A DNA stretch of 64,000 nucleotides, taken from a candidate division FCPU426 bacterium. GTDB taxonomy: Bacteria > Oederibacteriota > JAAXVQ01 > JAUVAV01. Of this stretch, positions 1 through 64,000 are shown piece by piece. A program made the translations under genes and the position numbers. The stretch is from the NCBI GenBank assembly GCA_030591525.1, contig JAUVAV010000006.1, positions 1 to 64,000 on the forward strand. The letters are read 5' to 3'. How positions within the stretch are numbered: the stretch's first letter is position 1; each line of letters starts with the position of its first letter. The notes beneath the pieces were generated by a model. That model did not search any database, was not told where the DNA came from, and saw only the letters and a program-made list of their open reading frames with translations.

Positions 1-274
1 CATAAACCAGGGTATACAGCCGTCCTCCCATATTCACCCTGACCCGGCAATAGCCTTTCATACCCTCGGGCAGGAAGCATTTTTTCGGACAAAGATTACA
101 AACCACCCCATGACAGGAATTGTTCCAAAACCAGGCGCCGTGAACATAAGAATTGGAAGCCACCAGCTTTTGCTGCAGAATTTTCCCCGGCCACCCGCTT
201 CCCCAGACCACTGCCGCTAATAAAACTATTCCGAGCCAGACCATTAAGCGTATAGGCAGGTAAAACTTGAACAT
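1..274 (-). CDS. Radical-SAM enzyme, AmrS/PflA-activase-like (N-terminal part only)
   Basis: The gene starts at the ATG ending at 274, behind an AGGAG ribosome site, and runs off the left edge, so only about 91 residues are visible. Residues 9-27 form one hydrophobic segment, likely a membrane anchor. A cysteine-rich stretch follows, CNLCPKKC then CRVRVNMGG and LYTLVY. This N-terminal pattern is typical of the AmmeMemoRadiSam radical-SAM protein AmrS and related PflA-type activases, where it precedes the CxxxCxxC cluster motif. The cluster motif itself lies outside the window. The membrane anchor ahead of this domain is unusual. The family call rests on the N-terminus alone; the substrate is unknown. 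Confidence 0.7.
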   Translation of the reverse strand, partial: MFKFYLPIRLMVWLGIVLLAAVVWGSGWPGKILQQKLVASNSYVHGAWFWNNSCHGVVCNLCPKKCFLPEGMKGYCRVRVNMGGRLYTLVY

Positions 275-574
275 CCCAAATTTCTCCTGTTTAGTACCTG
301 TTGCGGAAAAACAAAATAAATTCCTCCCCCTTGAGAGACTGTGTCATAATATGATTTAAAAGTGTTTTTCGTTCGTCATCCCGGACTTGATCCGGGATCC
401 AGGATGCGTACTCTTTATTTTACAATGCTTTTCTGGATTCCGGCTTTCGCCGGAATGACGTCAAAATACAATTTCTTCAATTGTGACACAGCCTCGCAAG
501 GGAGGAGAAAACTCTCTTTCTGCAACAGATACTATCTATCTCGTATTGCAGGCGCGTATCGCGATACGCGCCCC
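275..574. other. Intergenic region with repeats
   Basis: No credible gene is seen here. The stretch holds a family C repeat (374-460) and most of a family A palindrome (551-578). AT-rich DNA at 300-365 includes TGTGTCATAATATG, which resembles GCGTCATAATATC near 21645. Short reading frames in this region are translations of the repeats. Confidence 0.6.
374..460. repeat. Family C inverted repeat (CGTCATCCCGGA type)
   Basis: Two hairpins face each other: CGTCATCCCGGACTTGATCC at the left and GGCTTTCGCCGGAATGACG at the right, with the outer ends CGTCAT/ATGACG complementary. A shorter copy lies at 23233-23267. Palindromes of this type are widespread in bacterial genomes; the mobilising enzyme is not visible here. 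Confidence 0.75.
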
Positions 575-578
575 CTAC
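551..578. repeat. Family A palindrome, GGCGCGTATCGCGATACGCGCC core
   Basis: A near-perfect palindrome ending in GCCCCCTAC. Its right edge, read on the minus strand as GTAGGGGGC, contains the TAG stop codon of the upstream TauE-like gene (575-577). Confidence 0.8.
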
Positions 579-1192
579 AAACCTAATATTCCCAGAAAAA
601 CCAAAAAATAGGCGCCCATGAAAATCATGGTCAGGCGCGCTATAATCTTGATGGAATTCATGTGTTTTTGAAAAAACCAGGCTCCTAAAAGCGGCAGAAA
701 ATATATCGAGGTCCCCACAAAGAATAACATAAAATACAGAACTCCGCTCCATATTCCGCCTTTTTCCAATACCCGGGAAGCGGCTGCTATGAAGGGCGGG
801 CAGGGACTGATTCCAAGTAATAGGCCGTATACCATGGCTCCCCGGCCGGGCCGGTATATCTTCTGGTAAATATGGCAGAACTTCAGGTGGGGAAAATTAT
901 ACATAAGGCCGGAGAAAAGCATTATGAGTCCCAGGAGGCAATATACTAATGACGCGGCCCGCTTTTGCAGCATTGGATCAAGCTGCGGCATGGTATAAAC
1001 GCTGACCACGCCCAATAAAAACCCGACCATTAAATAAGCTATAAACCTCCCCAGCAAAAAGAGCCCCACTAAGCGGGCATTCTGGCCGACGTTTTTGAGC
1101 TCTTCGGAGAAAATAAAAGGCAGGGCTACTGGAAGGCAATAAGCCGCGCAAAAAGTCCCGGTTGAAAGTCCCAGCAAAAACCCTTCGCCCAT
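575..1192 (-). CDS. Sulfite exporter TauE/SafE-like (DsbD_2/UreH-type) membrane protein
   Basis: A 205-residue integral membrane protein with about six hydrophobic segments. The N-terminus GLSTGTFCAAYCLPVALPF places two cysteines in the first helix. A second Pro-Cys-Pro motif, GISPCPPF, lies near residue 128. This paired Cys/Pro arrangement is characteristic of the DsbD transmembrane domain and the UreH/TauE-SafE-like family, which move reducing equivalents, metals or sulfur anions across the inner membrane. The start is supported by GGAG six bases upstream. The stop codon lies inside a family A palindrome. The neighbouring radical-SAM gene is transcribed the same way. The substrate cannot be told from sequence; a more diverged relative may be the gene at 56044. 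Confidence 0.75.
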   Translation of the reverse strand: MGEGFLLGLSTGTFCAAYCLPVALPFIFSEELKNVGQNARLVGLFLLGRFIAYLMVGFLLGVVSVYTMPQLDPMLQKRAASLVYCLLGLIMLFSGLMYNFPHLKFCHIYQKIYRPGRGAMVYGLLLGISPCPPFIAAASRVLEKGGIWSGVLYFMLFFVGTSIYFLPLLGAWFFQKHMNSIKIIARLTMIFMGAYFLVFLGILGL

Positions 1193-1226
1193 TGCTTACT
1201 CCTTCATTACCATTTAACTAACTCCT

Positions 1227-1592
1227 CTAGATAAATCTTTCCACCGGCACTTTAAACAACTTCGAGAGCTGTTTGGCCATTTTCTTGCTCACTTCCCTGC
1301 GCCCGTTCTCATAATCTGAAACCCGTTGGCGGGATATACCTCCCATTCTTTTACCCAGATCCGCTTGCGTCCACCCATAGTTTTCGCGGTAACATTGAAT
1401 GGCATCGCCAGGAAAAATCTTTCTTGACATTTCCTGATACCATTCCGTCTCTTCGATATTTACATACTCTTCATCATTATCCTGGATTTTAAGTTGATTT
1501 CCAAAGTGACGTTTCAAATAACTCAGAAATGCCTCGGAAATCTCTCCTTCAACCAAGAGTTTAATATGGGGCGTTTTCACGACTGCCAACAT
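1227..1592 (-). CDS. XRE-family antitoxin (HigA-type)
   Basis: 121 residues. The C-terminal half (about 66-120) is a helix-turn-helix of the Cro/C1 type, with GWTQADLGKRMG followed by ISRQRVSDYENGRREVS. The N-terminal half is a separate small domain rich in acidic residues, probably the toxin-binding part. A GAGGTG ribosome site precedes the ATG. The gene begins inside the 3' end of the RelE/HigB-like gene (32-base overlap), giving the toxin-first order typical of higBA loci. It probably neutralises the toxin and represses the shared promoter. Confidence 0.75.
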   Translation of the reverse strand: MLAVVKTPHIKLLVEGEISEAFLSYLKRHFGNQLKIQDNDEEYVNIEETEWYQEMSRKIFPGDAIQCYRENYGWTQADLGKRMGGISRQRVSDYENGRREVSKKMAKQLSKLFKVPVERFI

Positions 1593-1827
1593 AGTACACC
1601 TCTATTACTATATTTTCTTCTTCGTATGACCAACAGGCTACCCAAGAGTAACTTAAATGGCAATGATATTTATTTCTATCCAACGCACTGAAATTATGCC
1701 AATGTTTAACCACAGGACCCATCTTTTGTAAATCTTTAATCAATAGGAACAATTTATCCTGGATCTTGGCTGGTAATCTCCATAGATTGCGCCGGATTTT
1801 CCTCTTTATCTCAATTATATATTTCAT
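1561..1827 (-). CDS. RelE/HigB-family toxin
   Basis: 88 residues from the preferred start at 1827, which has GGAG nine bases upstream; the frame is open to 1893 but that extension has no good ribosome site. The pattern LPAKIQDKLFLLIKDL, WHNFSAL, YHCHLSYSWVACW and the end YYVGSRENAPY matches the HigB/RelE mRNA-interferase group often annotated as a cytotoxic translational repressor. These toxins cleave mRNA in the ribosome A site. Its stop overlaps the antitoxin start. Activity is inferred from the family. Confidence 0.75.
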   Translation of the reverse strand: MKYIIEIKRKIRRNLWRLPAKIQDKLFLLIKDLQKMGPVVKHWHNFSALDRNKYHCHLSYSWVACWSYEEENIVIEVYYVGSRENAPY

Positions 1828-1980
1828 CCAATTGTACTCCATTTTGGGGTATATGGAAAGATATTTATTCATGAAAACATCAAAACAAGTCATTACTAAA
1901 CTTATTCTCTGTTTTATTTAGATATAAAAAGGTGTTTTTCCATTCATGTTTTTTTCAGAAAACTCATTGGCAGGATCAAT

Positions 1981-2008
1981 TGGGCCGGCATGGAAGCCGG
2001 CCCCTACG
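1981..2008. repeat. Family A palindrome, GGCCGGCATGGAAGCCGGCC core
   Basis: Copy of the GTAGGGGCCGGCTTCCATGCCGGCCC subtype, on the minus strand. It lies between the toxin gene and fetB and lacks the outer GTAG on one side. The rest of 1828-2063 shows no gene. Confidence 0.75.
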
Positions 2009-2063
2009 ATTTAAATTTATTTTGGGTGGCGACGTTTTCCTTTGCTCCTATGGTCAAATCCAG

Positions 2064-2852
2064 CTAGGATTTGAAAATCCGGTGATCTAAAACTCCCCAG
2101 GCCGTGAAACTACTTTTCATGGTCAGTTTAATTGCCAGCATCACGGTGATCGCGGTACCGGAAAAAATAGCCAGCATAATCATAATCTGGTACTTGATGG
2201 CGGTCATAGGATTGGCGCCCCCCAGGATAACTCCGGTCATCATGCCCGGCAAAGCCACCAGTCCGATAGTCGCGATAGTAGCTATGGTTGGACCCAAGGC
2301 CGCCTGATAAGCATCCCTCAGGAAAGGACGCACGGCCTCCGGCAAACTGGCCCCCTGCCCTAGCATATGCTGGAAAGATTTTTGGTTTTTCCTGAGAGAT
2401 TCGTAAAACCTCTTGATTCCGATAATGTTGGCGCGCAGACAATTCCCCAAAATCATCCCGCCGATCGGAATAACATACTGGGCCTCCATCAGAAAGGTTT
2501 TCTTGAGAACCGGCCCGACTAAAAACAGCAAAGGCAGACCGGCGCCGGCCAGCAAGGCCACAAACAGCGGGCCGGTGAACCGGGCCATCTTTAGACCGCA
2601 TCCACGAATAATGGAAAGATCGGCCACTGCGATCATGATCAGCAGCCAGGCGCCGGTAAGCCAATAATTATTCAGCCGGAAAACGAACTGCAGGTAGAGC
2701 CCGACCAGCAGCAGTTGCAAAGTCATACGTACTATGGCCAAAAGAGTTTGTCCTAAAATCGGAATACGGTTCCAGAGTATGAGGCCCAGGGGGAAGATCA
2801 GCAATAGATAAGCCAAGGCCATGCCCCCCAGGCTGATTTCAGTAATATTCAT
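2064..2852 (-). CDS. fetB: FetB-type ABC transporter permease (UPF0014)
   Basis: 262 residues with about seven transmembrane helices. The segments NCLRANIIGIKRFYESLR, GASLPEAVRPFLRDAYQAAL and PGMMTGVILGGANPMTA are hallmarks of the UPF0014/YbbM (FetB) family. E. coli FetAB has been proposed to export iron under oxidative stress, so this protein is the likely inner-membrane channel half. The start overlaps the end of fetA by four bases (ATGA), indicating translational coupling. The substrate here is inferred only from the family. Confidence 0.88.
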   Translation of the reverse strand: MNITEISLGGMALAYLLLIFPLGLILWNRIPILGQTLLAIVRMTLQLLLVGLYLQFVFRLNNYWLTGAWLLIMIAVADLSIIRGCGLKMARFTGPLFVALLAGAGLPLLFLVGPVLKKTFLMEAQYVIPIGGMILGNCLRANIIGIKRFYESLRKNQKSFQHMLGQGASLPEAVRPFLRDAYQAALGPTIATIATIGLVALPGMMTGVILGGANPMTAIKYQIMIMLAIFSGTAITVMLAIKLTMKSSFTAWGVLDHRIFKS

Positions 2853-3511
2853 GCTCCGCCTCCTCGCGAATAATACGGGAGTTCAACCACCCGGTCGGAG
2901 AAATCATACTCGGCCGGCTCGTGGGCTACTGAAAGCACTGTCAATTCAGGGCGTGAGATGATAAATTTTGCCACAGCTTGGTAATTGGCTCGATCCAGGG
3001 CGGAGGCAACTTCATCCAGCAGAAAGATACGCCGGTCCAGTAGAATGGCGCAAATAAACGCTACCCGCTGTTTTTCTCCTCCGGAGAGCAAAGTTATTTC
3101 TTTATCCAGCAGGTCTAAGGGAAGATTAAATATTTTAAAATATTCCGGCAGGCGGCTTAAATTGGCTTTCAAGGAGTGATTGGCCCGGTAATTAAAAGGC
3201 CGTTCTATGATCTCCCGGACATTGCCGGCACCCAGGTCAGGTTCCTGGGCTACGTATGCCAGACTGGTGCGCATTTCCCAGACCGTATCCGGCGTCAACG
3301 GCTTCCCGGCAATATGAATAGAACCGGCCTCCGGCTGTAAAAAACCCTGAAGGCAGCGCAGAATCGTCGATTTGCCGGAACCGGACGGGCCGGTAATGGT
3401 AACCTTCTCTCCATAAGCCACATGAAGTGAGAAGATTTCTATGATTTTTTGGCCCGCAAAACTTATGCTTAGGTCTTTAATATCAATGGCCTTAATATTC
3501 GAGTCCGCCAT
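2849..3511 (-). CDS. fetA: FetA-type ABC transporter ATP-binding protein
   Basis: 220 residues, the usual size of a stand-alone ABC ATPase. Walker A GPSGSGKST is at 41-49, followed by the Q-loop region AYVAQEPDLG, the signature LSGGEKQRV and Walker B IFLLDEVASALD. The switch histidine is in SVAHEP. It should drive the FetB permease, with which it overlaps by four bases. A sirtuin gene ends 12 bases upstream, so the three may share a transcript. Confidence 0.88.
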   Translation of the reverse strand: MADSNIKAIDIKDLSISFAGQKIIEIFSLHVAYGEKVTITGPSGSGKSTILRCLQGFLQPEAGSIHIAGKPLTPDTVWEMRTSLAYVAQEPDLGAGNVREIIERPFNYRANHSLKANLSRLPEYFKIFNLPLDLLDKEITLLSGGEKQRVAFICAILLDRRIFLLDEVASALDRANYQAVAKFIISRPELTVLSVAHEPAEYDFSDRVVELPYYSRGGGA

Positions 3512-3523
3512 CAGCTTTTCACC

Positions 3524-4270
3524 TTAGAGGGCCGGCGAAGCCGGCATCAGCATTTCCAGCAAACGTTTCATCACTTCCGTGGCTTTTCCCGGTAAAAATA
3601 TATCCGTAAGCTTGCCGGTGTATATCGTCGGTTCGATATTAACCTCAATAATAACGGCTCCCTTCTGTTTGGCCAAATAAGGAATCCTGGCCGCCGGCAT
3701 AACCTCGCCGCTGGTGCCTATTAATATCAGAACCTCGGATATTTCCGCTTCCCGTATAGAATTGGAATTGGCAGGTTCCGGAATTGGTTCTCCAAAAAAC
3801 ACGAAATCCGGTTTTAATGAATTTCCGCAGCCGGGACAAACCGGAGGAAGTTCTTCCAAGCCGATTTCGGATACCGGGTACTTGGCCCGGCATTTGAGAC
3901 ATGCCAGGGTGCTTGCGGTTCCGTGAAATTCATGAACTATCTTGCTTCCCGCGGCTTGATGCAGGTTGTCTATATTTTGGGTTATAACCGCGTGGAGCAA
4001 TCCTTTTTGTTCCATAACCGCCAGTGCCTTATGGGCGGCGTTCGGTTCGGCTTTTCCGAAAAAATCATAAAATATTTCTCTTATCAGTCTCCAGGATTCC
4101 AGCCGGTGGCGGTGGAAGTAATTTATCTCAATAAACACCGGGTCATATTGAGTCCATAAGCCGTTCTCTCCGCGAAAAGGCGGAATTCCGCTTTCCACGG
4201 AAATACCGGCGCCGGTAAACGCTGCCACTCTTCCGGCCTTTTTAATAGCCGCAGCGGCTTTGGTGTACAT
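3524..4270 (-). CDS. cobB: Sir2-family NAD-dependent protein deacylase
   Basis: 248 residues, a compact bacterial sirtuin. NAD-binding motifs are GAGISVESGIPPFRG from residue 20 and TQNIDN at 97-102. The catalytic histidine is H116 in FHGTAS. Four zinc ligands are C124, C127, C145 and C148 (CLKC and CPGC). The family removes acetyl or longer acyl groups from lysines using NAD+, releasing nicotinamide and O-acyl-ADP-ribose. It follows the BamE-like lipoprotein gene by five bases and precedes fetAB, suggesting one transcription unit without an obvious functional link. Acyl preference cannot be set with confidence. Confidence 0.9.
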   Translation of the reverse strand: MYTKAAAAIKKAGRVAAFTGAGISVESGIPPFRGENGLWTQYDPVFIEINYFHRHRLESWRLIREIFYDFFGKAEPNAAHKALAVMEQKGLLHAVITQNIDNLHQAAGSKIVHEFHGTASTLACLKCRAKYPVSEIGLEELPPVCPGCGNSLKPDFVFFGEPIPEPANSNSIREAEISEVLILIGTSGEVMPAARIPYLAKQKGAVIIEVNIEPTIYTGKLTDIFLPGKATEVMKRLLEMLMPASPAL

Positions 4271-4275
4271 CCCTT

Positions 4276-4590
4276 TTATTCCGACCTCAGATTAGAATTA
4301 AAAACACACCTTTTTACTATTCCCTCGGCTGAATAGGTAATGGTCAGATCCTTAGTAGTGGGATTAATAAACAGGCCCAAGCGGTAGTAAAGATATGTCG
4401 CCGTAGGCTCTCCGGAATCCAAACCAATACGAAAAGGAGTACCCAGGGCCTTTTCAATCTCCATCCGGGTGGTCTTCCCAATCTCAATCCGGGAGGCAAA
4501 ATCATGGGGAAAGTTTTTCCCTATAGTAGCACAGCCGTAAATACCCGTCATCATGCCCAACAAGCAAAAAACGCTAATGATTTTTTTCAT
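4276..4590 (-). CDS. BamE/SmpA-like lipoprotein
   Basis: 104 residues with a lipoprotein signal peptide; the lipobox TGIYGC places the acylated cysteine at residue 20. After it, the pattern IEIGKTTRMEIEKALGTPF followed by tyrosine-rich beta strands (YLYYRL) and LTITYSAEGIV resembles the SmpA/OmlA (BamE-like) fold. In proteobacteria BamE assists outer-membrane protein assembly; many short relatives of unknown role exist, and this may be one. The start has GGAG at the expected distance. Confidence 0.65.
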   Translation of the reverse strand: MKKIISVFCLLGMMTGIYGCATIGKNFPHDFASRIEIGKTTRMEIEKALGTPFRIGLDSGEPTATYLYYRLGLFINPTTKDLTITYSAEGIVKRCVFNSNLRSE

Positions 4591-4635
4591 AACTTACTCC
4601 TTTCTATTCGCGTTCTGCATTTTTTTCGATCACTG

Positions 4636-4662
4636 CGTAGGGGCCGGCTTCCATGCCGGCCC
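4636..4662. repeat. Family A palindrome (GTAGGGGCCGGCTTCCATGCCGGCCC)
   Basis: Copy of the subtype with core GGCCGGCTTCCATGCCGGCC. It lies between the lipoprotein gene and repeat B1. Confidence 0.8.
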
Positions 4663-4680
4663 AGAGATTTAGTCGGTTTT

Positions 4681-4800
4681 TTGAGAGTAGATAGTAGAAA
4701 GTAGACCGCATTTGAGATATTTTATCTAATTTCTACTATCTACTCTCAATTGCTCTGGAGTTTGAGCAATTAGTCATAGACTAATTGCTCAAACTCCTAG
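4681..4800. repeat. Family B nested inverted repeat, copy B1
   Basis: Two stems in tandem. GAGAGTAGATAGTAGAAAGT (from 4683) pairs with the complementary TTCTACTATCTACTCTC ending at 4747; GGAGTTTGAGCAATTAGTC (4757-4775) pairs with GACTAATTGCTCAAACTCC. The loop of the first stem contains TAGACCGCATTTGAG, shared in variant form by the other copies. The right end CTAG provides the ogt stop codon. Confidence 0.85.
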
Positions 4801-5315
4801 GCCAGTATAGCGCCTTCCAGTTTAAGGAGCCGGCTTTTCATCTCCGTGCCGCTTCCGAACCCGCCCAATCTCCCTCCGGCCGCGGTTACCCGGTGGCAAG
4901 GCACGAGCAGTGGGAGCGGATTGGCATTCAAGGCTTGTCCCACGGCCCGTTTTGACTCCGGATCCCCGATTTTTTCGGCAATCCAGCCGTAGGTTTGTGT
5001 ATTCCCATATGGAATAGTCCGCGCCACACACCATACCTGCCGCTGGAATACGGTTGCGACATTATAATCCAGCTTAAAATTAAATTCCATTGGCCGGCCT
5101 TTAAAATAATTCTTCAACTGCCGACTCAATGCTCTTAATACCATATTCCGGTTATCCGGTACCAGTTCCTCATCACGCACCCGTTGGCATATCGCCTCAA
5201 AAGCTTCCTGCTTGCCGGGCCGGGGTAGGATTAGATGACGCAACCCATGGCGGCTCAAGACCGCTGCCAGGTAGCCCGCTTTGGTGTGAATAATATCAAA
5301 CCGCAGTTTTTCCAT
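4797..5315 (-). CDS. ogt: Methylated-DNA--protein-cysteine methyltransferase
   Basis: 172 residues, normal for Ogt/MGMT. The active-site motif PCHRV places the acceptor cysteine at C140. Upstream is the helix-turn-helix region with IPYGNTQTYGWIAEKIG and the arginine finger SKRAVGQALNANP; downstream is GGFGSG. The enzyme repairs O6-alkylguanine by a suicidal transfer to its cysteine. The N-terminal domain, about 85 residues, is the poorly conserved Ogt-type lobe. The TAG stop is part of the CTAGGAG edge of repeat B1, so the C-terminus may have been redefined by the repeat. Confidence 0.93.
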   Translation of the reverse strand: MEKLRFDIIHTKAGYLAAVLSRHGLRHLILPRPGKQEAFEAICQRVRDEELVPDNRNMVLRALSRQLKNYFKGRPMEFNFKLDYNVATVFQRQVWCVARTIPYGNTQTYGWIAEKIGDPESKRAVGQALNANPLPLLVPCHRVTAAGGRLGGFGSGTEMKSRLLKLEGAILA

Positions 5316-5332
5316 GTTAATCTTTCTCTTCC

Positions 5333-6943
5333 CTACTCCACCCAGGGTTCACTGGTTCCGCGCATACCGACTTTGGTACGTATCAGCTGCCACACCCGTG
5401 TCTGCTCCGGAACCTTGAAAAACCAGGCAAAAGCAATATAGGCAAAAGCTCCGAAAATAATCAGGCAGAAAACTTTGTACGCCAGTTCCCACCGCGGCAT
5501 ACCCAGGCCGTAATCCGGCAGCCATCGCTGGCTGCCGGACCAGATGAGAAAACCCATGCCGGCCGCAGCCAGGCCAACCCGGAATAGCGACCGCATAATT
5601 CTCCGGCCGTCCAGCGTCCCCAATCTCCGATGCAGGAATATAACCAGCAGCGACATATTAACCAAGGCCGCAATCGTAGTCGCCAGGGCCAACCCTCGAT
5701 ATCCCATGGGTTTCATCAATAGCAAATTCAAAGCAATATTGACCACTACGGCACAAACCGCCGCCATTACCGGTGTTTTGGCGTCGCTCAGAGCATAAAA
5801 AGTCGGAACAATTACTTTGACCCCGGCAAAGGCAACCAGGCCTAAAGTATAAAAAATTGTGGCTTGAGCGACCGCCGAAACCGCCGCCGGACTGAAACGC
5901 CCATACTCAAAAAGCAGACGGTTAATAGGTTCGGATAATATTATGATCCCTACGGCCGCCGGCACCGTAATTACAAACAGCAGGCGAAGACCAAAGGAGA
6001 GAGTTTCAATGAATTTATCTTTTTCTCCCCGGGCCCAAAGCGAGGAGGTGACCGGAAGCAGGGCCGTGGCAATCGCCACTCCGAAAACTCCCAAAGGAAG
6101 CTGCATAAGGCGGTTTCCGTAATAAAGATAGGTTACCGCGCCTTCGGGTAAAAAAGAGGCTATTATGGTATTAATAAAAAGATTGATCTGGGTAACTGAT
6201 AAACCAAGAATGGCCGGCCCCATGAGCATCATCATCCGGCGCAAACCCGGGTCTTTCCAATCAAGCAGAGGTTTCCATCTATAACCCTGTTTCCAGACCG
6301 CTGGGATTTGGATGGCCATCTGGAGGACTCCTCCCAGCAGAGCTCCCCATGCCCAGCCAATTACCTGCTTTTCCGGGGTAGCGCCGAACAAGGGGCAGAT
6401 AAACACACCCGTCACTATCATGCTCAAATTCAGCATTACCGGCGCTAAAGCCGGTACGCCGAAGCGTTCGCGGGAATTTAGAACACCCATCATTACCGCA
6501 GCCAGGCTGATAAAAGCCAGAAAAGGAAAAAGAATCCGGGTCAAATGGATGGTAAGGCTTAATTTTTCAGGAACCGCGACAAAACCCGGAACAATAGCGC
6601 GGACTACGCCGGGAGCGCCGATTTCACCCAGCAGTACCAATCCCAGCATAATAACCAGTACGGCATTGATCACAATGGAAACCAGACGCCAGGCCCTGGC
6701 TGTTCCCTCTTTAACCCATGTGGCGGTAAAGGTAGGAATAAAGGCCGAAGATAAAGCCCCTTCGGCGAATAAATCACGCAATAGATTGGGAATGCGGAAA
6801 GCTGCTAAATAAGCGTCATTCGCCATTCCCGCACCCAGAATCGCTCCCCCGATGCCGTCGCGTACATATCCGAAAATCCTGGAAAGCATGGTGAATCCAG
6901 AAATAACTCCTGCAGTTTTTGCCAGTTTTTTGCTGCGTACCAT
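5333..6943 (-). CDS. murJ: Lipid II flippase MurJ
   Basis: 536 residues and about 14 hydrophobic segments. The N-terminus shows the MurJ signature: SGFTMLSRIFGYVRDG, ANDAYLAAFRIPNLLRDLFA and EGALSSAFIPTF. Residues from these helices line the central cavity in known MurJ structures, with conserved arginines and an aspartate. The protein moves undecaprenyl-linked peptidoglycan precursor across the inner membrane. It lies 17 bases upstream of ogt and 25 bases downstream of rph, so it belongs to a long minus-strand run. Full length. Confidence 0.93.
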   Translation of the reverse strand: MVRSKKLAKTAGVISGFTMLSRIFGYVRDGIGGAILGAGMANDAYLAAFRIPNLLRDLFAEGALSSAFIPTFTATWVKEGTARAWRLVSIVINAVLVIMLGLVLLGEIGAPGVVRAIVPGFVAVPEKLSLTIHLTRILFPFLAFISLAAVMMGVLNSRERFGVPALAPVMLNLSMIVTGVFICPLFGATPEKQVIGWAWGALLGGVLQMAIQIPAVWKQGYRWKPLLDWKDPGLRRMMMLMGPAILGLSVTQINLFINTIIASFLPEGAVTYLYYGNRLMQLPLGVFGVAIATALLPVTSSLWARGEKDKFIETLSFGLRLLFVITVPAAVGIIILSEPINRLLFEYGRFSPAAVSAVAQATIFYTLGLVAFAGVKVIVPTFYALSDAKTPVMAAVCAVVVNIALNLLLMKPMGYRGLALATTIAALVNMSLLVIFLHRRLGTLDGRRIMRSLFRVGLAAAGMGFLIWSGSQRWLPDYGLGMPRWELAYKVFCLIIFGAFAYIAFAWFFKVPEQTRVWQLIRTKVGMRGTSEPWVE

Positions 6944-6968
6944 TGATTAATATTCCTTCAAGACATTT

Positions 6969-7676
6969 TTATTCCAAGTTTTTTTGTTGTTGAATTATGG
7001 TCTTAATGCCCTGAGCCGCCAGATCCATCAATTCGTTCATTTGTCCGCGTGAAAATGGGATTTTTTCAGCAGTTCCCTGGATCTCAATTATTTTTTCAGA
7101 CTCGGTCATTACCACGTTCATATCCACCTCGGCCCGGCTGTCCTCGGCATAATTCAGGTCTAGCACTACGCTCTCGTCCACTATACCCACCGAGACCGCG
7201 GCTAAATAATCCCGCAGCGGCCACTCCCTTATAGTTCCTTTTTTCATCAAACAACTGCAAGCATCGTGAAGCGCCAGGTAGACCCCGGAAATCGCAGTGG
7301 TACGCGTTCCTCCATCTGCTTGTATAACATCACAATCCAAAATAATGGTACGTTCCCCCAGCTTTACCAGGTCTATAACCGCGCGAAGCGACCTTCCTAT
7401 CAGCCGCTGTATCTCCTGGGTCCGCCCGGTTCTATTCCTTCCCGCCTCGCGTTGTATACGAGTCGGCGAAGAACGAGGCAGCATACCGTATTCCGCCGTC
7501 ACCCATCCCTGTCCCTTGCCCCGAAGAAAGTGTGGAACATCCGGTTGAACCGTTGCGGTACAAAGAACCTTGGTATGCCCGGATTCCATCAAAATCGCTC
7601 CCTCCACATCTTTTAAGTAATTATGGGTTATTTTAATTGGTCTTAATTCATTTGGTTTACGTCCATCCACTCTCAC
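6969..7676 (-). CDS. rph: Ribonuclease PH
   Basis: 235 residues, the usual size. Family motifs: [14 protein letters not shown] at the start, [19 protein letters not shown] in the middle, and [18 protein letters not shown], which includes the phosphate and metal site. The enzyme trims the 3' ends of tRNA precursors by phosphorolysis as a hexameric ring. It starts four bases after the stop of the dehydratase-like gene, suggesting co-transcription. No truncation is seen, unlike the frameshifted rph of some E. coli K-12 strains. Confidence 0.95.
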
Positions 7677-7680
7677 AATT

Positions 7681-8685
7681 TCATCTCCTTTCCTCCTGCC
7701 GGGCTATAAGCATCTCAATAAAGGCCTCCAGCCGCGTCTTAGTTCTGCTGTCCAAGGGACCGACCCGGTCTCCTTCCAGGGTTAAAATTGGCAGCGGCAA
7801 CTGTTCGCGAAAAACCATATCTTCCAACTGGTGATGGCAAAACGATTGCACATAATGAATATAGCCATCAAGCTTTCGAAACCGGGTCTGTTCTGATATA
7901 TCCTGAAGACGTCCGGACAAATCATAGGGGTACGTATAAGCCAGATATTGTTCTAAAAAGTCGGTATGCTGATACGGCATGGCGAACTGCCGTGCAATTT
8001 CATGCAAAACAACCCTAGCGCCTTTTTCTTCCAGAAATTCTTTCAAATCCGAGAAGACATCAGGTACTCCCAGTAAACCCAGTCGCAGCATGTTTTCAGG
8101 CGCTTTTCCCTGTCTTTTGGCCAGTATCTTTTCTAATTGTTTTTTGAAATATTCCGCGTCACCCAGGAAGTCTGAACAGTTTACCAGCGCAAATAAATTG
8201 TCCTGGCTTGAAATATTATTCTCCTGCCAGGTCCGGCGATCTATCTCGAGAGCCAACTTCCGTATATCGTCCAGATGCACCTTGGCTTGAAGCACATCAT
8301 CCCATTGGACCTCGAAATAATCCATCAACTTTTGTATTTCCGCGCGCAAGTTTCTCCGGATTTTCCCATGCGGGAATGAAAACGGTATAAACTCAACTCC
8401 CCGGGGCAAGAGATTTTCCAGCATGGTTAACATATGCGTACAATCCCCTTGCACCACGCCTATAACCGTTCGGATATCAGTATTCCTGAGCAAGCTGTAT
8501 ATCCCCTTGACCCAGACGCATATATTGTGTGGAAGGCCAGAACGCTCCGCCTCATTTACCAGGTCGGCTGAATCGGCATTGGTAATAAACATGTTATTTA
8601 AATCCCGCGGCACTCGTTGTGCCGCGATTATAATCTCCACCGGAATTGTAGAAGTTATGCCTATAACCTCTTTTAAACCAATCAT
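7681..8685 (-). CDS. 2-hydroxyacyl-CoA dehydratase family protein (HgdB-like), orphan
   Basis: 334 residues resembling the D-component of 2-hydroxyglutaryl-CoA dehydratase and related double-cubane-cluster proteins. Three conserved-type cysteines are present: C56 in ICVWVKG, C82 in VVQGDCTHM and C283 in SFCHHQ, spaced as expected for iron-sulfur ligands. The second half ends with [11 protein letters not shown], also a family feature. A true dehydratase needs a partner subunit and the ATP-dependent activator HgdC; neither is in this window. It sits between queE and rph, so a role in an unrecognised reductive reaction, perhaps in nucleoside modification, is possible but unproven. Confidence 0.7.
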
Positions 8686-8734
8686 TTTTAGAATCCTTTA
8701 ATGTGATTTATCAATCCGTATATTGTGCTGCTAA

Positions 8735-9499
8735 TTATTTAATGCCCATCAAACGGTGAACCTGTGGAATTATCCGCGCCCGGGGATTAATTTCTAAAGC
8801 CTTTTGCGATAAAAGCTCCAGTACTCTTTGATTTTTTATAGAGTTCCATTGTTTCCCTGTAACCGGCTGCAATATAAAATCCCATTCCGGCCGGAATTGT
8901 CTGGCTAGTTTAGCCGCAGCTTCTATTTCCTTTAGCATGCTTGAAGGGCTTATGATGGCCTTAATACATCCGGCTGTCCAGGACAGGGAGGATAAAAACT
9001 CCTTGTATTTCTTAAAGCCAACCGCATACCCGCAAGCCGATTTTAGTTTGATGTCTACCGCCATAAAATCAATATATCCCTTCAGCCGGGCTGAAGGCAA
9101 CGGGCATAAGCCGTTGGTTTCCAGAAGTATTCTCATTTTGGGGAAACGGGTTTTAAAAATCCGGGTTAATGCTTCCAGAAACTTTGGCTGTTCCAGAGGT
9201 TCTCCGCCGGTAATTGCCAGGCTATGAAACGGACCGGTCTGTTGTATTATTTCCTCCAGGTAATCCACGGTCTCGACCGCGGAAACCGGATTTTTCAGCC
9301 TGACCGGCCGCGGTCCGGATTCCGGCCGGTAAAATTTCCACTGCTTTAGACGTGCCGGTCTGGCCCAACGAGAATCACAGTATTGGCACTTTCTTCGGCA
9401 TCCGGCTAAACGCAAAAATATCTGGCGCAATCCCAGCCAGGAACCTTCTCCTTGATGACTGGTAAAAAGTTCTGCTAAAAATCCCCGTTGGTTATTCAT
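8735..9499 (-). CDS. queE: 7-carboxy-7-deazaguanine synthase QueE
   Basis: 254 residues. The N-terminus ELFTSHQGEGSWLG is the QueE substrate-binding signature, followed by the radical-SAM cluster motif C34-C38-C41 (GCRRKCQYC). The glycine-rich SAM motif is in AITGGEPLEQ. The enzyme converts 6-carboxytetrahydropterin to 7-carboxy-7-deazaguanine in the queuosine/7-deazaguanine pathway. It overlaps queD by eight bases. Slightly longer than compact QueE proteins, with an insert after the cluster motif (residues about 47-70). Confidence 0.9.
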   Translation of the reverse strand: MNNQRGFLAELFTSHQGEGSWLGLRQIFLRLAGCRRKCQYCDSRWARPARLKQWKFYRPESGPRPVRLKNPVSAVETVDYLEEIIQQTGPFHSLAITGGEPLEQPKFLEALTRIFKTRFPKMRILLETNGLCPLPSARLKGYIDFMAVDIKLKSACGYAVGFKKYKEFLSSLSWTAGCIKAIISPSSMLKEIEAAAKLARQFRPEWDFILQPVTGKQWNSIKNQRVLELLSQKALEINPRARIIPQVHRLMGIK

Positions 9500-9860
9500 A
9501 ATACCGTATAAAAGACCGGGACGATTCCCAAACCGTTACAGCTTTCATTTGAAGCTTTCGATGCTTGATTTTTTCCCGGCACTGACCGTATAACACCCGG
9601 GCCAGATTCTCCGAGGTGGGATTTATTCCTGAGAATTCCGGCAAGTCATTCAGCATGCTATGATCGTATGCTTCCAACACCGCTTTTAGAATAGCTTTTA
9701 GTTCCACAAAATCCACGGCCAAGCCTATCTCATTCAGCTCAGAGACGGTTACTTCCAGGCGCACCTTCCAGTTATGTCCGTGCAGGTTTTCGCACTTCCC
9801 CTGATAGCCCTTTAATTGATGAGCCGCGGATATTTCCTGCTCAACCCCTACGTCAAACAT
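9492..9860 (-). CDS. queD: 6-carboxytetrahydropterin synthase QueD
   Basis: 122 residues, the normal size. Zinc-binding histidines are H14 (SAAHQL), H28 and H30 (LHGHNW), and the catalytic cysteine is C23 (GKCENLHGH). The glutamate of VWESS near the end would bind the pterin. It makes 6-carboxy-5,6,7,8-tetrahydropterin from dihydroneopterin triphosphate, the substrate of the overlapping queE product. queC and queF are not in the window. Confidence 0.92.
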   Translation of the reverse strand: MFDVGVEQEISAAHQLKGYQGKCENLHGHNWKVRLEVTVSELNEIGLAVDFVELKAILKAVLEAYDHSMLNDLPEFSGINPTSENLARVLYGQCREKIKHRKLQMKAVTVWESSRSFIRYYE

Positions 9861-9953
9861 TCTCTTCCTCCAAATCCATGGCGTAAAATATTAGCCATTC
9901 GCTTTCACGCACTTGAATATTTCCTCCTGATTTTTCCATGCCTCCCACGGGAT

Positions 9954-9981
9954 GTAGGGGCGTTTAATTAAACGCCCCTAC
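9954..9981. repeat. Family A palindrome (GTAGGGGCGTTTAATTAAACGCCCCTAC)
   Basis: A perfect 28-base palindrome. Identical copies occur at 17694, 46423 and 47953. Its right edge contains the TAG stop codon of murI. The left flank (9888-9950) shares TTTCACGCAC with the flank of the copy at 17694, so the repeated unit is longer than the core. Confidence 0.9.
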
Positions 9982-10796
9982 AAATTTACCCTGCGCACTC
10001 CGCGCAGCCGATACCCCATAATATACGTCCCCACCCGCAAGAAAGGCGCGGGAACATCGGTGACTAAATATTTATGACGTCCGGGGGATGAAGCCGGCTT
10101 TCGCAGGTCTTTTTGTTCCAGCGTATTTTTCAATTCCTGGGCAACTTCCTCGGCCGAGTCGATAATCCTGATTTCCTTTCCACAGACCCGGCTCAGGGCC
10201 GGCTTTAAGGCCGGATAATGGGTACACCCTAAAATCAGGCGTTTAATATTTTTTTTCAGCAAGGGCTCCAGGTAGGCTTTAATTATACTTATGGCAATGG
10301 GACCGGTCAGTCGTCCCTCCTCCACCAAGGGCACTAATAATGGACAAGCCGCGGAAAAGACCCGGCATTTTATATTAAGCCGCGATAGCGTTCTGACATA
10401 AGCTTGGGACTGGATAGTCGCAGAAGTGCCGATCACGCCGATAGCGTCATGCGGATTTTCACGTAAAGCGGCCCGGGCCCCGGGCTGAATAACCCCGATA
10501 ACGGGCAATGATATCCTTTTCCTCAGAGCCGGCAGTACCAAGGCCGAGGCGGTATTACAGGCTATTACCAGAGCTTTGATGCGGTATTTTAGTAGTTGTT
10601 TCACGCCCTCCAAGGTAAACCGAATTATGGTCTCCCGGGCCTTGCTGCCATAAGGCGTTCTGGCCGTATCCCCGAGATAGACTATATTCTCGCCCGGCAG
10701 CTGTCGTTGTATCTCCTTAACTACGGTCAGCCCGCCTACTCCGGAGTCAAAAATTCCGACAGGCGCATTCCGGCCAATTTGTCCGCTTAACGCCAT
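9978..10796 (-). CDS. murI: Glutamate racemase
   Basis: 272 residues. GIFDSGVGGLTV at the N-terminus and the two catalytic cysteines, C80 in ACNTASA and C191 in LGCTHYPAL, define the family. The enzyme makes D-glutamate for peptidoglycan by two-base proton transfer. It overlaps cimA by 10 bases. The stop codon is supplied by the family A palindrome; the last residues RRVNL just precede it. Confidence 0.93.
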   Translation of the reverse strand: MALSGQIGRNAPVGIFDSGVGGLTVVKEIQRQLPGENIVYLGDTARTPYGSKARETIIRFTLEGVKQLLKYRIKALVIACNTASALVLPALRKRISLPVIGVIQPGARAALRENPHDAIGVIGTSATIQSQAYVRTLSRLNIKCRVFSAACPLLVPLVEEGRLTGPIAISIIKAYLEPLLKKNIKRLILGCTHYPALKPALSRVCGKEIRIIDSAEEVAQELKNTLEQKDLRKPASSPGRHKYLVTDVPAPFLRVGTYIMGYRLRGVRRVNL

Positions 10797-12358
10797 TTAC
10801 GGTCACTTCGCAGCTTATATTCAATGGAATCCAGCAAAGCCTCCCAGGAAGCCGCAATAATATTAGTCGAGACTCCCACGGTTCCCCAAACATTTCTCTC
10901 ATCCCGGCTCTCAATGGATACTCTGACATTGGCACCGGACCCGCTTTTGGATTCCAGGACCCGAACCTTGAAATCAACCAACTGCATTTTTTTCAGGCGG
11001 GGATAATACGGTTCCAGGGCTTTACGGAGGGCGTTATCCAGAGCATTTACCGGACCATCGCCTTCGGCCGCGGTATGTACATGATGGTTATTGATATCCA
11101 GCTTAATAGTCGCCTCCGTAACCAGCTTATTTTCGCGGCGTTCCACAATTACGCGAAACCCATGCAAATTAAAGAACGGCCGGTGTTGTTTCAGGCTTTT
11201 TTCCATCAGCAGGCGAAAACTGGCATCTGCTCCTTCAAATTTATAACCGCTGTGTTCCAGGTCCTTGAGTTGTCCGATTATCTGCCGGGCCTCCTCGGAA
11301 CCGGGTTTAAGTTTCACTCCCATCTGTTCCGCCTTGAACAGCACTGAAGCCACCCCAGCCTGTTCGGAAATAATCAGGCGCCGTTCGTTTCCCACCACCG
11401 GAGGAACAATATGTTCATACGAAACCGGATTCTTGCGAACCGCATCCACATGCAGCCCTCCCTTATGGGCAAAAGCATTCAGTCCCACAAAAGCGCTGTA
11501 TTCCCGCGGAGGCACATTGGCGATTTCCGAGATAGTCCTCGAGACCACGGTTAATTTCTTAATTTTCTTAGGCGGCAAACAGAGTTTACCCATCTTCAAC
11601 TGAAGGTTGGGTATTACGGAGCATAGATTAGCATTACCACAGCGCTCGCCATAGCCGTTTATAGTTCCCTGTACCATCGTTGCACCGGCCCGAACCGCGG
11701 CCAGTGAATTGGACACTGCCAGCTCACTGTCATTATGCGTATGTATGCCTATCGGCGTTGCTACCCGGGCCTTGCTCTCAGCGGTAATGCGTTCCAGTTC
11801 CGGCGGCAAAGTCCCGCCATTGGTATCGCAAAGCACAATCCAATCCGCGCCGGATTCCGAAGCCGCTTCCAGAACCTGCCGCGCGTACTCCGGGTTGCTG
11901 CGATAAGCATCATAAAAATGCTCGGCATCGAATAGAACCCTTTTTCTATGGGATTTTAAATATGCCACACTATCCCGGATTACCTTGAGATTTTCCTCCA
12001 GGGATATGCGAAGAACATCGCGCACATGCAAATCCCAGGTTTTGCCCACAATCGCTATGTTGCTAGTCCCGGCGTCCAGCAGTGCTTGGATAGCCGGATC
12101 CTGAGCAACCTTCAGTTTGGCCCGGCGGGTACTGCCGAAAGCCACTAATTTAGCCTTCCGCAGGGGATGCTTCTTCATGCGTTTGAAAAATTCCAGGTCC
12201 TTGGCATTCGAGGGCGCAGGATACCCGCCTTCAATGTACTCCACTCCCAAATCGTCCAGCAAATGGGCAATCGCCACCTTATCCTCCACGGAAAAGGTGA
12301 TTTCCTCGGCTTGCGAACCGTCCCGCAAGGTAGTATCGTATATATATATTTTAGACAT
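10787..12358 (-). CDS. cimA: (R)-citramalate synthase
   Basis: 523 residues from the ATG ending at 12358, which has an excellent GGAGG site; the frame is open 33 codons further but that part lies in the leader. The start MSKIYIYDTTLRDGSQAEE and GGYPAPSN are typical of the citramalate synthase group of the isopropylmalate synthase family (DUF-type CimA). HTHNDSELAVSNSLAA carries metal-binding histidines, and a LeuA dimer/allosteric domain occupies the last 130 residues. It condenses pyruvate with acetyl-CoA to open the threonine-independent route to isoleucine, and is usually feedback inhibited by isoleucine. murI follows with overlap. Confidence 0.9.
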   Translation of the reverse strand: MSKIYIYDTTLRDGSQAEEITFSVEDKVAIAHLLDDLGVEYIEGGYPAPSNAKDLEFFKRMKKHPLRKAKLVAFGSTRRAKLKVAQDPAIQALLDAGTSNIAIVGKTWDLHVRDVLRISLEENLKVIRDSVAYLKSHRKRVLFDAEHFYDAYRSNPEYARQVLEAASESGADWIVLCDTNGGTLPPELERITAESKARVATPIGIHTHNDSELAVSNSLAAVRAGATMVQGTINGYGERCGNANLCSVIPNLQLKMGKLCLPPKKIKKLTVVSRTISEIANVPPREYSAFVGLNAFAHKGGLHVDAVRKNPVSYEHIVPPVVGNERRLIISEQAGVASVLFKAEQMGVKLKPGSEEARQIIGQLKDLEHSGYKFEGADASFRLLMEKSLKQHRPFFNLHGFRVIVERRENKLVTEATIKLDINNHHVHTAAEGDGPVNALDNALRKALEPYYPRLKKMQLVDFKVRVLESKSGSGANVRVSIESRDERNVWGTVGVSTNIIAASWEALLDSIEYKLRSDRKWR

Positions 12359-12447
12359 TTTTCTTTCCTCCTTAACCACCGTAGTAATCTCTCTTAGTAA
12401 GAGCGTCTCCCTCAAGCTTTTTCTTTCAGAAATGAAATTCCCAGGAA

Positions 12448-12477
12448 AGTATAACAAAAGCTAGAGCAATACGTCAA
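12448..12477 (-). promoter_or_regulatory. Sigma-70-like promoter of cimA-murI
   Basis: Read on the minus strand: TTGACG (12477-12472), 18-base spacer, TATACT (12453-12448). Transcription would start about 80 bases ahead of the cimA ATG, leaving a leader in which no clear T-box or riboswitch was recognised. Confidence 0.6.
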
Positions 12478-12526
12478 CGACAAGAATTTGTACTGAAAAG
12501 GTTATGGGAGGCGGGAATATTTTGAT

Positions 12527-13015
12527 CTAGCGTTTCCAGGTCACCCGTATAAATTTATCCTCTTCGGTGTAATGGAAATCCAGCTCTCCCTCATAGGCAT
12601 GAAACAATGCTTCCCCGATACGACGAGGGAGATGATTGTCAGTAAAGGTTATTTTTATACAGCCCCTCTCTTCCGCAATTTCCATAATGCGGTGCAGGGG
12701 ATGCTCACGTTTAGCATTGGCTTCTTCGTTATGGCACAAGTTCAATATCTCACTCTTATGTCGGCTCAGGAATTTTCCGCTTAAAGTTAAAACACCCTCG
12801 GGAAATTTGTCTTTGATCCGCTGGCAGGCAGGACAAACCAATTTATGCGCTCCTAAGGGGCGCTGGGCCCATCTCCATTGCCCATTCTCGAAAACCGCCT
12901 TACACTGCGGACAGATTGTTGGCTCCGGCAATTTCCGGCGTGATTTATAAGTATCATGGCAATATTCTTTTAAATTTCTGTCTTTTCTCTTCGCGCGGAA
13001 CATAAATCCTTTCAT
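12527..13015 (-). CDS. BCAM0308-family zinc-ribbon protein
   Basis: 162 residues from the ATG ending at 13015, preceded by GAGGAGG five bases upstream; the longer frame to 13036 would place that site inside the gene. Two CxxC pairs, CPQC and CPAC, flank a tryptophan-rich loop and form a probable zinc ribbon. The middle shows RHKSEILNLCHNEEANAKREHPL and the end shows a small alpha/beta domain (KFIRVTWKR). The pattern matches the uncharacterised BCAM0308 family, sometimes loosely annotated as ATPase. No ATP-binding motif is visible. Function unknown. Confidence 0.7.
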   Translation of the reverse strand: MKGFMFRAKRKDRNLKEYCHDTYKSRRKLPEPTICPQCKAVFENGQWRWAQRPLGAHKLVCPACQRIKDKFPEGVLTLSGKFLSRHKSEILNLCHNEEANAKREHPLHRIMEIAEERGCIKITFTDNHLPRRIGEALFHAYEGELDFHYTEEDKFIRVTWKR

Positions 13016-13396
13016 AATAACCTCCTCGGCAGACAAAATTTATATATCTCTATTTATTGGACCCCGATTTTCGAGTAATTGCATGCGGCTTTTTCCATGC
13101 CGGCATTTAGTAAGCTTTAAAACTTATACATACAACGGACATGAAAAAATGTCCAGTAGTTAATCGATTTATGTTATGCTACTCCAATAAATATGGCAGA
13201 ATTATATTTGCTCTCCTAGGAATTTGAGCAATTGGTCTGATTTTTTAATTCCTGAGCAATTGAACAATAGAAAATAGACCGCAATTGAGTTTTTCATTGC
13301 TCTATTGGTCAATTCTTAATTGTTCTGGAGTTTGAGCAATTAGTCTATAACTAATCGCTCAAACTCCTAGGGAGACCCAAACTCGGGGGTGAACTA
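13016..13396. other. Intergenic region between divergent genes, with repeat B2
   Basis: Divergent spacer between the BCAM0308-family gene and yjbQ. Repeat B2 fills 13211-13370. The hairpin GGACATGAAAAAATGTCC lies near 13138-13155. No further gene is seen. Confidence 0.6.
13211..13370. repeat. Family B nested inverted repeat, copy B2
   Basis: Outer arms CTCCTAGGAATTTGAGC at the left and GCTCAAACTCCTAG at the right; an inner pair TTGAACAATAGA/TCTATTGGTCAA enclosing TAGACCGCAATTGAG; and a further stem GGAGTTTGAGCAATTAGTC/CTAATCGCTCAAACTCC. It ends 26 bases ahead of the yjbQ start. Confidence 0.85.
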
Positions 13397-13810
13397 ATGC
13401 GCAGTTATACCACCTATATGAAGTTCAATACTAAAAAGCACCGCGAATACATCAATATCACAGCAGAAGTGGACAAAGCAGTAAAAGCCGCGGAGGTACA
13501 AGAGGGCATGGCGCTGGTTTCCGCCATGCATATTACGGCCGGCGTGTTTGTCAATGACGCGGAATCCGGACTCTTAAACGATATTGATGAATGGCTGGAG
13601 CAGTTGGCGCCTTTTAAGCCCAACTATCGCCATCACCGCACCGGAGAGACCAATGGAGATGCCCACCTAAAAAACTTACTTATTCATCACGAAGTCATTC
13701 TGCCCATCACCAAAGGGCAATTGGATTTAGGCCCCTGGCAGCAGGTTTTTTATGCGGAGTTCGACGGCCAGCGTCCCAAACGACTGGTGATTAAAGTGAT
13801 GGGGGAATAA
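13397..13810 (+). CDS. yjbQ: YjbQ family protein (UPF0047)
   Basis: 137 residues, the usual size of this small trimeric family. Motifs: [31 protein letters not shown], the histidine-rich [18 protein letters not shown] and [16 protein letters not shown]. Histidines and aspartates of these segments form a metal site. The annotation secondary thiamine-phosphate synthase comes from weak complementation in E. coli; the physiological role is unsettled. One of only two plus-strand genes here. A GGGGGTGA site precedes the ATG. Confidence 0.88.
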
Positions 13811-13855
13811 GCGCCGGTTAGCTACAGTTGCCCGTAGCTTAATTACCCTCCCCGG

Positions 13856-15553
13856 CTAAGTCGTCCTAAAATCCTTGATTTCTATTTGCAGCGTGGATGT
13901 TCCGTTCCAGTTATTTTCGCCCACATAGCCGGCAATTTCCAGCGGGATATCCGGACGCAACTCCCCTGCCCTCTCGCCCAGGCCAAAGCCTATGGCTTCA
14001 ATGCTGCCGTGTTTTCTTTCATCCATCAGCCGGAGTTTTAGATGCTTCTCCTTGACCACCCGGGGAGGCGCGCTAAGCCGGAGGTTGTTTACAGCCAGAA
14101 CCGGTCTGGAATTCCCGCAGCCGTAAGGTTCCATACTTTTTAATTCCCGGACCAAACGCGGCGAGATACCCTCCAGGTCGGTCCGGGCATCAATATTAAG
14201 GGCGGGTTGCAGATGTTCCGGCAATAACTCCAAACCGGCCTGTTGCTGCATCCCGTTTTTAAATTTTTCCAAATTATCGGCCGGCAGAGTGACACCAGCT
14301 GCCATGGCATGTCCTCCCCATTTTTCCAACAGGCTGGACATACGGCTTAAGGCAGCATGTAAGGAAAACCCGGCAATACTCCTTCCCGAGCCTTTCACTT
14401 TTCCCTCGCTTTCCGAAAGAATAAAACAAGGACGGTGATATTTTTCACATATTCTGGACGCCACCAACCCTAACACTCCCAGGGGCCAGTCGGGCCCGGC
14501 CGCCACAATCGCCGGCGATTCCTGATCCGCTTTTTGCAGTCCGTCCTCAACCTCGGTTCTGATTTTTTGTTCGAGATTTTGGCGCCGTCTGTTTTCATTA
14601 TCCAGCCAATTGGCGAGTTGTTCGGCCTCCAGCCTATCTCCGGTTAAAAGCAGTTCGAGGCTGTTCCGGGGGTCTCCCATACGGCCGGCGGCATTAAGCC
14701 GGGGCGCCAGGCGAAAAGCGATATCCGTGGAATTTATGGGCCCCGGGCCCAGGCCGGCCGCCGCGATTAAAGCGCGTAATCCCATCCGGCCGCCGCGATT
14801 AAGCATTGCCAGTCCGGCCCGGGTTAATAACCGGTTTTCACCGAACAAGGGAACCACATCTGCCACCGTCCCTAAGGCCACCAGGTCAAGATGCCGGCGT
14901 AAATCTTCGGGATTTTTTTCTCCTAACGCATCCGCCGCCGCCCGAACCACCTGGAAAGCCACTCCGACTCCGGCTAAAATCTGAAACTCCTCCGGCCCGG
15001 TAACTTGCGGATTAACTATTACATCCGCCAAGGGCAGCGACTCCGCCGGTTGATGATGATCCGTTATTAAAACTTTGAGACCGGATTTCCCGGCCAGTTC
15101 GATCTCCGGTATGGCCGTAATTCCGCAATCCACGGTAACCAGCAAACCCGCTCCCATCGCGACCGCAGCTTGTACGGCTTTTTGGTTCAACCCGTAACCA
15201 TCGGCCATTCGGTTAGGCAGTTGGACTTTATACCGGCCCTGGCGAAGATTTATAAATTCCGCCAATAAAGCGGCCGCCGTGATTCCATCAACATCATAAT
15301 CCCCGAAAATCACGATTAATTCTTCCCGCCGAATAGCTTCCGCCAGCAGGCGGCCGGCGTCCACGGTTCCCGGCAAATCCCTAAAATCCTTAAAACGCGC
15401 CTCCGCAGGATGCAAAAAAGCAGGAGCCGAAATCTCGTTCAACCCGCGCTGAATTATTATCGAAGCAGTAAGCGGAAGAATTTGCAGTTGCGAGGATAAT
15501 TTCTCAACCTTATCGGTTGTCAAGGCCGGAGGCCATAACCATTTTTTTGACAA
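13856..15553 (-). CDS. recJ: Single-stranded-DNA-specific exonuclease RecJ
   Basis: 565 residues, full RecJ length. DHH-phosphoesterase motifs: GDYDVDG (D85, D87, D89), VTVDCGI (D142) and TDHHQP (D165). The DHHA1 domain carries GGHAMAAGV, followed by the OB-type domain. The enzyme degrades single-stranded DNA 5' to 3' in recombination and mismatch repair. The start is a TTG at 15553 preceded by AAGGA; the next codons read SKKWLW. It converges on yjbQ with a 45-base gap. Confidence 0.93.
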   Translation of the reverse strand: MSKKWLWPPALTTDKVEKLSSQLQILPLTASIIIQRGLNEISAPAFLHPAEARFKDFRDLPGTVDAGRLLAEAIRREELIVIFGDYDVDGITAAALLAEFINLRQGRYKVQLPNRMADGYGLNQKAVQAAVAMGAGLLVTVDCGITAIPEIELAGKSGLKVLITDHHQPAESLPLADVIVNPQVTGPEEFQILAGVGVAFQVVRAAADALGEKNPEDLRRHLDLVALGTVADVVPLFGENRLLTRAGLAMLNRGGRMGLRALIAAAGLGPGPINSTDIAFRLAPRLNAAGRMGDPRNSLELLLTGDRLEAEQLANWLDNENRRRQNLEQKIRTEVEDGLQKADQESPAIVAAGPDWPLGVLGLVASRICEKYHRPCFILSESEGKVKGSGRSIAGFSLHAALSRMSSLLEKWGGHAMAAGVTLPADNLEKFKNGMQQQAGLELLPEHLQPALNIDARTDLEGISPRLVRELKSMEPYGCGNSRPVLAVNNLRLSAPPRVVKEKHLKLRLMDERKHGSIEAIGFGLGERAGELRPDIPLEIAGYVGENNWNGTSTLQIEIKDFRTT

Positions 15554-15616
15554 TGCTTTTCCTTTCCAGGATGCGCAGGCGGATAAAAACCATCTTTATG
15601 CCGTGTACCATGCAAC

Positions 15617-15644
15617 CGTAGGGGCCGGCTTCCATGCCGGCCCG
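15617..15644. repeat. Family A palindrome (GTAGGGGCCGGCTTCCATGCCGGCCC)
   Basis: Same subtype as the copy at 4636, between recJ and the PilB-like gene. Confidence 0.8.
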
Positions 15645-15673
15645 TAAATTCGGAATTATGCGTAATCGCAAAA

Positions 15674-15699
15674 GGGCGGCCACGGGGGGCCGCCCCTAC
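15674..15699. repeat. Family A palindrome (GGGCGGCC...GGCCGCCC)
   Basis: GGGCGGCCACGGGGGGCCGCCCCTAC, a variant core with only the right GCCCCTAC end complete, 30 bases from the preceding copy. Confidence 0.7.
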
Positions 15700-15797
15700 A
15701 ACTACTATTTACTACCTAACGGTTATTATTTTACGAATTCAAATTGACGGATGGAGGAATACCTATGGAATTCCCTGGTACGGATTCTGTCACTCGG

Positions 15798-17582
15798 TTA
15801 ACCGGCGACTCTTAAAAACTCCTCATAGGACGTCAGTCCGGCGACTACTCTTTTGGCTACCAGACTTCTCAAGGAAGTATAACCCGGTATAACTTCTATG
15901 GCTTTCTTGATATCCGCCGCAGACTGACGATTAATAATAGCTTCCCGGACGTTCTCGGCCAGGGGTATAATTTCAAAAACCGCTTGCCGGCCCCGAAACC
16001 CGGTCTGAGAGCATTGCGCACAACCCCGGCCCCGGTATAAAACCGTTTTCTTACTGCCGCCTATTCCCAGAAACTTGGTGATTTCCGAAGAGGCCTCATG
16101 AATCTCCTTGCATTTAGGGCAGATCACCCTTACCAGCCTTTGATTGACAATCGCAGCCAGAGCCGATCCCAGTAAATAAGGCTCGATGGCCATATTCATC
16201 AAATATTGCACAGCCGCCGCCGGATTATTAGCATGGAGGGTGGAAATAACCAGGTGTCCGGTAGGCACGGCATCCAGAATCATTCGTGAGGTTTCTGCAT
16301 CCTGCATTTCCCCTACCAGCATTATATCCGAATCTTGTTCCAGCATGGCCCGCACGCCGTTGCCATAAGTCATACCGCGTTTCTCATTTACCACCACCTG
16401 ATTGATTCCCGGCAGAGAATAATCCACCTGTTCATCCACGGCGCAAACATTTTTAGTCGGTTGGTTTATCGAATTTAGTGTAGCATACGCTGTGGTAGTT
16501 TTCCCGCTGGCTTTGGGCCCGGTAATCAGAACTAAACCATAGGGCTGTTGCAGTATTCTCCGATAAAGTTCAAGCTGAGATGGTTCCATGCCCAGTTTCT
16601 CAATATTCAGAATAGCATTTTCCAGGTTCAACACATGCATTACTATTTTTTCTCCCCACATGGTAGGTGAGATTAAAATAGATATGGAAACATCCTTGCC
16701 GGGAATCTTCAGCTTCAATCTGCCGTATTGGGCCGTGGCCTTCCCCTGGGTGTCCATTTCCGCCATTGCTCTCAGCTTGGTCGCCAAGGCATTGGCCAGC
16801 GAACGGGGCGGCGATTGTACTTCCTGGAGAACACCGTCAATTCTCCAGCGGATACGGAAACTTTTTTCATATGGTTCAAAATGGATATCCGTAGCATCGG
16901 CCTTATTGGCTTCGACCAGGACATTGGTAAGAAAATTAATAACCGGCGTGTCCCCTCCCATCGCCTTGGCCGCTGGCCCGGTGGTTATGGGTTCCGGTTC
17001 CGGCGGAGCGACCGGAGGGGGCGAGGCCATGGCCGCTGCCGGCGCCGGAGATTTAGACGGCATGCTTGCCATAGGCGCAGCGCCGAAGTCCTCGTCCGCA
17101 GCGGACGCTTTTACCAACTCCCCGGCATCCTCTTCCTGGAATCCGAAATATTTATCCAACGCCGCCTTAATTTCACTTTCCGATGACAATCGGAGCTCCA
17201 GATCACAATGCGTAGCCAGTTTAATATCGTCCGTCACAAAAACATTAGTCGGGTCCGCCATGGCCAAAATAATAGTATTGCCTTTTTTTTCCACAGGAAT
17301 GACATTCTGGGACCGCATAAGCTGTTCCGGAAGCATTTTCATAAGCGCAGCAGATATCTTGGACCGGTCTTCCAGCGGCATATACGGCACATTCATCTGA
17401 TTTCCAAGAAAGGCCATAAGAACTTCCAAAGAAACAAATCCTTTCCTCACCAAAACCTGGCCCACCTTTTCACCTGTGGTTTTTTGTTCCCGCAGGCATT
17501 CCTGAAGCTGTTCCTCCGTGATGATATCCTCATCCAGCAGCATTTCTCCTATACGATGGCCTTTCGCAGTCGCCATGCTCAA
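15798..17582 (-). CDS. PilB/GspE-family ATPase with MshEN-like N-terminus, divergent
   Basis: 594 residues. Residues 10-62 hold two 24-residue motifs, RIGEMLLDEDIITEEQLQEC and KVGQVLVRKGFVSLEV, with a five-residue spacer, the layout of the MshEN c-di-GMP-binding domain. A Pro/Ala linker spans about 165-205, followed by the secretion ATPase domain. Walker A is GPKASGKTTT (355-364) instead of the usual GPTGSGKTTT; Walker B region is DIMLVGEMQDAET (419-431). A zinc motif pairs CPKC (488-491) with CAQC (521-524). The usual RVS arginine finger is replaced (VSISILISP) and the Asp box reads AVDEQVD. No pilin or other pilus gene is nearby. It may power type IV pili or secretion, or be a regulatory paralogue. 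Confidence 0.8.
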   Translation of the reverse strand: MSMATAKGHRIGEMLLDEDIITEEQLQECLREQKTTGEKVGQVLVRKGFVSLEVLMAFLGNQMNVPYMPLEDRSKISAALMKMLPEQLMRSQNVIPVEKKGNTIILAMADPTNVFVTDDIKLATHCDLELRLSSESEIKAALDKYFGFQEEDAGELVKASAADEDFGAAPMASMPSKSPAPAAAMASPPPVAPPEPEPITTGPAAKAMGGDTPVINFLTNVLVEANKADATDIHFEPYEKSFRIRWRIDGVLQEVQSPPRSLANALATKLRAMAEMDTQGKATAQYGRLKLKIPGKDVSISILISPTMWGEKIVMHVLNLENAILNIEKLGMEPSQLELYRRILQQPYGLVLITGPKASGKTTTAYATLNSINQPTKNVCAVDEQVDYSLPGINQVVVNEKRGMTYGNGVRAMLEQDSDIMLVGEMQDAETSRMILDAVPTGHLVISTLHANNPAAAVQYLMNMAIEPYLLGSALAAIVNQRLVRVICPKCKEIHEASSEITKFLGIGGSKKTVLYRGRGCAQCSQTGFRGRQAVFEIIPLAENVREAIINRQSAADIKKAIEVIPGYTSLRSLVAKRVVAGLTSYEEFLRVAG

Positions 17583-17693
17583 TCCTCCTGAATATTATAA
17601 TTAAACGAAATATACTAGCCACGCGTTTTCACGCACGTTAATATTCCGGCTGTTTTTTCAGCCCCTCGAAAGCTGAGATATACACCCACTGGC

Positions 17694-17721
17694 GTAGGGG
17701 CGTTTAATTAAACGCCCCTAC
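17694..17721. repeat. Family A palindrome (GTAGGGGCGTTTAATTAAACGCCCCTAC)
   Basis: Perfect 28-base palindrome between dnaK and the PilB-like gene. Flanks ACTAGCCACGCG and GCCGGCTATGACCTAGCC resemble those of other copies. Confidence 0.9.
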
Positions 17722-17760
17722 AACTGCCGGCTATGACCTAGCCAACTATCCAAATATATC

Positions 17761-19467
17761 TTATCCCCCAAAAAGTCCAAACAATCCTTTTTTCTTATCG
17801 GATTTTTTCATTTCGCCTTCATCCTCCGCCTGGTCGGACTCAATTTCTTGATATTCATCCTTTTGGCCCCGGGCAAAAGTACGGTGCTGAGATTGATCAT
17901 GCCGATCCGGCATCTTGACTTCCGACTGCTCCTTGGCATATTGAGTAATATCAGATTCGGAGAGCCCGGAATTGGGGGTAATCTTTATAGCCTGTTCTTT
18001 CCCGGTTTCTAAATCAGCGGCGGATACCCGGACAATTCCATTGGCGTCCACATCAAAGCATACTTCAATCTGGGGTATTTCCCGGGGAGCCGGAGGAATG
18101 CCCACCAGATCAAAAGTCCCGATTAGTTTGTTGTCAGCGGCCATGGGTTTCTCTCCCTGGTACACCTGAATCCTCACGAAAGTCTGATTGTCCTTGGCAG
18201 TGGAAAATATTTCTTTTTTGCGCACCGGAATCGTGGCGTTCTTTTGAATAATTTTAGACATCATTCCTCCCTCGGTTCGAATGCCCAGAGAGAAGGGTGT
18301 AACATCTAAAAGTAAAATATCCCGGATATTCCCCTTTAAAACCGAGGCCTGAATAGCCGCTCCGGCGGCCACGGTCTCATCCGGATTAACGCCGGGATAA
18401 GGATCCTTGCCGAAAAGTCGGCGTACTAATTCCTGAATTTTAGGCATGCGCGTCATTCCGCCGACCAATACAATTTCATCGATATTGCTGGAACGTAAGC
18501 CGGAATCTTCCAGAGCGACTTCACAGGGCTTAAGTGTATTCTGAATTAGATCTTTGGCTAAATCCTCCATTTTAGCCCGTGTCAGCTTGGCGGATAAATG
18601 CTTGGGACCCGAAGTATCGGAAGCAATAAAGGGAAGGGTTATTTCCGCCGCGTTTTTTTCTGAAAGCTCGCATTTGGCTTTTTCCGCCACTTCCTTTAAA
18701 CGTTGCAACGCAATGCGATCCTGCTGAAGATCAATTTTTTCTTTTTGGGAAAAATCGCTTATCAGCCATGCGATTATCCGCTGGTCAAAATCATCTCCGC
18801 CCAGATGCGTATCGCCGGAACTAGCCTTTACTTCAAAAACACCATTGCCCAATTCCAGAATACTGACATCGAAAGTTCCGCCCCCCAGGTCATAAATGGC
18901 GATTTTTCGCCGGGTTTTGCGGTCAAAACCCGACGCCAACGATGCGGCAGTAGGTTCATTAATGATACGTAAAACCTCCAGCCCGGCAATTTTTCCGGCA
19001 TCCTTGGTCGCCTGGCGCTGGCTGTCATTAAAATAAGCCGGACAGGTAATAACCGCTTTTTCAATCTTCTCACCCAGATAAATTTCGGCATCCCGTTTAA
19101 TCTTGCCTAAAATCAAGGCCGATATCTCGGGAGGAGAATAATCCCGGTCGCGAATTTTTACGCGCAAATCTCCATTAATCGCCGAAACCAGGCCGTAGGG
19201 CACTAATTCCCTGTCGTTCCGCAGCGAAGGGTCATCCAGTTTTCTGCCCATAAATCTTTTAATGGAAAAGACCGTAGTCTCCGGGTTGATTACTTCCTGC
19301 CGCTTGGCGGGTTCGCCCACTATTATTTCGCCGTTTTTCATAAAGCTGACCACCGAGGGCGTGGTCCGCATTCCTTCCGCGTTGGGAATAATTACCATTT
19401 CTCCGTCCTGCATTATGGCTGCGCAGGAATTGGTAGTCCCAAGGTCGATACCGATAATTTTTGACAT
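17761..19467 (-). CDS. dnaK: Hsp70 (DnaK) family chaperone lacking the helical lid
   Basis: 568 residues from [15 protein letters not shown] at 19467 (the frame is open 23 codons upstream, overlapping the J-protein gene). The ATPase domain is complete: [22 protein letters not shown] and [12 protein letters not shown]. The linker [16 protein letters not shown] and the beta-sandwich peptide-binding domain are present to about residue 500. After LSESDI the usual alpha-helical lid is absent; a short, charged tail of about 50 residues ends [10 protein letters not shown]. Typical DnaK is 610-640 residues. It is 19 bases downstream of a J-domain/TPR gene, so the pair probably work together as a dedicated chaperone machine. 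Confidence 0.9.
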
Positions 19468-19486
19468 AAGCGCTGCCTTTCGTATT

Positions 19487-20029
19487 TTACTTTTTAGTAA
19501 GCTCATCCAGCCGGCGAAGCGTACGCCGGATTTCATGCTCCTTGGGGTTTAAATTTTTCACCTGGTTGAAATACGACCGCGCCTCATCATACTTCTTGAG
19601 TTCTATCAAACATAATCCCAGGTTATAAAGCGCCTCGGGAAATTTCGGCCACAGATGGATCGCCTCCTTGAACTTTGCGCCCGCCTTGGCTTTCTGCCGG
19701 GGAAAAAGCACTACCCCGGCATTAAAACGCAGCAACGCGGCTTGCCACTGCTCTTTCTGTTTTCCCTGAAAAAACATAAATTTACGATCCCCGGCTTTCT
19801 TCTTTAGCGGGCTATAAATCAGGAAGTTATACAATTTCCGCCGTTCGGGATCAGATAAGCACTGATAGGCGTCAACCACTTTGGCGGTCATTACATGCGA
19901 CCACTCTTCCCGCTCAGAATTATGGTCCGGATGGTATTTATATAACAGCATGCGGAAAGCGGTTTCAATCTCCTCCTTGCTGGCCGCGGGATAAACCTCT
20001 AATATTTCATAAAAATTTTGTTCGCTCAC
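19487..20029 (-). CDS. J-domain protein with TPR repeats
   Basis: 180 residues from a GTG start with AGGAG nine bases upstream. An N-terminal J domain (about 1-70) contains the Hsp70-stimulating HPD tripeptide at 33-35 (YKYHPDHN). There is no Gly/Phe or zinc-finger region, so it is not a classic DnaJ. Two tetratricopeptide-like repeats follow, with [20 protein letters not shown] near 130-150 and further helices. It sits between the pseudo-cyclase and the lidless dnaK, 15 and 19 bases from them, and is the likely co-chaperone for that Hsp70. The TPR part may bind a client or the membrane sensor. Confidence 0.88.
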
Positions 20030-20044
20030 TTGGCTGCGCTCCTG

Positions 20045-21502
20045 TTAAAACTTGGCTCCGGTAATGCGATAGACCTCCAGCAATTCCCCGCTGTCCGGTA
20101 ATTGCAGTTCCTCGATCTTTTCTCCTCTGACCAGATTAGATACCCTTTGAAAAATATCTCCGGCTACCATAACCACTGAAAACGGCTGGTTGCTCATCTT
20201 GCTGGTAAAATCCAGATAATCCTTTATAACTTCCATGGGCTGCAAACCCTTGGTAGTCATAAGCGATCCCTTGACTTCTCCCGCTGTCACTCCCAGTGAA
20301 ACATATAATGGGGATTCGTTTTTTCTGACCCGGTCCTTGTTCAGTTCCGCCAGAGTTTTTTGCATATTTACCGCGGCCAGGATGGCCCGTTGGTCATCAT
20401 CGGAATGCGGCCGGGGAATCCCAAATACCACCATAAAAATACTTTCGGTAAATTTATAAACTTGCCCGCCGTATTCAAACAGCGTAGCCATAAAACGCCG
20501 AAAATATGTCTCTAAAATTTCGGACATGGACGCGGCATCTTGGGTGCTGGTTTGCTGAACTAAATAGCTCAAGTCGGCAAACAATACCGTAACCCGGTAC
20601 CGGTCGGCCTTTTCCCCCGTTAATGCCAGAACATTAGTATCAATGAAATGTTCCTGAGCTTCCTTGGATATATACAATTGGAAGGCTTCCTTGATTTTTT
20701 CAACTTCCTTCAATTCATCAGCCACTACATCAAAGGCGCCTTTAATCCTGACTTTTTCTTTTAAATCCTGGACCATCAAGTTAAAACATTCCGTCAACAA
20801 ACCTATCTCATCCCGGCTGTGTACCTCGGCCGTTACTCCCAAGTCGCCCCGGGCTACCCGGGCCATGGCCGCAGTTAAATCCTCGATCGGTTTGGTCACC
20901 GTTTTCGAGAGCCATAGCGCTCCGCCAAATCCCAGAATCATCATGACAAATGTCAGGAGAATATTCCTGATCTTCGCCAGCATGATTTCGCGTTTCAACT
21001 CCAGTAATGAAAACCGCAGATTTACTGTGGCCACCCGCTGATTTTCCACAATAATATCGCCGGAAATTCTGGCCGTAGTTCCCGGCGGAAAAGTATGCTG
21101 GGTCAGCCGGTTTAAAGATTCAGAACTAACTTCGATTCCCTCCAGGGACGGATCTAAAGCCGCAGCCGTGGCCGGATTAAGGGTAAAAACCGTGACTTCT
21201 CCGTCCTTGGCCAGAATTGAAATATAAAGTATATTGGAGTCCAGGTTGCGAACTACTTTTATAAATTCACGAAAAATCGGCCAGGCTACTTTTTCACCCG
21301 CCAAGGGTTCGATTAATTTTAGCGCCGCTATCATGTTGGCGGTGTCGGTTATCCGCTTGTCCATTTCCATATGCTTTACCCGTTCTTCCTGGAATATGGA
21401 AAAATAAGAGACCACGCCCATGATTAAAACTATTAAAACCAGCACCAGCAGGGTAATTTTATAGACTAATCCAAATTTGGCTCTTTGATTTTTTTTCATC
21501 AT
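20045..21502 (-). CDS. Membrane HAMP protein with degenerate class III nucleotide cyclase domain
   Basis: 485 residues: transmembrane helix 14-35, periplasmic sensor region to about 177, second helix 178-199, HAMP domain about 200-255 (TKPIEDLTAAMARVARGD), a short coiled linker, then a class III adenylate/guanylate cyclase domain (about 300-480). The first metal aspartate is present (VLFAD, D310). The second, expected in a G-D-x-x-x-A-x-F-G motif, is replaced: KFTESIFMVVFG has Ser354 there. The later asparagine/arginine transition-state motif is also missing (KDYLDFTSKM). The domain is probably a non-catalytic sensor or binding module. It leads the operon with the J protein and dnaK. Confidence 0.8.
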   Translation of the reverse strand: MMKKNQRAKFGLVYKITLLVLVLIVLIMGVVSYFSIFQEERVKHMEMDKRITDTANMIAALKLIEPLAGEKVAWPIFREFIKVVRNLDSNILYISILAKDGEVTVFTLNPATAAALDPSLEGIEVSSESLNRLTQHTFPPGTTARISGDIIVENQRVATVNLRFSLLELKREIMLAKIRNILLTFVMMILGFGGALWLSKTVTKPIEDLTAAMARVARGDLGVTAEVHSRDEIGLLTECFNLMVQDLKEKVRIKGAFDVVADELKEVEKIKEAFQLYISKEAQEHFIDTNVLALTGEKADRYRVTVLFADLSYLVQQTSTQDAASMSEILETYFRRFMATLFEYGGQVYKFTESIFMVVFGIPRPHSDDDQRAILAAVNMQKTLAELNKDRVRKNESPLYVSLGVTAGEVKGSLMTTKGLQPMEVIKDYLDFTSKMSNQPFSVVMVAGDIFQRVSNLVRGEKIEELQLPDSGELLEVYRITGAKF

Positions 21503-21663
21503 AGATGTGTCGCCCCAAGCCGTTCTCCAGAGATTTCTCTCGCTGCGCGTAAGCCAAGAAAACCCCTCGCCTGCGGCTCGGAATGAGATACGCAGAACTC
21601 GAAATTACATTTTGGAAATAGAAAGCTTTTTGGAAACAGTTGCGTCATAATATCTTTCGCCTC

Positions 21664-23091
21664 TTACTGCGGAATGAAAGTAAAGGCATAAATACTACGG
21701 TCAAACGAACCCACCACCAGCACCCCGTGGGCGATTATCGGCGAGGAGTTAACCATACCGCCCGTGGTATATTTCCATTTCCTCCCCCCTTTTTTAGCCC
21801 GCAAGGCATAGATTGTATCGCCGGCTCCGATATAAACCAGGCCGTTGAATTCAACGGGCGAAGAAAGTATTTTGCTTTTTAATTTGGCTTTCCAAATAAT
21901 TCCTCCGGTTTGCTTATTCAGCGCGTAAATGTGCTTGTCATTGGAACCGACAAACAGATATTTTCCGGAAAGACAGGGGGATGAGGAAACCCAGCCCTGG
22001 GCCCGGTATTTCCAGGCTAATTCACCATTGGACTGGTTTAGCGCATACACATTTTTATCGTCCGAACCGAAATAAACCCTTTCTTGGTCCAACGCCGCTG
22101 TGGAAAAAATCCGGTTTTCAGTGACATACTTCCACTTGATCTCTCCGCTGCCGGCATCCAAAGCGTAAAACGTTTTTCCCAGGGTTCCGATATACAATAT
22201 ACCGTTGCTTAACTTGGGGCTGGCCGCCACCGGACCATCGGTTTTTCGCTTCCATATCAAGGTTCCGCTCCCGGCGTTGAAAGCATAAACATTCCCGTCC
22301 ATACATCCAATAAAAACCATATCCCCTATAACCGCAGGCGAAGAGAAATGCAGGGCACCGCCGGTCAAGGCGCGCCAGACTACTTGTCCGTTTTTTGCCT
22401 GGAGGCAATATAAATAAGTATCATCGGACCCTATGAAAACCCGGCCCTTCACCACGGCCGGCGACGAAGTAACCGGCCCGCCGGTCTTCTTTTCCCATAT
22501 TTGCCGGCCGTCTTTGGCATTGAGGGCGTATACATTCGAATCACTGGACCCGATGTAAACCACTCCTCCGACCAAAGCCGCCGAGCCGTCAATCTGTGCG
22601 CCGCTGCGGTATTTCCATTGTAAATCCAGGGGCGGCGTAATGGGCGGACCGGAGGCCGGACGATTTTTAAGATTCTGCCGAAACATTGCCCAACCGGTAG
22701 CCTGGGCCGATGATATTACCGGCTTCTTCACGCCCGCCGGCTTCTCAGCAGTTTCGGCCCTGGATTCCGAAGGTATAACCGCCGGAACGGATTGGATCTT
22801 TTTCTGAACCGCTGCTATCTCCTGCTTGATTTTCGCGACTTGGCGTTGGGAGCGCGCACCGCCCCGGGAATGCAGACCGGATAAGGCTTTTTGCAACTCG
22901 ATAAGTTTTTTCTGTTGTTCCTCAATAATTCTTTGCTGCTGCGCGGCCTTTTGCCGGGTTTGGGCATTTCCGGAAACATTGAATTGAATCTTAATTTCCT
23001 TTTCCTTAGCTTGCTGTCCGCATCCGAATAAAAACCCCATTACAGCTATCAGTAGTAAGACTGGTAAAAACGAGAGTTTTTTCGTCGACAT
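21664..23091 (-). CDS. Lipoprotein with PQQ-type beta-propeller (BamB-like)
   Basis: 475 residues. The lipobox FLFGC places the lipidated cysteine at residue 24. Residues about 40-95 are a Gln/Lys-rich coiled coil (KAAQQQRIIEEQQKKLIELQ). From about 150 on, seven or so repeats follow the PQQ/BamB blade pattern, with repeated YIGSSDSNVYALNAKDG, WKYRSGA and SSPAVV motifs. Such propellers act as periplasmic scaffolds; the coiled coil suggests multimerisation. No catalytic Asp/Glu set for a PQQ dehydrogenase was recognised. It has its own promoter and precedes the pseudo-cyclase gene by 161 bases. Confidence 0.82.
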   Translation of the reverse strand: MSTKKLSFLPVLLLIAVMGFLFGCGQQAKEKEIKIQFNVSGNAQTRQKAAQQQRIIEEQQKKLIELQKALSGLHSRGGARSQRQVAKIKQEIAAVQKKIQSVPAVIPSESRAETAEKPAGVKKPVISSAQATGWAMFRQNLKNRPASGPPITPPLDLQWKYRSGAQIDGSAALVGGVVYIGSSDSNVYALNAKDGRQIWEKKTGGPVTSSPAVVKGRVFIGSDDTYLYCLQAKNGQVVWRALTGGALHFSSPAVIGDMVFIGCMDGNVYAFNAGSGTLIWKRKTDGPVAASPKLSNGILYIGTLGKTFYALDAGSGEIKWKYVTENRIFSTAALDQERVYFGSDDKNVYALNQSNGELAWKYRAQGWVSSSPCLSGKYLFVGSNDKHIYALNKQTGGIIWKAKLKSKILSSPVEFNGLVYIGAGDTIYALRAKKGGRKWKYTTGGMVNSSPIIAHGVLVVGSFDRSIYAFTFIPQ

Positions 23092-23157
23092 GGAAGAGGC
23101 CTCCGCGGAATTATGGCGAATAAATTGTGATAACTAAAAAAACCTTATTTTAATTAA

Positions 23158-23186
23158 ATATTACACGGGTTATTTTATATTGTCAA
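23158..23186 (-). promoter_or_regulatory. Sigma-70-like promoter of the beta-propeller gene
   Basis: On the minus strand: TTGACA (23186-23181), 17-base spacer, TAATAT (23163-23158). It lies about 65 bases ahead of the start codon. Confidence 0.65.
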
Positions 23187-23232
23187 TCCCTACTCTTGAC
23201 CCCTCTGCAATACAGACAGCAACAAAACCTTC

Positions 23233-23267
23233 CGTCATTCCGGCATGCTTTTAGCCGGAATCCAGAG
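23233..23267. repeat. Family C short repeat (GTCATTCCGGCATGC)
   Basis: GTCATTCCGGCATGCTTTTAGCCGGAATCC, a single hairpin with stem ATTCCGGC/GCCGGAAT, related to the 374-460 element. Confidence 0.65.
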
Positions 23268-23291
23268 GCTTTGATTTTCAAAGAGTTAATT

Positions 23292-23320
23292 GTAGGGGCG
23301 GGTTTAAAACCCGCCCCTAC
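23292..23320. repeat. Family A palindrome (GTAGGGGCGGGTTTAAAACCCGCCCCTAC)
   Basis: Perfect inverted repeat between smc and the beta-propeller gene; a further core variant. It could act as a transcript-end hairpin for smc. Confidence 0.85.
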
Positions 23321-23383
23321 CGAAATATAACAATCATTCGAGTATGACAACCCTTTCAGAAAACCACCGTCCTGCAACCGGAA

Positions 23384-26300
23384 CTAATTAAGCACAGCTT
23401 GTTCCACCGCCGGGGGAACCTTCCTGACCGGCTTGGATTTATCTTCCTCTTTAAATTTAACCGAAATAATTCGGGAGATACCCGCCTCCGGCATGGTAAT
23501 TCCGTATAAAACTCCGGCTTTTTCCATCGTAAGTTTATTATGGGTAATAATAATAAACTGCGATTTCTCGGCAAATTCCTGGAGAATACGGCTGAACCGA
23601 ACAGTATTATTATCATCCAGCGGAGCGTCCATCTCGTCGAAAACACAGAAAGGACTGGGTTTTACCAGGAAAATGGCAAATAACAAAGCAATCGCCGTCA
23701 AGGCTTTCTCTCCCCCGGAAAGCAGGGAGATATTTTGGAGATGCTTGCCCGGCGGACGGGCCACAATCTCTATACCCGTTTCCAGTAAATTAGTCTCATC
23801 CATTAGTACCAGGTCGGCATCTCCGCCATTAAAAAGCCGGCGAAAAACCTCCCGGAATTGCACCCGGACTTGTGAGAAGGTTTCCGCAAACCGAACCCGG
23901 CTCTCCTGGTTGATCCGGGTAATCAAACGTTGCAGGTTCTCCCGGGCGGCTTTAAGGTCCGCAAGCTGCTTGGAAAGAAATTCATAGCGTTGCTGCAGGT
24001 CGTCATATTCTTCCATAGCTACCAGGTTCACAGCTCCCATGGTCCCTAGTTTGGATTTCAATTCCTTAACGCGAAGCCGGGTCTCCTCCGGTTCGGCTGG
24101 AAGCGCGGCCTGGCCTTCTTCCGTCTCCCCTTCCTCTTCCAGCGCTAAATTTAATTTGTATTCCTCCTGCAAGTAATTTTCGAGAGATTTCAAATTCATC
24201 TCCAACTGGGTTTTCTCCAGTTCTATTTGGTGCAGGTCTTGTTGGGTTTTTTCCCATAACCGCCGGATATCCCGCACTTCTCTTTCCTGTTTCTCCTTCC
24301 GGACGGCCAAAATCTCCCGGCCCTTCCGTACCTCTCCCAAATTCCGCTCCCAGGTCAGCTTATCCTCCAAAATACGCGCGCGTATCTCCTGCTTCCGGCC
24401 TACCTCATCCGCCAAGTCAGCCAACCGCTTCCGGTCCATCCCGATATTACCATCTTTCTCCTGCTTCCGTCCGAGGACCTCGGTTAATTCTCCAGCCACG
24501 CGCTCCGCCTCCGCATTCAACCCGCCGAGCTGCTGCTCCAAAGCCGTAGCCGCCACTCTTAGCTCGCCAACGCGTAACGACCGCTTATCATGTTCCCGGC
24601 GCCGCTCCTCGATTTCCACTTGGTGCTCGGAAAGTTCCTGCTGGGTTTGGCGGTCGATAAGTTCCACCTCCCGAAGTTTGCGGTTGGTAATTTCATAATC
24701 GTGCCTGGTTTGATTTAAAACCTGCACTGCCTGCTCTTGTTCCGTCTGCAGGGACTCATCCTGCCGGTTAATTTCCTCTATCTGAAGGTTTACACCTTCC
24801 AGCGACTTTTCCATGCCAGCGGCGCGTACTTCAAGTTCATGTAATTCCGAGGTATTGACCCCCAGGCTGCCGGCGGTTTCTTCCAAAGAGTTTTTAGTGC
24901 TTTCCGACTCGCGCAGAGCGTCGGATAAATTTATTTCCAATACCGATAATTCGTTTTTAAGTTCCTCTATCTCGCGTTCACGCCCCAGCAGGCCTCGTTC
25001 CATAATATCAGGACTTCCACCCGTAAGCCAGCGCTCCGGGGTATCCAATTCTCCGTTTAAGGTAACCAGAGTACCCCGGACTCCGGCTTCCCGGGCCTGC
25101 CGGGCAGCCGGAGAATCGGTCACTATAAAAACATCTTTTAAAATATTTTGAAAAAGACCGCGAAAACGTTCATCAATCCGGGCCAAATCCTCAGCCCGGC
25201 CCAGAATTCCCGGCAGGTTTATGACCGGCTGATCTTCCCCGGAAAACCGGCAGTCGTCATTAATGTCCCGGCAATGTTCCAGGGGAATGAACGTTGCTCG
25301 CCCCCTATTGCCTTCTGCCAAATAATCCATGCCCGCCCGGGCCTGATCCTCGGTCTCAACCATAATATACTGCAGTTTATGTCCTAATAGAGCTTCAAAG
25401 GCAAACTCATATTTCTGTTCGGTGCGTATAAAATTAACCACTGGTCCCAGTAAACCCGGAAACCTTTCCGGGTTTGCGTTGTGCTCCATAAGAATGGTCT
25501 TAGCGCCCATTTCATAGCCGTCCAGGCCGTTTTTCAACTCCTCTATCCAGGTAAGCCGGGAATTAAGCTGGGTAATGGTTTGGTTGAAGTTGTCCAGCAT
25601 GGCATTGAGAGTTCCCAGCGTATGTTCCAGTTTCTCTTTCTCCCGAGCCAGAATATCCTGCTCAGCCTGGAGCGTGTCCATCGCTTGCCGCGAATTTTGC
25701 AAATCCTCTGCGAGTGAATTTTTTCCTTTAAGCGTTTCCTGTTTCTGACTTCTTAATATTGCCAACCTTTGGTCCAGACTCCCGATTTGCTGTTCATGCT
25801 CAGCGCGGCGAATCTCAAGATTTTTTAAGGTTTCCCGGAATCCTGACATTTGATCCACAATCTCCAAGAGACGGCTTTGTTGATCCTGAACGCACGTCGC
25901 CTTTTCCTTCATCTCTTGTTCCAGATAATGCAACCGTTCTTCTTCCGCCGTCATTTCCATCTTCGAATCAACCAACGCCTGCTCTTTATGCCCCCGCAGT
26001 TCCAGGGCATGCCGGTTCTGCGAGCTCAATTGTTCTTCCTTGGCGCACAACTCCTCAAATTCGGATTCCAGCCGTTGAAGCCCGAGGGTTAAATCCTGAT
26101 GCCGCAGTCCGGAGGCTGTGATAAACTCCTCGGTCTTAACGGATTCCTCCAGCACCTGATGCAGAGATTCCTGCGCCCGGGACAAGGCCGACTCATTCTC
26201 CATCGCCTCATTTCCCAGCATCGTTACTAAATCTTCCGATGCTTTCTGACGATTTTCCGATTCCTCGATGCACAGCCGCTGCTCCTCCCAGGCACGCTCC

Positions 26301-27031
26301 AGCTTTCTCAGACCGCGTCGTTTATCGCGCAATTCACGGCGTCCCTGCGAAACCTCCAGCGTGGTTAATTCCTGTTTTAAATCCTGATAGCGCCGCGCTT
26401 TCTGGGCTTGGCGTTCCAGCGAGCCGATTTGGCGCTTGACCTCGGCCGCAATGTCATTCACGCGCAGAAAATTCTGTTCCGTAGCTTCCAGCTTTCTCAA
26501 TGATTCTTCTTTTCTGGACTTATATTTTGAAATACCGGCCGCTTCCTCGAATACATAGCGGCGGTCAGCCGGACGTGAAGAAATCACCAAATCTATCTTG
26601 CCTTGTTCCAGAATGGAATAGGCATTTCTGCCGATTCCGGTATCCAGAAAAAGATCCTGAATATCCCGCAGCCGGCAAGCTGTCTTGTTAAGCAGATACT
26701 CGCTCTCTCCGGAACGGTAAGTTCTCCGGGTGATGGTAATTTCCTCATGTTCCGTGGAAAGCTGCCGGTCGTAATTATTGATGGTTAAGGAAACTTCAGC
26801 CATGCCCACGGCTTTGCGGGTATCCGTGCCATTAAAGATAATGTCTTCCATCCGGTTTCCCCGCAAAGCCTTGGCGCTCTGCTCGCCCAGGACCCAGCGA
26901 AGAGCGTCTACAATATTGGATTTTCCGCAGCCATTAGGTCCGACAATCGCGGTTATGCCTGATTCAAAGTCGAGGGAGGTGTAGTCAACAAAAGACTTGA
27001 ATCCCTGGATTTCCAAACGTTTAAAATACAC
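23384..27031 (-). CDS. smc: Chromosome segregation protein SMC
   Basis: 1215 residues from a GTG at 27031, giving the canonical start MYFKRLEIQGFKSF; the frame also opens 14 codons upstream but GGGAG precedes the GTG. Walker A is GPNGCGKSN (31-39). Two long coiled coils flank a hinge near residues 515-680 (FPGLLGPVVNFIR, and GTLVTLNGELDTPERW). The C-terminal head has the signature LLSGGEKALTAIALLFAIF and Walker B VFDEMDAPLDDNN. SMC organises and condenses the chromosome with ScpA and ScpB, which are not in the window. Full length. Confidence 0.95.
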   Translation of the reverse strand: MYFKRLEIQGFKSFVDYTSLDFESGITAIVGPNGCGKSNIVDALRWVLGEQSAKALRGNRMEDIIFNGTDTRKAVGMAEVSLTINNYDRQLSTEHEEITITRRTYRSGESEYLLNKTACRLRDIQDLFLDTGIGRNAYSILEQGKIDLVISSRPADRRYVFEEAAGISKYKSRKEESLRKLEATEQNFLRVNDIAAEVKRQIGSLERQAQKARRYQDLKQELTTLEVSQGRRELRDKRRGLRKLERAWEEQRLCIEESENRQKASEDLVTMLGNEAMENESALSRAQESLHQVLEESVKTEEFITASGLRHQDLTLGLQRLESEFEELCAKEEQLSSQNRHALELRGHKEQALVDSKMEMTAEEERLHYLEQEMKEKATCVQDQQSRLLEIVDQMSGFRETLKNLEIRRAEHEQQIGSLDQRLAILRSQKQETLKGKNSLAEDLQNSRQAMDTLQAEQDILAREKEKLEHTLGTLNAMLDNFNQTITQLNSRLTWIEELKNGLDGYEMGAKTILMEHNANPERFPGLLGPVVNFIRTEQKYEFAFEALLGHKLQYIMVETEDQARAGMDYLAEGNRGRATFIPLEHCRDINDDCRFSGEDQPVINLPGILGRAEDLARIDERFRGLFQNILKDVFIVTDSPAARQAREAGVRGTLVTLNGELDTPERWLTGGSPDIMERGLLGREREIEELKNELSVLEINLSDALRESESTKNSLEETAGSLGVNTSELHELEVRAAGMEKSLEGVNLQIEEINRQDESLQTEQEQAVQVLNQTRHDYEITNRKLREVELIDRQTQQELSEHQVEIEERRREHDKRSLRVGELRVAATALEQQLGGLNAEAERVAGELTEVLGRKQEKDGNIGMDRKRLADLADEVGRKQEIRARILEDKLTWERNLGEVRKGREILAVRKEKQEREVRDIRRLWEKTQQDLHQIELEKTQLEMNLKSLENYLQEEYKLNLALEEEGETEEGQAALPAEPEETRLRVKELKSKLGTMGAVNLVAMEEYDDLQQRYEFLSKQLADLKAARENLQRLITRINQESRVRFAETFSQVRVQFREVFRRLFNGGDADLVLMDETNLLETGIEIVARPPGKHLQNISLLSGGEKALTAIALLFAIFLVKPSPFCVFDEMDAPLDDNNTVRFSRILQEFAEKSQFIIITHNKLTMEKAGVLYGITMPEAGISRIISVKFKEEDKSKPVRKVPPAVEQAVLN

Positions 27032-27084
27032 TTTATCATCTCCCTGGTATTTACTGGTATTTATCACTACCATATGTTGTGGTG

Positions 27085-27113
27085 AATATACACCCTGAAA
27101 AGCCGGCTGTCAA
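27085..27113 (-). promoter_or_regulatory. Sigma-70 promoter of smc
   Basis: On the minus strand: TTGACA (27113-27108), 17-base spacer, TATATT (27090-27085), an almost consensus promoter. Transcription would begin about 45 bases ahead of the GTG start. Confidence 0.75.
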
Positions 27114-27208
27114 GAGGAAGAAGAGTAAAAAGCAGTAATATATTGGCCGCTCGCCATGGTAAAGCAGCACATAAGCGCTGCACGCCAACAGTTATGATTA
27201 ATTATCAA

Positions 27209-27236
27209 CGTAGGGGCCAGCTTCCATGCCGGCCCG
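27209..27236. repeat. Family A palindrome, imperfect (GTAGGGGCCAGCTTCCATGCCGGCCC)
   Basis: CCATGCCGGCC subtype with one mismatch in the left arm (CCAGC for CCGGC). Confidence 0.75.
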
Positions 27237-27277
27237 CCCGTGAATTCGCGACATAGGGGCTCGAGATCATGAACCGG

Positions 27278-27307
27278 GTAGGGGCGGACATGGAAGTCCA
27301 CTCCTAC
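27278..27307. repeat. Family A palindrome (GTAGGGGCGGACATGGAAGTCC...)
   Basis: Core GGACATGGAAGTCC with outer arms GTAGGGGC and CTCCTAC; a variant with a mismatch in the right arm. Confidence 0.7.
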
Positions 27308-27480
27308 GGCTTGACGTAGACATACGGCCGGACAGAGACAGGGTTCCCCTCTATAATAAGGCCAGTGTAAGAAAGGATATGGCTGATAGATTATTAAATT
27401 AGGATTTTATTTTGTTGAAACGCACATTAAATTGTGCAGATTATTTTATCTGATATTTCTTTAATTTGGAGACAGTTCCT

Positions 27481-28566
27481 TTATTCTTTGTCCTCCCTAT
27501 TCTCAAGACGCAGACGGGCATGTTGGATCGCTTCATGAAACTTTTTTTGTAATATTTTTTTCGGTAGAAGTTTAGTCATATATTCAGCCACACGAATACC
27601 AGCCTTACCCAATTCCAGAAGCTCTATCCGTTCATTGGATTTTCCCGCGCATAAAATGAGCCCAACAGGACAGTCTTCACCCGGCTTGCGCTCATACTTA
27701 TCCAGCCAGCGTAAATATAACTCCATCTGCCCTTTATAATCCGGCTTGAAATTTCCCAGTTTCAATTCAATGGCAATGAGCCTGCGCAAATTACGGTGAT
27801 AAAACAGCAAATCAAGATAAAAATCCTCTCCGTCGACAATCATGCGTTTTTGTCGTTCAACAAAGGTAAACCCAACACCTAATTCCATAATAAAAGCTTC
27901 TAATTCACGCAAGATAGCCGCTTCCAGGTCTTTTTCCTGATATGCGCCCTTAAGTCCGAGAAAATCCAGAAAATATGGGTCTCTGAATACAAGATCAGGA
28001 GTAAGTTTATCTTCTTTCCGCAATTTGCCAAGTTCAAGTTTGGCAAGCTTTTCCGGTTTTTTAGCAAGCGCTGTACGCTCAAATAACATTCCGTCTATTT
28101 TTTTACGAAGTGTCCGCACACTCCACCGCTCAATCCGGCACATTTCGGCGTAGAAGTCACGCGCGAGATCGTCTTTGACAGGAAATATCTCAACAAAATG
28201 ACTCCAACTCAATTGTTTCGACAACGTCGCAACAATCTTCTGATCTGGAAAATACTCCGCAAACTGTAACATTCGCGCAAGATTAAACCGCGTGAAACCT
28301 TTACCATAATCCCTGGTTAATTGTGCCGACAGTGTCGCAACAATTTCTTGACCGTATTCTGCCCTATTCCCTTGCAGTATTTCATCCTTAATCCGCTTGC
28401 CGATCTGCCAGTAAAGCATGGTCAGCGCTGCGTTCACGGATACCGCAACAGCATTGCGCGCTTCTTCAATCATCTGACGGATATCTTTTATAAGGATGTC
28501 TGGCTTTTTCAGTAGCGTTTTTTTGTCCGGACGCTTGCTTGCATATTTAATCATTTTTTTCGCCAT
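27481..28566 (-). CDS. DUF1016 (YhcG-type) PD-(D/E)XK nuclease-domain protein
   Basis: 361 residues from the ATG at 28566, which has AGGAG eight bases upstream; the frame is open to 28629. The N-terminal DUF1016_N helical region includes YWQIGKRIKDEIL, GKGFTRFNLARMLQF and LSWSHFVEIF. The C-terminal nuclease domain has FYLDLLFYHRNLRRLIAIELKLG, in which the spaced D and ExK match the PD-(D/E)XK core. Relatives occur beside restriction-modification and other defence genes and are thought to be nucleases; their targets are not established. It follows the PIN-like membrane gene by 52 bases on the same strand. Remains of a second DUF1016 gene lie at 30623-30786. Confidence 0.88.
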   Translation of the reverse strand: MAKKMIKYASKRPDKKTLLKKPDILIKDIRQMIEEARNAVAVSVNAALTMLYWQIGKRIKDEILQGNRAEYGQEIVATLSAQLTRDYGKGFTRFNLARMLQFAEYFPDQKIVATLSKQLSWSHFVEIFPVKDDLARDFYAEMCRIERWSVRTLRKKIDGMLFERTALAKKPEKLAKLELGKLRKEDKLTPDLVFRDPYFLDFLGLKGAYQEKDLEAAILRELEAFIMELGVGFTFVERQKRMIVDGEDFYLDLLFYHRNLRRLIAIELKLGNFKPDYKGQMELYLRWLDKYERKPGEDCPVGLILCAGKSNERIELLELGKAGIRVAEYMTKLLPKKILQKKFHEAIQHARLRLENREDKE

Positions 28567-28618
28567 ATGGTGATCTCCTCTAATCGGACAAGTCCTGAGG
28601 CCTTTTGTTTTTTGCTGC

Positions 28619-30556
28619 TCATAGCCCACCCCAAAACATATTAATTATTTTATCTGTAATACTCCTCATATACTTTTTTTTCCAATCCTCATAAAAAGAA
28701 TGTTTTCGGGACAATCCCCAAAAAGAAAACAATGCAACTACATTCAAGAAAATTGCACCAATAATTTTGCCCCACCAAGAAACCCCCGTTAGCAGTGTGG
28801 CAACACTAACTACTAACACAATCACGAAAGAAACCACTCCATCAAAACTTCGAGAAATATATTTTTCAACCTTTTGACGTTTATTATCTTTAAATTTTCC
28901 CGTCTTCTGCTTTTCGCTAGCAAGCTCGTTTTCCATCCGCTCACGAATATCGCGTTCTGCATAATACTTTCTCAATCCCTCTTCCTTTGATTGACTCTTC
29001 AGCTTGTCCAACATATCAAGCGGAGTGTTTTCTGTTATCGACTCTATATTGTCAACATTTTCAACTAACATCTCATTAAACACACTTGATGCTCTTAAAA
29101 GCAAATAATCATCCTCTTCTATTTTTTTATTTTGGAAACAGTTCTCTACTTCTACTAAATATTTTCGAATCATATGGTCGGTTGGTTTTAAAATACAATA
29201 ACTTTCTACAATAAGTTTCCTTTTAGCCAATTTATCAATATACGTTGGTGTCTGAAGCCACATATATGTCCCGAGAAAAACGTCAGTAACGCAAATAGGG
29301 ATAAAATTATCTTTATTTTTTTCTTCGAATTGCATATGATAATTTTTGCAAATTTTGGCTAAAGAACTATTCGCACACATAAAGACAACCTTAATATCTT
29401 TAAATTGATTAGGATATTTTCTCCTGATTCTCCTATACACCATATTTATTGAACGAACATCGTTATCTAATAATCGCGAACTACTGTCTTCATCAAAGAA
29501 TTCATTTGTTTTTCGGTATTCTTCCACGATAAGTTCTTTCAATTTTTTATCGTCAATATTATATTTATTATCAGCCGTATTATATTCTGCATCTTCAATA
29601 TCAACCCCATTCTTTTCAAGCTCTTTATCTATCCTATTTAGGAGAATATCCACCTCTAAATCTGTGTAATTATTGGAAACAAAATGCAATAATGTTTTTG
29701 ATGCTTTATTCATATTCCTATTCGGATCATTTAACCATCTTTTTGCATTTTTAACATTTTGAACTATTTCATCATATGTATGTTTAAATAAAACAAGCTG
29801 ACATTTGGTAGTAGTAAATATTCCAAAAAGCTCTTCAATCATTTTTTGCTGTATATCGCCGTCCAAACCCAACAATTTCAAAATATGCGAAGTATCACAA
29901 TATATTCGAATTTTTTTGATTTTTTCTTCATATGGCTGTTTTGCTTCGTTCACAATAGTAGCCGCCAACATATGTCCAGCGGCAATCTCTACTATATGTT
30001 GAAAAACACCGCTGTTTTTATCTGATTCCAGTTTAATAAACTCAGCTAATTGCCTTATTAGCTTTATAGAGAAATCAACTTTAGGTAATAAATATTCATT
30101 ATTTTTAGCGAAAAACAAAAGGCTGGCATCCTGTCGCTCAAGAAAAGATATAAAAACATTATTAGCCTGTCCTTCATCTATGTTTTTATTATATTTCTTT
30201 TTAATAAAGTTTATGAATTCACATAATACTCCTTGATATTTGTTTTCATGGTTTTTTCTTATAGAAATTATTGTTTCTAGGGGCGTTTTTTTATTCTTCC
30301 AAACCTCTTTTCCACAGTACTCAATTTTTCCAAACCTAACCAACCGCTTTAAAACAGCCTTCATCGGATGATGAGGAATCCGAAATAAAAATTCCTGATT
30401 AAAATCTTGACATATACGGTCAAGATTCACTTCTTCATATTTTTTTCGCGCAAATAGCTCTTCAACAAAAGGAACAAAAGTATCTAAATAATTTTTTCCA
30501 TTACGCCAATTAGCATTTAGAATTGAAAAATTTATTAAAGATCTCATATTATCCAT
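28619..30556 (-). CDS. PIN-like nuclease domain protein with C-terminal membrane segments, uncharacterised
   Basis: 645 residues from the ATG at 30556, with AAGGAG six bases upstream (a GTG six codons earlier gives 651; numbering here uses the longer form). The first 200 residues are helical and unrecognised. From about 222, the pattern IRIYCDTSHILKLLG, CQLVLFKHTYDEI, DVRSINMVYRRIR and VVFMCANSSLAKI resembles a PIN domain, with likely acidic residues D227, E269 and D372. The fourth position, usually Asp, appears to be Asn402 or Ser. Two transmembrane helices lie near 575-620, with a basic tail. Base composition is much more AT-rich than its neighbours, suggesting transfer. An RNase activity tied to the membrane is possible but unproven. 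Confidence 0.6.
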   Translation of the reverse strand: MDNMRSLINFSILNANWRNGKNYLDTFVPFVEELFARKKYEEVNLDRICQDFNQEFLFRIPHHPMKAVLKRLVRFGKIEYCGKEVWKNKKTPLETIISIRKNHENKYQGVLCEFINFIKKKYNKNIDEGQANNVFISFLERQDASLLFFAKNNEYLLPKVDFSIKLIRQLAEFIKLESDKNSGVFQHIVEIAAGHMLAATIVNEAKQPYEEKIKKIRIYCDTSHILKLLGLDGDIQQKMIEELFGIFTTTKCQLVLFKHTYDEIVQNVKNAKRWLNDPNRNMNKASKTLLHFVSNNYTDLEVDILLNRIDKELEKNGVDIEDAEYNTADNKYNIDDKKLKELIVEEYRKTNEFFDEDSSSRLLDNDVRSINMVYRRIRRKYPNQFKDIKVVFMCANSSLAKICKNYHMQFEEKNKDNFIPICVTDVFLGTYMWLQTPTYIDKLAKRKLIVESYCILKPTDHMIRKYLVEVENCFQNKKIEEDDYLLLRASSVFNEMLVENVDNIESITENTPLDMLDKLKSQSKEEGLRKYYAERDIRERMENELASEKQKTGKFKDNKRQKVEKYISRSFDGVVSFVIVLVVSVATLLTGVSWWGKIIGAIFLNVVALFSFWGLSRKHSFYEDWKKKYMRSITDKIINMFWGGL

Positions 30557-30622
30557 AAGACACTCCTTATTCACTTCATTACATATCTCATCGTCAAAAA
30601 GTCTTCTGTTTTTGTCCTTTGT

Positions 30623-30786
30623 TTACTTGTAAGGCGTCCAACTCAATTTGTTGAGCAGGCCACTACATTTTGGTTAAGCAAGATAAAACTACTTGAGGTT
30701 GCGTAAATTCGATTCATCAAAGCCTTTACCAATTTCAGAAGTAAGTTTGCTACTAATTTTTTCTATAATTAATTTTCCATAACCAA
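30623..30786 (-). pseudogene. DUF1016 (YhcG) gene remnant
   Basis: Minus-strand translation of 30786-30689 gives KLIIEKISSKLTSEIGKGF then DESNLRNLK and a stop, the typical DUF1016 N-terminal core. After a frame change, 30660-30623 gives LLNKLSWTPYK, matching the LSWxHY motif that follows in this family. Both parts are in order but broken by a stop and a frameshift, so this is a decayed gene, distinct from the intact copy at 27481. Confidence 0.75.
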
Positions 30787-30818
30787 GCCTGGATTAGTCT
30801 TTTCGCTCCGCATCGCTT

Positions 30819-30881
30819 TGATGGACAACGCTTCGTTAATTCATGGGCAAAATATTTTGCGTGATATTTCGTGATCATCAT
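30819..30881 (-). pseudogene. N-terminal remnant of an SNF2-type helicase gene
   Basis: From the ATG at 30881 (AGAGG upstream) the translation reads ITKYHAKYFAHELTKRCPS, the characteristic start of a family of SNF2-related helicases often found near restriction or defence genes. The match ends after about 21 codons and the frame runs straight into the DUF1016 remnant, stopping at about codon 42. It looks like a deletion scar joining two genes. Identification rests on one short but distinctive motif. Confidence 0.6.
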
Positions 30882-31215
30882 AGCCTCTGTTTAAAAAAAC
30901 AATTTAAAATCAGTTGGTTTTCAAGCATCTACCGGTACTAAATATGCCTGCATTATAGAACTGTACAATTTTCTATGCAAGATAAATTGTGCAATCCTCA
31001 GTAATGAAAAAACATGTAATTTATTGGCTGTTCGTTAGAGCATCACCGGCAGCTGTATAGGGGGGTAATTAAAATACACCGCCTGCAGAGTTGTGTATTT
31101 TGGGAGTGTCGCTGAAAACCGTTTTACAAGGAATTTCCCTGATTTTGTCATTCCTAGGGAACGAAATGACCAAGGAATCTCTTTGCCTTTTCTGGATGGT
31201 TTAGTCCATGGAAAA

Positions 31216-31239
31216 CTAGGAGCTTGAGCATTTAGTCCA
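31216..31239. repeat. Family B end fragment
   Basis: CTAGGAGCTTGAGCATTTAGTCC, a single outer arm of the family B element without its partner. Confidence 0.6.
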
Positions 31240-31251
31240 GAATTCAAGTAA

Positions 31252-31343
31252 TCCCCTCCCTTGATGGGAGGGGATTAAGGGGAGGGTGAAATAACCTTTG
31301 AAAACACCACCCCCACCTAACCTCCCCCCTCAAGGGGGAGGAA
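31252..31343. repeat. Family D inverted repeat (CCCCTCCCTTGATGGGAGGGG type)
   Basis: Two strong hairpins, CCCCTCCCTTGATGGGAGGGG and CCTCCCCCCTCAAGGGGGAGG, separated by about 40 bases. A close copy lies at 39841-39897. Placed just after the trxB stop, the second hairpin could end transcription. Confidence 0.8.
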
Positions 31344-31359
31344 TTTATTTTAGTTTTTC

Positions 31360-32334
31360 TCAACAGGAACTATCATCCGCCATTGTTTGCAGATACCGGT
31401 CCGCCATAACCGCGGCCCGGGCGCCTTCCCCGGCGGCTACTACAATCTGTTTCACCTGGTTGGCGCGGCAATCCCCGGCCGCAAAAATCCCCGGAATACT
31501 CGCGCTTAAATCATCCCCGGTTGTTATATACCCTTCCTCGTCCAGGTTCAATACATTTTTTACCATATCAGTCTGTGGATTTAAACCGGTAAAAACAAAA
31601 ACCCCTTTAACCGAGAGTTCCCGTTTCCCGGTCTTATCCGGCCGCTCCAGTTCAAGGCTTTGGATGCTTTGTTCCTGCCCTACAATCCTGCGGGGGATAA
31701 AAGGAGTAATGTTTTCCAGCTTGGGATTCGGAAGCACTCTTTCCTGGACCACCTTATCCGCCCGGAACTGTTCACGGCGGTGGACCAGATATACTTTGGA
31801 GGCAAACCGGGTCAGGAATTCAGCCTCTTCCAGGGCTGTGTTCCCTCCCCCGATTACAGCTACGGGCAGTCCGCGGAAAAAAGCGCCGTCGCAGGTCGCG
31901 CAATACGAAACACCCTTTCCCCGGAATTCTTCTTCGCCGGGAATATTAAGCGGGCGGGGTTTGGCGCCGGTCGCGAAAATAATTGCCCGCGCCTTAATAT
32001 TACCTGTGGCCATGTCCAATTGATGGGGGGCACCCGGAACCATTCCTAAAACCTGGCCGGATAATACTTGCAAGTTAAATTCCCTGACCTGGCTCTCTAT
32101 CTTCATCGTCAGATCCGCCCCCGATACATGAGGAAGGCCCGGATAATTATCCACATGCCAGGTAGTAGCGGCCTGTCCTCCGGGAGACAACTGCTCGATT
32201 AAAATCACGCTACGCCCGGCACGTACGGCATACAAACCGGCTGTCAGACCTGCCGGGCCGGCGCCCACAATGGCAATGTCCGCTGCCGGAGTATTATCGT
32301 CTCGTGCCTCTCCGGCCGTCAAATTATCCGGCAA
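31360..32334 (-). CDS. trxB: Thioredoxin reductase
   Basis: 324 residues. FAD-binding GAGPAGLTAGLYAVRAG from residue 24; redox cysteines C145 and C148 in the CATCDG motif; NADPH-binding GGGNTALEEAEFLTRF; and FAD motif GIFAAGDCR near the end. It reduces thioredoxin with NADPH. It overlaps the end of trxA by 11 bases, so the reductase and its substrate are translated together. The first 17 residues are a poorly conserved extension ahead of the FAD fold. Confidence 0.95.
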   Translation of the reverse strand: MPDNLTAGEARDDNTPAADIAIVGAGPAGLTAGLYAVRAGRSVILIEQLSPGGQAATTWHVDNYPGLPHVSGADLTMKIESQVREFNLQVLSGQVLGMVPGAPHQLDMATGNIKARAIIFATGAKPRPLNIPGEEEFRGKGVSYCATCDGAFFRGLPVAVIGGGNTALEEAEFLTRFASKVYLVHRREQFRADKVVQERVLPNPKLENITPFIPRRIVGQEQSIQSLELERPDKTGKRELSVKGVFVFTGLNPQTDMVKNVLNLDEEGYITTGDDLSASIPGIFAAGDCRANQVKQIVVAAGEGARAAVMADRYLQTMADDSSC

Positions 32335-32644
32335 GTATTTCCTCCGCCATGGATACCAGCTGCGACTTGGTACAAGCGCCTACGATTTGATTGGCCAGCC
32401 GGCCTTCCTTGAAAAACAAGAGCGAGGGAATCGACCGGATGGCGAAACGGCCGGCCGCGCTCTGGTTGGCATCCACATCCAGTTTAACCGCCTTTATACG
32501 CCCCTCAAAATCACGGGCAAATTCTTCCACCACCGGCTCGATCATCCTACAGGGACCGCACCAGGCCGCCCAGAAATCCACTAATACTGGGATATTTGAT
32601 TTTAATACCTCGGTCTCAAAATTTTGATCCGTTGCTTCAATCAT
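32324..32644 (-). CDS. trxA: Thioredoxin
   Basis: 106 residues. Active site WCGPC with cysteines at 29 and 32 in FWAAWCGPCRM, the cis-proline region SIPSLLFFKEG, and a C-terminal helix as in classic thioredoxin. A cytosolic disulfide reductant. Overlaps trxB by 11 bases and follows a 46-residue membrane protein gene. Confidence 0.96.
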   Translation of the reverse strand: MIEATDQNFETEVLKSNIPVLVDFWAAWCGPCRMIEPVVEEFARDFEGRIKAVKLDVDANQSAAGRFAIRSIPSLLFFKEGRLANQIVGACTKSQLVSMAEEILAG

Positions 32645-32675
32645 GCTGCTTCCTCCTTGTAGGTAATATAGGAAA

Positions 32676-32816
32676 CTAAATTAAAATCCTCAAAAGAATA
32701 TATCCCACGGTCAGCAGACCGTAGATAATCGCCAGCACTTTAAAATGCCAAGCCCAGGTAAAATATTTTTCCTCCTCCGTTTTAGGAGTAGACGATTGCG
32801 GCAATTTCCGGGACAT
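32676..32816 (-). CDS. Small membrane protein (46 residues)
   Basis: Starts seven bases after the lysC stop and ends 31 bases ahead of trxA. The translation begins MSRKLPQSSTPKTEEEKYFT, followed by one hydrophobic helix from about residue 25 to 43 (WHFKVLAIIYGLLTVGYILL). The predicted topology is a charged cytoplasmic N-terminus and a single membrane span. The ribosome site is weak, so translation may be coupled to lysC. No family recognised; a similar small protein in other genomes at this place would confirm it. Confidence 0.55.
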   Translation of the reverse strand: MSRKLPQSSTPKTEEEKYFTWAWHFKVLAIIYGLLTVGYILLRILI

Positions 32817-32823
32817 AATAAAC

Positions 32824-34050
32824 TCAGGCTAATTTTGCCAGCTGGAATTTTTCATGAATGGCGCGGACCGCCTCTTCCACCCGGTCCTCGGCCACAATAC
32901 ACGAAATTTTTATTTCCGAGGTTGAAATCATTTGAATGTTAATCCCTTTTTCCGCCAAAGCTTCAAACATAGCCGCAGCCACGCCGGAATGACTGCGCAT
33001 GCCTACCCCGACTACACTGACTTTGCCGACATGCTCATCCGCTTCAAAACCCTTGGCGCCTATCTCCCGGACCAGTTTTTCCACCGCCTTTTTGGCCCGG
33101 CTCAGATCATCCTGGGATATGGTGAAGGAAATATTCGTGCTCCCTTCTTCCGAGATGTCCTGAACAATGACATCGATGTTTAACTTCTCGGCCGCCAAAC
33201 GGCTGAATATCTTGGCGGCAATTCCCGGCTGGTCGGGAACCCAAAGAATGGTTAGTTTCGCTTCTTTTTTGGTGTGGGTAACTCCGGATACCATAACCCC
33301 TTCCATCTGTGCTACCTCCTCTGAAATCAGTGTGCCGGGTTCGGGTTTGGTGCTGGATCTCACATGCAAAACGATCTTGTTTTTTTTGGCAAACTCTACG
33401 CAGCGATTATACAATACTTGCGCGCCCAGGCTGGCCATCTCGAGCATCTCATCATAAGCCAGGCGCGGAAGCCGGACCGCCTCCGGCACAATCCGGGGAT
33501 CAGCCGTATAAACACCGTCCACATCCTTAAAGAACTCGCAAATACCCGCCGACAGCGCCGTGGCCAGGGCCACGGCCGTCAGATCCGACCCTCCCCGTCC
33601 CAAGGTAGTGATTTCTTCGTTCTCGGTCTCTCCCTGAAAACCGGCCACAATCACAACCTTGCCTAAACGCAGCGCGGTTTTGATCTTCTCGCCGCCCATT
33701 TTTACAATGCGAGCCTTGGTATGCGCGTCATCGGTAACAATACCTACCTGGGGACCGGTAAAGGAAATCGCATCACAATCCAGGGACTTCAACGCAATAC
33801 CCATCAACGCAATGGACTGCTGTTCGCCGGTTGCCAGCAGCATATCCATTTCGCGCTCATCCGGCTCATCCGTAATGGCCCGGGCCTTGGCAATCAGTTC
33901 GTCAGTCATCTTTCCGGGCGCGGAAACTACTACCACTACATCGCGGCCCTGGGCTCTAGTCTCCACGATCCGCCGGGCTACGCCTTTCATCAAAGCCGGC
34001 GTTGCCAGCGTAGCGCCGCCGAATTTCATTACCGTTATATTATTCGCCAT
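32824..34050 (-). CDS. lysC: Aspartate kinase
   Basis: 408 residues, the size of the regulatory aspartokinase of the LysC alpha type. KFGGATLAT near the start, GFQGETENEEITTLGRGGSDLTAVALA in the middle (substrate and phosphate site), and two ACT domains from about 265 (ILWVPDQPGIAAKIF and VVGVGMRSHSGVAAAMFEAL). It phosphorylates aspartate, the first step toward threonine, lysine and methionine, and is usually feedback-inhibited through the ACT domains. Within the thr operon it follows the apgM-like gene by 20 bases. Confidence 0.95.
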   Translation of the reverse strand: MANNITVMKFGGATLATPALMKGVARRIVETRAQGRDVVVVVSAPGKMTDELIAKARAITDEPDEREMDMLLATGEQQSIALMGIALKSLDCDAISFTGPQVGIVTDDAHTKARIVKMGGEKIKTALRLGKVVIVAGFQGETENEEITTLGRGGSDLTAVALATALSAGICEFFKDVDGVYTADPRIVPEAVRLPRLAYDEMLEMASLGAQVLYNRCVEFAKKNKIVLHVRSSTKPEPGTLISEEVAQMEGVMVSGVTHTKKEAKLTILWVPDQPGIAAKIFSRLAAEKLNIDVIVQDISEEGSTNISFTISQDDLSRAKKAVEKLVREIGAKGFEADEHVGKVSVVGVGMRSHSGVAAAMFEALAEKGINIQMISTSEIKISCIVAEDRVEEAVRAIHEKFQLAKLA

Positions 34051-34070
34051 GGCTTTCCACTAACCGTCCC

Positions 34071-35294
34071 CTACGGGTTTACCGGCCAATTTCCGGTGAT
34101 TAAAATCTCCATCAGCCGCCAGGCTTCCTCGATATGCAGTCCGGTCGCCCTGGCCTGTTCTTCGTTATAACCGTCCGGAGAAATTTTCAGCGCCGGGCTT
34201 TTCTCTGGTTCGGCCTCTGGCTGATAAATAATAAAAGGAACCGGTTCATCGACATGCGTACGGACATCCAGCGGGGTGGGATGGTCCGGCATCACTAATA
34301 TCCTGTAGTCTTTCCGGCCTTCCAGCCCTTTTAAAATAATACCCACCACTTTTTCATCAAAATCCTCAATCGCTTTTACCTTGCCCGCCACATCGCCGTT
34401 GTGCCCGCACTCGTCCGGGGCTTCCACATGAACAAAAACCAGGTCCTGCTTCTTCAACACCTTCAAAGCCGCTTCCGCCTTGCCCAAATAATTGGTGTCC
34501 AGGTAACCGGTAACTCCCGGAACTTTGATCGGTGAAAGCCCGGCGTAAATTCCCAGTCCCTTGATTAAATCCACAGCCGAAATTACGCTGCCGGTAATAT
34601 TGAAGCGCTCCGTAAGCGTAGGCATCTTCGGTTTATTCCCCTGGCCCCACAGCCATATCATATTTGCCGGCGCCAGACCGGACCGGCGACGTTCCCGGTT
34701 TACCTCGTGTCCTTCCAATAGCAGGCGGGAATCCTCCATCAGGCGGATCAGTTCCTTATGACCGGAGCCTTTAGGCCAATAGGCTGAAATTTCCCGGCCG
34801 CTGATGTCGTGCGGCGGAGTGCATTGAACCTGCAGCGGACCTCCTTGCCAAACCATTAAGTGACGATAGCTGTTACCCAGATAAAAACTAATTTTTTTAT
34901 TCCCCAGCTTTTGCCCCATCATCTTGATTAGAGGTTCGGCTTCCGTGGTGGGCAGGTGGCCGGAGGAATAATCCTCCATGACATTATTTTTAACGTATAC
35001 CAGGTTACAGCGAAAGGCGACATCCTTAGGTCCCAGGTCCACCCCGATATTGGCGGCTTCCAGGGGGGCCCGGCCGGAATAATACTTTTTGGGATCATAG
35101 CCTATTACCGCCAGATTCGCAACGTCCGAGCCCAGAGGATAACCCGGAACCAGAGTATGCGCCGTACCTAATATGCCATGCTTAGCCAGAAAGTCCAGAT
35201 TTGGAGTCCGGGCGGCTTGCAAAGGGGTACGTTGATCCAATGCGGGATGGGGATGATCAGACATCCCATCCCCTACCAGTAATATATACTTCAT
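34071..35294 (-). CDS. ApgM-family phosphoglycerate mutase-like enzyme; probable homoserine kinase
   Basis: 407 residues of the alkaline-phosphatase superfamily, archaeal-type cofactor-independent phosphoglycerate mutase branch. Metal ligands: D9 (GDGMSD), S56 (PLGSDVAN, the phosphorylated serine), HVEAPDECGHNGD and MPDHPTPLDVRTH. A subgroup of this family clustered with threonine genes has been proposed to serve as homoserine kinase. Here the gene lies between thrC and lysC in an operon that otherwise lacks thrB, which fits that proposal. Whether it is a mutase, a kinase-like phosphotransferase or both cannot be read from sequence. Confidence 0.8.
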   Translation of the reverse strand: MKYILLVGDGMSDHPHPALDQRTPLQAARTPNLDFLAKHGILGTAHTLVPGYPLGSDVANLAVIGYDPKKYYSGRAPLEAANIGVDLGPKDVAFRCNLVYVKNNVMEDYSSGHLPTTEAEPLIKMMGQKLGNKKISFYLGNSYRHLMVWQGGPLQVQCTPPHDISGREISAYWPKGSGHKELIRLMEDSRLLLEGHEVNRERRRSGLAPANMIWLWGQGNKPKMPTLTERFNITGSVISAVDLIKGLGIYAGLSPIKVPGVTGYLDTNYLGKAEAALKVLKKQDLVFVHVEAPDECGHNGDVAGKVKAIEDFDEKVVGIILKGLEGRKDYRILVMPDHPTPLDVRTHVDEPVPFIIYQPEAEPEKSPALKISPDGYNEEQARATGLHIEEAWRLMEILITGNWPVNP

Positions 35295-35295
35295 G

Positions 35296-36387
35296 TTATC
35301 GCTTCCTGCGGGAAGAATTTTTTATTCCCATTATTTTAAGCACAGCCTTGACATCCGCCGGGCAGGTCCGGGGCTTGGCTGATTCCGCTACCGCGCGGTC
35401 CGGATCTTTCAGACCGTGCCCGGTTAAAATACAGACCGTCACTGCTTCGCTCCGACTCTCCTGCTTAAAAAAGCCGGAGGCCGCCAGCTTCATAAAACCC
35501 GCTACCGAAGCCGCGGAAGCCGGTTCGCAAAAAATACCTTCCACCTCGCCTAAATGGCGGTAGGCCGCTATGATTTGCCGGTCCGTTACCATTCCGATCA
35601 TTCCCTTTGATTCATCACGTGCTTCTTCGGCCTTTATCCATGAGGCCGGATTCCCGATACGAATCGCGGTGGCTAAAGTTTTGGGATTTTTTATAGGATA
35701 CCCTTTTACAATGGGCGCGGATTGCGCGGCCTGCCATCCCATCATGTGCGGCATGCGGGAAAAACGTCCGGAACGTTTATATTCTTTATATCCCTTCCAA
35801 TAAGCCGTAATATTTCCGGCATTTCCAACCGGAATAAAATGAAAATCCGGGGAGCGTCCTAATTGATCAACAATTTCGAAAGCCCCGGTTTTCTGACCCT
35901 CAATTCTATGCGGATTTATTGAATTTACAAGAGTTATATTGTTTTTCTCAGATATTTCTTTAACTATTTCCAGCGCCTGATCAAAATTGCCATCAATAGC
36001 AATAACTTTTGCTCCATGCATCATGGCCTGGGCCAGCTTTCCCAGCGCAATCGCGCCTTTCGGCAGGATTACAAAACAGGTTAATCCGGCTTTAGCTGAG
36101 TAAGCAGCCGCAGAAGCTGAGGTGTTTCCGGTCGAAGCGCAGATAACCGCCCGGGTCCCGGCTTCCTTGGCCTTGGAAATAGCCATGGTCATTCCCCGGT
36201 CTTTAAAAGAACCCGTGGGATTTGCGCCTTCACATTTTAAAAACACTTCCATGCGCGTTCCCGTCAGTTTAGCCAGCGAAGGCGCGGGCAAAAGCGGAGT
36301 ATTGCCTTCCTGCAGCGTAATTACCGGAGTAGCTCCGGTAACGGCCAAATACCTGCGATATTTTGCGATAATCCCTTTATTATTCAT
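35296..36387 (-). CDS. thrC: Threonine synthase
   Basis: 363 residues from the ATG at 36387; a TTG four codons upstream is also possible. PLP-binding lysine K62 in the motif GSFKDRG, and the phosphate-binding loop STGNTSASAAAY. It converts O-phosphohomoserine to threonine. It overlaps the end of hom by eight bases and ends one base before the apgM-like gene starts, consistent with tight coupling. Of the short monomeric/archaeal type rather than the long E. coli type. Confidence 0.95.
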   Translation of the reverse strand: MNNKGIIAKYRRYLAVTGATPVITLQEGNTPLLPAPSLAKLTGTRMEVFLKCEGANPTGSFKDRGMTMAISKAKEAGTRAVICASTGNTSASAAAYSAKAGLTCFVILPKGAIALGKLAQAMMHGAKVIAIDGNFDQALEIVKEISEKNNITLVNSINPHRIEGQKTGAFEIVDQLGRSPDFHFIPVGNAGNITAYWKGYKEYKRSGRFSRMPHMMGWQAAQSAPIVKGYPIKNPKTLATAIRIGNPASWIKAEEARDESKGMIGMVTDRQIIAAYRHLGEVEGIFCEPASAASVAGFMKLAASGFFKQESRSEAVTVCILTGHGLKDPDRAVAESAKPRTCPADVKAVLKIMGIKNSSRRKR

Positions 36388-37699
36388 CGAACTTCTCAAC
36401 CCTTATCATCAAAGTAGGCTGCATTACAAAAGGCATCCGGTCTACGGATTCCAAGGCCTTCCGGACATTTTTTTCGCGCGCCTCATAGGTCATAATTACC
36501 ACGGGAACCATATTGCCCTGATGCCGGGCTTTCTGAATTACCGAGGCAATGGAAATCCCCTGCTCTCCCAGCATCCCGGCGATTTTGGCAATTACCCCGA
36601 CCTCATCTTTAACATTAAATCGCAAATAATACTCGGAGATTAATTCTCCCACCGGTTCAATCTTCAAATCATCGATACTTTTTTGGGGATGATAATATAC
36701 TGAGGGAACTTTTCCGGCCGCCCCCATGTGAATGCTGCGGGCGATGAAAATGATGTCCGAGACTACGGCCGAAGCCGTAGGCATTTCGCCGGCTCCCTTT
36801 CCATAAAACATAGTGGCGCCGACTGAATCCCCCACCACGTAAATCCCGTTATAAACCCCCTGGACCGAAGCCAGCAGATGCTCTGCCGGAATAAGCGTGG
36901 GATGAACGCGAACTTGAATGCCACCCTCCGGGGCTTGCTTGGCTATTCCCAGCAGTTTGATCTGCTGGTCGAATTCCTCCCGCGCGTAAAGTATGTCCTG
37001 GTCGGTTATCCGGGTGATGCCCTCCACGTGAACGTCCTGCGGTTCCACCCGTTTCCCTAAAGCCAAAGAGGCGAGAATCACCAATTTATGCATGGTGTCC
37101 CCACCCTCCACATCCAGAGCAGGATCAGCTTCGGCATACCCTTTTTCCTGGGCCCGGGCCAAAGCGCTGCTATAACTCTGTCCTCGTCCCATTTCCGTAA
37201 GAATATAATTGGCGGTTCCATTTATAATACCGTATATTGCCTGGATGCGATTAGCCGCTAAACCTTCATTAAGTCCCTGCACCACCGGGATTCCCCCGCC
37301 TACCGAGGCCTCAAAATAAATCTCCTGAGAGAATTTTCTGGCCGTGCTGTGGATTTCATCCCAATGTTCAGCCAGGAGAGCCTTGTTGGCAGTAACTACA
37401 TGTTTTCCGGCCTGGAGAGCTTTGAGAATAAGCGTTTTAGCCGGCTCTATTCCACCGATCAACTCAACTATAATCTGAATATCCGGATCATTGATGACTT
37501 CCTCGGCCCGGGTGGTCAGCTGGCCGGTATCAATGGTTATGCCGCGGTCTCTTTTTAAATCCAGATCGGCAATCCTCTTTATAAACAAAGGAATCCCCGT
37601 CCGCTGGGCCAGTAAACCGGCATTCTGCTGAAAAATCTTGGTCACTCCGGTCCCTACGGTTCCCCAGCCGAGCAGGCCTACGTTAATCTGTTGACTCAT
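36380..37699 (-). CDS. hom: Homoserine dehydrogenase
   Basis: 439 residues. NAD(P)-binding GLLGWGTVGTGV at the start, catalytic-domain motifs GIINGTANYILTEM and GYAEADPALDVEGGDTMHKL, and a C-terminal ACT domain (YLRFNVKDEVGVIAKIAGML) for feedback control, probably by threonine. It reduces aspartate semialdehyde to homoserine. First gene of the hom-thrC-apgM-lysC operon; a clear promoter lies 37 bases upstream. Confidence 0.95.
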   Translation of the reverse strand: MSQQINVGLLGWGTVGTGVTKIFQQNAGLLAQRTGIPLFIKRIADLDLKRDRGITIDTGQLTTRAEEVINDPDIQIIVELIGGIEPAKTLILKALQAGKHVVTANKALLAEHWDEIHSTARKFSQEIYFEASVGGGIPVVQGLNEGLAANRIQAIYGIINGTANYILTEMGRGQSYSSALARAQEKGYAEADPALDVEGGDTMHKLVILASLALGKRVEPQDVHVEGITRITDQDILYAREEFDQQIKLLGIAKQAPEGGIQVRVHPTLIPAEHLLASVQGVYNGIYVVGDSVGATMFYGKGAGEMPTASAVVSDIIFIARSIHMGAAGKVPSVYYHPQKSIDDLKIEPVGELISEYYLRFNVKDEVGVIAKIAGMLGEQGISIASVIQKARHQGNMVPVVIMTYEAREKNVRKALESVDRMPFVMQPTLMIRVEKFDE

Positions 37700-37735
37700 G
37701 CCTTAATCTCCTTTTATCATCAAATATAACTTGGC

Positions 37736-37763
37736 ATTATACCTGCATCATTTTCCCTGTCAA
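37736..37763 (-). promoter_or_regulatory. Sigma-70 promoter of the thr operon
   Basis: On the minus strand: TTGACA (37763-37758), 16-base spacer, TATAAT (37741-37736), both hexamers at consensus. The AAAGGAG ribosome site of hom follows at 37714-37708. Confidence 0.8.
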
Positions 37764-38071
37764 GGGCCAAGTAGGAAGCCCAACTCCTAAATAAAAAATC
37801 ACCCTGCTATTTCCCATGAGAAGTCGCGATTTTCCGGTTCTACTTAGGCGTTAGGGTATTTATTGATGATTTTAAAAAAGGGCACCCCAACGGGGTGAAA
37901 ATATTCTAACTTCTCAATCCATTTTTCACCATTCGGGCGAAAGCTCATTTTTTGGAAAGCTATGATAATTATACCTCAGAATCAACTTTAAACTTTTCTA
38001 CTTAGGATTTAGGGTAGAATTCCGGAAGTATAAGAAACCAGTAAAATAAAAGGAGGAATGAGGAATCTTAA
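37764..38071. other. Intergenic region with short repeats
   Basis: No gene is seen. TCTACTTAGG(C/A)(G/T)TTAGGGTA occurs twice (from about 37839 and 37997), and a CACCCCAACGGGGTG hairpin lies near 37883. This separates the thr operon from the TolC-type gene. Confidence 0.55.
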
Positions 38072-39799
38072 TTACCGGGAAAGCCCCATGGCTTTAAACA
38101 GTCCGGCAATTGCCGTATAATAATCGCCTAAGGCCTCTACGTAATTCACACGCGATTCACCTAATTGCAATTCCGAATTCATAACCTGGGATAATGGAAT
38201 CTCGTCCATCATCTGACGGGCGCGGTTGATCTCAAGTTCTTTTTCCCGAAACTTTATCTTGGAAAGTGAAGCAGTTACCATGGTCATGGCTTTTTGGTAA
38301 TCAAAATAATTTTCTTCAACTTCACCGGCGGCTTTACCCTTTAATTCCACGAAATCCGCTTCGGAATTTGCCATTTCGACCCGGGCTTCCGCCAGCTTGG
38401 AAAAATTCTCCAGTTTATTGAATATTTCCACCGTGGCTTTTTGAGTTGTCGATGATTTAATATTATTCTGCTCGCCAAATTCGGTAGGCGAGGTTTCTTC
38501 TTTTTCCCAAGTATATTCGGCGCTATTGGCGCCCAGCGCCCAGGAAGCCTGTAATTTCAGGGTCCATTCATCGGTTAATTCCATTCTCTCTTCTTTTTTA
38601 TTCTCGCCGCTTTTACCCACGCTGCCGACAATCTCAATCTTGGGCATGCCTTCCGTCTTGGCCAATTTAATTCCATATAAGTTGGATAAGGTGGTTGATT
38701 CTTTGACCGCCAAATCCGGCCGGTTTTCAAAAGCCAGCTCCAGGCACTCATCCAGGGAATAATTAAAATCAAAATCTGTAAAAGTAAGTACGGCATCTAT
38801 TTGAATACTAATGGCGGAATCAACATTACAGGCCGTGCGCAATTGCAATTCCGCCAAGGCAATATCCTGCTGCGCAGCTAAAAGATGATAATAAGTCTGA
38901 TCGGTTTGGGATTGAATATTCAGGAATTCGCTATAAGAATTCAATCTTGCCTGATACGCTTCCCGCGAAAAAGACAGGCCCAATTCAGCGGCTTTAGACA
39001 TATCCGCCTGAATCTCAAAAACTAACTGGGCTTTCACCAATTCATAATAAGCCTTCTCAACTTTAAAAATCACTTCTTGATGAGTCTGGAGAAATTTCTT
39101 TTGGGCGGTCTGCAAATTAATTTTAGCCTGTTTTAAAGTATAAACCAATTTACCGCCGTGAAAAATAGTCTGAAATCCTTCCAGTCCATATTTTATGGAA
39201 TCAAAGCTCTGTTCCTTCTGATCCTCTTCTGAAATTCCATCCTTACGTTCCCAATTCATCTTTACTTTGGGCAAAAACTCCCTTTCCGCCTCTAAAAGTT
39301 TATAACGGGCATAGCGAACTTCCTTAATCGTAACCTGAATACGCCGGGCGTTTATAAGCGCCGACCGCTTGCAATCCTCCAGGTTGGTTAAAATGTCCGG
39401 AATGCGAGCTCCCTCCCGCAACGCCGATTCGATTACTTCCAGAGACTCACTTTCTGCTTCGCTCTCTTCCTCCCAGAATTCCGTTTCTTCCTCCCAGGAC
39501 TCTTCATCAATTTCCCGGGATTCGTCTGACTGCGCTTTGGCTCCGGTTGCCGGTAATTCCTCTTCTAATTCCGGTTCTAAGAAAATTTCTTCTTCCAGTT
39601 CCGCTTCCGCCCCAAGGTCCCGCGAACTTTCCCTTTCCGGCAGAAATTCCTCCCGCGTTTCAGAAGCGTGTTCCTCGTCGGCCGCCATAATCTCCGCCTG
39701 AGATCCTGGTTGCAAAGACTCAGCCGGAAGTTGACCAACCAGAAAAACTCCCATCACCATAAAGGCGGCTGGAAAAATTGTTTTAAGCCTTGGCCGCAT
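38072..39799 (-). CDS. TolC-family outer membrane efflux protein with acidic N-terminal extension
   Basis: 575 residues. A signal peptide covers about 1-28. Residues 30-135 are a very acidic, Glu/Ser-rich region (EEDEE-like runs such as LEEEIFLEPELEEELP) not found in ordinary TolC. From about 140 the outer membrane efflux repeat pattern begins: KAYYELVKAQLVFEIQ, RLNSYSEFLNIQSQT and a second homologous half with VEENYFDYQKAM, which would form the trimeric beta-barrel and periplasmic tunnel. It follows the two RND genes and is the likely exit duct of that system. The acidic extension could bind cations or a basic partner. Confidence 0.87.
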   Translation of the reverse strand: MRPRLKTIFPAAFMVMGVFLVGQLPAESLQPGSQAEIMAADEEHASETREEFLPERESSRDLGAEAELEEEIFLEPELEEELPATGAKAQSDESREIDEESWEEETEFWEEESEAESESLEVIESALREGARIPDILTNLEDCKRSALINARRIQVTIKEVRYARYKLLEAEREFLPKVKMNWERKDGISEEDQKEQSFDSIKYGLEGFQTIFHGGKLVYTLKQAKINLQTAQKKFLQTHQEVIFKVEKAYYELVKAQLVFEIQADMSKAAELGLSFSREAYQARLNSYSEFLNIQSQTDQTYYHLLAAQQDIALAELQLRTACNVDSAISIQIDAVLTFTDFDFNYSLDECLELAFENRPDLAVKESTTLSNLYGIKLAKTEGMPKIEIVGSVGKSGENKKEERMELTDEWTLKLQASWALGANSAEYTWEKEETSPTEFGEQNNIKSSTTQKATVEIFNKLENFSKLAEARVEMANSEADFVELKGKAAGEVEENYFDYQKAMTMVTASLSKIKFREKELEINRARQMMDEIPLSQVMNSELQLGESRVNYVEALGDYYTAIAGLFKAMGLSR

Positions 39800-39840
39800 A
39801 AAATTTCTCCTATTTTATTTCTTGTTGCGGAAAGAGCAAA

Positions 39841-39897
39841 TCCCCCTCCCTTGATGGGAGGGGATTTCCCTAACCTCCCCCCTCAAGGGGGAGGAAT
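39841..39897. repeat. Family D inverted repeat
   Basis: CCCCTCCCTTGATGGGAGGGG followed closely by CCTCCCCCCTCAAGGGGGAGG, as at 31252-31343. It lies inside the efflux operon, between the second RND gene and the TolC gene, where it might reduce downstream expression. Confidence 0.8.
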
Positions 39898-39922
39898 TCA
39901 TTTTTGTTTTCCGCAACAGATA

Positions 39923-42900
39923 CTACCCATTAGAGGAAGTCCTCACCGAGGACGTCCGATAAAGCCAGGCTTTCACCTCAGCGGCTAACCTGCGCATGGT
40001 TTTGCTGATATCTTCCAGTATTATGTATACGCAAGGAACAAAAAACAGTGTCAAGATTCCACTGGTTAGAAGTCCGCCGACCACCGTAATCGCCAGGGGT
40101 GCCCATAAATTCGATCCCTCGCTTCGATCCAAGGCCATGGGCAGAAGCCCTAAAATAGCCGTAATTAGTGTCATTAAAATCGGACGGAGACGGCTTTGCG
40201 AGGCTGCTATAATCGCCTTGAAAATTTTTACACCCCGGGCGTTTAATTGATTGATCTTATCCACCAGAATAATCCCCGGATTTACCACCATACCGGCCAG
40301 CATCAGCAATCCAATATATACTCCCACGCTTTTAGGTTTTCCCGTCACATAAAGGGCCAGTACCACGCCGATAAGCGCCATGAAGACCGATAAAATGATA
40401 ATAATCGGCTGATAATAGGATTCAAAAAACGCGGCCAGAACCATGTAAACCAAAACAATAGTTAAAATCACCGCCAGGCTCAACTGCCGGGAGCTGGTAA
40501 TCATTTTTTCGTAATTCCCTCCAAAACGGTAATAGTATCCTTTGGGGAAATCTATAACCGCCAGGGCGTTGCGAACGCTATCCGTCGCTGATCCTAAATC
40601 CATAGACACATTAGCCGAAGCCTGGATCATGCGGGATTTGTTCTTTCGCCAGATCTCGGAAGGTCCCAAACCCGGAGAGAAGGTTCCGATTTGCGAGAGA
40701 TAATATTTCTCTCCCCGCGGATTCGTCACGGTTAGCTTATTAATGTCATTAAGCGTTTTTCGGTATTTTTCTTTTAAACGCACGATGGTTTCAACTTCTT
40801 CACCCTCGGTATGAAAATAGGTCGCAATAACTCCGCGCATCTGGGTATTGATTTCTTCGGCCAAGCTTTTTACCTCGAGATCAAGCTGCATGGCTTTAGC
40901 CTTATCCACATGAAAACGCATTTCCGGCCGTCCTTCTTTCATGCGGATACGCACATCGCTCAATCCCGGCAGGGTTTCCATACGATTGGCAATGGATACG
41001 GCTAACTGCTTCAAAATCACATAATCGTAACCAAAAAGATCAACCACTATCATCTTGGTACCTACTTCTTGTTGCTCTTCGAAATAAACATAAGCCGGCC
41101 GGAATTGGGTAAGCTGAGGGCGCAATTCATCCAAAATTTCCTTAGTGGAACGGCGGCGTTTTGACATGGGATAAAATTCCACGCGTATCTCCGACCGGCT
41201 CTGTTCCACTAGAGATGACATGTTTTTTATTTCCGGCACCTTCGCTAAAAAGCGTTCGACCCGCTTCACAATATTATTGGATATTGCCAGTTTAGTGCCG
41301 GCCGGCAGGGTCAAATTCACGGTCACCTTGCCCTCTTCCACGCGGCCCATGAATTCGGAGCCTATCTTGGTACTCAGGTAAAAAGACAAACCCAGCAGCG
41401 CTACCAGTATCCCTAAAAAAATATATCGGTAACGCATTGCCAGAGAGAGAAGCCGGCGGTAGAAACCGGCAAAAAAACCGCCCCCTAATATATTCTTTTT
41501 CTCTTTCCGGTTTTTTGCCGTTTGCGAATCATCCTTTATAATCCGGCTGGCCATAACCGGCAACAGAGTCTGCGCTACCAGCAGGGAGGCCATAAGGGAA
41601 TAAATAACCGTAAGTCCCAAACCCATATAAATCAGACGTATCTCCTTATTTACAAAAATAATCGGAAGAAATACCACCACCGTGGTTATGGTTGAGGCAA
41701 CTATGGCAAAACCCACCTCTTCGCTGCCAGCCACGGCTGCCTCCCGTATCGGCATGCCGTCCCGGTTTTTCTTAAATATATTATCCAGCACCACAATACT
41801 GGCATCCACCAGACTTCCACAGGCCAAAGCCAGACCCGAAAGAGTCATGGTATTCAGGGTGATATTCTGAAAATACATGGGTATAAAGGCCGCAATAATC
41901 GCGAGCGGAATGGATACCGCGACGATGAAAGGACTGCGGATGTTGCGAAACGCAATGAATAAAACCAATCCGGCCAGCACCGCCCCGTTTATTAAGGCAC
42001 GCTTGACAGTGGTGATGGCTTTATGAATAGTAATTGATTGATCCAGAACGGTTACTACCTGAACGTATTTATTAATCCGGGGCGCGATATTCTTTAAGGC
42101 TTTTTTAATTTGATCGCAAACCTCTATAGTGTTAGCCTGCCGTTCTTTATGTATATACAAGGTGACGGTGGGAAGTGTGTCATAGCGCGCAAATCCGGCA
42201 GGTTCCAGAAAAGAATCCCGGATGTGGGCCACATCTCCCAGCGTGATGATATTGCCTTCCGCCGTGCTGGCCAAACCGATTTTTTCGATTCCGGCGACGG
42301 TTTTGAATTGTCCCATGGCCCTTACCAAATACTTGTATCGGCCCAATTCATAACTGCCGGCCAATAGGTTCCGGTTGTTATCATGCAGCACTTTAACCAC
42401 ATGTTCAATGGAAACCCCGTAGGATTGCAGCCGGCTCTGGTCCAATTCCACCAGTATCTTGCGTTCCCGTCCTCCGGATACCTCCACATTGGAAACTCCG
42501 GAAACCCGGCCCATCGGTTCCTTGATCAGCATATCGGTTAAACGCCGCATTTCTTCCGGTGTAATTTTTTCGGAAAGCAAAGCCAAAATCATGACCGGAG
42601 CATCCGCCACGTCGTACTTACCCAGGATTGGTTTCCGTATATCCTTGGGCAATTTATTACGGACTTTGGCGAACTTTTCACGCACTTCCAAGGCGGCGAA
42701 ATTCATATCGGTTCCCGGCTCGAATTCCAGGATAGTCTCGGATTTTCCATCTTTGGAGGAGGATTCTATAGATCGCAGATGAGCTACTGTAGCCACCGCC
42801 TCCTCAACCTTGGTGGTCACCATGTTTTCCACCTCAGTCGGCGGAACCCCGGGATGGTTAATATTGATAGTCACCACCGGATAACTGGTATTCGGCATTA

Positions 42901-43006
42901 ATTCCAACGGCAGCCGGTTAAGGGATATTAAACCCATAATCGTAATGCCCAAAAAGATCATTAGCACCGTAATCGGACGATTAATAAAAAAAGCCGGCAA
43001 TCCCAT
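39923..43006 (-). CDS. RND efflux permease (second of two, divergent TM4/TM10)
   Basis: 1027 residues with 12 predicted transmembrane helices and two large periplasmic loops, the AcrB/HAE-1 layout (FFINRPITVLMIFLG start; NTSYPVVTININHPGVPPTEVE). In TM4 the usual VDDAIV is VDASIV, leaving one of two proton-relay aspartates. TM10 has VVNPGII in place of the AcrB lysine region. It should use the proton gradient to expel substrates from periplasm or inner membrane with the adaptor and TolC. Six bases from the other RND gene, so the two may form a heteromeric pump. Confidence 0.9.
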   Translation of the reverse strand: MGLPAFFINRPITVLMIFLGITIMGLISLNRLPLELMPNTSYPVVTININHPGVPPTEVENMVTTKVEEAVATVAHLRSIESSSKDGKSETILEFEPGTDMNFAALEVREKFAKVRNKLPKDIRKPILGKYDVADAPVMILALLSEKITPEEMRRLTDMLIKEPMGRVSGVSNVEVSGGRERKILVELDQSRLQSYGVSIEHVVKVLHDNNRNLLAGSYELGRYKYLVRAMGQFKTVAGIEKIGLASTAEGNIITLGDVAHIRDSFLEPAGFARYDTLPTVTLYIHKERQANTIEVCDQIKKALKNIAPRINKYVQVVTVLDQSITIHKAITTVKRALINGAVLAGLVLFIAFRNIRSPFIVAVSIPLAIIAAFIPMYFQNITLNTMTLSGLALACGSLVDASIVVLDNIFKKNRDGMPIREAAVAGSEEVGFAIVASTITTVVVFLPIIFVNKEIRLIYMGLGLTVIYSLMASLLVAQTLLPVMASRIIKDDSQTAKNRKEKKNILGGGFFAGFYRRLLSLAMRYRYIFLGILVALLGLSFYLSTKIGSEFMGRVEEGKVTVNLTLPAGTKLAISNNIVKRVERFLAKVPEIKNMSSLVEQSRSEIRVEFYPMSKRRRSTKEILDELRPQLTQFRPAYVYFEEQQEVGTKMIVVDLFGYDYVILKQLAVSIANRMETLPGLSDVRIRMKEGRPEMRFHVDKAKAMQLDLEVKSLAEEINTQMRGVIATYFHTEGEEVETIVRLKEKYRKTLNDINKLTVTNPRGEKYYLSQIGTFSPGLGPSEIWRKNKSRMIQASANVSMDLGSATDSVRNALAVIDFPKGYYYRFGGNYEKMITSSRQLSLAVILTIVLVYMVLAAFFESYYQPIIIILSVFMALIGVVLALYVTGKPKSVGVYIGLLMLAGMVVNPGIILVDKINQLNARGVKIFKAIIAASQSRLRPILMTLITAILGLLPMALDRSEGSNLWAPLAITVVGGLLTSGILTLFFVPCVYIILEDISKTMRRLAAEVKAWLYRTSSVRTSSNG

Positions 43007-43011
43007 CTCGG

Positions 43012-46000
43012 TTAAATTTCCTCCTCCACCGGACGTTGAAACAATATTTTTACTTTTTGGGTTACCCTCTCAACGCTCAAATAAATAGTTGGAATTACGA
43101 TCAAAGTCAGAAAGGTCGAAGATGCCAGGCCTCCGATAACCGTAACGGCCAAAGGCGACATAAGCTCCGCGCCGGCTCCCAGGGCCAGCCCTAAAGGAAT
43201 CAGAGCCATGATGGTGGAGAGTGCGGTCATTAGAATTGGACGCAAACGGATCCGGCTGGCCCGTATAACCGCGTCTTCAGGATCCGCCCCTCTCTCCCGC
43301 AGCAAATTGGTATAATCGATTAAAATAATACCGTTGGACACAACTATACCAATCAGCATAATCATGCCGATAATAACGACTACGGAGATCGCCATATTGG
43401 TTAAAAACAGAATCCACATAACTCCGATCAGGGAAAGAGGAACTGTAAACATTATAATAAACGGCTGAATCAGAGACTCAAACTGTGCGGCCATAATCAT
43501 ATAAACCAGCAAAACAGCCAGAATTAAGGCAAAAGCCAGGCTGTTATAAGATTCAGCCATTTGCTCGCTCTCCCCCCCCAAATTAACGAAATAGTCTTCC
43601 GGAAGAGGATATTTTTCCAGCCGGGAAGTAATTTCGTTAACTACCTCACTCAGCCCCCGATTATATATGCTGGCCGTAATCATGACAAACCGCTGGCGGT
43701 CCTTGCGTTTAATTTCCGAGGGCCCGACCCCCACCCCTATATAGGCCACCTCGTTTAAGGGCACGGCCATTTCCAGGGGTGAATAAATAAGCAGCTGTCT
43801 TAAGTCCGTGATGTTCTTTCGGTCTTCCGGCCGGAGCCGAACGCGAATATCCACTTCATCTTTGCCCGGTTCCTTAAACTTGGTCTCCGCGCTGCCTTTT
43901 ATGGCAACCTTGGCGGTTCGTGAAATGTCATCCACCGAAAGATTATACAACGCCGCTTTATCTCTTTGAATGTAGACCTTGGACTCCGGCGCTTCCTCTA
44001 CTATACTGTTTTTAATTCCAAAGAGACCCGGAATATCCATCAATAAATCTTCTATATCCTTGGTGATTTTTTTCAGTAAATTAAGATTTTTTCCCTTGAT
44101 CTCAATAACCACCGGAGCGCCGCCGGTAAAAGCCGAGACCTGCAAAGCGCTGTCCTGGGCGATATACTCAAAACGAGCCGGACCGGTATCCAACGGTTCG
44201 ACTTTTTGCTTAACCGCCTGAATAATATCCCGGGTAGAACGTTTTCTTTTCTTTTTTAAATTGATCATAATAGTGCTTTGATGCGATCCCATGGCTTCCG
44301 CCGCTTGTCCGATCGCTTCATCCTTGGACGATCCGATATTCACTGTCACATCCTTGATTTCCGGAACCGCCAGTAATATCTTCTCCACCTGACGGCATAC
44401 CTTATCCGTAATTTTAATCAAGGCTCCGGTCGGCAAATTAACCTTGATTATAAACTGGCTTTGATCAACTTTAGGCATAAACTCCTTATTAATGGGAAAC
44501 AGCAATAACATGCTAAGGCAAAAAACCACAAAAACCAGGCCTAAATTCCTTCCCGGACGTTCCATAAATTTCAAGAGCAGACGCGCAAAGAAAACTTCCA
44601 GGGTGTGCAAAACCGGCTCCACTTTCCGCAAATATTTAATATCGGTTAATTGCCGGTCACCGCCCCGGGAAACCAGCATGGGAATTAAAAGCAGCGCTCC
44701 GCCCAGCGAAGCCAACAAGGCAAAGGTCACGGTTAAAGCCAACTCGGAAAATAATTGCCCGGCCACCCCTTTGACAAAAACCATGGGAAGAAAAACCGTA
44801 ATCGTGGTAAAGGTAGATGCGATAATAGCCGAAGAAACCTCCATCGTTCCCACTACCGCCGCTTCCTTGGGCTGCAATCCCAACTGGCAATGCCGGTAAA
44901 TATTTTCAATGCAAACAATAGCATCGTCCACCAGCCGTCCGACGCCCAGCGCCAAACCGCCCAGGGACATCATATTCAAGGTGATTCCCTGAAAATACAT
45001 CAGGGAAAAAGTCGCTAGAATTGAAATAGGGATGGCGGTGATTACAATCGTGGAACTTCTAATATTCCGGAGAAAAAGCAGGATAACTATAAAAGCTAAA
45101 ATCCCTCCCATCACGGCATCTTCAAATACGCGGTCGATGGACTGCTTAACAAACAGAGATTGATCATATACCGTCACGATCCGCACTTTACGCCCCCGGG
45201 GAAGATCACCCTGTATTTTCCGAAGAGCCTGTTTTACGTTGTCAACCACTTCCAGCGTATTGGTGCCGGCTTGTTTTTGAATGGTAATGGAAATATTATC
45301 CTCTCCGTTGTAGCGGGAAATCGATGTTTGCTCTTTAAAACCATCTTCTACCTGGCCTATATCCGAGAGTAATATCACGCGGTTATCGACTTCCCGCGTG
45401 ATATTATCCGCGGGTTCGGTTAAGGGCGAGCGGACTATCGAGAGAGCCTGCTGTTCGTCAGCTTGGTATTCCTCGCTCTCGTCCAGCCCTACCGGTGATT
45501 GGGCAATTTCCTCCAAAGTGGTATATTCACCCATAGTTCTTATTAAATAATCGTAAAAATGACCATGAATGGTTCCGGCCGGATAATTAATATTGGAATT
45601 TTTCAAGGTTTCCAAAACCGTGAGCGGTGAAAGACCAGAGGCATTCAAGCGGCCCAAATCCAGGGTTACCAGAATCTCCCGCTCTAAACCTCCGGTGATT
45701 TGAACCGCCGCCACTCCCTCAGCCTTTTCTATCTGATTTTTAATGATTTTCTTGGATAATTCGCGCACCTCGTGAATCGGCATATTAGCCGAGACCGAAA
45801 GCGTTAGTATGGGAAGCTCGAAAGGATTGAACTTCATAACAATGGGATCTTCGGATTCCCGCGGCAATTTTTCTTTCACCAAATCAATTTTTTCCCGGAC
45901 GTTCAAGGCGGCAAAATCCATGGAAGTTCCCCAGCCAAATTCAAGCATTACCAGGGATACCCCTTCACGGGAAGTTGAAGTTATCCGTTTGACATTATTA

Positions 46001-46224
46001 ACCGAACTGCAGGCTTCCTCGATGGGCTTGGTAATCAGGGTCTCAATTTCTTCCGGAGCGGCATTTTCATAATTCGTCATTACTGTAAGCTGGGGATAAG
46101 TAATGGGAGGAAACAACTCGCGCGGCAGCCGCAAATAGGAAATAGCGCCCAGTAATACCACCGCCAGAAAAATCATGGCAACGGTTACGGGCCGGCGTAC
46201 TGCAAATTCAGGTAAATTACCCAA
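43012..46224 (-). CDS. RND efflux permease (first of two)
   Basis: 1070 residues, 12 predicted helices, HAE-1 type (FAVRRPVTVAMIFLAVVLLG; LFPPITYPQLTVMTNY). TM4 has RLVDDAIVCIEN with both aspartates; TM10 has VVSNGIILID. The large porter loops include DVTVNIGSSKDEA and AYIGVGVGPSEIKRKDR. It lies directly ahead of the second permease and about 270 bases after the adaptor gene, with family A repeats between. Substrate unknown; drugs, lipids or surface components are all possible. Confidence 0.92.
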   Translation of the reverse strand: MGNLPEFAVRRPVTVAMIFLAVVLLGAISYLRLPRELFPPITYPQLTVMTNYENAAPEEIETLITKPIEEACSSVNNVKRITSTSREGVSLVMLEFGWGTSMDFAALNVREKIDLVKEKLPRESEDPIVMKFNPFELPILTLSVSANMPIHEVRELSKKIIKNQIEKAEGVAAVQITGGLEREILVTLDLGRLNASGLSPLTVLETLKNSNINYPAGTIHGHFYDYLIRTMGEYTTLEEIAQSPVGLDESEEYQADEQQALSIVRSPLTEPADNITREVDNRVILLSDIGQVEDGFKEQTSISRYNGEDNISITIQKQAGTNTLEVVDNVKQALRKIQGDLPRGRKVRIVTVYDQSLFVKQSIDRVFEDAVMGGILAFIVILLFLRNIRSSTIVITAIPISILATFSLMYFQGITLNMMSLGGLALGVGRLVDDAIVCIENIYRHCQLGLQPKEAAVVGTMEVSSAIIASTFTTITVFLPMVFVKGVAGQLFSELALTVTFALLASLGGALLLIPMLVSRGGDRQLTDIKYLRKVEPVLHTLEVFFARLLLKFMERPGRNLGLVFVVFCLSMLLLFPINKEFMPKVDQSQFIIKVNLPTGALIKITDKVCRQVEKILLAVPEIKDVTVNIGSSKDEAIGQAAEAMGSHQSTIMINLKKKRKRSTRDIIQAVKQKVEPLDTGPARFEYIAQDSALQVSAFTGGAPVVIEIKGKNLNLLKKITKDIEDLLMDIPGLFGIKNSIVEEAPESKVYIQRDKAALYNLSVDDISRTAKVAIKGSAETKFKEPGKDEVDIRVRLRPEDRKNITDLRQLLIYSPLEMAVPLNEVAYIGVGVGPSEIKRKDRQRFVMITASIYNRGLSEVVNEITSRLEKYPLPEDYFVNLGGESEQMAESYNSLAFALILAVLLVYMIMAAQFESLIQPFIIMFTVPLSLIGVMWILFLTNMAISVVVIIGMIMLIGIVVSNGIILIDYTNLLRERGADPEDAVIRASRIRLRPILMTALSTIMALIPLGLALGAGAELMSPLAVTVIGGLASSTFLTLIVIPTIYLSVERVTQKVKILFQRPVEEEI

Positions 46225-46350
46225 GTTTTTCTATCCCCTGTAGTATAGTTTTCTTTAAATCTTCCCCGATACAGATTGCGGGGTATCTGAATGATTTCTT
46301 GTAATATTTAGTAATTCGCTTTCCTGTACTTTTAATGCAACCTACGGGAT

Positions 46351-46378
46351 GTAGGGGCGACGCATGCGTCGCCCCTAC
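46351..46378. repeat. Family A palindrome (GTAGGGGCGACGCATGCGTCGCCCCTAC)
   Basis: Perfect 28-base palindrome in the adaptor-RND spacer; same core as the copy at 48030. Confidence 0.9.
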
Positions 46379-46422
46379 ATCTTCCGCGGTCCCAACGTGC
46401 CGAGATATGCCAGCTACAGGAC

Positions 46423-46450
46423 GTAGGGGCGTTTAATTAAACGCCCCTAC
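46423..46450. repeat. Family A palindrome (GTAGGGGCGTTTAATTAAACGCCCCTAC)
   Basis: Perfect palindrome 44 bases from the preceding copy. Flanked on the right by CGAACGGCTAATATATTG, a flank seen at other copies. Confidence 0.9.
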
Positions 46451-46494
46451 AATTACCGCTGCCGTAACGAACGGCTAATATATTGCGTTTTTTC

Positions 46495-47883
46495 CTAAAA
46501 CGCCGTACTCTGGTATTCCATAACCTGGACTTTCGCTCCGTCCTTTAATTCTTCCATGCCTTCCACTACGACCAGTTCCCCTTCTTTCAAGCCTTCCGTG
46601 ATTTGCACGTTATCCGTAGTCACATAACCCAGTTTGACCGTCTTGAATTCCGCTTTATTATCCGGATTTACGGCAAACACATGGTAGGCTCCCTTAACCT
46701 TTTTCAAAGCCGGCCGGGGAATTATAATCGCATTTTTAGTTTCAAATATTTTTACGCGTACGCGCACGAACATCCCCGGAAGCAATAGCCGGTAAGGATT
46801 GGCGATTTGCACCTTGACATTCAAGGTTTTGCTCTTGCCTTTAACCATAGGCGAGATATTGGTAACCGTCCCACCGAAGTCCAAATCCGGATAGGCATCG
46901 ACATTTATCTTTACGGACTGCCCTAAAACCACTTTATTAATCTCCCGCTCCATAATTCCCGCCTCGGCAAAAACATCCTCCACATCGAGAAAGGTGGCGA
47001 CTTTCATATTGGGATTAACCATGGAGCCGACTTCTACGTCCCGGCTCCCGAGAATGCCGTCCGAAGGCGCCACGATTGCGGTCTTAGCTAATTCCGTTTG
47101 CGCCAGTTCCACCTCCAGCCTGGCTTCCTTTAACTTCAAGGGTATAATAGCGCCTAAATCATAGAGCGCCTGGGCATTTTCATATTTAACCTTGGCCTGC
47201 TCATACTTCAACAACTGCTCCTGGGGATCCAGTTGAACGATAACCTGTCCGGATTTAATTTCATCCCCCTCCCGGAAATAAAAAACCGAAACCACGCCGG
47301 AAATCTGGAATCCGAGATTTACCTGTGCAAAACCTTTGATACTGCCCATGGCCAGAATAGAATCCGAAAAATCTGTCTTAGTCGTCTTAAGCACCTTTAC
47401 CTGGGTGCCCATGTCAACTACGGCCACGCCTTCTAATTCTCCGGCCCTCCTTTTCTCTCCTAAAAACAGCTTGGATAATAACCAGGCCGATCCCATACCT
47501 AATATGACAATAAGCAGGCTGCCCGTCATCTTATGCTTACGGAACCAATTCATTAAGCCTGGAAGCTTCTCTTGCGGCTGTTTTTTAATTTTATCAATAG
47601 CCTCTTCCAGCTCGATTTTCTTGAATTGGGAAACCAAACCAGCAAAACGACCGCCGGCTCGGCTTTTTTTCTGCCCCCGTTGAGAAGGTTTTTCCGTTCG
47701 GTCTTCGGAAAGGTCGGATGCCTCGGAGGATTCTCCCATTTCCTGTTTTTTGATCTGGTCGTAAGTCAGATTATAAGAATGAACCAGTTTGGATTCTTTA
47801 CGTTTCTCTTCCGACGGCTTGTTTTCCGGTTCATCTCCCCCAGCTTTCTTATTTTTGTCCTTATCTTTGTCAAAGGGGTTCAT
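46495..47883 (-). CDS. RND periplasmic adaptor (MFP) with long charged N-terminal extension
   Basis: 462 residues. Residues 1-117 are hydrophilic and charged (NPFDKDKDKNKK, then Lys/Glu-rich), predicted cytoplasmic; a single helix follows at 118-140. From about 160 the membrane-fusion-protein core appears: lipoyl halves (GFQISGVVSVFYFREGDEIK; VAPSDGILGSRDVEVGSMV), a short alpha hairpin between them, a beta-barrel with KINVDAYPDLDFGG, and a membrane-proximal domain. It links the RND pumps to TolC. The N-terminal extension is unusual for adaptors and may bind cytoplasmic partners. Its stop is 270 bases from the first pump gene. Confidence 0.88.
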   Translation of the reverse strand: MNPFDKDKDKNKKAGGDEPENKPSEEKRKESKLVHSYNLTYDQIKKQEMGESSEASDLSEDRTEKPSQRGQKKSRAGGRFAGLVSQFKKIELEEAIDKIKKQPQEKLPGLMNWFRKHKMTGSLLIVILGMGSAWLLSKLFLGEKRRAGELEGVAVVDMGTQVKVLKTTKTDFSDSILAMGSIKGFAQVNLGFQISGVVSVFYFREGDEIKSGQVIVQLDPQEQLLKYEQAKVKYENAQALYDLGAIIPLKLKEARLEVELAQTELAKTAIVAPSDGILGSRDVEVGSMVNPNMKVATFLDVEDVFAEAGIMEREINKVVLGQSVKINVDAYPDLDFGGTVTNISPMVKGKSKTLNVKVQIANPYRLLLPGMFVRVRVKIFETKNAIIIPRPALKKVKGAYHVFAVNPDNKAEFKTVKLGYVTTDNVQITEGLKEGELVVVEGMEELKDGAKVQVMEYQSTAF

Positions 47884-47952
47884 TACATCCTCCTGCCTGG
47901 TTTAACGGTTTTTTTCTTGCCTGCAACGCCTTCTCTATACCACCCACGGGGC

Positions 47953-47980
47953 GTAGGGGCGTTTAATTAAACGCCCCTAC
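47953..47980. repeat. Family A palindrome (GTAGGGGCGTTTAATTAAACGCCCCTAC)
   Basis: Perfect copy between the PorV-OmpA gene and the adaptor gene, with flank CCGGTGATGTTCTAACCAACGG at the right. Confidence 0.9.
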
Positions 47981-48029
47981 AACTGCCGGTGATGTTCTAA
48001 CCAACGGCTAATATCTATGCCACCCGGAC

Positions 48030-48057
48030 GTAGGGGCGACGCATGCGTCGCCCCTAC
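48030..48057. repeat. Family A palindrome (GTAGGGGCGACGCATGCGTCGCCCCTAC)
   Basis: Perfect copy ending four bases beyond the stop codon of the PorV-OmpA gene. Confidence 0.9.
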
Positions 48058-48061
48058 AACT

Positions 48062-49966
48062 CTAATTACCACTCTTTATCAACTGCACTCTAACCCGCCG
48101 ATTCGAAGCACGGCCGCGTGCGGAATCATTGCTTTTAGCGGGATCCTTATCTCCAAAACCTCTCAGGGATATTTTATTACTGGGAATACTCTTGACCTGA
48201 ACCAGATACTCTCTAACCGCCTTGGCACGCTTAAGGGATAAATCTCTCTTCTTTTTTTCATCTGAAGAAGTATAACCATGCACCAATATAGTGCGTTTGG
48301 GATAGCTATCATAAGACAGGGCGATTTTATTTAAGGCATAAAGATACTTGGAGATCAAGCGGCTGTTTTGCTTGGAAAAATATACCGTGGTTTTAGTCAC
48401 CAGCTTGCCCGGGGCATCTTTGAAACCACGCTTTTTCGCTTCTTCCTTGGCAGCGGCTTCCACTTCGTCAAAAGCCAGGGTTTGCCTTTTCGCTTCCCGG
48501 CGAGCCGCCCGTTCCGCATCATCCTTGGTCCGGCGTTGGTATTTAGTCTGGCTGCGGCCAGGAGTACTCTGGCTCTTTTTCAATCCGGTTATTTTCGCCA
48601 GTAATTCTTTCTGGCTAAGCTTACTTCCCCGGCCTTTAGCAATTATCTTCGCAGCCTTACTTTTCCTTCTCCTTTTATCTTTGCTTTTCTCTTTGATATC
48701 CGCGCCCAGAGTCTTAGTTTCCTGCGCCACATCTTGAGCTCCCGGTTTCTTGGCCTCCACGGTAGTCATCTCCCGCTTGGCCTCCGGACTTTTTCTTACC
48801 ACGACTTTACCTTCCATGGATTTCCTCGATTTTACCATCCGCTTGGCAGTATCCCTGAGAGCTTTCTCGGAAGGCTTAAGTTCGCGCTTTACTACCTGTT
48901 TACGTTTTGGCAGAGTTCTTTCTTTTAAAATCTCCCCCCAGGAAAACTTCAAAGAAACCCGATGCGTTACACCCAGATCGCCAAAAGGCATAAACACATA
49001 ATCCAGTCCCAGCGCAGCGTATTTAATCCCCCCTCCGACAGAAAAACCCGGAGCCGCGGTGGGATCATAGCCGGTGCGATACCCGGCACGCAGCGCCAGA
49101 TCCAGCATCCGGTCAGGTCCTCCGCGTATTCCGGTATGGATCCAATACTCCGCGCCGGCATGCAGGGTTAAAATATTTTCAACCGCCTGGTAAGTAAAGT
49201 CCAAGGCCGTCACCAAGTCATCATCCAGAAACTGATAGCCCAAACCTAAGGCCGTGGAAAGCGGCAAGGGATCGTTCTGGTTGAAAAATTTTACAGCCGT
49301 TCCGAGATTCTTCACAGAGATCCCGATTACATGGGGAATCAGGCGGGTGCTCCACTTTTCAGGCGCCAGGGCGCGGTACCATCGTGTCCGGGAAATTAAA
49401 TATTGGTTTCCCAAATCAAGTCCGACGGAAAACGACTGGCTGTCATCTATGCTCTCTTGAATGATTTTAATTCCCACCCCCACCTTATGTTCCTTCCACC
49501 CCAGCTTCCCGGCCCAGGCAAAAGAAAGTGACATGTCAGAAGCTCCGAAAGTTCCACCACTGCTTAAAGTATCGTAATCCCCCGAAGCCATCTCGAAAGT
49601 TTTAGGAATATCCCCTAAGTATAGATACCCCACGCTCATTCCCACGGCTCCCACATTGGCATATTTATCGGCATATGAGAGATACTCGTAGCGAATATCC
49701 TCGAACCACTCCAAATGAGTTAAACCGACAGTACTGCGCTGCAACCTGGTCAAACCCGCAGGATTCCAGTAGCAGGCATCCACGTCATTAACTACCGCAG
49801 TATAGGCTCCACCCATAGCCTCTGCCCGGGCAGAGGTTCCAATCTTAAGAAACATGGCTCCTGCGGTTCCTTCACCGTCCGCCCGCGCATTTTGCCAGCT
49901 GCCCATTAAACTAAAAACCGCTATCCCAATCCCGATGATTTTAAATCTGTGCCCTGTAAGGCTCAT
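48062..49966 (-). CDS. PorV/PorQ-like beta-barrel fused to an OmpA-type domain
   Basis: 634 residues. Signal peptide about 1-30, then the PorV/PorQ (UPF0164) pattern: AGAMFLKIGTSARAEAMGGAYTAVVNDVDACYWNPAGLT and many alternating beta strands to about 335. A Lys/Arg-rich linker of about 170 residues follows, with VVKRELKPSEKA and KSKDKRRRKSKAAK. The C-terminal 110 residues are OmpA-like (TILVHGYTSSDEKK, SLRGFGDKDP, RASNRRVRVQLI), which binds peptidoglycan. It probably joins an outer-membrane barrel to the cell wall. The basic linker is unusual and could bind acidic polymers or the acidic TolC extension. Confidence 0.85.
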   Translation of the reverse strand: MSLTGHRFKIIGIGIAVFSLMGSWQNARADGEGTAGAMFLKIGTSARAEAMGGAYTAVVNDVDACYWNPAGLTRLQRSTVGLTHLEWFEDIRYEYLSYADKYANVGAVGMSVGYLYLGDIPKTFEMASGDYDTLSSGGTFGASDMSLSFAWAGKLGWKEHKVGVGIKIIQESIDDSQSFSVGLDLGNQYLISRTRWYRALAPEKWSTRLIPHVIGISVKNLGTAVKFFNQNDPLPLSTALGLGYQFLDDDLVTALDFTYQAVENILTLHAGAEYWIHTGIRGGPDRMLDLALRAGYRTGYDPTAAPGFSVGGGIKYAALGLDYVFMPFGDLGVTHRVSLKFSWGEILKERTLPKRKQVVKRELKPSEKALRDTAKRMVKSRKSMEGKVVVRKSPEAKREMTTVEAKKPGAQDVAQETKTLGADIKEKSKDKRRRKSKAAKIIAKGRGSKLSQKELLAKITGLKKSQSTPGRSQTKYQRRTKDDAERAARREAKRQTLAFDEVEAAAKEEAKKRGFKDAPGKLVTKTTVYFSKQNSRLISKYLYALNKIALSYDSYPKRTILVHGYTSSDEKKKRDLSLKRAKAVREYLVQVKSIPSNKISLRGFGDKDPAKSNDSARGRASNRRVRVQLIKSGN

Positions 49967-49999
49967 GCTTTATCCCCCCCACTCGGAGTACACATTAGT

Positions 50000-51154
50000 T
50001 TATCTCAAGATGGCCAATTTCCCTTTTTTGCGCTGACCCTCATTATTTTGGATTACGTATAAATAAATACCGGAAGCTAATTTCTGGCCGGACATATTCC
50101 TGACGCCGCTCCATTCAATCCGGTCGGAACCGTCGTTCTTTTCCGCCTCCCAAACAAGCTCTCCGCTCAGATTATATACTTTCAGAGAAGCATTAAACGT
50201 CAAATGAATAAAATTAATCCTCTTAAATACAGACTTTCTTTCCATATAAGGATTGGGGAAAACTATTACTCCGTCCAGATTATCTGACGGCTGAGCCGTG
50301 GTAGTCGGCGTCTGCGTGAGCGTTATGGTTGAAGTAGGCGTAATCGTAGGCGTATGCGTACTGGTAGGCGTAATGGTAAAGGTCGGAGTTATTGTAAAAG
50401 TCACGGTTATAGTGGGCGTAGCCGTAAAAGTCGGCGTATAAGTAGGGGTTGCAGTACAAGTGTGAGTAATAGTAAAGGTCGGCGTATGGGTCGGAGTTAC
50501 AGTACGCGTCGGGGTGTGGGTAAAGGTCGGTGAATAGGTCGGAGTTGAGGTGCGCGTCGAAGAGCAAGTAAAGGTAGGCGAAGCCGTTGCGGTCACAGTT
50601 CGGGTCGGCGTAGATGTAAAAGTCGGGGTAAGCGTTAAAGTCGGTGTATACGTCGAGGTCGGCGTTATCGTCCTGGTTACGGTACGTGTCGGAGTATACG
50701 TCCGTGTGTTGGTCGGGGTACCGGTTCGTGTAATCGTCGGTGTAACAGTAAAGGTCGGCGTCCTAGTGCTGCTCGGTGTAATCGTCGGGGTAGCGGTAAA
50801 GGTCGGCGTCCTAGTGCTGCTCGGTGTAATCGTCGCTGTAGCGGTAAAGGTCGGAGTCCCTGTGCTGCTCGGTGTAATCGTCGCTGTGGCGGTAAAGGTC
50901 GGAGTCCCTGTGCCGCTCGGTGTAATCGTCGACGTAGCGGTAATGGTAGGGGTCCCTGTGCTGCTCAGTGTAATCGTCGGAGTGGCGGTAAAGGTAGGAG
51001 TCCACGTGCTGCTCGGTGTAATCGTCCGGGTATCTGTAGGCGTTTCTGTGGGAGTATCAACCGCAGCCGCATGAGATAAGTCCCATAAGCCAAGCACACT
51101 TGCCACCACTATCAAAGCGACTACTATTTTATATTTCGGAAAAATCCATCTCAT
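50000..51154 (-). CDS. Exported Thr/Pro-repeat protein with FlgD-like C-terminal domain
   Basis: 384 residues. A signal peptide occupies about 1-31 ([21 protein letters not shown]). Residues 35-290 are a low-complexity mosaic of TPT, TPS and TPTFTAT units, built from a 48-base (16-residue) repeat. The C-terminal 90 residues read [39 protein letters not shown] and end KKGKLAILR, the FlgD Ig-like/secretion-tail pattern. The repeat is probably an extended stalk, perhaps O-glycosylated. It stands between two PorV-like genes. No relative can be named. Confidence 0.8.
50285..51040. repeat. Tandem 48-base repeat array inside the Thr/Pro protein
   Basis: GCTCGGTGTAATCGTC recurs at 50771, 50819, 50867, 50915 and 51011 (48-base spacing, one changed unit at 50963). 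Shorter, degenerate units extend to about 50285. Encodes [15 protein letters not shown]-like units and is expected to vary in length between strains. Confidence 0.85.
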
Positions 51155-51217
51155 CCCTGCACCTCAAGATCATTACTAACTCCACCGTGACCGATGGTTT
51201 ATTCGTACCGTTTTCCC

Positions 51218-52165
51218 CTAATATTTTTCAATATCATCGCTGAGCGGGCCGTAATGTAATATCATACCTATCCTATGGGTCCCACCCAGGTCGGCATAAG
51301 GCACAAAAGCATAATCCAACTGGAGATCCGCCCAGCATACGCTGGCTCCGCCGGTCATATGATGAATAAAATTATCCGATTGCAGGTCATTGCCACCCAA
51401 TTGCTGACAAAAGCCTACCCGGACGGCAATAGTTTTCATGTACCAATATTCGCATCCCAGGCGGAGATTTAACCGGTTATCCAGGGGCTGATCAAGCTCC
51501 AAAGCGGCGTTGATGGCATGCTCCTTTTTTTCACCGAATAAATCCCGGTAGCCGACGCCGCCGCGAATATTCAGCGGTAACGAATCGCTTTTAATGTCCG
51601 GCCCAAGATTCCGGATAGCTAATCCCGCGGATATTTTATTATCCATAAAATGAACCAGCAGGCCCAAATCAGCCGCTTCACCAAAAACATCTTCCGGTCC
51701 CAGCCGGGACATAATAAATTTAAGATTCAATCCGACCGCGAAATTGGAAACCTGGAACCCATAGCCTAATACCCAGGCCAGATCAAAAACATTTTGAGGA
51801 TTTTCATCCACCAAATTATTATCAATATCAGGCATATGACGATATAAAACCTGCAAACCTCCGCCGTAGGATTCCCCTAAATGCTGGGCATACGACAGTA
51901 TCTCGTATTCCACGTCTCCGAACCAAAAAACATGTTCAAACGCCGCATCAAAATAATCCGGAGCAAGATAAGACAGTCCGGCAGGATTCCATTCCAAGCT
52001 ATTGATATCATCCGCCAAAGCTACAAATGCGCTTCCCATACCGGCCGGCCGGGCGGCATATCCCAGCTTGAGAAAATTAGCTGCCGAGGTCCCCACACCT
52101 CGCGCCTCGGCTTGAGTCGCTGCCATCAACAGCATTAGGGTTATTATTAAGAAAACTTTGCGCAT
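51218..52165 (-). CDS. PorV/PorQ family outer membrane protein
   Basis: 315 residues. Signal peptide about 1-21, then the family signature TSAANFLKLGYAARPAGMGSAFVALADDINSLEWNPAGL and beta strands to the end. The C-terminus HRIGMILHYGP has the form of a final barrel strand. In Bacteroidota PorV is part of type IX secretion; the family occurs widely elsewhere with unknown roles. No other type IX gene is in this window. It lies between the Kelch gene (25 bases) and the Thr/Pro protein gene. Confidence 0.85.
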   Translation of the reverse strand: MRKVFLIITLMLLMAATQAEARGVGTSAANFLKLGYAARPAGMGSAFVALADDINSLEWNPAGLSYLAPDYFDAAFEHVFWFGDVEYEILSYAQHLGESYGGGLQVLYRHMPDIDNNLVDENPQNVFDLAWVLGYGFQVSNFAVGLNLKFIMSRLGPEDVFGEAADLGLLVHFMDNKISAGLAIRNLGPDIKSDSLPLNIRGGVGYRDLFGEKKEHAINAALELDQPLDNRLNLRLGCEYWYMKTIAVRVGFCQQLGGNDLQSDNFIHHMTGGASVCWADLQLDYAFVPYADLGGTHRIGMILHYGPLSDDIEKY

Positions 52166-52190
52166 AAGAATCTCCTTAAATATTAAGGTT

Positions 52191-55100
52191 CTATCGTTTA
52201 AATACCAGCACTTTCCTTAATTTATGGGTATCGCCGGAGTTGTATTGTATAACATACACGCCATTAGCCACCAACTCGCCGTTGGCATTAGTGCCATCCC
52301 AAATCCATGTGCCGGTAGCCGGCAGAGGCGTTCCCGACGGGATATCAATATCCTGGCGTTGGATTAATTCGCCTTCCAGGTTGTAAATTCTGAAAATAAC
52401 GTTGCTAACCAGATGATCGCGGGTTTTGTAGGTTATAAGCAACTCATCGATCTGAGGATCAAAGCGGTTATGATTAATCAGAAAAGCGTCGTTATCCACG
52501 GATTTGGAAGCCGCATACTCGGCATAAATGCGGTTGATAAAAGGCGTTCGGGAAAGAAGGGCGGAATTGGTTATAGTCTCAAAATAAACTTTATAATGAA
52601 TATAACGGGTAAATCTCTCAATGATGAAAGGACCCAATGCTTGTTCCGGTTCCCAATCCGACCATACGCCCTTTTGCAGGGCATAACGGCATTTTATCCG
52701 GCTCGTCTCGCTATTGGGATTACCATCCCAATTCAAGGAGACTGCCAGTTGGTCTGAACCCAGGTCGATATAGCGTTCAAAATTTCCTGTCCAGGTATAA
52801 ACTAAATCCCGTAAATGAAACATATCTACAATGCTGGTCATATAGGCACTGGAAGTATGAGGATCCGGGAGATTGTATCTACCGCCCAAGAGGTACAAAA
52901 ATCCATTATTAGCCACAACGGAATGGCCGGCCACGGGATACTCCAGCGTTGTATTGGATTGAAGCCAGCAGCCGGGATTAGGCGCAACGGGGATAAAACC
53001 TGTAACCGGATCAGGAATACAATAATAAACACTACTTTGAAGAACTCCGGCAGCGTCCACGCCGCCAATAGCGTAGAAATATCCTGCAGAAAAAACCACA
53101 TCATGTTCGGCTAGGGCTAGGGGCAAGGGAGTAGTAGGCACCCAGGGTCCCAGCGTGGCATCCGAATTTGTCTGAGCTAAATAAATATTATTCCGGGGAA
53201 CTCCGGCAGCGCTACGCCCACCGAAAATATATACCCGGTTGTTTGCTACACAGGCCGCATGATCATACAGCGCTCCCCCTAGCAGGGTCGAAGTCTCTTT
53301 CCAGCCTCCGGGGCCGCCGAATTCATTGATCGATCCTCCGGCATTGAGCCGGCAGTACCAGACCCTGTCCTGAAAATCCAGGACGCTGGTGGTAATATTT
53401 GTATTTGCCCGTGATATCCCGCCGATCACATATAGATTGGCATTATGCGAAACCACCCGGAAGCGGATAAGGGGCTGGTAAATTTCCACCGGAGGGGCCT
53501 GGAGCAGACCCCAGGCATCAGGAATCGGTACAGGGGCTGTTTCCTCGAAATCTCCTGCTCCTCCACTGTAACCTCCGCCGGCTCCGGTCTCGTAGAAAAC
53601 CACGGTTTTGGCCGGCTGATAAAGAGCCTCCAGGGAATTGGCTTTCCCATCCAGCGTTGGATCCCAATCCTTATAGGCCACGATTGATAGCGCAGCCGCA
53701 TCATTAGTCCAAACCTTGGCATTAAGCGTATTAGCGCCGCCGATCACATAAATAAGGTTATCCCCCAGCGTAGAGGCATGCAAAATAGAACTAAGGGGTA
53801 TGCTTCCTCCGCTTTCCGGCGCAGCCCAGTTCTTAAGCAGACCGCTGGAATCGATCTCGGAATTATAAACCGTCTGGTAAGAACCCGGGGGAGTGCCCGG
53901 CACCCCTACGCCATCGGGATAGGCATTAACATTCGGTCCCCCGCCGATAACAAATATGGTAGGCGCACTGCCAGAGGAATCTGCGTCTTCCCCGGGCAAG
54001 GCGGTACGCAGCACTGCGCTATGACCAGTCCAGGTATCATATTTATGACCGCCTCCAGCCGATAGAAAAAGCGTGGTAGCCGGAGCCCATCTTGCTATGG
54101 TGGCATTGCCGCTTACCAGGGTCGCAGAGTAAACCTGTTTCTGAACACTGACATTATTTAAACCGCCGATAACGAATAAATGCCCATTAAAGGCCAAAAG
54201 ATTGTGATTATAAATCGCGGCCGGCAAATCCGTGGCGCGGGTCCAGGTATCCCGCTGTCCGGGCACAGGAATCAGCCCGGTCCCTTGATCGATTCTGGCA
54301 TAATAAACCCGGTCTTTGGCCGTGCCCGAGTCTATCCCTCCACAGATCCATATCTTGCCGCCGGATACCGCGGCCGACGCCCCGTAAAATGTTTCCGGAA
54401 GAGATGCTGCCGGAATCCAGGAAGTAATATCTCCGGTATTGACATCAATATTCCCGATATAAACCGCGGACACAGCACCCTGTTCCTCACCGGTGGTTGA
54501 TCCTCCCAGAAGGTAAATCCGGCCGTTGGAGATAACGGCATTATGTCCGGAAAGCCCGACCGGCAAAGGAGCACTGCTTTGAGTCCACCCTGTAATATTA
54601 CCATCCGGCTGGACCGCGGCGAAATAAACACTGTTTTGAGGGACATTGGACGCATTCTTACCACCGACAACGTAAATCCGCCCTTCATATTTTACAACCG
54701 ATGGCCTGAAAAGCGCTTCGGGCAGGGAGGCTACTGCGGTCCAGGTATTACTCTGGTAATAAGCTTTGATAGAACCATCATGTCCGATGATTTTAGCCCA
54801 ATAAACCGCGTCCAAGGGCCGGTTGCCGGTACTGCGGCCGCCAATAATATATATCCGGCCATTTACTACTACGGAACCGTGTCCATAAGTAGGCCGCGGC
54901 AAGTTTGCTCCCTTATCCGTGCTCTTTATTTCTTCCCACTCGGTAATAGAACCATCCTCCAATACAGTCCCATAAAATATTTTATCTAATGCCGTGTAGA
55001 GCACCTCCCCCGAAGAATACCTTTCGGCACTGCCAAATCCGCCGGTAATATATATTTTCCCATTGCAAATAGCGGCCCCGGTTAAATAAAGCGCGGCGTC

Positions 55101-55367
55101 CGAAGGAGACTCGGAGGTGGACCAATGGCCTAGTAAAGCATAGGGCGCCAACTGGAGGTTCCCATCCAGGTTCTGCCCGATAATAACATTGTCTTCAGTG
55201 CCGGCATAAAAATCAGTAGTTAAATTATCCAGAAACTGCTTGGCGTATATGCCGGCCGGAAGCATAAGTATTCCTGCAGCCAAGACTAAAATTCGTGCCT
55301 TGGCGTATAATCCCGAGACAGAGATCAAATATCTGCTCCGCTTTAAAACCGGTTTATTCTGTTTCAT
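52191..55367 (-). CDS. Large exported Kelch-repeat protein with FlgD-like C-terminal domain
   Basis: 1058 residues. A signal-anchor/signal peptide lies near 25-43 (ILVLAAGILMLPAGIYA). Many Kelch-type repeats follow, each with a form of NGRIYIIGGRSTGN, YVIGGANTLN or YLLGGSTTG separated by about 50 residues, predicting two or more beta-propellers. Near 870-930 there is a carbohydrate- or laminin-like beta domain (YIDLGSDQLAVSLNWDG). The C-terminus (NVIFRIYNLEGELIQ, WIWDGTNANGELVANG) is FlgD-like, ending RKVLVFKR. A surface or secreted adhesion or recognition protein is likely. It starts a block of surface genes and shares the ending style of the Thr/Pro protein. Confidence 0.85.
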   Translation of the reverse strand: MKQNKPVLKRSRYLISVSGLYAKARILVLAAGILMLPAGIYAKQFLDNLTTDFYAGTEDNVIIGQNLDGNLQLAPYALLGHWSTSESPSDAALYLTGAAICNGKIYITGGFGSAERYSSGEVLYTALDKIFYGTVLEDGSITEWEEIKSTDKGANLPRPTYGHGSVVVNGRIYIIGGRSTGNRPLDAVYWAKIIGHDGSIKAYYQSNTWTAVASLPEALFRPSVVKYEGRIYVVGGKNASNVPQNSVYFAAVQPDGNITGWTQSSAPLPVGLSGHNAVISNGRIYLLGGSTTGEEQGAVSAVYIGNIDVNTGDITSWIPAASLPETFYGASAAVSGGKIWICGGIDSGTAKDRVYYARIDQGTGLIPVPGQRDTWTRATDLPAAIYNHNLLAFNGHLFVIGGLNNVSVQKQVYSATLVSGNATIARWAPATTLFLSAGGGHKYDTWTGHSAVLRTALPGEDADSSGSAPTIFVIGGGPNVNAYPDGVGVPGTPPGSYQTVYNSEIDSSGLLKNWAAPESGGSIPLSSILHASTLGDNLIYVIGGANTLNAKVWTNDAAALSIVAYKDWDPTLDGKANSLEALYQPAKTVVFYETGAGGGYSGGAGDFEETAPVPIPDAWGLLQAPPVEIYQPLIRFRVVSHNANLYVIGGISRANTNITTSVLDFQDRVWYCRLNAGGSINEFGGPGGWKETSTLLGGALYDHAACVANNRVYIFGGRSAAGVPRNNIYLAQTNSDATLGPWVPTTPLPLALAEHDVVFSAGYFYAIGGVDAAGVLQSSVYYCIPDPVTGFIPVAPNPGCWLQSNTTLEYPVAGHSVVANNGFLYLLGGRYNLPDPHTSSAYMTSIVDMFHLRDLVYTWTGNFERYIDLGSDQLAVSLNWDGNPNSETSRIKCRYALQKGVWSDWEPEQALGPFIIERFTRYIHYKVYFETITNSALLSRTPFINRIYAEYAASKSVDNDAFLINHNRFDPQIDELLITYKTRDHLVSNVIFRIYNLEGELIQRQDIDIPSGTPLPATGTWIWDGTNANGELVANGVYVIQYNSGDTHKLRKVLVFKR

Positions 55368-55404
55368 AAAAAATTTGCCCTCCTGCCGGCAGGATTCAGA
55401 AACC

Positions 55405-55683
55405 TCAACGAATTTCGCGTTTAGGCGCCTGGATTATTTGCATTATTTTTTTTTGCTGTTCATCAAGATCAAATAATAAGCGAATCACCTCGGAAAAAAG
55501 ATAAAGAATAAGAAAATAGAATCCACCCATTAACAATATCCCCAGACTGGCCAGTTTTCCCGATCCGGGAGTTTTTCCGAAAAGAATGATCAAGGCTCCA
55601 ATAATTCCAAGACCAACTGAAAGGTAGGATAGAATCTTCATAATATCTATGGATATTCTCAAAAAAGGATATCTGTCTTTCAT
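55405..55683 (-). CDS. Small membrane protein, uncharacterised
   Basis: 92 residues with two transmembrane helices, about 18-36 (LSYLSVGLGIIGALIILFG) and 44-64 (LGILLMGGFYFLILYLF), and a charged C-terminal tail (EQQKKIMQIIQAPKREIR). AAGGAGG precedes the ATG. It is the first gene after a promoter at 55970 and is 37 bases ahead of the Kelch gene, so the two probably share a transcript. No family recognised. Confidence 0.7.
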   Translation of the reverse strand: MKDRYPFLRISIDIMKILSYLSVGLGIIGALIILFGKTPGSGKLASLGILLMGGFYFLILYLFSEVIRLLFDLDEQQKKIMQIIQAPKREIR

Positions 55684-55813
55684 GAAATTATTCCTCCTTA
55701 AATTGAACTAAATAATTCTGTTGTGTCAGCGTGTTTTCTTAATATGTTAACCGCTTCATCCCCGGCTTTCCCTGATAAAGACATCAGGACAGGCAAGGCG
55801 GGGATGAAGCGGG

Positions 55814-55934
55814 TCTGAGCAATTGAACAATAGAAAATAGACCGCAATTGAGTTTTTTTATTGCTCTATTGTTCAATTTTCAATCGCTCTGGAGTTTGAG
55901 CATTTAGTCGTAGGCTAATTGCTCAAACTCCTAG
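55814..55934. repeat. Family B nested inverted repeat, copy B3
   Basis: Inner pair TTGAACAATAGA/TCTATTGTTCAA around TAGACCGCAATTGAG, and stem GGAGTTTGAGCATTTAGTC/GCTAATTGCTCAAACTCC ending CTAG. It lies between the 55970 promoter and the 92-residue gene, so it would be in the 5' leader RNA. Confidence 0.85.
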
Positions 55935-55969
55935 ATACTAACTAAGAATTTGTAAAAATATTTCACTTA

Positions 55970-55998
55970 AATATAACACTATAAATACACTTAGTCAA
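55970..55998 (-). promoter_or_regulatory. Sigma-70-like promoter of the surface operon
   Basis: On the minus strand: TTGACT (55998-55993), 17-base spacer, TATATT (55975-55970). It is the only good match in the 360-base gap 55684-56043 and would give a leader of about 280 bases that includes repeat B3. Confidence 0.65.
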
Positions 55999-56043
55999 GT
56001 TCCCCCAAATAATTATATTTTTTACAAAGTCTTTTGATTCATA

Positions 56044-56691
56044 TTACGACTTTAGCAGACGGGCCATGCTAAATATTAAAATACCCATTGCGCAAAAAAA
56101 TAATATTAAACGTATAAAAAAATAAAAACAGGTATTTCTGGACCAGGGTATATTCAATAGGAGGGGCAAACTAACCAAGGTATTCCCCAAAAAAAAACTA
56201 GTAAAAAATAGCATTCCCAAGTTAATGCTATTTAGTATCAACACCAAAGCCATACCGATTAAAACCGTAGTAATCATAGTCCCGGATGAAACTATCCCTC
56301 TAAAAAAGAAAGGTATAGATAGATGTGAGGCATCACTAATTCTGGCCAAGATAAGTTCCGGTGACCGGCCCGTAGCAAGAAACAGAAAGATAAAAACGCA
56401 CAGCAAGGCGCAGAAAGAAAAAACCAGGCGTTCGGTTAAAAGATCGGGAATAATTGATCCCACCCACCCCAAAAAACCGCCCAAAATTAAAAAACCCATC
56501 CAGCGGCCAAAAAGGTATCCGGCTATGCTGCCGAAAGTCGGACGCATTATGAACTCGCCGTTCAGATTGGGAAAGGGTAAACGAATGGGAGCGGGACGCA
56601 AGCCCAGGTAAACTACGCTCGCCGTTCCCAAGAAAAAACCGGCCCACGCTAAAACCAAGTAATAATTTCGGAATATCAGGGTGGCAGGCAT
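56044..56691 (-). CDS. Integral membrane protein, distantly DsbD/UreH-like
   Basis: 215 residues with about six transmembrane helices. The motif GYLFGRWMGFLILGGFLGWVG resembles LLGRFIAYLMVGFLLGVV in the TauE-like protein at 575, with similar placement, suggesting a diverged member of the same family. The paired cysteines of the first helix are absent, as is the PCP motif. It overlaps the wHTH gene by one base (TAATG), indicating coupled translation. A transporter or redox partner role is only a guess. Confidence 0.6.
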   Translation of the reverse strand: MPATLIFRNYYLVLAWAGFFLGTASVVYLGLRPAPIRLPFPNLNGEFIMRPTFGSIAGYLFGRWMGFLILGGFLGWVGSIIPDLLTERLVFSFCALLCVFIFLFLATGRSPELILARISDASHLSIPFFFRGIVSSGTMITTVLIGMALVLILNSINLGMLFFTSFFLGNTLVSLPLLLNIPWSRNTCFYFFIRLILFFCAMGILIFSMARLLKS

Positions 56692-57089
56692 TAATCGCTG
56701 TCAGTTAGGGGGATTCCGTCTTTTAGCATTTTATAGATGACACGAAGACGTCCTTGGCGTGTTTGGCAAAGAGCTATAAAATCATCTATTATCTTTTTCA
56801 TTTTTTTTTCTTGGGGATCGGCATCGGATAAATTAAAACTAAAAAAAGTAGTTCCGCCCTGTTTTTGCTGTTTAATTAATCCGCCTTCACTTAATTCCCG
56901 GATATCCGGCTTCAGTTGTTTAAGCGGACGGTTGAAAATTTTCGACAGCTCATTCAGTGTTAAGTTGGTCTGAGGATTAGCATGAAAGAACCGTATTATT
57001 TCCCATTTAACAAAAGAATTAATATGCTTTTGGAGAAATCCTTCAATCTCTTCATCAAATTTCATTAAATCATTCATTAAATTAGTCAT
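56691..57089 (-). CDS. Winged-helix transcriptional regulator
   Basis: 132 residues from the ATG at 57089, with AAAGG seven bases upstream. A longer start at 57137 would fall on the -10 element. Residues about 25-90 form a winged helix: WEIIRFFHANPQTNLTLNELSKIF, PLKQLKPDIRELSEGGLI, then the wing GGTTFFSFNL. The C-terminal part is helical (DDFIALCQTRQGRLRVIYKML). ArsR/MarR-like in form without a clear metal site. It likely controls its own promoter and the coupled membrane gene. Confidence 0.75.
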   Translation of the reverse strand: MTNLMNDLMKFDEEIEGFLQKHINSFVKWEIIRFFHANPQTNLTLNELSKIFNRPLKQLKPDIRELSEGGLIKQQKQGGTTFFSFNLSDADPQEKKMKKIIDDFIALCQTRQGRLRVIYKMLKDGIPLTDSD

Positions 57090-57136
57090 AATCCAACCTT
57101 TATTGGTCTCCGGTTTGCACTTGCAGATAGGCAGCA

Positions 57137-57164
57137 TTATTATCCGTCTTCCTTAGAATGTCAA
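57137..57164 (-). promoter_or_regulatory. Sigma-70-like promoter of the wHTH gene
   Basis: On the minus strand: TTGACA (57164-57159), 16-base spacer, TAATAA (57142-57137). It supports the downstream start at 57089. Confidence 0.6.
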
Positions 57165-57237
57165 GTATTCAAATGGAGCGGCCGGCCGCTCCCATTATTC
57201 CGCTTGCCAATCCAGACATAATATTTTACATTTACAG

Positions 57238-57409
57238 TCTAGGAGTTTGTCGGACTTAAGTACAAAATCGGATTTTGAGCACTCTTCCCCCTTTGAAAAA
57301 GGGGGATTGAGGGGGATTTTGCATATGAAAGCGGGCGTTTTATTGATTAAATCCCCCCTGCCCCCTTTACAAAAGGGGGAGAATGACTAAAGTCCGACAG
57401 ACTCCTAGG
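57238..57409. repeat. Nested inverted repeat: family B-like arms around a family D core
   Basis: Outer arms AGGAGTTTGTCGGACTT (57241-57257) and AAGTCCGACAGACTCCT (57390-57406) are near-complementary. Inside them lie CCCCCTTTGAAAAAGGGGG and CCCCCTTTACAAAAGGGGG, hairpins of family D type. Two repeat families are combined in one element. Confidence 0.8.
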
Positions 57410-57560
57410 AGCCTGAGCATTTAGTCTGATTTTTTTAATTTCTGAGCAATTGAACAATAGAAAATAGACCGCAATTGAGTTTTTTTATTGCTCTATTGTT
57501 CAATTTTCAATTGCTCTGGAGTTTGAGCAATTAGTCTATGACTAATTGCTCAAACTCCTA
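57402..57560. repeat. Family B nested inverted repeat, copy B4
   Basis: Starts CTCCTAGGAGCCTGAGCATTT and ends AATTGCTCAAACTCCTA; contains TTGAACAATAGA/TCTATTGTTCAA around TAGACCGCAATTGAG. It is almost identical to B3 in its inner part. Confidence 0.85.
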
Positions 57561-57630
57561 CCCTCCCCGCGCCGGAGAAGCAGCAACGGGGAATTCATCT
57601 TGCATTATCCGCTGTGGACATGATTTCTCT

Positions 57631-57662
57631 TAGTAGGGAACGGTCGCAACCGTTCCCTACTA
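57631..57662. repeat. Family A-like palindrome (TAGTAGGGAACGG...CCGTTCCCTACTA)
   Basis: TAGTAGGGAACGG paired with CCGTTCCCTACTA around TCGCAA. It ends in TATAATG just ahead of the histidine kinase gene, 19 bases from its ATG. Confidence 0.8.
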
Positions 57663-57680
57663 TAATGTGGAGATTTTGCT

Positions 57681-59018
57681 ATGCGTTATCAATTGGCTAA
57701 ATTCAACCAAGCTATTGGAGAGATAAATGCCTCCCTTCACAGCCGAACGGTATTAACGTGTCTGCTGAAATGGACCGGAAAGTTGTTCCACACGGATTCC
57801 AGTTACGTCTTCCTGCCGGCATCCCATTCTTCCCTGTTTAAAGTTCTAGCCTTAGGAAGCCCCCCACAGCAATCGTTTAAATCATTTCGGATTTCCAGAA
57901 ATCAGTGTATCGCGGGATGGGTTTTCAATACCGGAAAATCCAAATTAACCAGAGAGAGTCTCCCTATCCCGGACAGCTTGAAAAAACACGAATCTTTTCC
58001 CGGACCGCACAGCGGAAATCCCAGCACCCCGCCGCCGGTTTCCTTAACCGCCGGAAACACTCTAACCGTCCCCCTTAAAAATAAATCCAAAATCATCGGC
58101 GTACTGCAGGCTGCGAACCAGCCGCCCTCCCGGGCCTTTAATCACCGGGATCTGAACCAACTTAATATTCTGGCCGCCCATGCCGCGACCGCCTTGGAAA
58201 ACGCCCAAAAACTCGAGACGCAACACAGTTCCAATCTTCAGCTTCAGCAGCAAATTAAAACCAGCACCTATCAACTCCGCAAGGCTAATGAAGAATTACG
58301 CCGGATTGATCTGCTAAAATCCGAAAGTCTTTCCATGGCAGCTCACGAATTAAGGCTTCCGATCACTGTTATCTCAGGATTCTCCAAACTCCTAATCCAG
58401 GAAAAACCCGGCCCCTTAAATAAAGAACAAGCGGAGTTTTGCGCCATTATTAATAAAAATACCGTTTACATTAATCAGTTGATCATGGACATGCTGGATT
58501 TAACCAAACTTGAAATTGGAAAACTTGAGATGCATTGCGAGGCGATCTCTCTCCAGGACTTGATTAAAGAAGCGGTTCTTGCAATCGAGGGTGGTACGCT
58601 TGCCGGCCAAAAGCGGATCCTCGTCGGCCTGCCCGCTCCTGATATGATGGTGCATGGTGACCGGCTCCGACTGCTGCAGGTTATCACCAATTTGTTATCC
58701 AATGCTTTTAAATATTCTCCGCCGGACAGTTCTATTTTCGTCTCGTGTGACTTTGATAAAACCCAGGCCACTATTTCAGTCGAAGATTTGGGCCCGCCCT
58801 TAACCGCAGAGCAATTAGTAAAAGTATTTGATAAATTTTACCGCATTAAAAATTCAACCACTCAAAAAATTCCAGGAAGCGGATTAGGCCTGGCCGTCTG
58901 TCAAAGCATTATTAACAGCCATAACGGCAAAATTTGGGCCGAGCATGGTCCGCGCGGCGGAAACGTATTCCGGTTCCGCCTGCTCCGGGACTCCGGTCCC
59001 GCGATTCCCCCGCTCTAG
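57681..59018 (+). CDS. GAF-domain sensor histidine kinase
   Basis: 445 residues, no membrane helix, so cytoplasmic. GAF domain about 10-175 (CLLKWTGKLFHTDSSYVFL; ITGVLQ-like IIGVLQAANQPP). A coiled coil spans about 180-215, then the dimerisation/phosphoacceptor domain with H222 in AAHELRLP. The ATP-binding domain shows N box QVITNLLSNAFKYSPP, an EDLGPPL region (the usual DNGPG is altered), and SGLGLAVCQSII. GGAG lies eight bases before the ATG. No response regulator is adjacent. Its TAG stop is formed by the CTAGGAG edge of repeat B5. Confidence 0.9.
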   Translation: MRYQLAKFNQAIGEINASLHSRTVLTCLLKWTGKLFHTDSSYVFLPASHSSLFKVLALGSPPQQSFKSFRISRNQCIAGWVFNTGKSKLTRESLPIPDSLKKHESFPGPHSGNPSTPPPVSLTAGNTLTVPLKNKSKIIGVLQAANQPPSRAFNHRDLNQLNILAAHAATALENAQKLETQHSSNLQLQQQIKTSTYQLRKANEELRRIDLLKSESLSMAAHELRLPITVISGFSKLLIQEKPGPLNKEQAEFCAIINKNTVYINQLIMDMLDLTKLEIGKLEMHCEAISLQDLIKEAVLAIEGGTLAGQKRILVGLPAPDMMVHGDRLRLLQVITNLLSNAFKYSPPDSSIFVSCDFDKTQATISVEDLGPPLTAEQLVKVFDKFYRIKNSTTQKIPGSGLGLAVCQSIINSHNGKIWAEHGPRGGNVFRFRLLRDSGPAIPPL

Positions 59019-59150
59019 GAGCCTGAGCAATTTGTTGCTCAGGCTCCTAGAGCATTTGAGATTCGATAGTAGAAATTAGATAAAATATCTCAAATGCGGT
59101 CTACTTTCTACTATCTACTCTCAAAAATCAGACTAAACGCTCAAGCTCCT
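59015..59150. repeat. Family B nested inverted repeat, copy B5
   Basis: Begins with a perfect palindrome, CTAGGAGCCTGAGCAATTTG joined to TTGCTCAGGCTCCTAG (59015-59050). A second stem TAGTAGAAATTAGATAAAAT/CTACTTTCTACTATC matches the B1 inner stem, inverted. It ends CTCAAGCTCCT. The histidine kinase stop codon lies in its first bases. Confidence 0.85.
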
Positions 59151-59154
59151 TACC

Positions 59155-59436
59155 CTACTTAAACAGGGGCCAGGTAAAAGCAAAAAAAACCACGTAGAGA
59201 ATCGCGGCCAGGCTGCCACCCAGCCCCATTAATGAATGCCGGGTAAAAATCAGGACCAGCGCAGCGCTTACGCCCACCAGAAAAGTAATCAGCGAGTATA
59301 AACCGGCCGCGGTATAAGGAATCGGAGTAATAAAAAGCACCCAAATGTATGAAAGTAAAAAGACCCCGAAAAAAATCCCTAATCCCTGCAGAAACTGACG
59401 CCGCTCCGCTTTGACCGTACTGTGTTTTTTCTTCAT
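59155..59436 (-). CDS. Small membrane protein, three helices
   Basis: 93 residues: a basic N-terminus (KKKHSTVKAERRQF), then three hydrophobic helices near 17-35, 40-60 and 70-90. No family recognised. It lies 21 bases downstream of rarA and has AAAGGAGTG ahead of its ATG, so it is probably the last gene of that operon. Confidence 0.7.
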   Translation of the reverse strand: MKKKHSTVKAERRQFLQGLGIFFGVFLLSYIWVLFITPIPYTAAGLYSLITFLVGVSAALVLIFTRHSLMGLGGSLAAILYVVFFAFTWPLFK

Positions 59437-59457
59437 TATTCACACTCCTTTTTATAT

Positions 59458-60825
59458 TTAACCCGCGCTGCAACCGCCTTCCGGCCGTGGCTCAGGCTTT
59501 TTACGCGCCGCCCTGCGGCCTTGCAGCCGCGCTTCCAATTCGCTGCGTTTTTCACCCTCCCAGCCCAGATCCCCCGGCTGGTAAAAGCGCTGATCCCGCA
59601 ATTTATCAGGAAGATAATCATCCGGAGTCCAATGGTCTTTATAATCATGGGCGTAACGGTATCCCCGGCCGTATCCCAGAGACCGCATCAAAGACGTGGG
59701 TGCGTTGCGGATATGCAGTGGAACTTCCTGCTCCCCTTGCTGATTGATAACCTGCCGGACTTTTTGATAACCGGTTTCCAGCGCGTTGCTTTTGGGCGCG
59801 AGGGCCAGATAAACGGCTAATTCAGCCAGAGCCAGTTTCCCTTCCGGCAGTCCGATAAAATCAAAAGTTTGCTGCGCGGCCGCCGCCATGAGCAGCGCCC
59901 GCGGATCAGCCAATCCGATATCTTCGCCGGCCATACGCGCCATGCGCCGCAGAAGAAAGCGGGCGTCTTCCCCGGCCTCGAGCATTCGGCCCAACCAGTA
60001 AAGCGCGGCGTCAGGATCAGAACCGCGTATGCTCTTATGGAGCGCGGAAATGAGATTATAATGCTCTTCACCGGATTTATCATACCGCAAGGCCTTCTGC
60101 TGCACAGCCTTCTCGATCAGGGGCAAGGTAATACCACGGGTCTGTGTTTTCCGGATAAGGTTGGCGGCCATTTCCAGCCCATTAAGCGCGGTGCGCGCGT
60201 CTCCGTGAGCGCTCTCGGCCAGGTATTTAAGGCTCTGGTCATCCGCTTCCAATCCCATATCGCCCAAACCGCGTCCGGCTTCCGTTAAGGCCCGTTGAAG
60301 AATCAAGCGCAAGTGGCGCTCATCTAATGACTTAAGCACAAATACCCGGCAGCGGGAAAGCAGTGCGGAATTCACTTCAAAGGAAGGATTCTCAGTAGTG
60401 GCCCCCATCAGGATAATTATGCCGCGTTCCACAAAAGGCAGAAAGGCATCCTGCTGGGCTTTATTAAACCGGTGTATCTCATCAATAAAAAGAATCGTAC
60501 GGCGCTGATGATATTTCAAAAGATCCCGGGCCTCGGCCATCACCTCTCTAAGCTCCTTGATTCCCGCAGTAACTGCGGAAAAGGAACGAAAGGCCGCTCC
60601 CGTGTGCCCGGCAACAACCATGGCAATCGTGGTCTTGCCTGATCCCGGAGGTCCCCAAAATATCAGGGACGGCACTTGATCGTTCTCTATTGCCTGACGC
60701 AGCGCCTGGCCCGGCCCCAGGAAATGGTCCTGCCCTAATATCTCATCCAGGCTCCGGGGACGCATACGGTCGGCCAAGGGCGCGTCCCCGGGGTCCGTAT
60801 TCCAAGCATGGTCAAAAAGATCCAT
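59458..60825 (-). CDS. rarA: Replication-associated recombination protein A (RarA/MgsA)
   Basis: 455 residues from MDLFDHAW at 60825 (GGAG six bases upstream); the frame continues to 60849. Walker [10 protein letters not shown] at 58-66, [21 protein letters not shown], Walker [19 protein letters not shown], sensor 1 [12 protein letters not shown], and a C-terminal tetramerisation part (ALEAG-like [19 protein letters not shown]). RarA is an AAA+ ATPase related to clamp loaders that acts at stalled replication forks. It overlaps or abuts the DUF1015 gene. Full length. Confidence 0.92.
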
Positions 60826-60838
60826 GAGAGACTCCGCT

Positions 60839-62155
60839 TCAGCCCACATCTCCCGAATTAATCGGATTCATAACCAGACCGGTAACTAATTTGGGCAAAA
60901 AGTAAGTGGATTTCTGCGGCATAATTTCACCCTGCCGGGCTAAATCCCAAATAGCCTTTAAATTCGGCAGGCCGGGAAGAAAAGCCGCTTGCGCCTTCCC
61001 CTGGTCAACCACCCGCTGGACTTCGGCGAGATCATGAGAAAAAGTAATCCGGCCCGGTTCCTCGCCGGGACGAATACCCAGCAAATCATCCAGGATCAGG
61101 AGGTTGAGCAGTACAACATCCAACCGGCCATAGATACGGGAATGGTTGGCTATACGAGCCATAATCCGGGTAACAAAGTCACCGCTTTTTAACTTCAAGA
61201 GGCAGGCGCCGTCTCCCGCCCGGCCCAGAAAACCGATAACCGGATTTTTCTCTACATTGGCCGACCTGGTCTGGGCCGCCGTCAAACCGGATACAGCGTC
61301 TACTTTTTCAATTTCAAAATTCTTTTTAATCTCCTTCCAGAATCGCCGCCAAGTCACTTGGGACACTCCCTGAATAAGCCGGTAAACCGGCCAAACCGTT
61401 AAGCCCGGATCATGCGTATCCGTCAGGCACATCATAACGGAATCGGCCGCGTCTTCGCCGGGCCGGGAAAATTCTTTCTGATAGGCCAGGGCGGTCGCGT
61501 AGCGGTGATGGCCGTCGGCAATCATAAGTTTCTTGCCCTGAAATCTTTTTTGCAGATCTGCAATATTCGCAGGTTTGGTTATAACCCAAAGCCGCTGGCG
61601 GCAGCCCGACCAATCGTTGAAATCATAAACCGGCGCACCCTGCATGGCCCGGTCTAAAATCCGGCTGATATTTTCCGATGAATCACGGTAAAGTGAAAAA
61701 ATTGGAGAAAAGCCGACTCCCGTTTCCCGCAACAGGTTCAAGCGGTCCGTCTTGGGTCCGGCAAAGGTTTTTTCATGGGCAAATATTTTCCGCTCACTAA
61801 AGGGCTCTAATTTCACCCGGGTTAATAAGCCGGTGAATTCCCGGCTTGTTCCCCGGGGATCGAGGTACGCGGTTTTTTGTATATATAAGGCCGGTTTAGA
61901 TTCCTTGATTAACACCTCATCAGCCAGCCACTGGTTTAAAGTACGGCGGGCCCGGCTATACCGGTTACGCTCGGCAGTATCAGCGGAGGTAGTCTTCCCC
62001 AGTTCCAACCGGATAATATTTTTCGCATGCCTACGGTAAAAGCGCTGCTGGTCGCAGGAGGAAATGATATCATAAGGCGGTGTAACCAGCCGGGACATCT
62101 CCCGGCCATAAGCGGAAGCAAAACGCAAACCCCGGAAAGGCGTCAAGCGGGCCAT
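60839..62155 (-). CDS. DUF1015 family protein
   Basis: 438 residues with the DUF1015 features: LTPFRGLRF at the start, SRLVTPPYDIIS, FAHEKTFAGPKTDRLNLL, IADGHHRYATALAY and the end PQKSTYFLPKLVTGLVM. The family is widespread in anaerobes and of unknown function; the HHRY motif and a conserved acidic set suggest an enzyme. It overlaps the cyclic-nucleotide-binding gene by one base (TAATG) and lies just ahead of rarA, so a link to nucleotide signalling or repair is conceivable but unproven. Confidence 0.9.
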   Translation of the reverse strand: MARLTPFRGLRFASAYGREMSRLVTPPYDIISSCDQQRFYRRHAKNIIRLELGKTTSADTAERNRYSRARRTLNQWLADEVLIKESKPALYIQKTAYLDPRGTSREFTGLLTRVKLEPFSERKIFAHEKTFAGPKTDRLNLLRETGVGFSPIFSLYRDSSENISRILDRAMQGAPVYDFNDWSGCRQRLWVITKPANIADLQKRFQGKKLMIADGHHRYATALAYQKEFSRPGEDAADSVMMCLTDTHDPGLTVWPVYRLIQGVSQVTWRRFWKEIKKNFEIEKVDAVSGLTAAQTRSANVEKNPVIGFLGRAGDGACLLKLKSGDFVTRIMARIANHSRIYGRLDVVLLNLLILDDLLGIRPGEEPGRITFSHDLAEVQRVVDQGKAQAAFLPGLPNLKAIWDLARQGEIMPQKSTYFLPKLVTGLVMNPINSGDVG

Positions 62156-62646
62156 TATTCTTTTCTCTCGGACTGCTGCTTGATACGGTCTTTCCAGGTA
62201 GTCATAGCCACAATTTCTTCATTGGTGTTGCGAAGCCGCTGGGAAAGAATAGTGATAATCTGAGTTAAAAGCTTATACGCCAAGGGCAAATCCTGCTGCA
62301 GCATTTCATCAAAACGATCTTTGTTAATCACCATGCAACGGGTTTCATCCAAAGCTATAACATTGGCGGAATAGGGCAGATTATCAAACAGCGACATCTC
62401 ACCAAAAATGGATTGCGCACCCAAAGAAGTAATAATTTTAGCTTCTTTACCTTCCACTTTTTTAGTCACGCGAATCCTGCCTTTTACGATAATAAACAGG
62501 GCGCCGCCTAGTTTGCCTTCTTCCAGAATTACCGTATTCGCAGGAAAAAGCTTAATGTGGGCCAGGTTGAATATTTTTTCAAGCTGCTTCTCGCTCAAAT
62601 CCTCGAAAATATTAATGGTTCTAAGAAGGCTGATTTCCATCTCCAT
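62155..62646 (-). CDS. Cyclic-nucleotide-binding domain protein
   Basis: 163 residues, a single CAP-type sensor domain (about 10-125) with LSEKQLEKIFNLAHIKLFPANTVILEEG, the phosphate-binding cassette region FGEMSLFDNLPYSANVIAL, and MVINKDRFDEMLQ. No DNA-binding domain follows, only a helical tail (LLTQIITILSQRLRNTN). It may bind cAMP or another ligand and regulate a partner protein. It precedes the DUF1015 gene with a one-base overlap. Confidence 0.88.
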   Translation of the reverse strand: MEMEISLLRTINIFEDLSEKQLEKIFNLAHIKLFPANTVILEEGKLGGALFIIVKGRIRVTKKVEGKEAKIITSLGAQSIFGEMSLFDNLPYSANVIALDETRCMVINKDRFDEMLQQDLPLAYKLLTQIITILSQRLRNTNEEIVAMTTWKDRIKQQSERKE

Positions 62647-62733
62647 CCCCTCTTTCTTGTCCGGTTAATTGAACGGACATCCCATCATCTGTTTTTTTAA
62701 TCCCTCTAAAGCTAAAATATACCGCCACGGGAC

Positions 62734-62761
62734 GTAGGGGCGCATGGCCGTGCGCCCCTAC
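62734..62761. repeat. Family A palindrome (GTAGGGGCGCATGGCCGTGCGCCCCTAC)
   Basis: Core CGCATGGCCGTGCG with complete GTAGGGGC/GCCCCTAC arms and the flank ACCGCCACGGGAC at the left, as at other copies. Confidence 0.85.
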
Positions 62762-62777
62762 TCATCACACTACCGGG

Positions 62778-63290
62778 TTAATATTTTATCCTCAAAACCT
62801 CCAGCTTGGCACATACCTGATCCCGGACTTTATCTTCATCCCTCAGTTCCCGGGACTCAAGCCGGTATATGCTTTGATCCGGAACCCGGTTCATACTGCC
62901 CAGCGCCACCGCTAATGACCCACCCACGGCAAAGCCGATAATCATCCAGGTATTCGCCTGGCGAAACTCGGTGGGAAATTGCCCCTGCACCATGGAGTCA
63001 ATGGACATAACGGTCAGATAGCTGTAAAATGCGGTAAACGGCAGTGAAACCAGGAAATGAACCTCAAAATCCTTAAACGTATTGTTTTCCTCGTAAAGCC
63101 TGGCACTCGTCGTATTTCCGTTATCCTCAACCCTTGCGCTGCTCCCGGCCTGGTGAATCTCTTCAATCTTCCTCTCGTCGCAAGCTGTGGTTGGTAAGGG
63201 TGATGAGACAGGCTGCTCAGCCTGGATGCCTATAGCATTAAGCAAGCTAATTGAACCTAAAATGACGATAGCGAAAAATCGCTTGTTCAA
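62778..63290 (-). CDS. Exported hypothetical protein
   Basis: 170 residues from a TTG start at 63290, three bases after hisG, with GGTGG in the hisG end as the likely ribosome site. Signal peptide about 1-24 (FFAIVILGSISLLNAIGIQA). After a polar region two hydrophobic stretches appear near 78-100 (FLVSLPFTAFYSYLTVMSI) and 115-132 (TWMIIGFAVGGSLAVALG). The tail is charged. No family recognised; probably an envelope protein. Confidence 0.6.
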   Translation of the reverse strand: MNKRFFAIVILGSISLLNAIGIQAEQPVSSPLPTTACDERKIEEIHQAGSSARVEDNGNTTSARLYEENNTFKDFEVHFLVSLPFTAFYSYLTVMSIDSMVQGQFPTEFRQANTWMIIGFAVGGSLAVALGSMNRVPDQSIYRLESRELRDEDKVRDQVCAKLEVLRIKY

Positions 63291-63293
63291 TAT

Positions 63294-64000
63294 CTACACT
63301 ACCACCTTGTTTAAAGGATATTCAATAATCCCCTGGGCTCCGGCGCTTTTTAATTTCGGAATAATATCCCGAACTACTTTTTCATCTATGATGGTCTCAA
63401 CATCCAGCCATTGACCGTCCGTTAATCCGGCAATAGTCGGTTTGAGCAGAGCCGGAATTAAACTCAATATTTTTTCCAGGTCGGTCTTTCGCACATTCAT
63501 TTTAAGACCCACTTTTACTTCCGCCAAAAGGGCGCCTTGAAGCAGAATATTCAAGTTCTCAATTTTTTCCCTTTTTTTCTGATTTTTCCAGGCCTGCCGG
63601 TTGGCGATTAAAAGCGTGGTAGATGAAAAAATAGTTTCAACTATCCGCAGCTTATTGGCACGCAAGGAGCTTCCGGTCTCGGTTAGTTCTACCACCGCGT
63701 CGGCCAGCCGAGGCGGTTTGGCCTCCGTCGCCCCCCAGGAAAATTCCACTTCCGCCTTAACCTTTTTTTTCCTCAAATAATCTTTGACAACATTCACAAG
63801 TTCGGTCGCGACACGTTTGCCGCTTAAGTCCCGGACCGATCGAACGGGAGAATTTTCAGGCACGGCCAGCACCCAGCGTACCGGACGCAGACCCTGTTTG
63901 GCATAAATCAATTCTGAAACTTTATGCACCCGGGACCCGTTTTCCGCCGTCCAGTCCGCTCCGGTCAGCCCGGCATCCAGATCGCCGGATTCTACATAGC
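63294..64000 (-). CDS. hisG: ATP phosphoribosyltransferase HisG (C-terminal part; start outside window)
   Basis: At least 235 codons are visible; the frame enters from the right edge and the N-terminus lies outside. The visible start, [19 protein letters not shown], and [21 protein letters not shown] are conserved HisG motifs. [28 protein letters not shown] and a C-terminal regulatory domain ([18 protein letters not shown] to [17 protein letters not shown]) follow, so this is the long type, feedback-inhibited by histidine. It catalyses the first step of histidine biosynthesis. The remaining his genes are not seen. Hypothetical gene 62778 follows three bases later. Confidence 0.93.

Follow-up and report, generated by a model that had tools for sequence, protein, structure and literature searches.

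Two adjacent genes in the genome of a candidate division FCPU426 bacterium raise the question of whether they form a single, undescribed defence module, or whether one of them belongs to a defence family that acts on its own. The window, that is the whole stretch of 64,000 nucleotides that was analysed, carries both genes on its minus strand (Table 1). A first-pass annotation proposed that the upstream gene, referred to here as the PIN-2TM gene, encodes a PIN-like membrane protein that is paired with the nuclease encoded by the downstream DUF1016 gene.

Table 1. Features of the PIN-2TM locus, in window coordinates.
Feature	Position	Strand	Remarks
PIN-2TM gene	28619..30556	minus	intact ORF, 645 aa
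DUF1016_N + YhcG_C PD-(D/E)XK gene	27481..28566	minus	intact ORF; PADLOC candidate PDC-S02
PIN-domain coding segment (residues 165-440)	29237..30064	minus	domain modelled alone; invariant D221, E263, D366, N396, W433
Coding segment, two hydrophobic C-terminal helices (residues 574-617)	28706..28837	minus	hydrophobic helices
Decayed DUF1016_N fragment, upstream of PIN-2TM gene	30578..30793	minus	sequence similarity

Both reading frames are intact, and the 52-nt gap that was first described between them is confirmed (28567–28618). The PIN-2TM gene starts at the ATG at 30556, behind a strong Shine–Dalgarno sequence (AAGGAG, spacing 6 nt), which gives the 645-residue product; the DUF1016 gene starts at the ATG at 28566 and is preceded by GAGGAG. 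The GC content is 0.31 in the PIN-2TM gene (GC3 0.27), 0.43 in the DUF1016 gene (GC3 0.42) and 0.49–0.55 in the flanking genes (GC3 0.48–0.57, about 0.55). The earlier description of both genes as far more AT-rich than their surroundings therefore holds for the PIN-2TM gene, whereas the DUF1016 gene deviates only mildly. As the two genes share no common composition, their GC3 values argue against a joint arrival.

The DUF1016 debris reported upstream is real, with 35% identity (E 5e-4) to residues 88–165 of the longest frame of the intact DUF1016 copy. Some 30 codons make up the 'helicase' debris, which may resemble a helicase N-terminus. Short direct and inverted repeats around the PIN-2TM gene resemble AT-rich chance matches and reveal no insertion boundary. 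All seven order-level relatives of the host that were examined lack the PIN-2TM gene. The thrC-apgM-AK-trxA-trxB block is kept in host relatives with no PIN-2TM gene beside trxB; smc was not found adjoining trxB in those relatives, and so no clean empty site can be demonstrated. Elsewhere in the window (50000–51154), 48-bp tandem repeats encode a long Thr/Pro repeat in a secreted-type protein, and GC skew reverses locally.

The downstream protein is of the PD-(D/E)XK YhcG type, as first annotated, with matches to DUF1016_N and YhcG_C (PF17761, 6.5e-49; PF06250, 3.8e-45) and to PDC-S02 in PADLOC (5e-128). Adjacency, a shared strand, the 52-nt spacing and the defence-type character of both genes would suit a two-gene module in which a membrane RNase acts together with a DNA nuclease, but the comparative context makes this very unlikely. 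Among about 30 other homologues, only two have DUF1016 in the vicinity, on the opposite strand at ~2.3 kb (L038) and at ~11.5 kb (L042), and an adjacent, same-strand pair, let alone an operon, was never found among these loci. The majority of homologues are either solitary or part of hsd operons. Furthermore, a second DUF1016 gene elsewhere in the host genome has no PIN-2TM partner, and the two window genes differ in GC3 (0.27 against 0.42). A conserved PIN-2TM and DUF1016 unit was rejected on these grounds, and with it the two-gene module of the first-pass annotation. The DUF1016 gene is probably a separate defence-type gene collected at the same site, and not a functional partner.

What, then, does the PIN-2TM protein do? 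From the structural model, it appears that the protein consists of a winged-helix-like N-terminus, a helical linker, a PIN domain (about residues 165–440), a long helix or coiled coil (about 510–570; the modelled helix spans 510–589) and two hydrophobic helices (574–592 and 598–616), into which the long helix leads. The winged-helix-like topology lies in the N-terminal ~90 residues (about 22–88; including 42–87), and the full-length model also matches winged-helix proteins in Foldseek searches. In those searches, N-terminal winged-helix and methyltransferase matches of low TM-score predominated, and comparison with viral models gave nothing useful. The PIN domain was therefore folded alone.

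Residues 165–440 were modelled with a pTM of 0.82 and a pLDDT of 83.6. The best ten PDB matches of this model are all PIN-superfamily proteins, namely HARP protein-only RNase P and VapC-type structures, with probabilities up to 1.00 and TM-scores by target up to 0.62, at E-values of 0.02–0.2 and none below 0.001. All 19 aligned homologues share Asp221, Glu263, Asp366 and Asn396, and likewise Trp433 and Pro437. The three acidic residues, which the first-pass annotation had picked out as D227, E269 and D372, occur in fixed order, and the fourth position is apparently Asn396 rather than the Asp of classical PIN domains. Profile evidence is sparser. PIN_3 (5e-4) and PIN_12 (0.024) give weak Pfam matches, each in one of the 19 members, and a PIN_3 match in L002 (6e-4) falls below the curated cut-off; an hhalign comparison of the family profile with VapC was not significant (probability 0.6%, E 0.096, only slightly better than shuffled controls). 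Although the Foldseek and hhalign E-values are weak, the consistent structural hits, the invariant residues and the weak PIN_3 and PIN_12 matches together support a PIN-type nuclease core in the modelled protein, as first proposed. In Pfam and NCBIfam nothing above the curated cut-offs matches the window protein, PADLOC yields no match either, and no PHROGs family describes it.

The two C-terminal hydrophobic helices are found in the window protein and in every full-length homologue checked; the sequence of L033 ends at a contig edge and is not full-length. Their presence supports a predicted membrane tether. Defence systems commonly employ two-helix membrane effectors, and the hairpin architecture is as conserved as the PIN domain, so that the hairpin could itself be the killing part, disrupting the membrane, with the PIN-like domain as a non-catalytic or regulatory sensor. 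This is quite improbable, as the Asp/Glu/Asp/Asn set is invariant and the C-terminal helices contain no invariant column in the 19-member alignment, a pattern that fits an anchor.

The nature of the substrate raises a further alternative. PIN-like folds include the FEN1/Exo1-type 5′ nucleases, Exo1 structures appear among the lower-ranked Foldseek matches of the PIN-domain model, and one clade of the family is linked to restriction operons. A DNA nuclease acting on phage DNA near the membrane would account for these observations; it has a low probability, since the better matches are RNases. RNA is accordingly favoured as the putative target because the closest structural matches, HARP and VapC, are RNases.

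The structural likeness to HARP and VapC does not extend to family membership. HARP, the minimal protein-only RNase P (PIN_5), is structurally the closest to the PIN domain (7og5, probability 1.00), but is a short, soluble, tRNA-processing enzyme. Neither the window protein nor any of the 19 members has a PIN_5 match, and membership of the HARP family was rejected. VapC shares the PIN-like fold and the acidic residues and is likewise represented among the Foldseek matches, but is a soluble protein of ~130 residues paired with VapB, whereas the PIN-2TM protein has 645 residues and a predicted membrane anchor. As no antitoxin gene was recognised adjoining the window gene or the annotated homologues inspected, a VapBC toxin–antitoxin identity, which would call for an adjacent small antitoxin gene, was also rejected.

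PIN-2TM is a rare, unnamed family. Searches with tblastn identified relatives of 22–26% identity, mostly near full-length, on plasmids of Enterococcus faecium, Sporosarcina, Arthrobacter, Klebsiella and Pantoea; with these relatives as queries, Hymenobacter was added. Whole-genome and contig searches added members from Chloroflexi, Acidobacteria, Kiritimatiellae, Gemmatimonadota, Gammaproteobacteria, Planctomycetes, Armatimonadetes, Verrucomicrobia, Nitrospirae, Bacteroidales and Actinomycetota. Matches at E <= 0.001 occur in nine of 384 genomes of a broad sample, two of them short and weak, and at the sensitivity used the gene was detected in two of 5,426 E. coli genomes. The phage collection contained no relative by tblastn, the contig collection yielded no match to the window protein alone, and viral contigs gave none with alignments A2 and A4; alignment A3 retrieved one viral contig, which encodes the same protein sequence as the E. 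coli copy L040. This sporadic spread across phyla and mobile elements is typical of mobile defence genes. A longer relative has 883 residues (L056:8301-10952); judged by eye, a zeta-toxin-like gene and a nucleotidyltransferase/HEPN-like pair are nearby. Just downstream of another homologue lies a second PIN-family protein (L007:3239-4111; PIN_8, E 2e-57).

Several homologues reside in recognisable defence contexts. In two E. coli P2-like prophages, the PIN-2TM homologue is a solitary cargo gene. One copy lies between ogr and D. The other lies between G and FI in the opposite orientation, at the exact fun(Z) site of the P2 reference, a locus reported as a defence-enriched hotspot (PMC9519451). 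Despite sharing site, orientation and solitary state with fun(Z), this copy is not homologous to it, a relationship ruled out by BLASTP and profile comparison. The two prophage genes occupy positions 4009886–4011862 of NZ_CP070026 and 2188670–2190637 of NZ_CM149560. The Sporosarcina homologue is close to a type II CBASS set (CD-NTase, ThiF/E1, JAB and SAVED), and the Hymenobacter homologue (L042) adjoins type III restriction–modification (R-M) methyltransferase and helicase genes, an AAA ATPase and a TIR gene. TIR genes neighbour further homologues, and others are carried on resistance plasmids. No recognised defence neighbours were seen at L032, L037, L057 or L058. These contexts, together with the type I R-M operons described below, support an association of the homologues with defence.

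A recurrent association of the PIN-2TM gene is seen with the type I restriction operon, and it is confined to one clade. Ten of the 12 members of this clade (bootstrap/SH-aLRT 100/99) are linked to type I R-M genes, and wherever both genes are visible the PIN-2TM gene lies between hsdS and hsdR. At L021, L022 and L029 the order is hsdM, hsdS, PIN-2TM gene, hsdR, with overlaps of 1–4 nt at most junctions; at L023, L026 and L028 a gap follows the PIN-2TM gene before hsdR; and at L030 hsdS precedes the gene and the start of hsdR follows it. At L020 and L025 hsdS is visible, and at L054 hsdR. Because the patterns for the contig search came from the hsd-linked clade, that clade is over-represented; of the eight full or long matches in the whole-genome samples, just two have a link to hsd genes (G078 and G613). 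On the tree, the hsd label changes three times, compatible with one gain and two losses.

At L023, two genes are inserted between the PIN-2TM gene and hsdR (5918–8725), one for a reverse transcriptase of the AbiP2 type (PADLOC E 1e-198) and one for a DUF1828/DUF1829 protein (PDC-M24B). This insertion indicates that the hsd site collects cassettes. Two HsdS subunits contain a mid-inserted GIY-YIG nuclease domain (L020:268-1884 and L026:8409-10007), and a third has an N-terminal fusion to a Pol-beta type nucleotidyltransferase (L022:8388-10004), possibly a gene-calling artefact.

There is precedent for such an arrangement. The type IC EcoprrI operon contains PrrC (PMC3874165), which has been called a guardian of R-M (PMC12707154), and DarTG2 and another gene pair are known from the gap between hsdS and hsdR (PMC12255303). 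The embedded PIN-2TM clade resembles PrrC in being a single extra gene within a type I R-M operon that encodes a proposed suicide nuclease, and by analogy its position suggests that it may sense the inhibition of restriction, as PrrC does. The proteins themselves differ: PrrC is an ABC-ATPase with an Arg-Glu-His triad (PMC2610378), whereas the PIN-2TM family combines a winged-helix-like domain, a PIN fold and two predicted transmembrane helices. DarTG2 and other cassettes occupy the same insertion place as the PIN-2TM clade (PMC12255303), but the proteins differ: DarTG2 is a toxin–antitoxin pair of two genes, and PIN-2TM is one gene without an antitoxin.

These parallels could be extended to the whole family, such that PIN-2TM would be a general PrrC-like guard: a latent nuclease held by the type I R-M complex and freed when a phage inhibits restriction, with the window copy acting in trans or having lost its partner. 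The position of the one clade between hsdS and hsdR, where several neighbouring genes overlap by 1–4 nt, and the PrrC and DarTG2 precedents are in keeping with this idea. Nevertheless, it is unlikely. Roughly 20 remaining members, including the window copy, have no linked hsd genes, the tree label changes fit a single gain of the hsd link, and the PrrC-type ABC-ATPase Pfam domain is absent from all 19 members searched. PrrC is linked to R-M and the window copy is not: the window genome holds one weak, partial HSDR_N match only, and the lack of an hsd partner favours an autonomous mode for this copy. RloC, too, is mostly free-standing (PMC2610378), like the other PIN-2TM relatives.

Two validated anti-phage PIN nucleases, DS-3 and DS-5, were reported with DefensePredictor (PMC13092281). 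DS-3 is likewise a one-protein system without an antitoxin, but its PIN domain is split between the N- and C-terminus, whereas that of PIN-2TM forms one central block (165–440). DS-5 requires a second protein, unlike the single-gene PIN-2TM. Both are set apart by their published descriptions (PMC13092281). The PIN-2TM accessions tried are not mentioned in the literature searched, outside which most preprints and closed-access papers fall, and an earlier description is possible.

On balance, the 645-residue gene is probably a horizontally acquired, autonomous, single-gene anti-phage system that encodes a membrane-anchored PIN nuclease and acts through abortive infection. The protein would be a PIN-superfamily nuclease, most likely an RNase, tethered to the cytoplasmic membrane through a hairpin of two C-terminal helices that follows a coiled coil, and its winged-helix-like N-terminal domain probably senses nucleic acid or a partner. 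The nuclease would presumably be silent in healthy cells, a property proposed because the gene is found without an antitoxin gene; upon infection it would cut cellular RNA and abort phage production. The analysis establishes the family, its architecture, the invariant acidic residues, the predicted PIN-like fold and the genomic contexts; the RNA substrate, autoinhibition, trigger and abortive infection are what we infer. One clade appears to have been captured into type I R-M operons, in the gap between hsdS and hsdR, and may be a PrrC-like guard there, while the window copy would represent the free-standing form and the DUF1016 nuclease a separate defence gene gathered at the same site.

More tentatively, PIN-2TM could be a modular suicide effector that comes in two forms, a free-standing gene and a guard incorporated between hsdS and hsdR that is triggered by phages disabling restriction; this would be the PrrC strategy, executed at the membrane with an unrelated nuclease.

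PIN nucleases, solitary defence genes and suicide genes embedded in R-M operons are already known; their combination as in PIN-2TM was not found. If the proposed function is correct, PIN-2TM would be a defence family that has no description in Pfam, NCBIfam, PADLOC or PHROGs as searched here, with members on plasmids from clinical species and in prophages of E. coli. The family would also be a second nuclease lineage at the type I R-M position that other embedded defence cassettes use, and 'restriction guarding' would become testable as a recurrent strategy. The E. coli homologues make PIN-2TM directly testable in laboratory strains.
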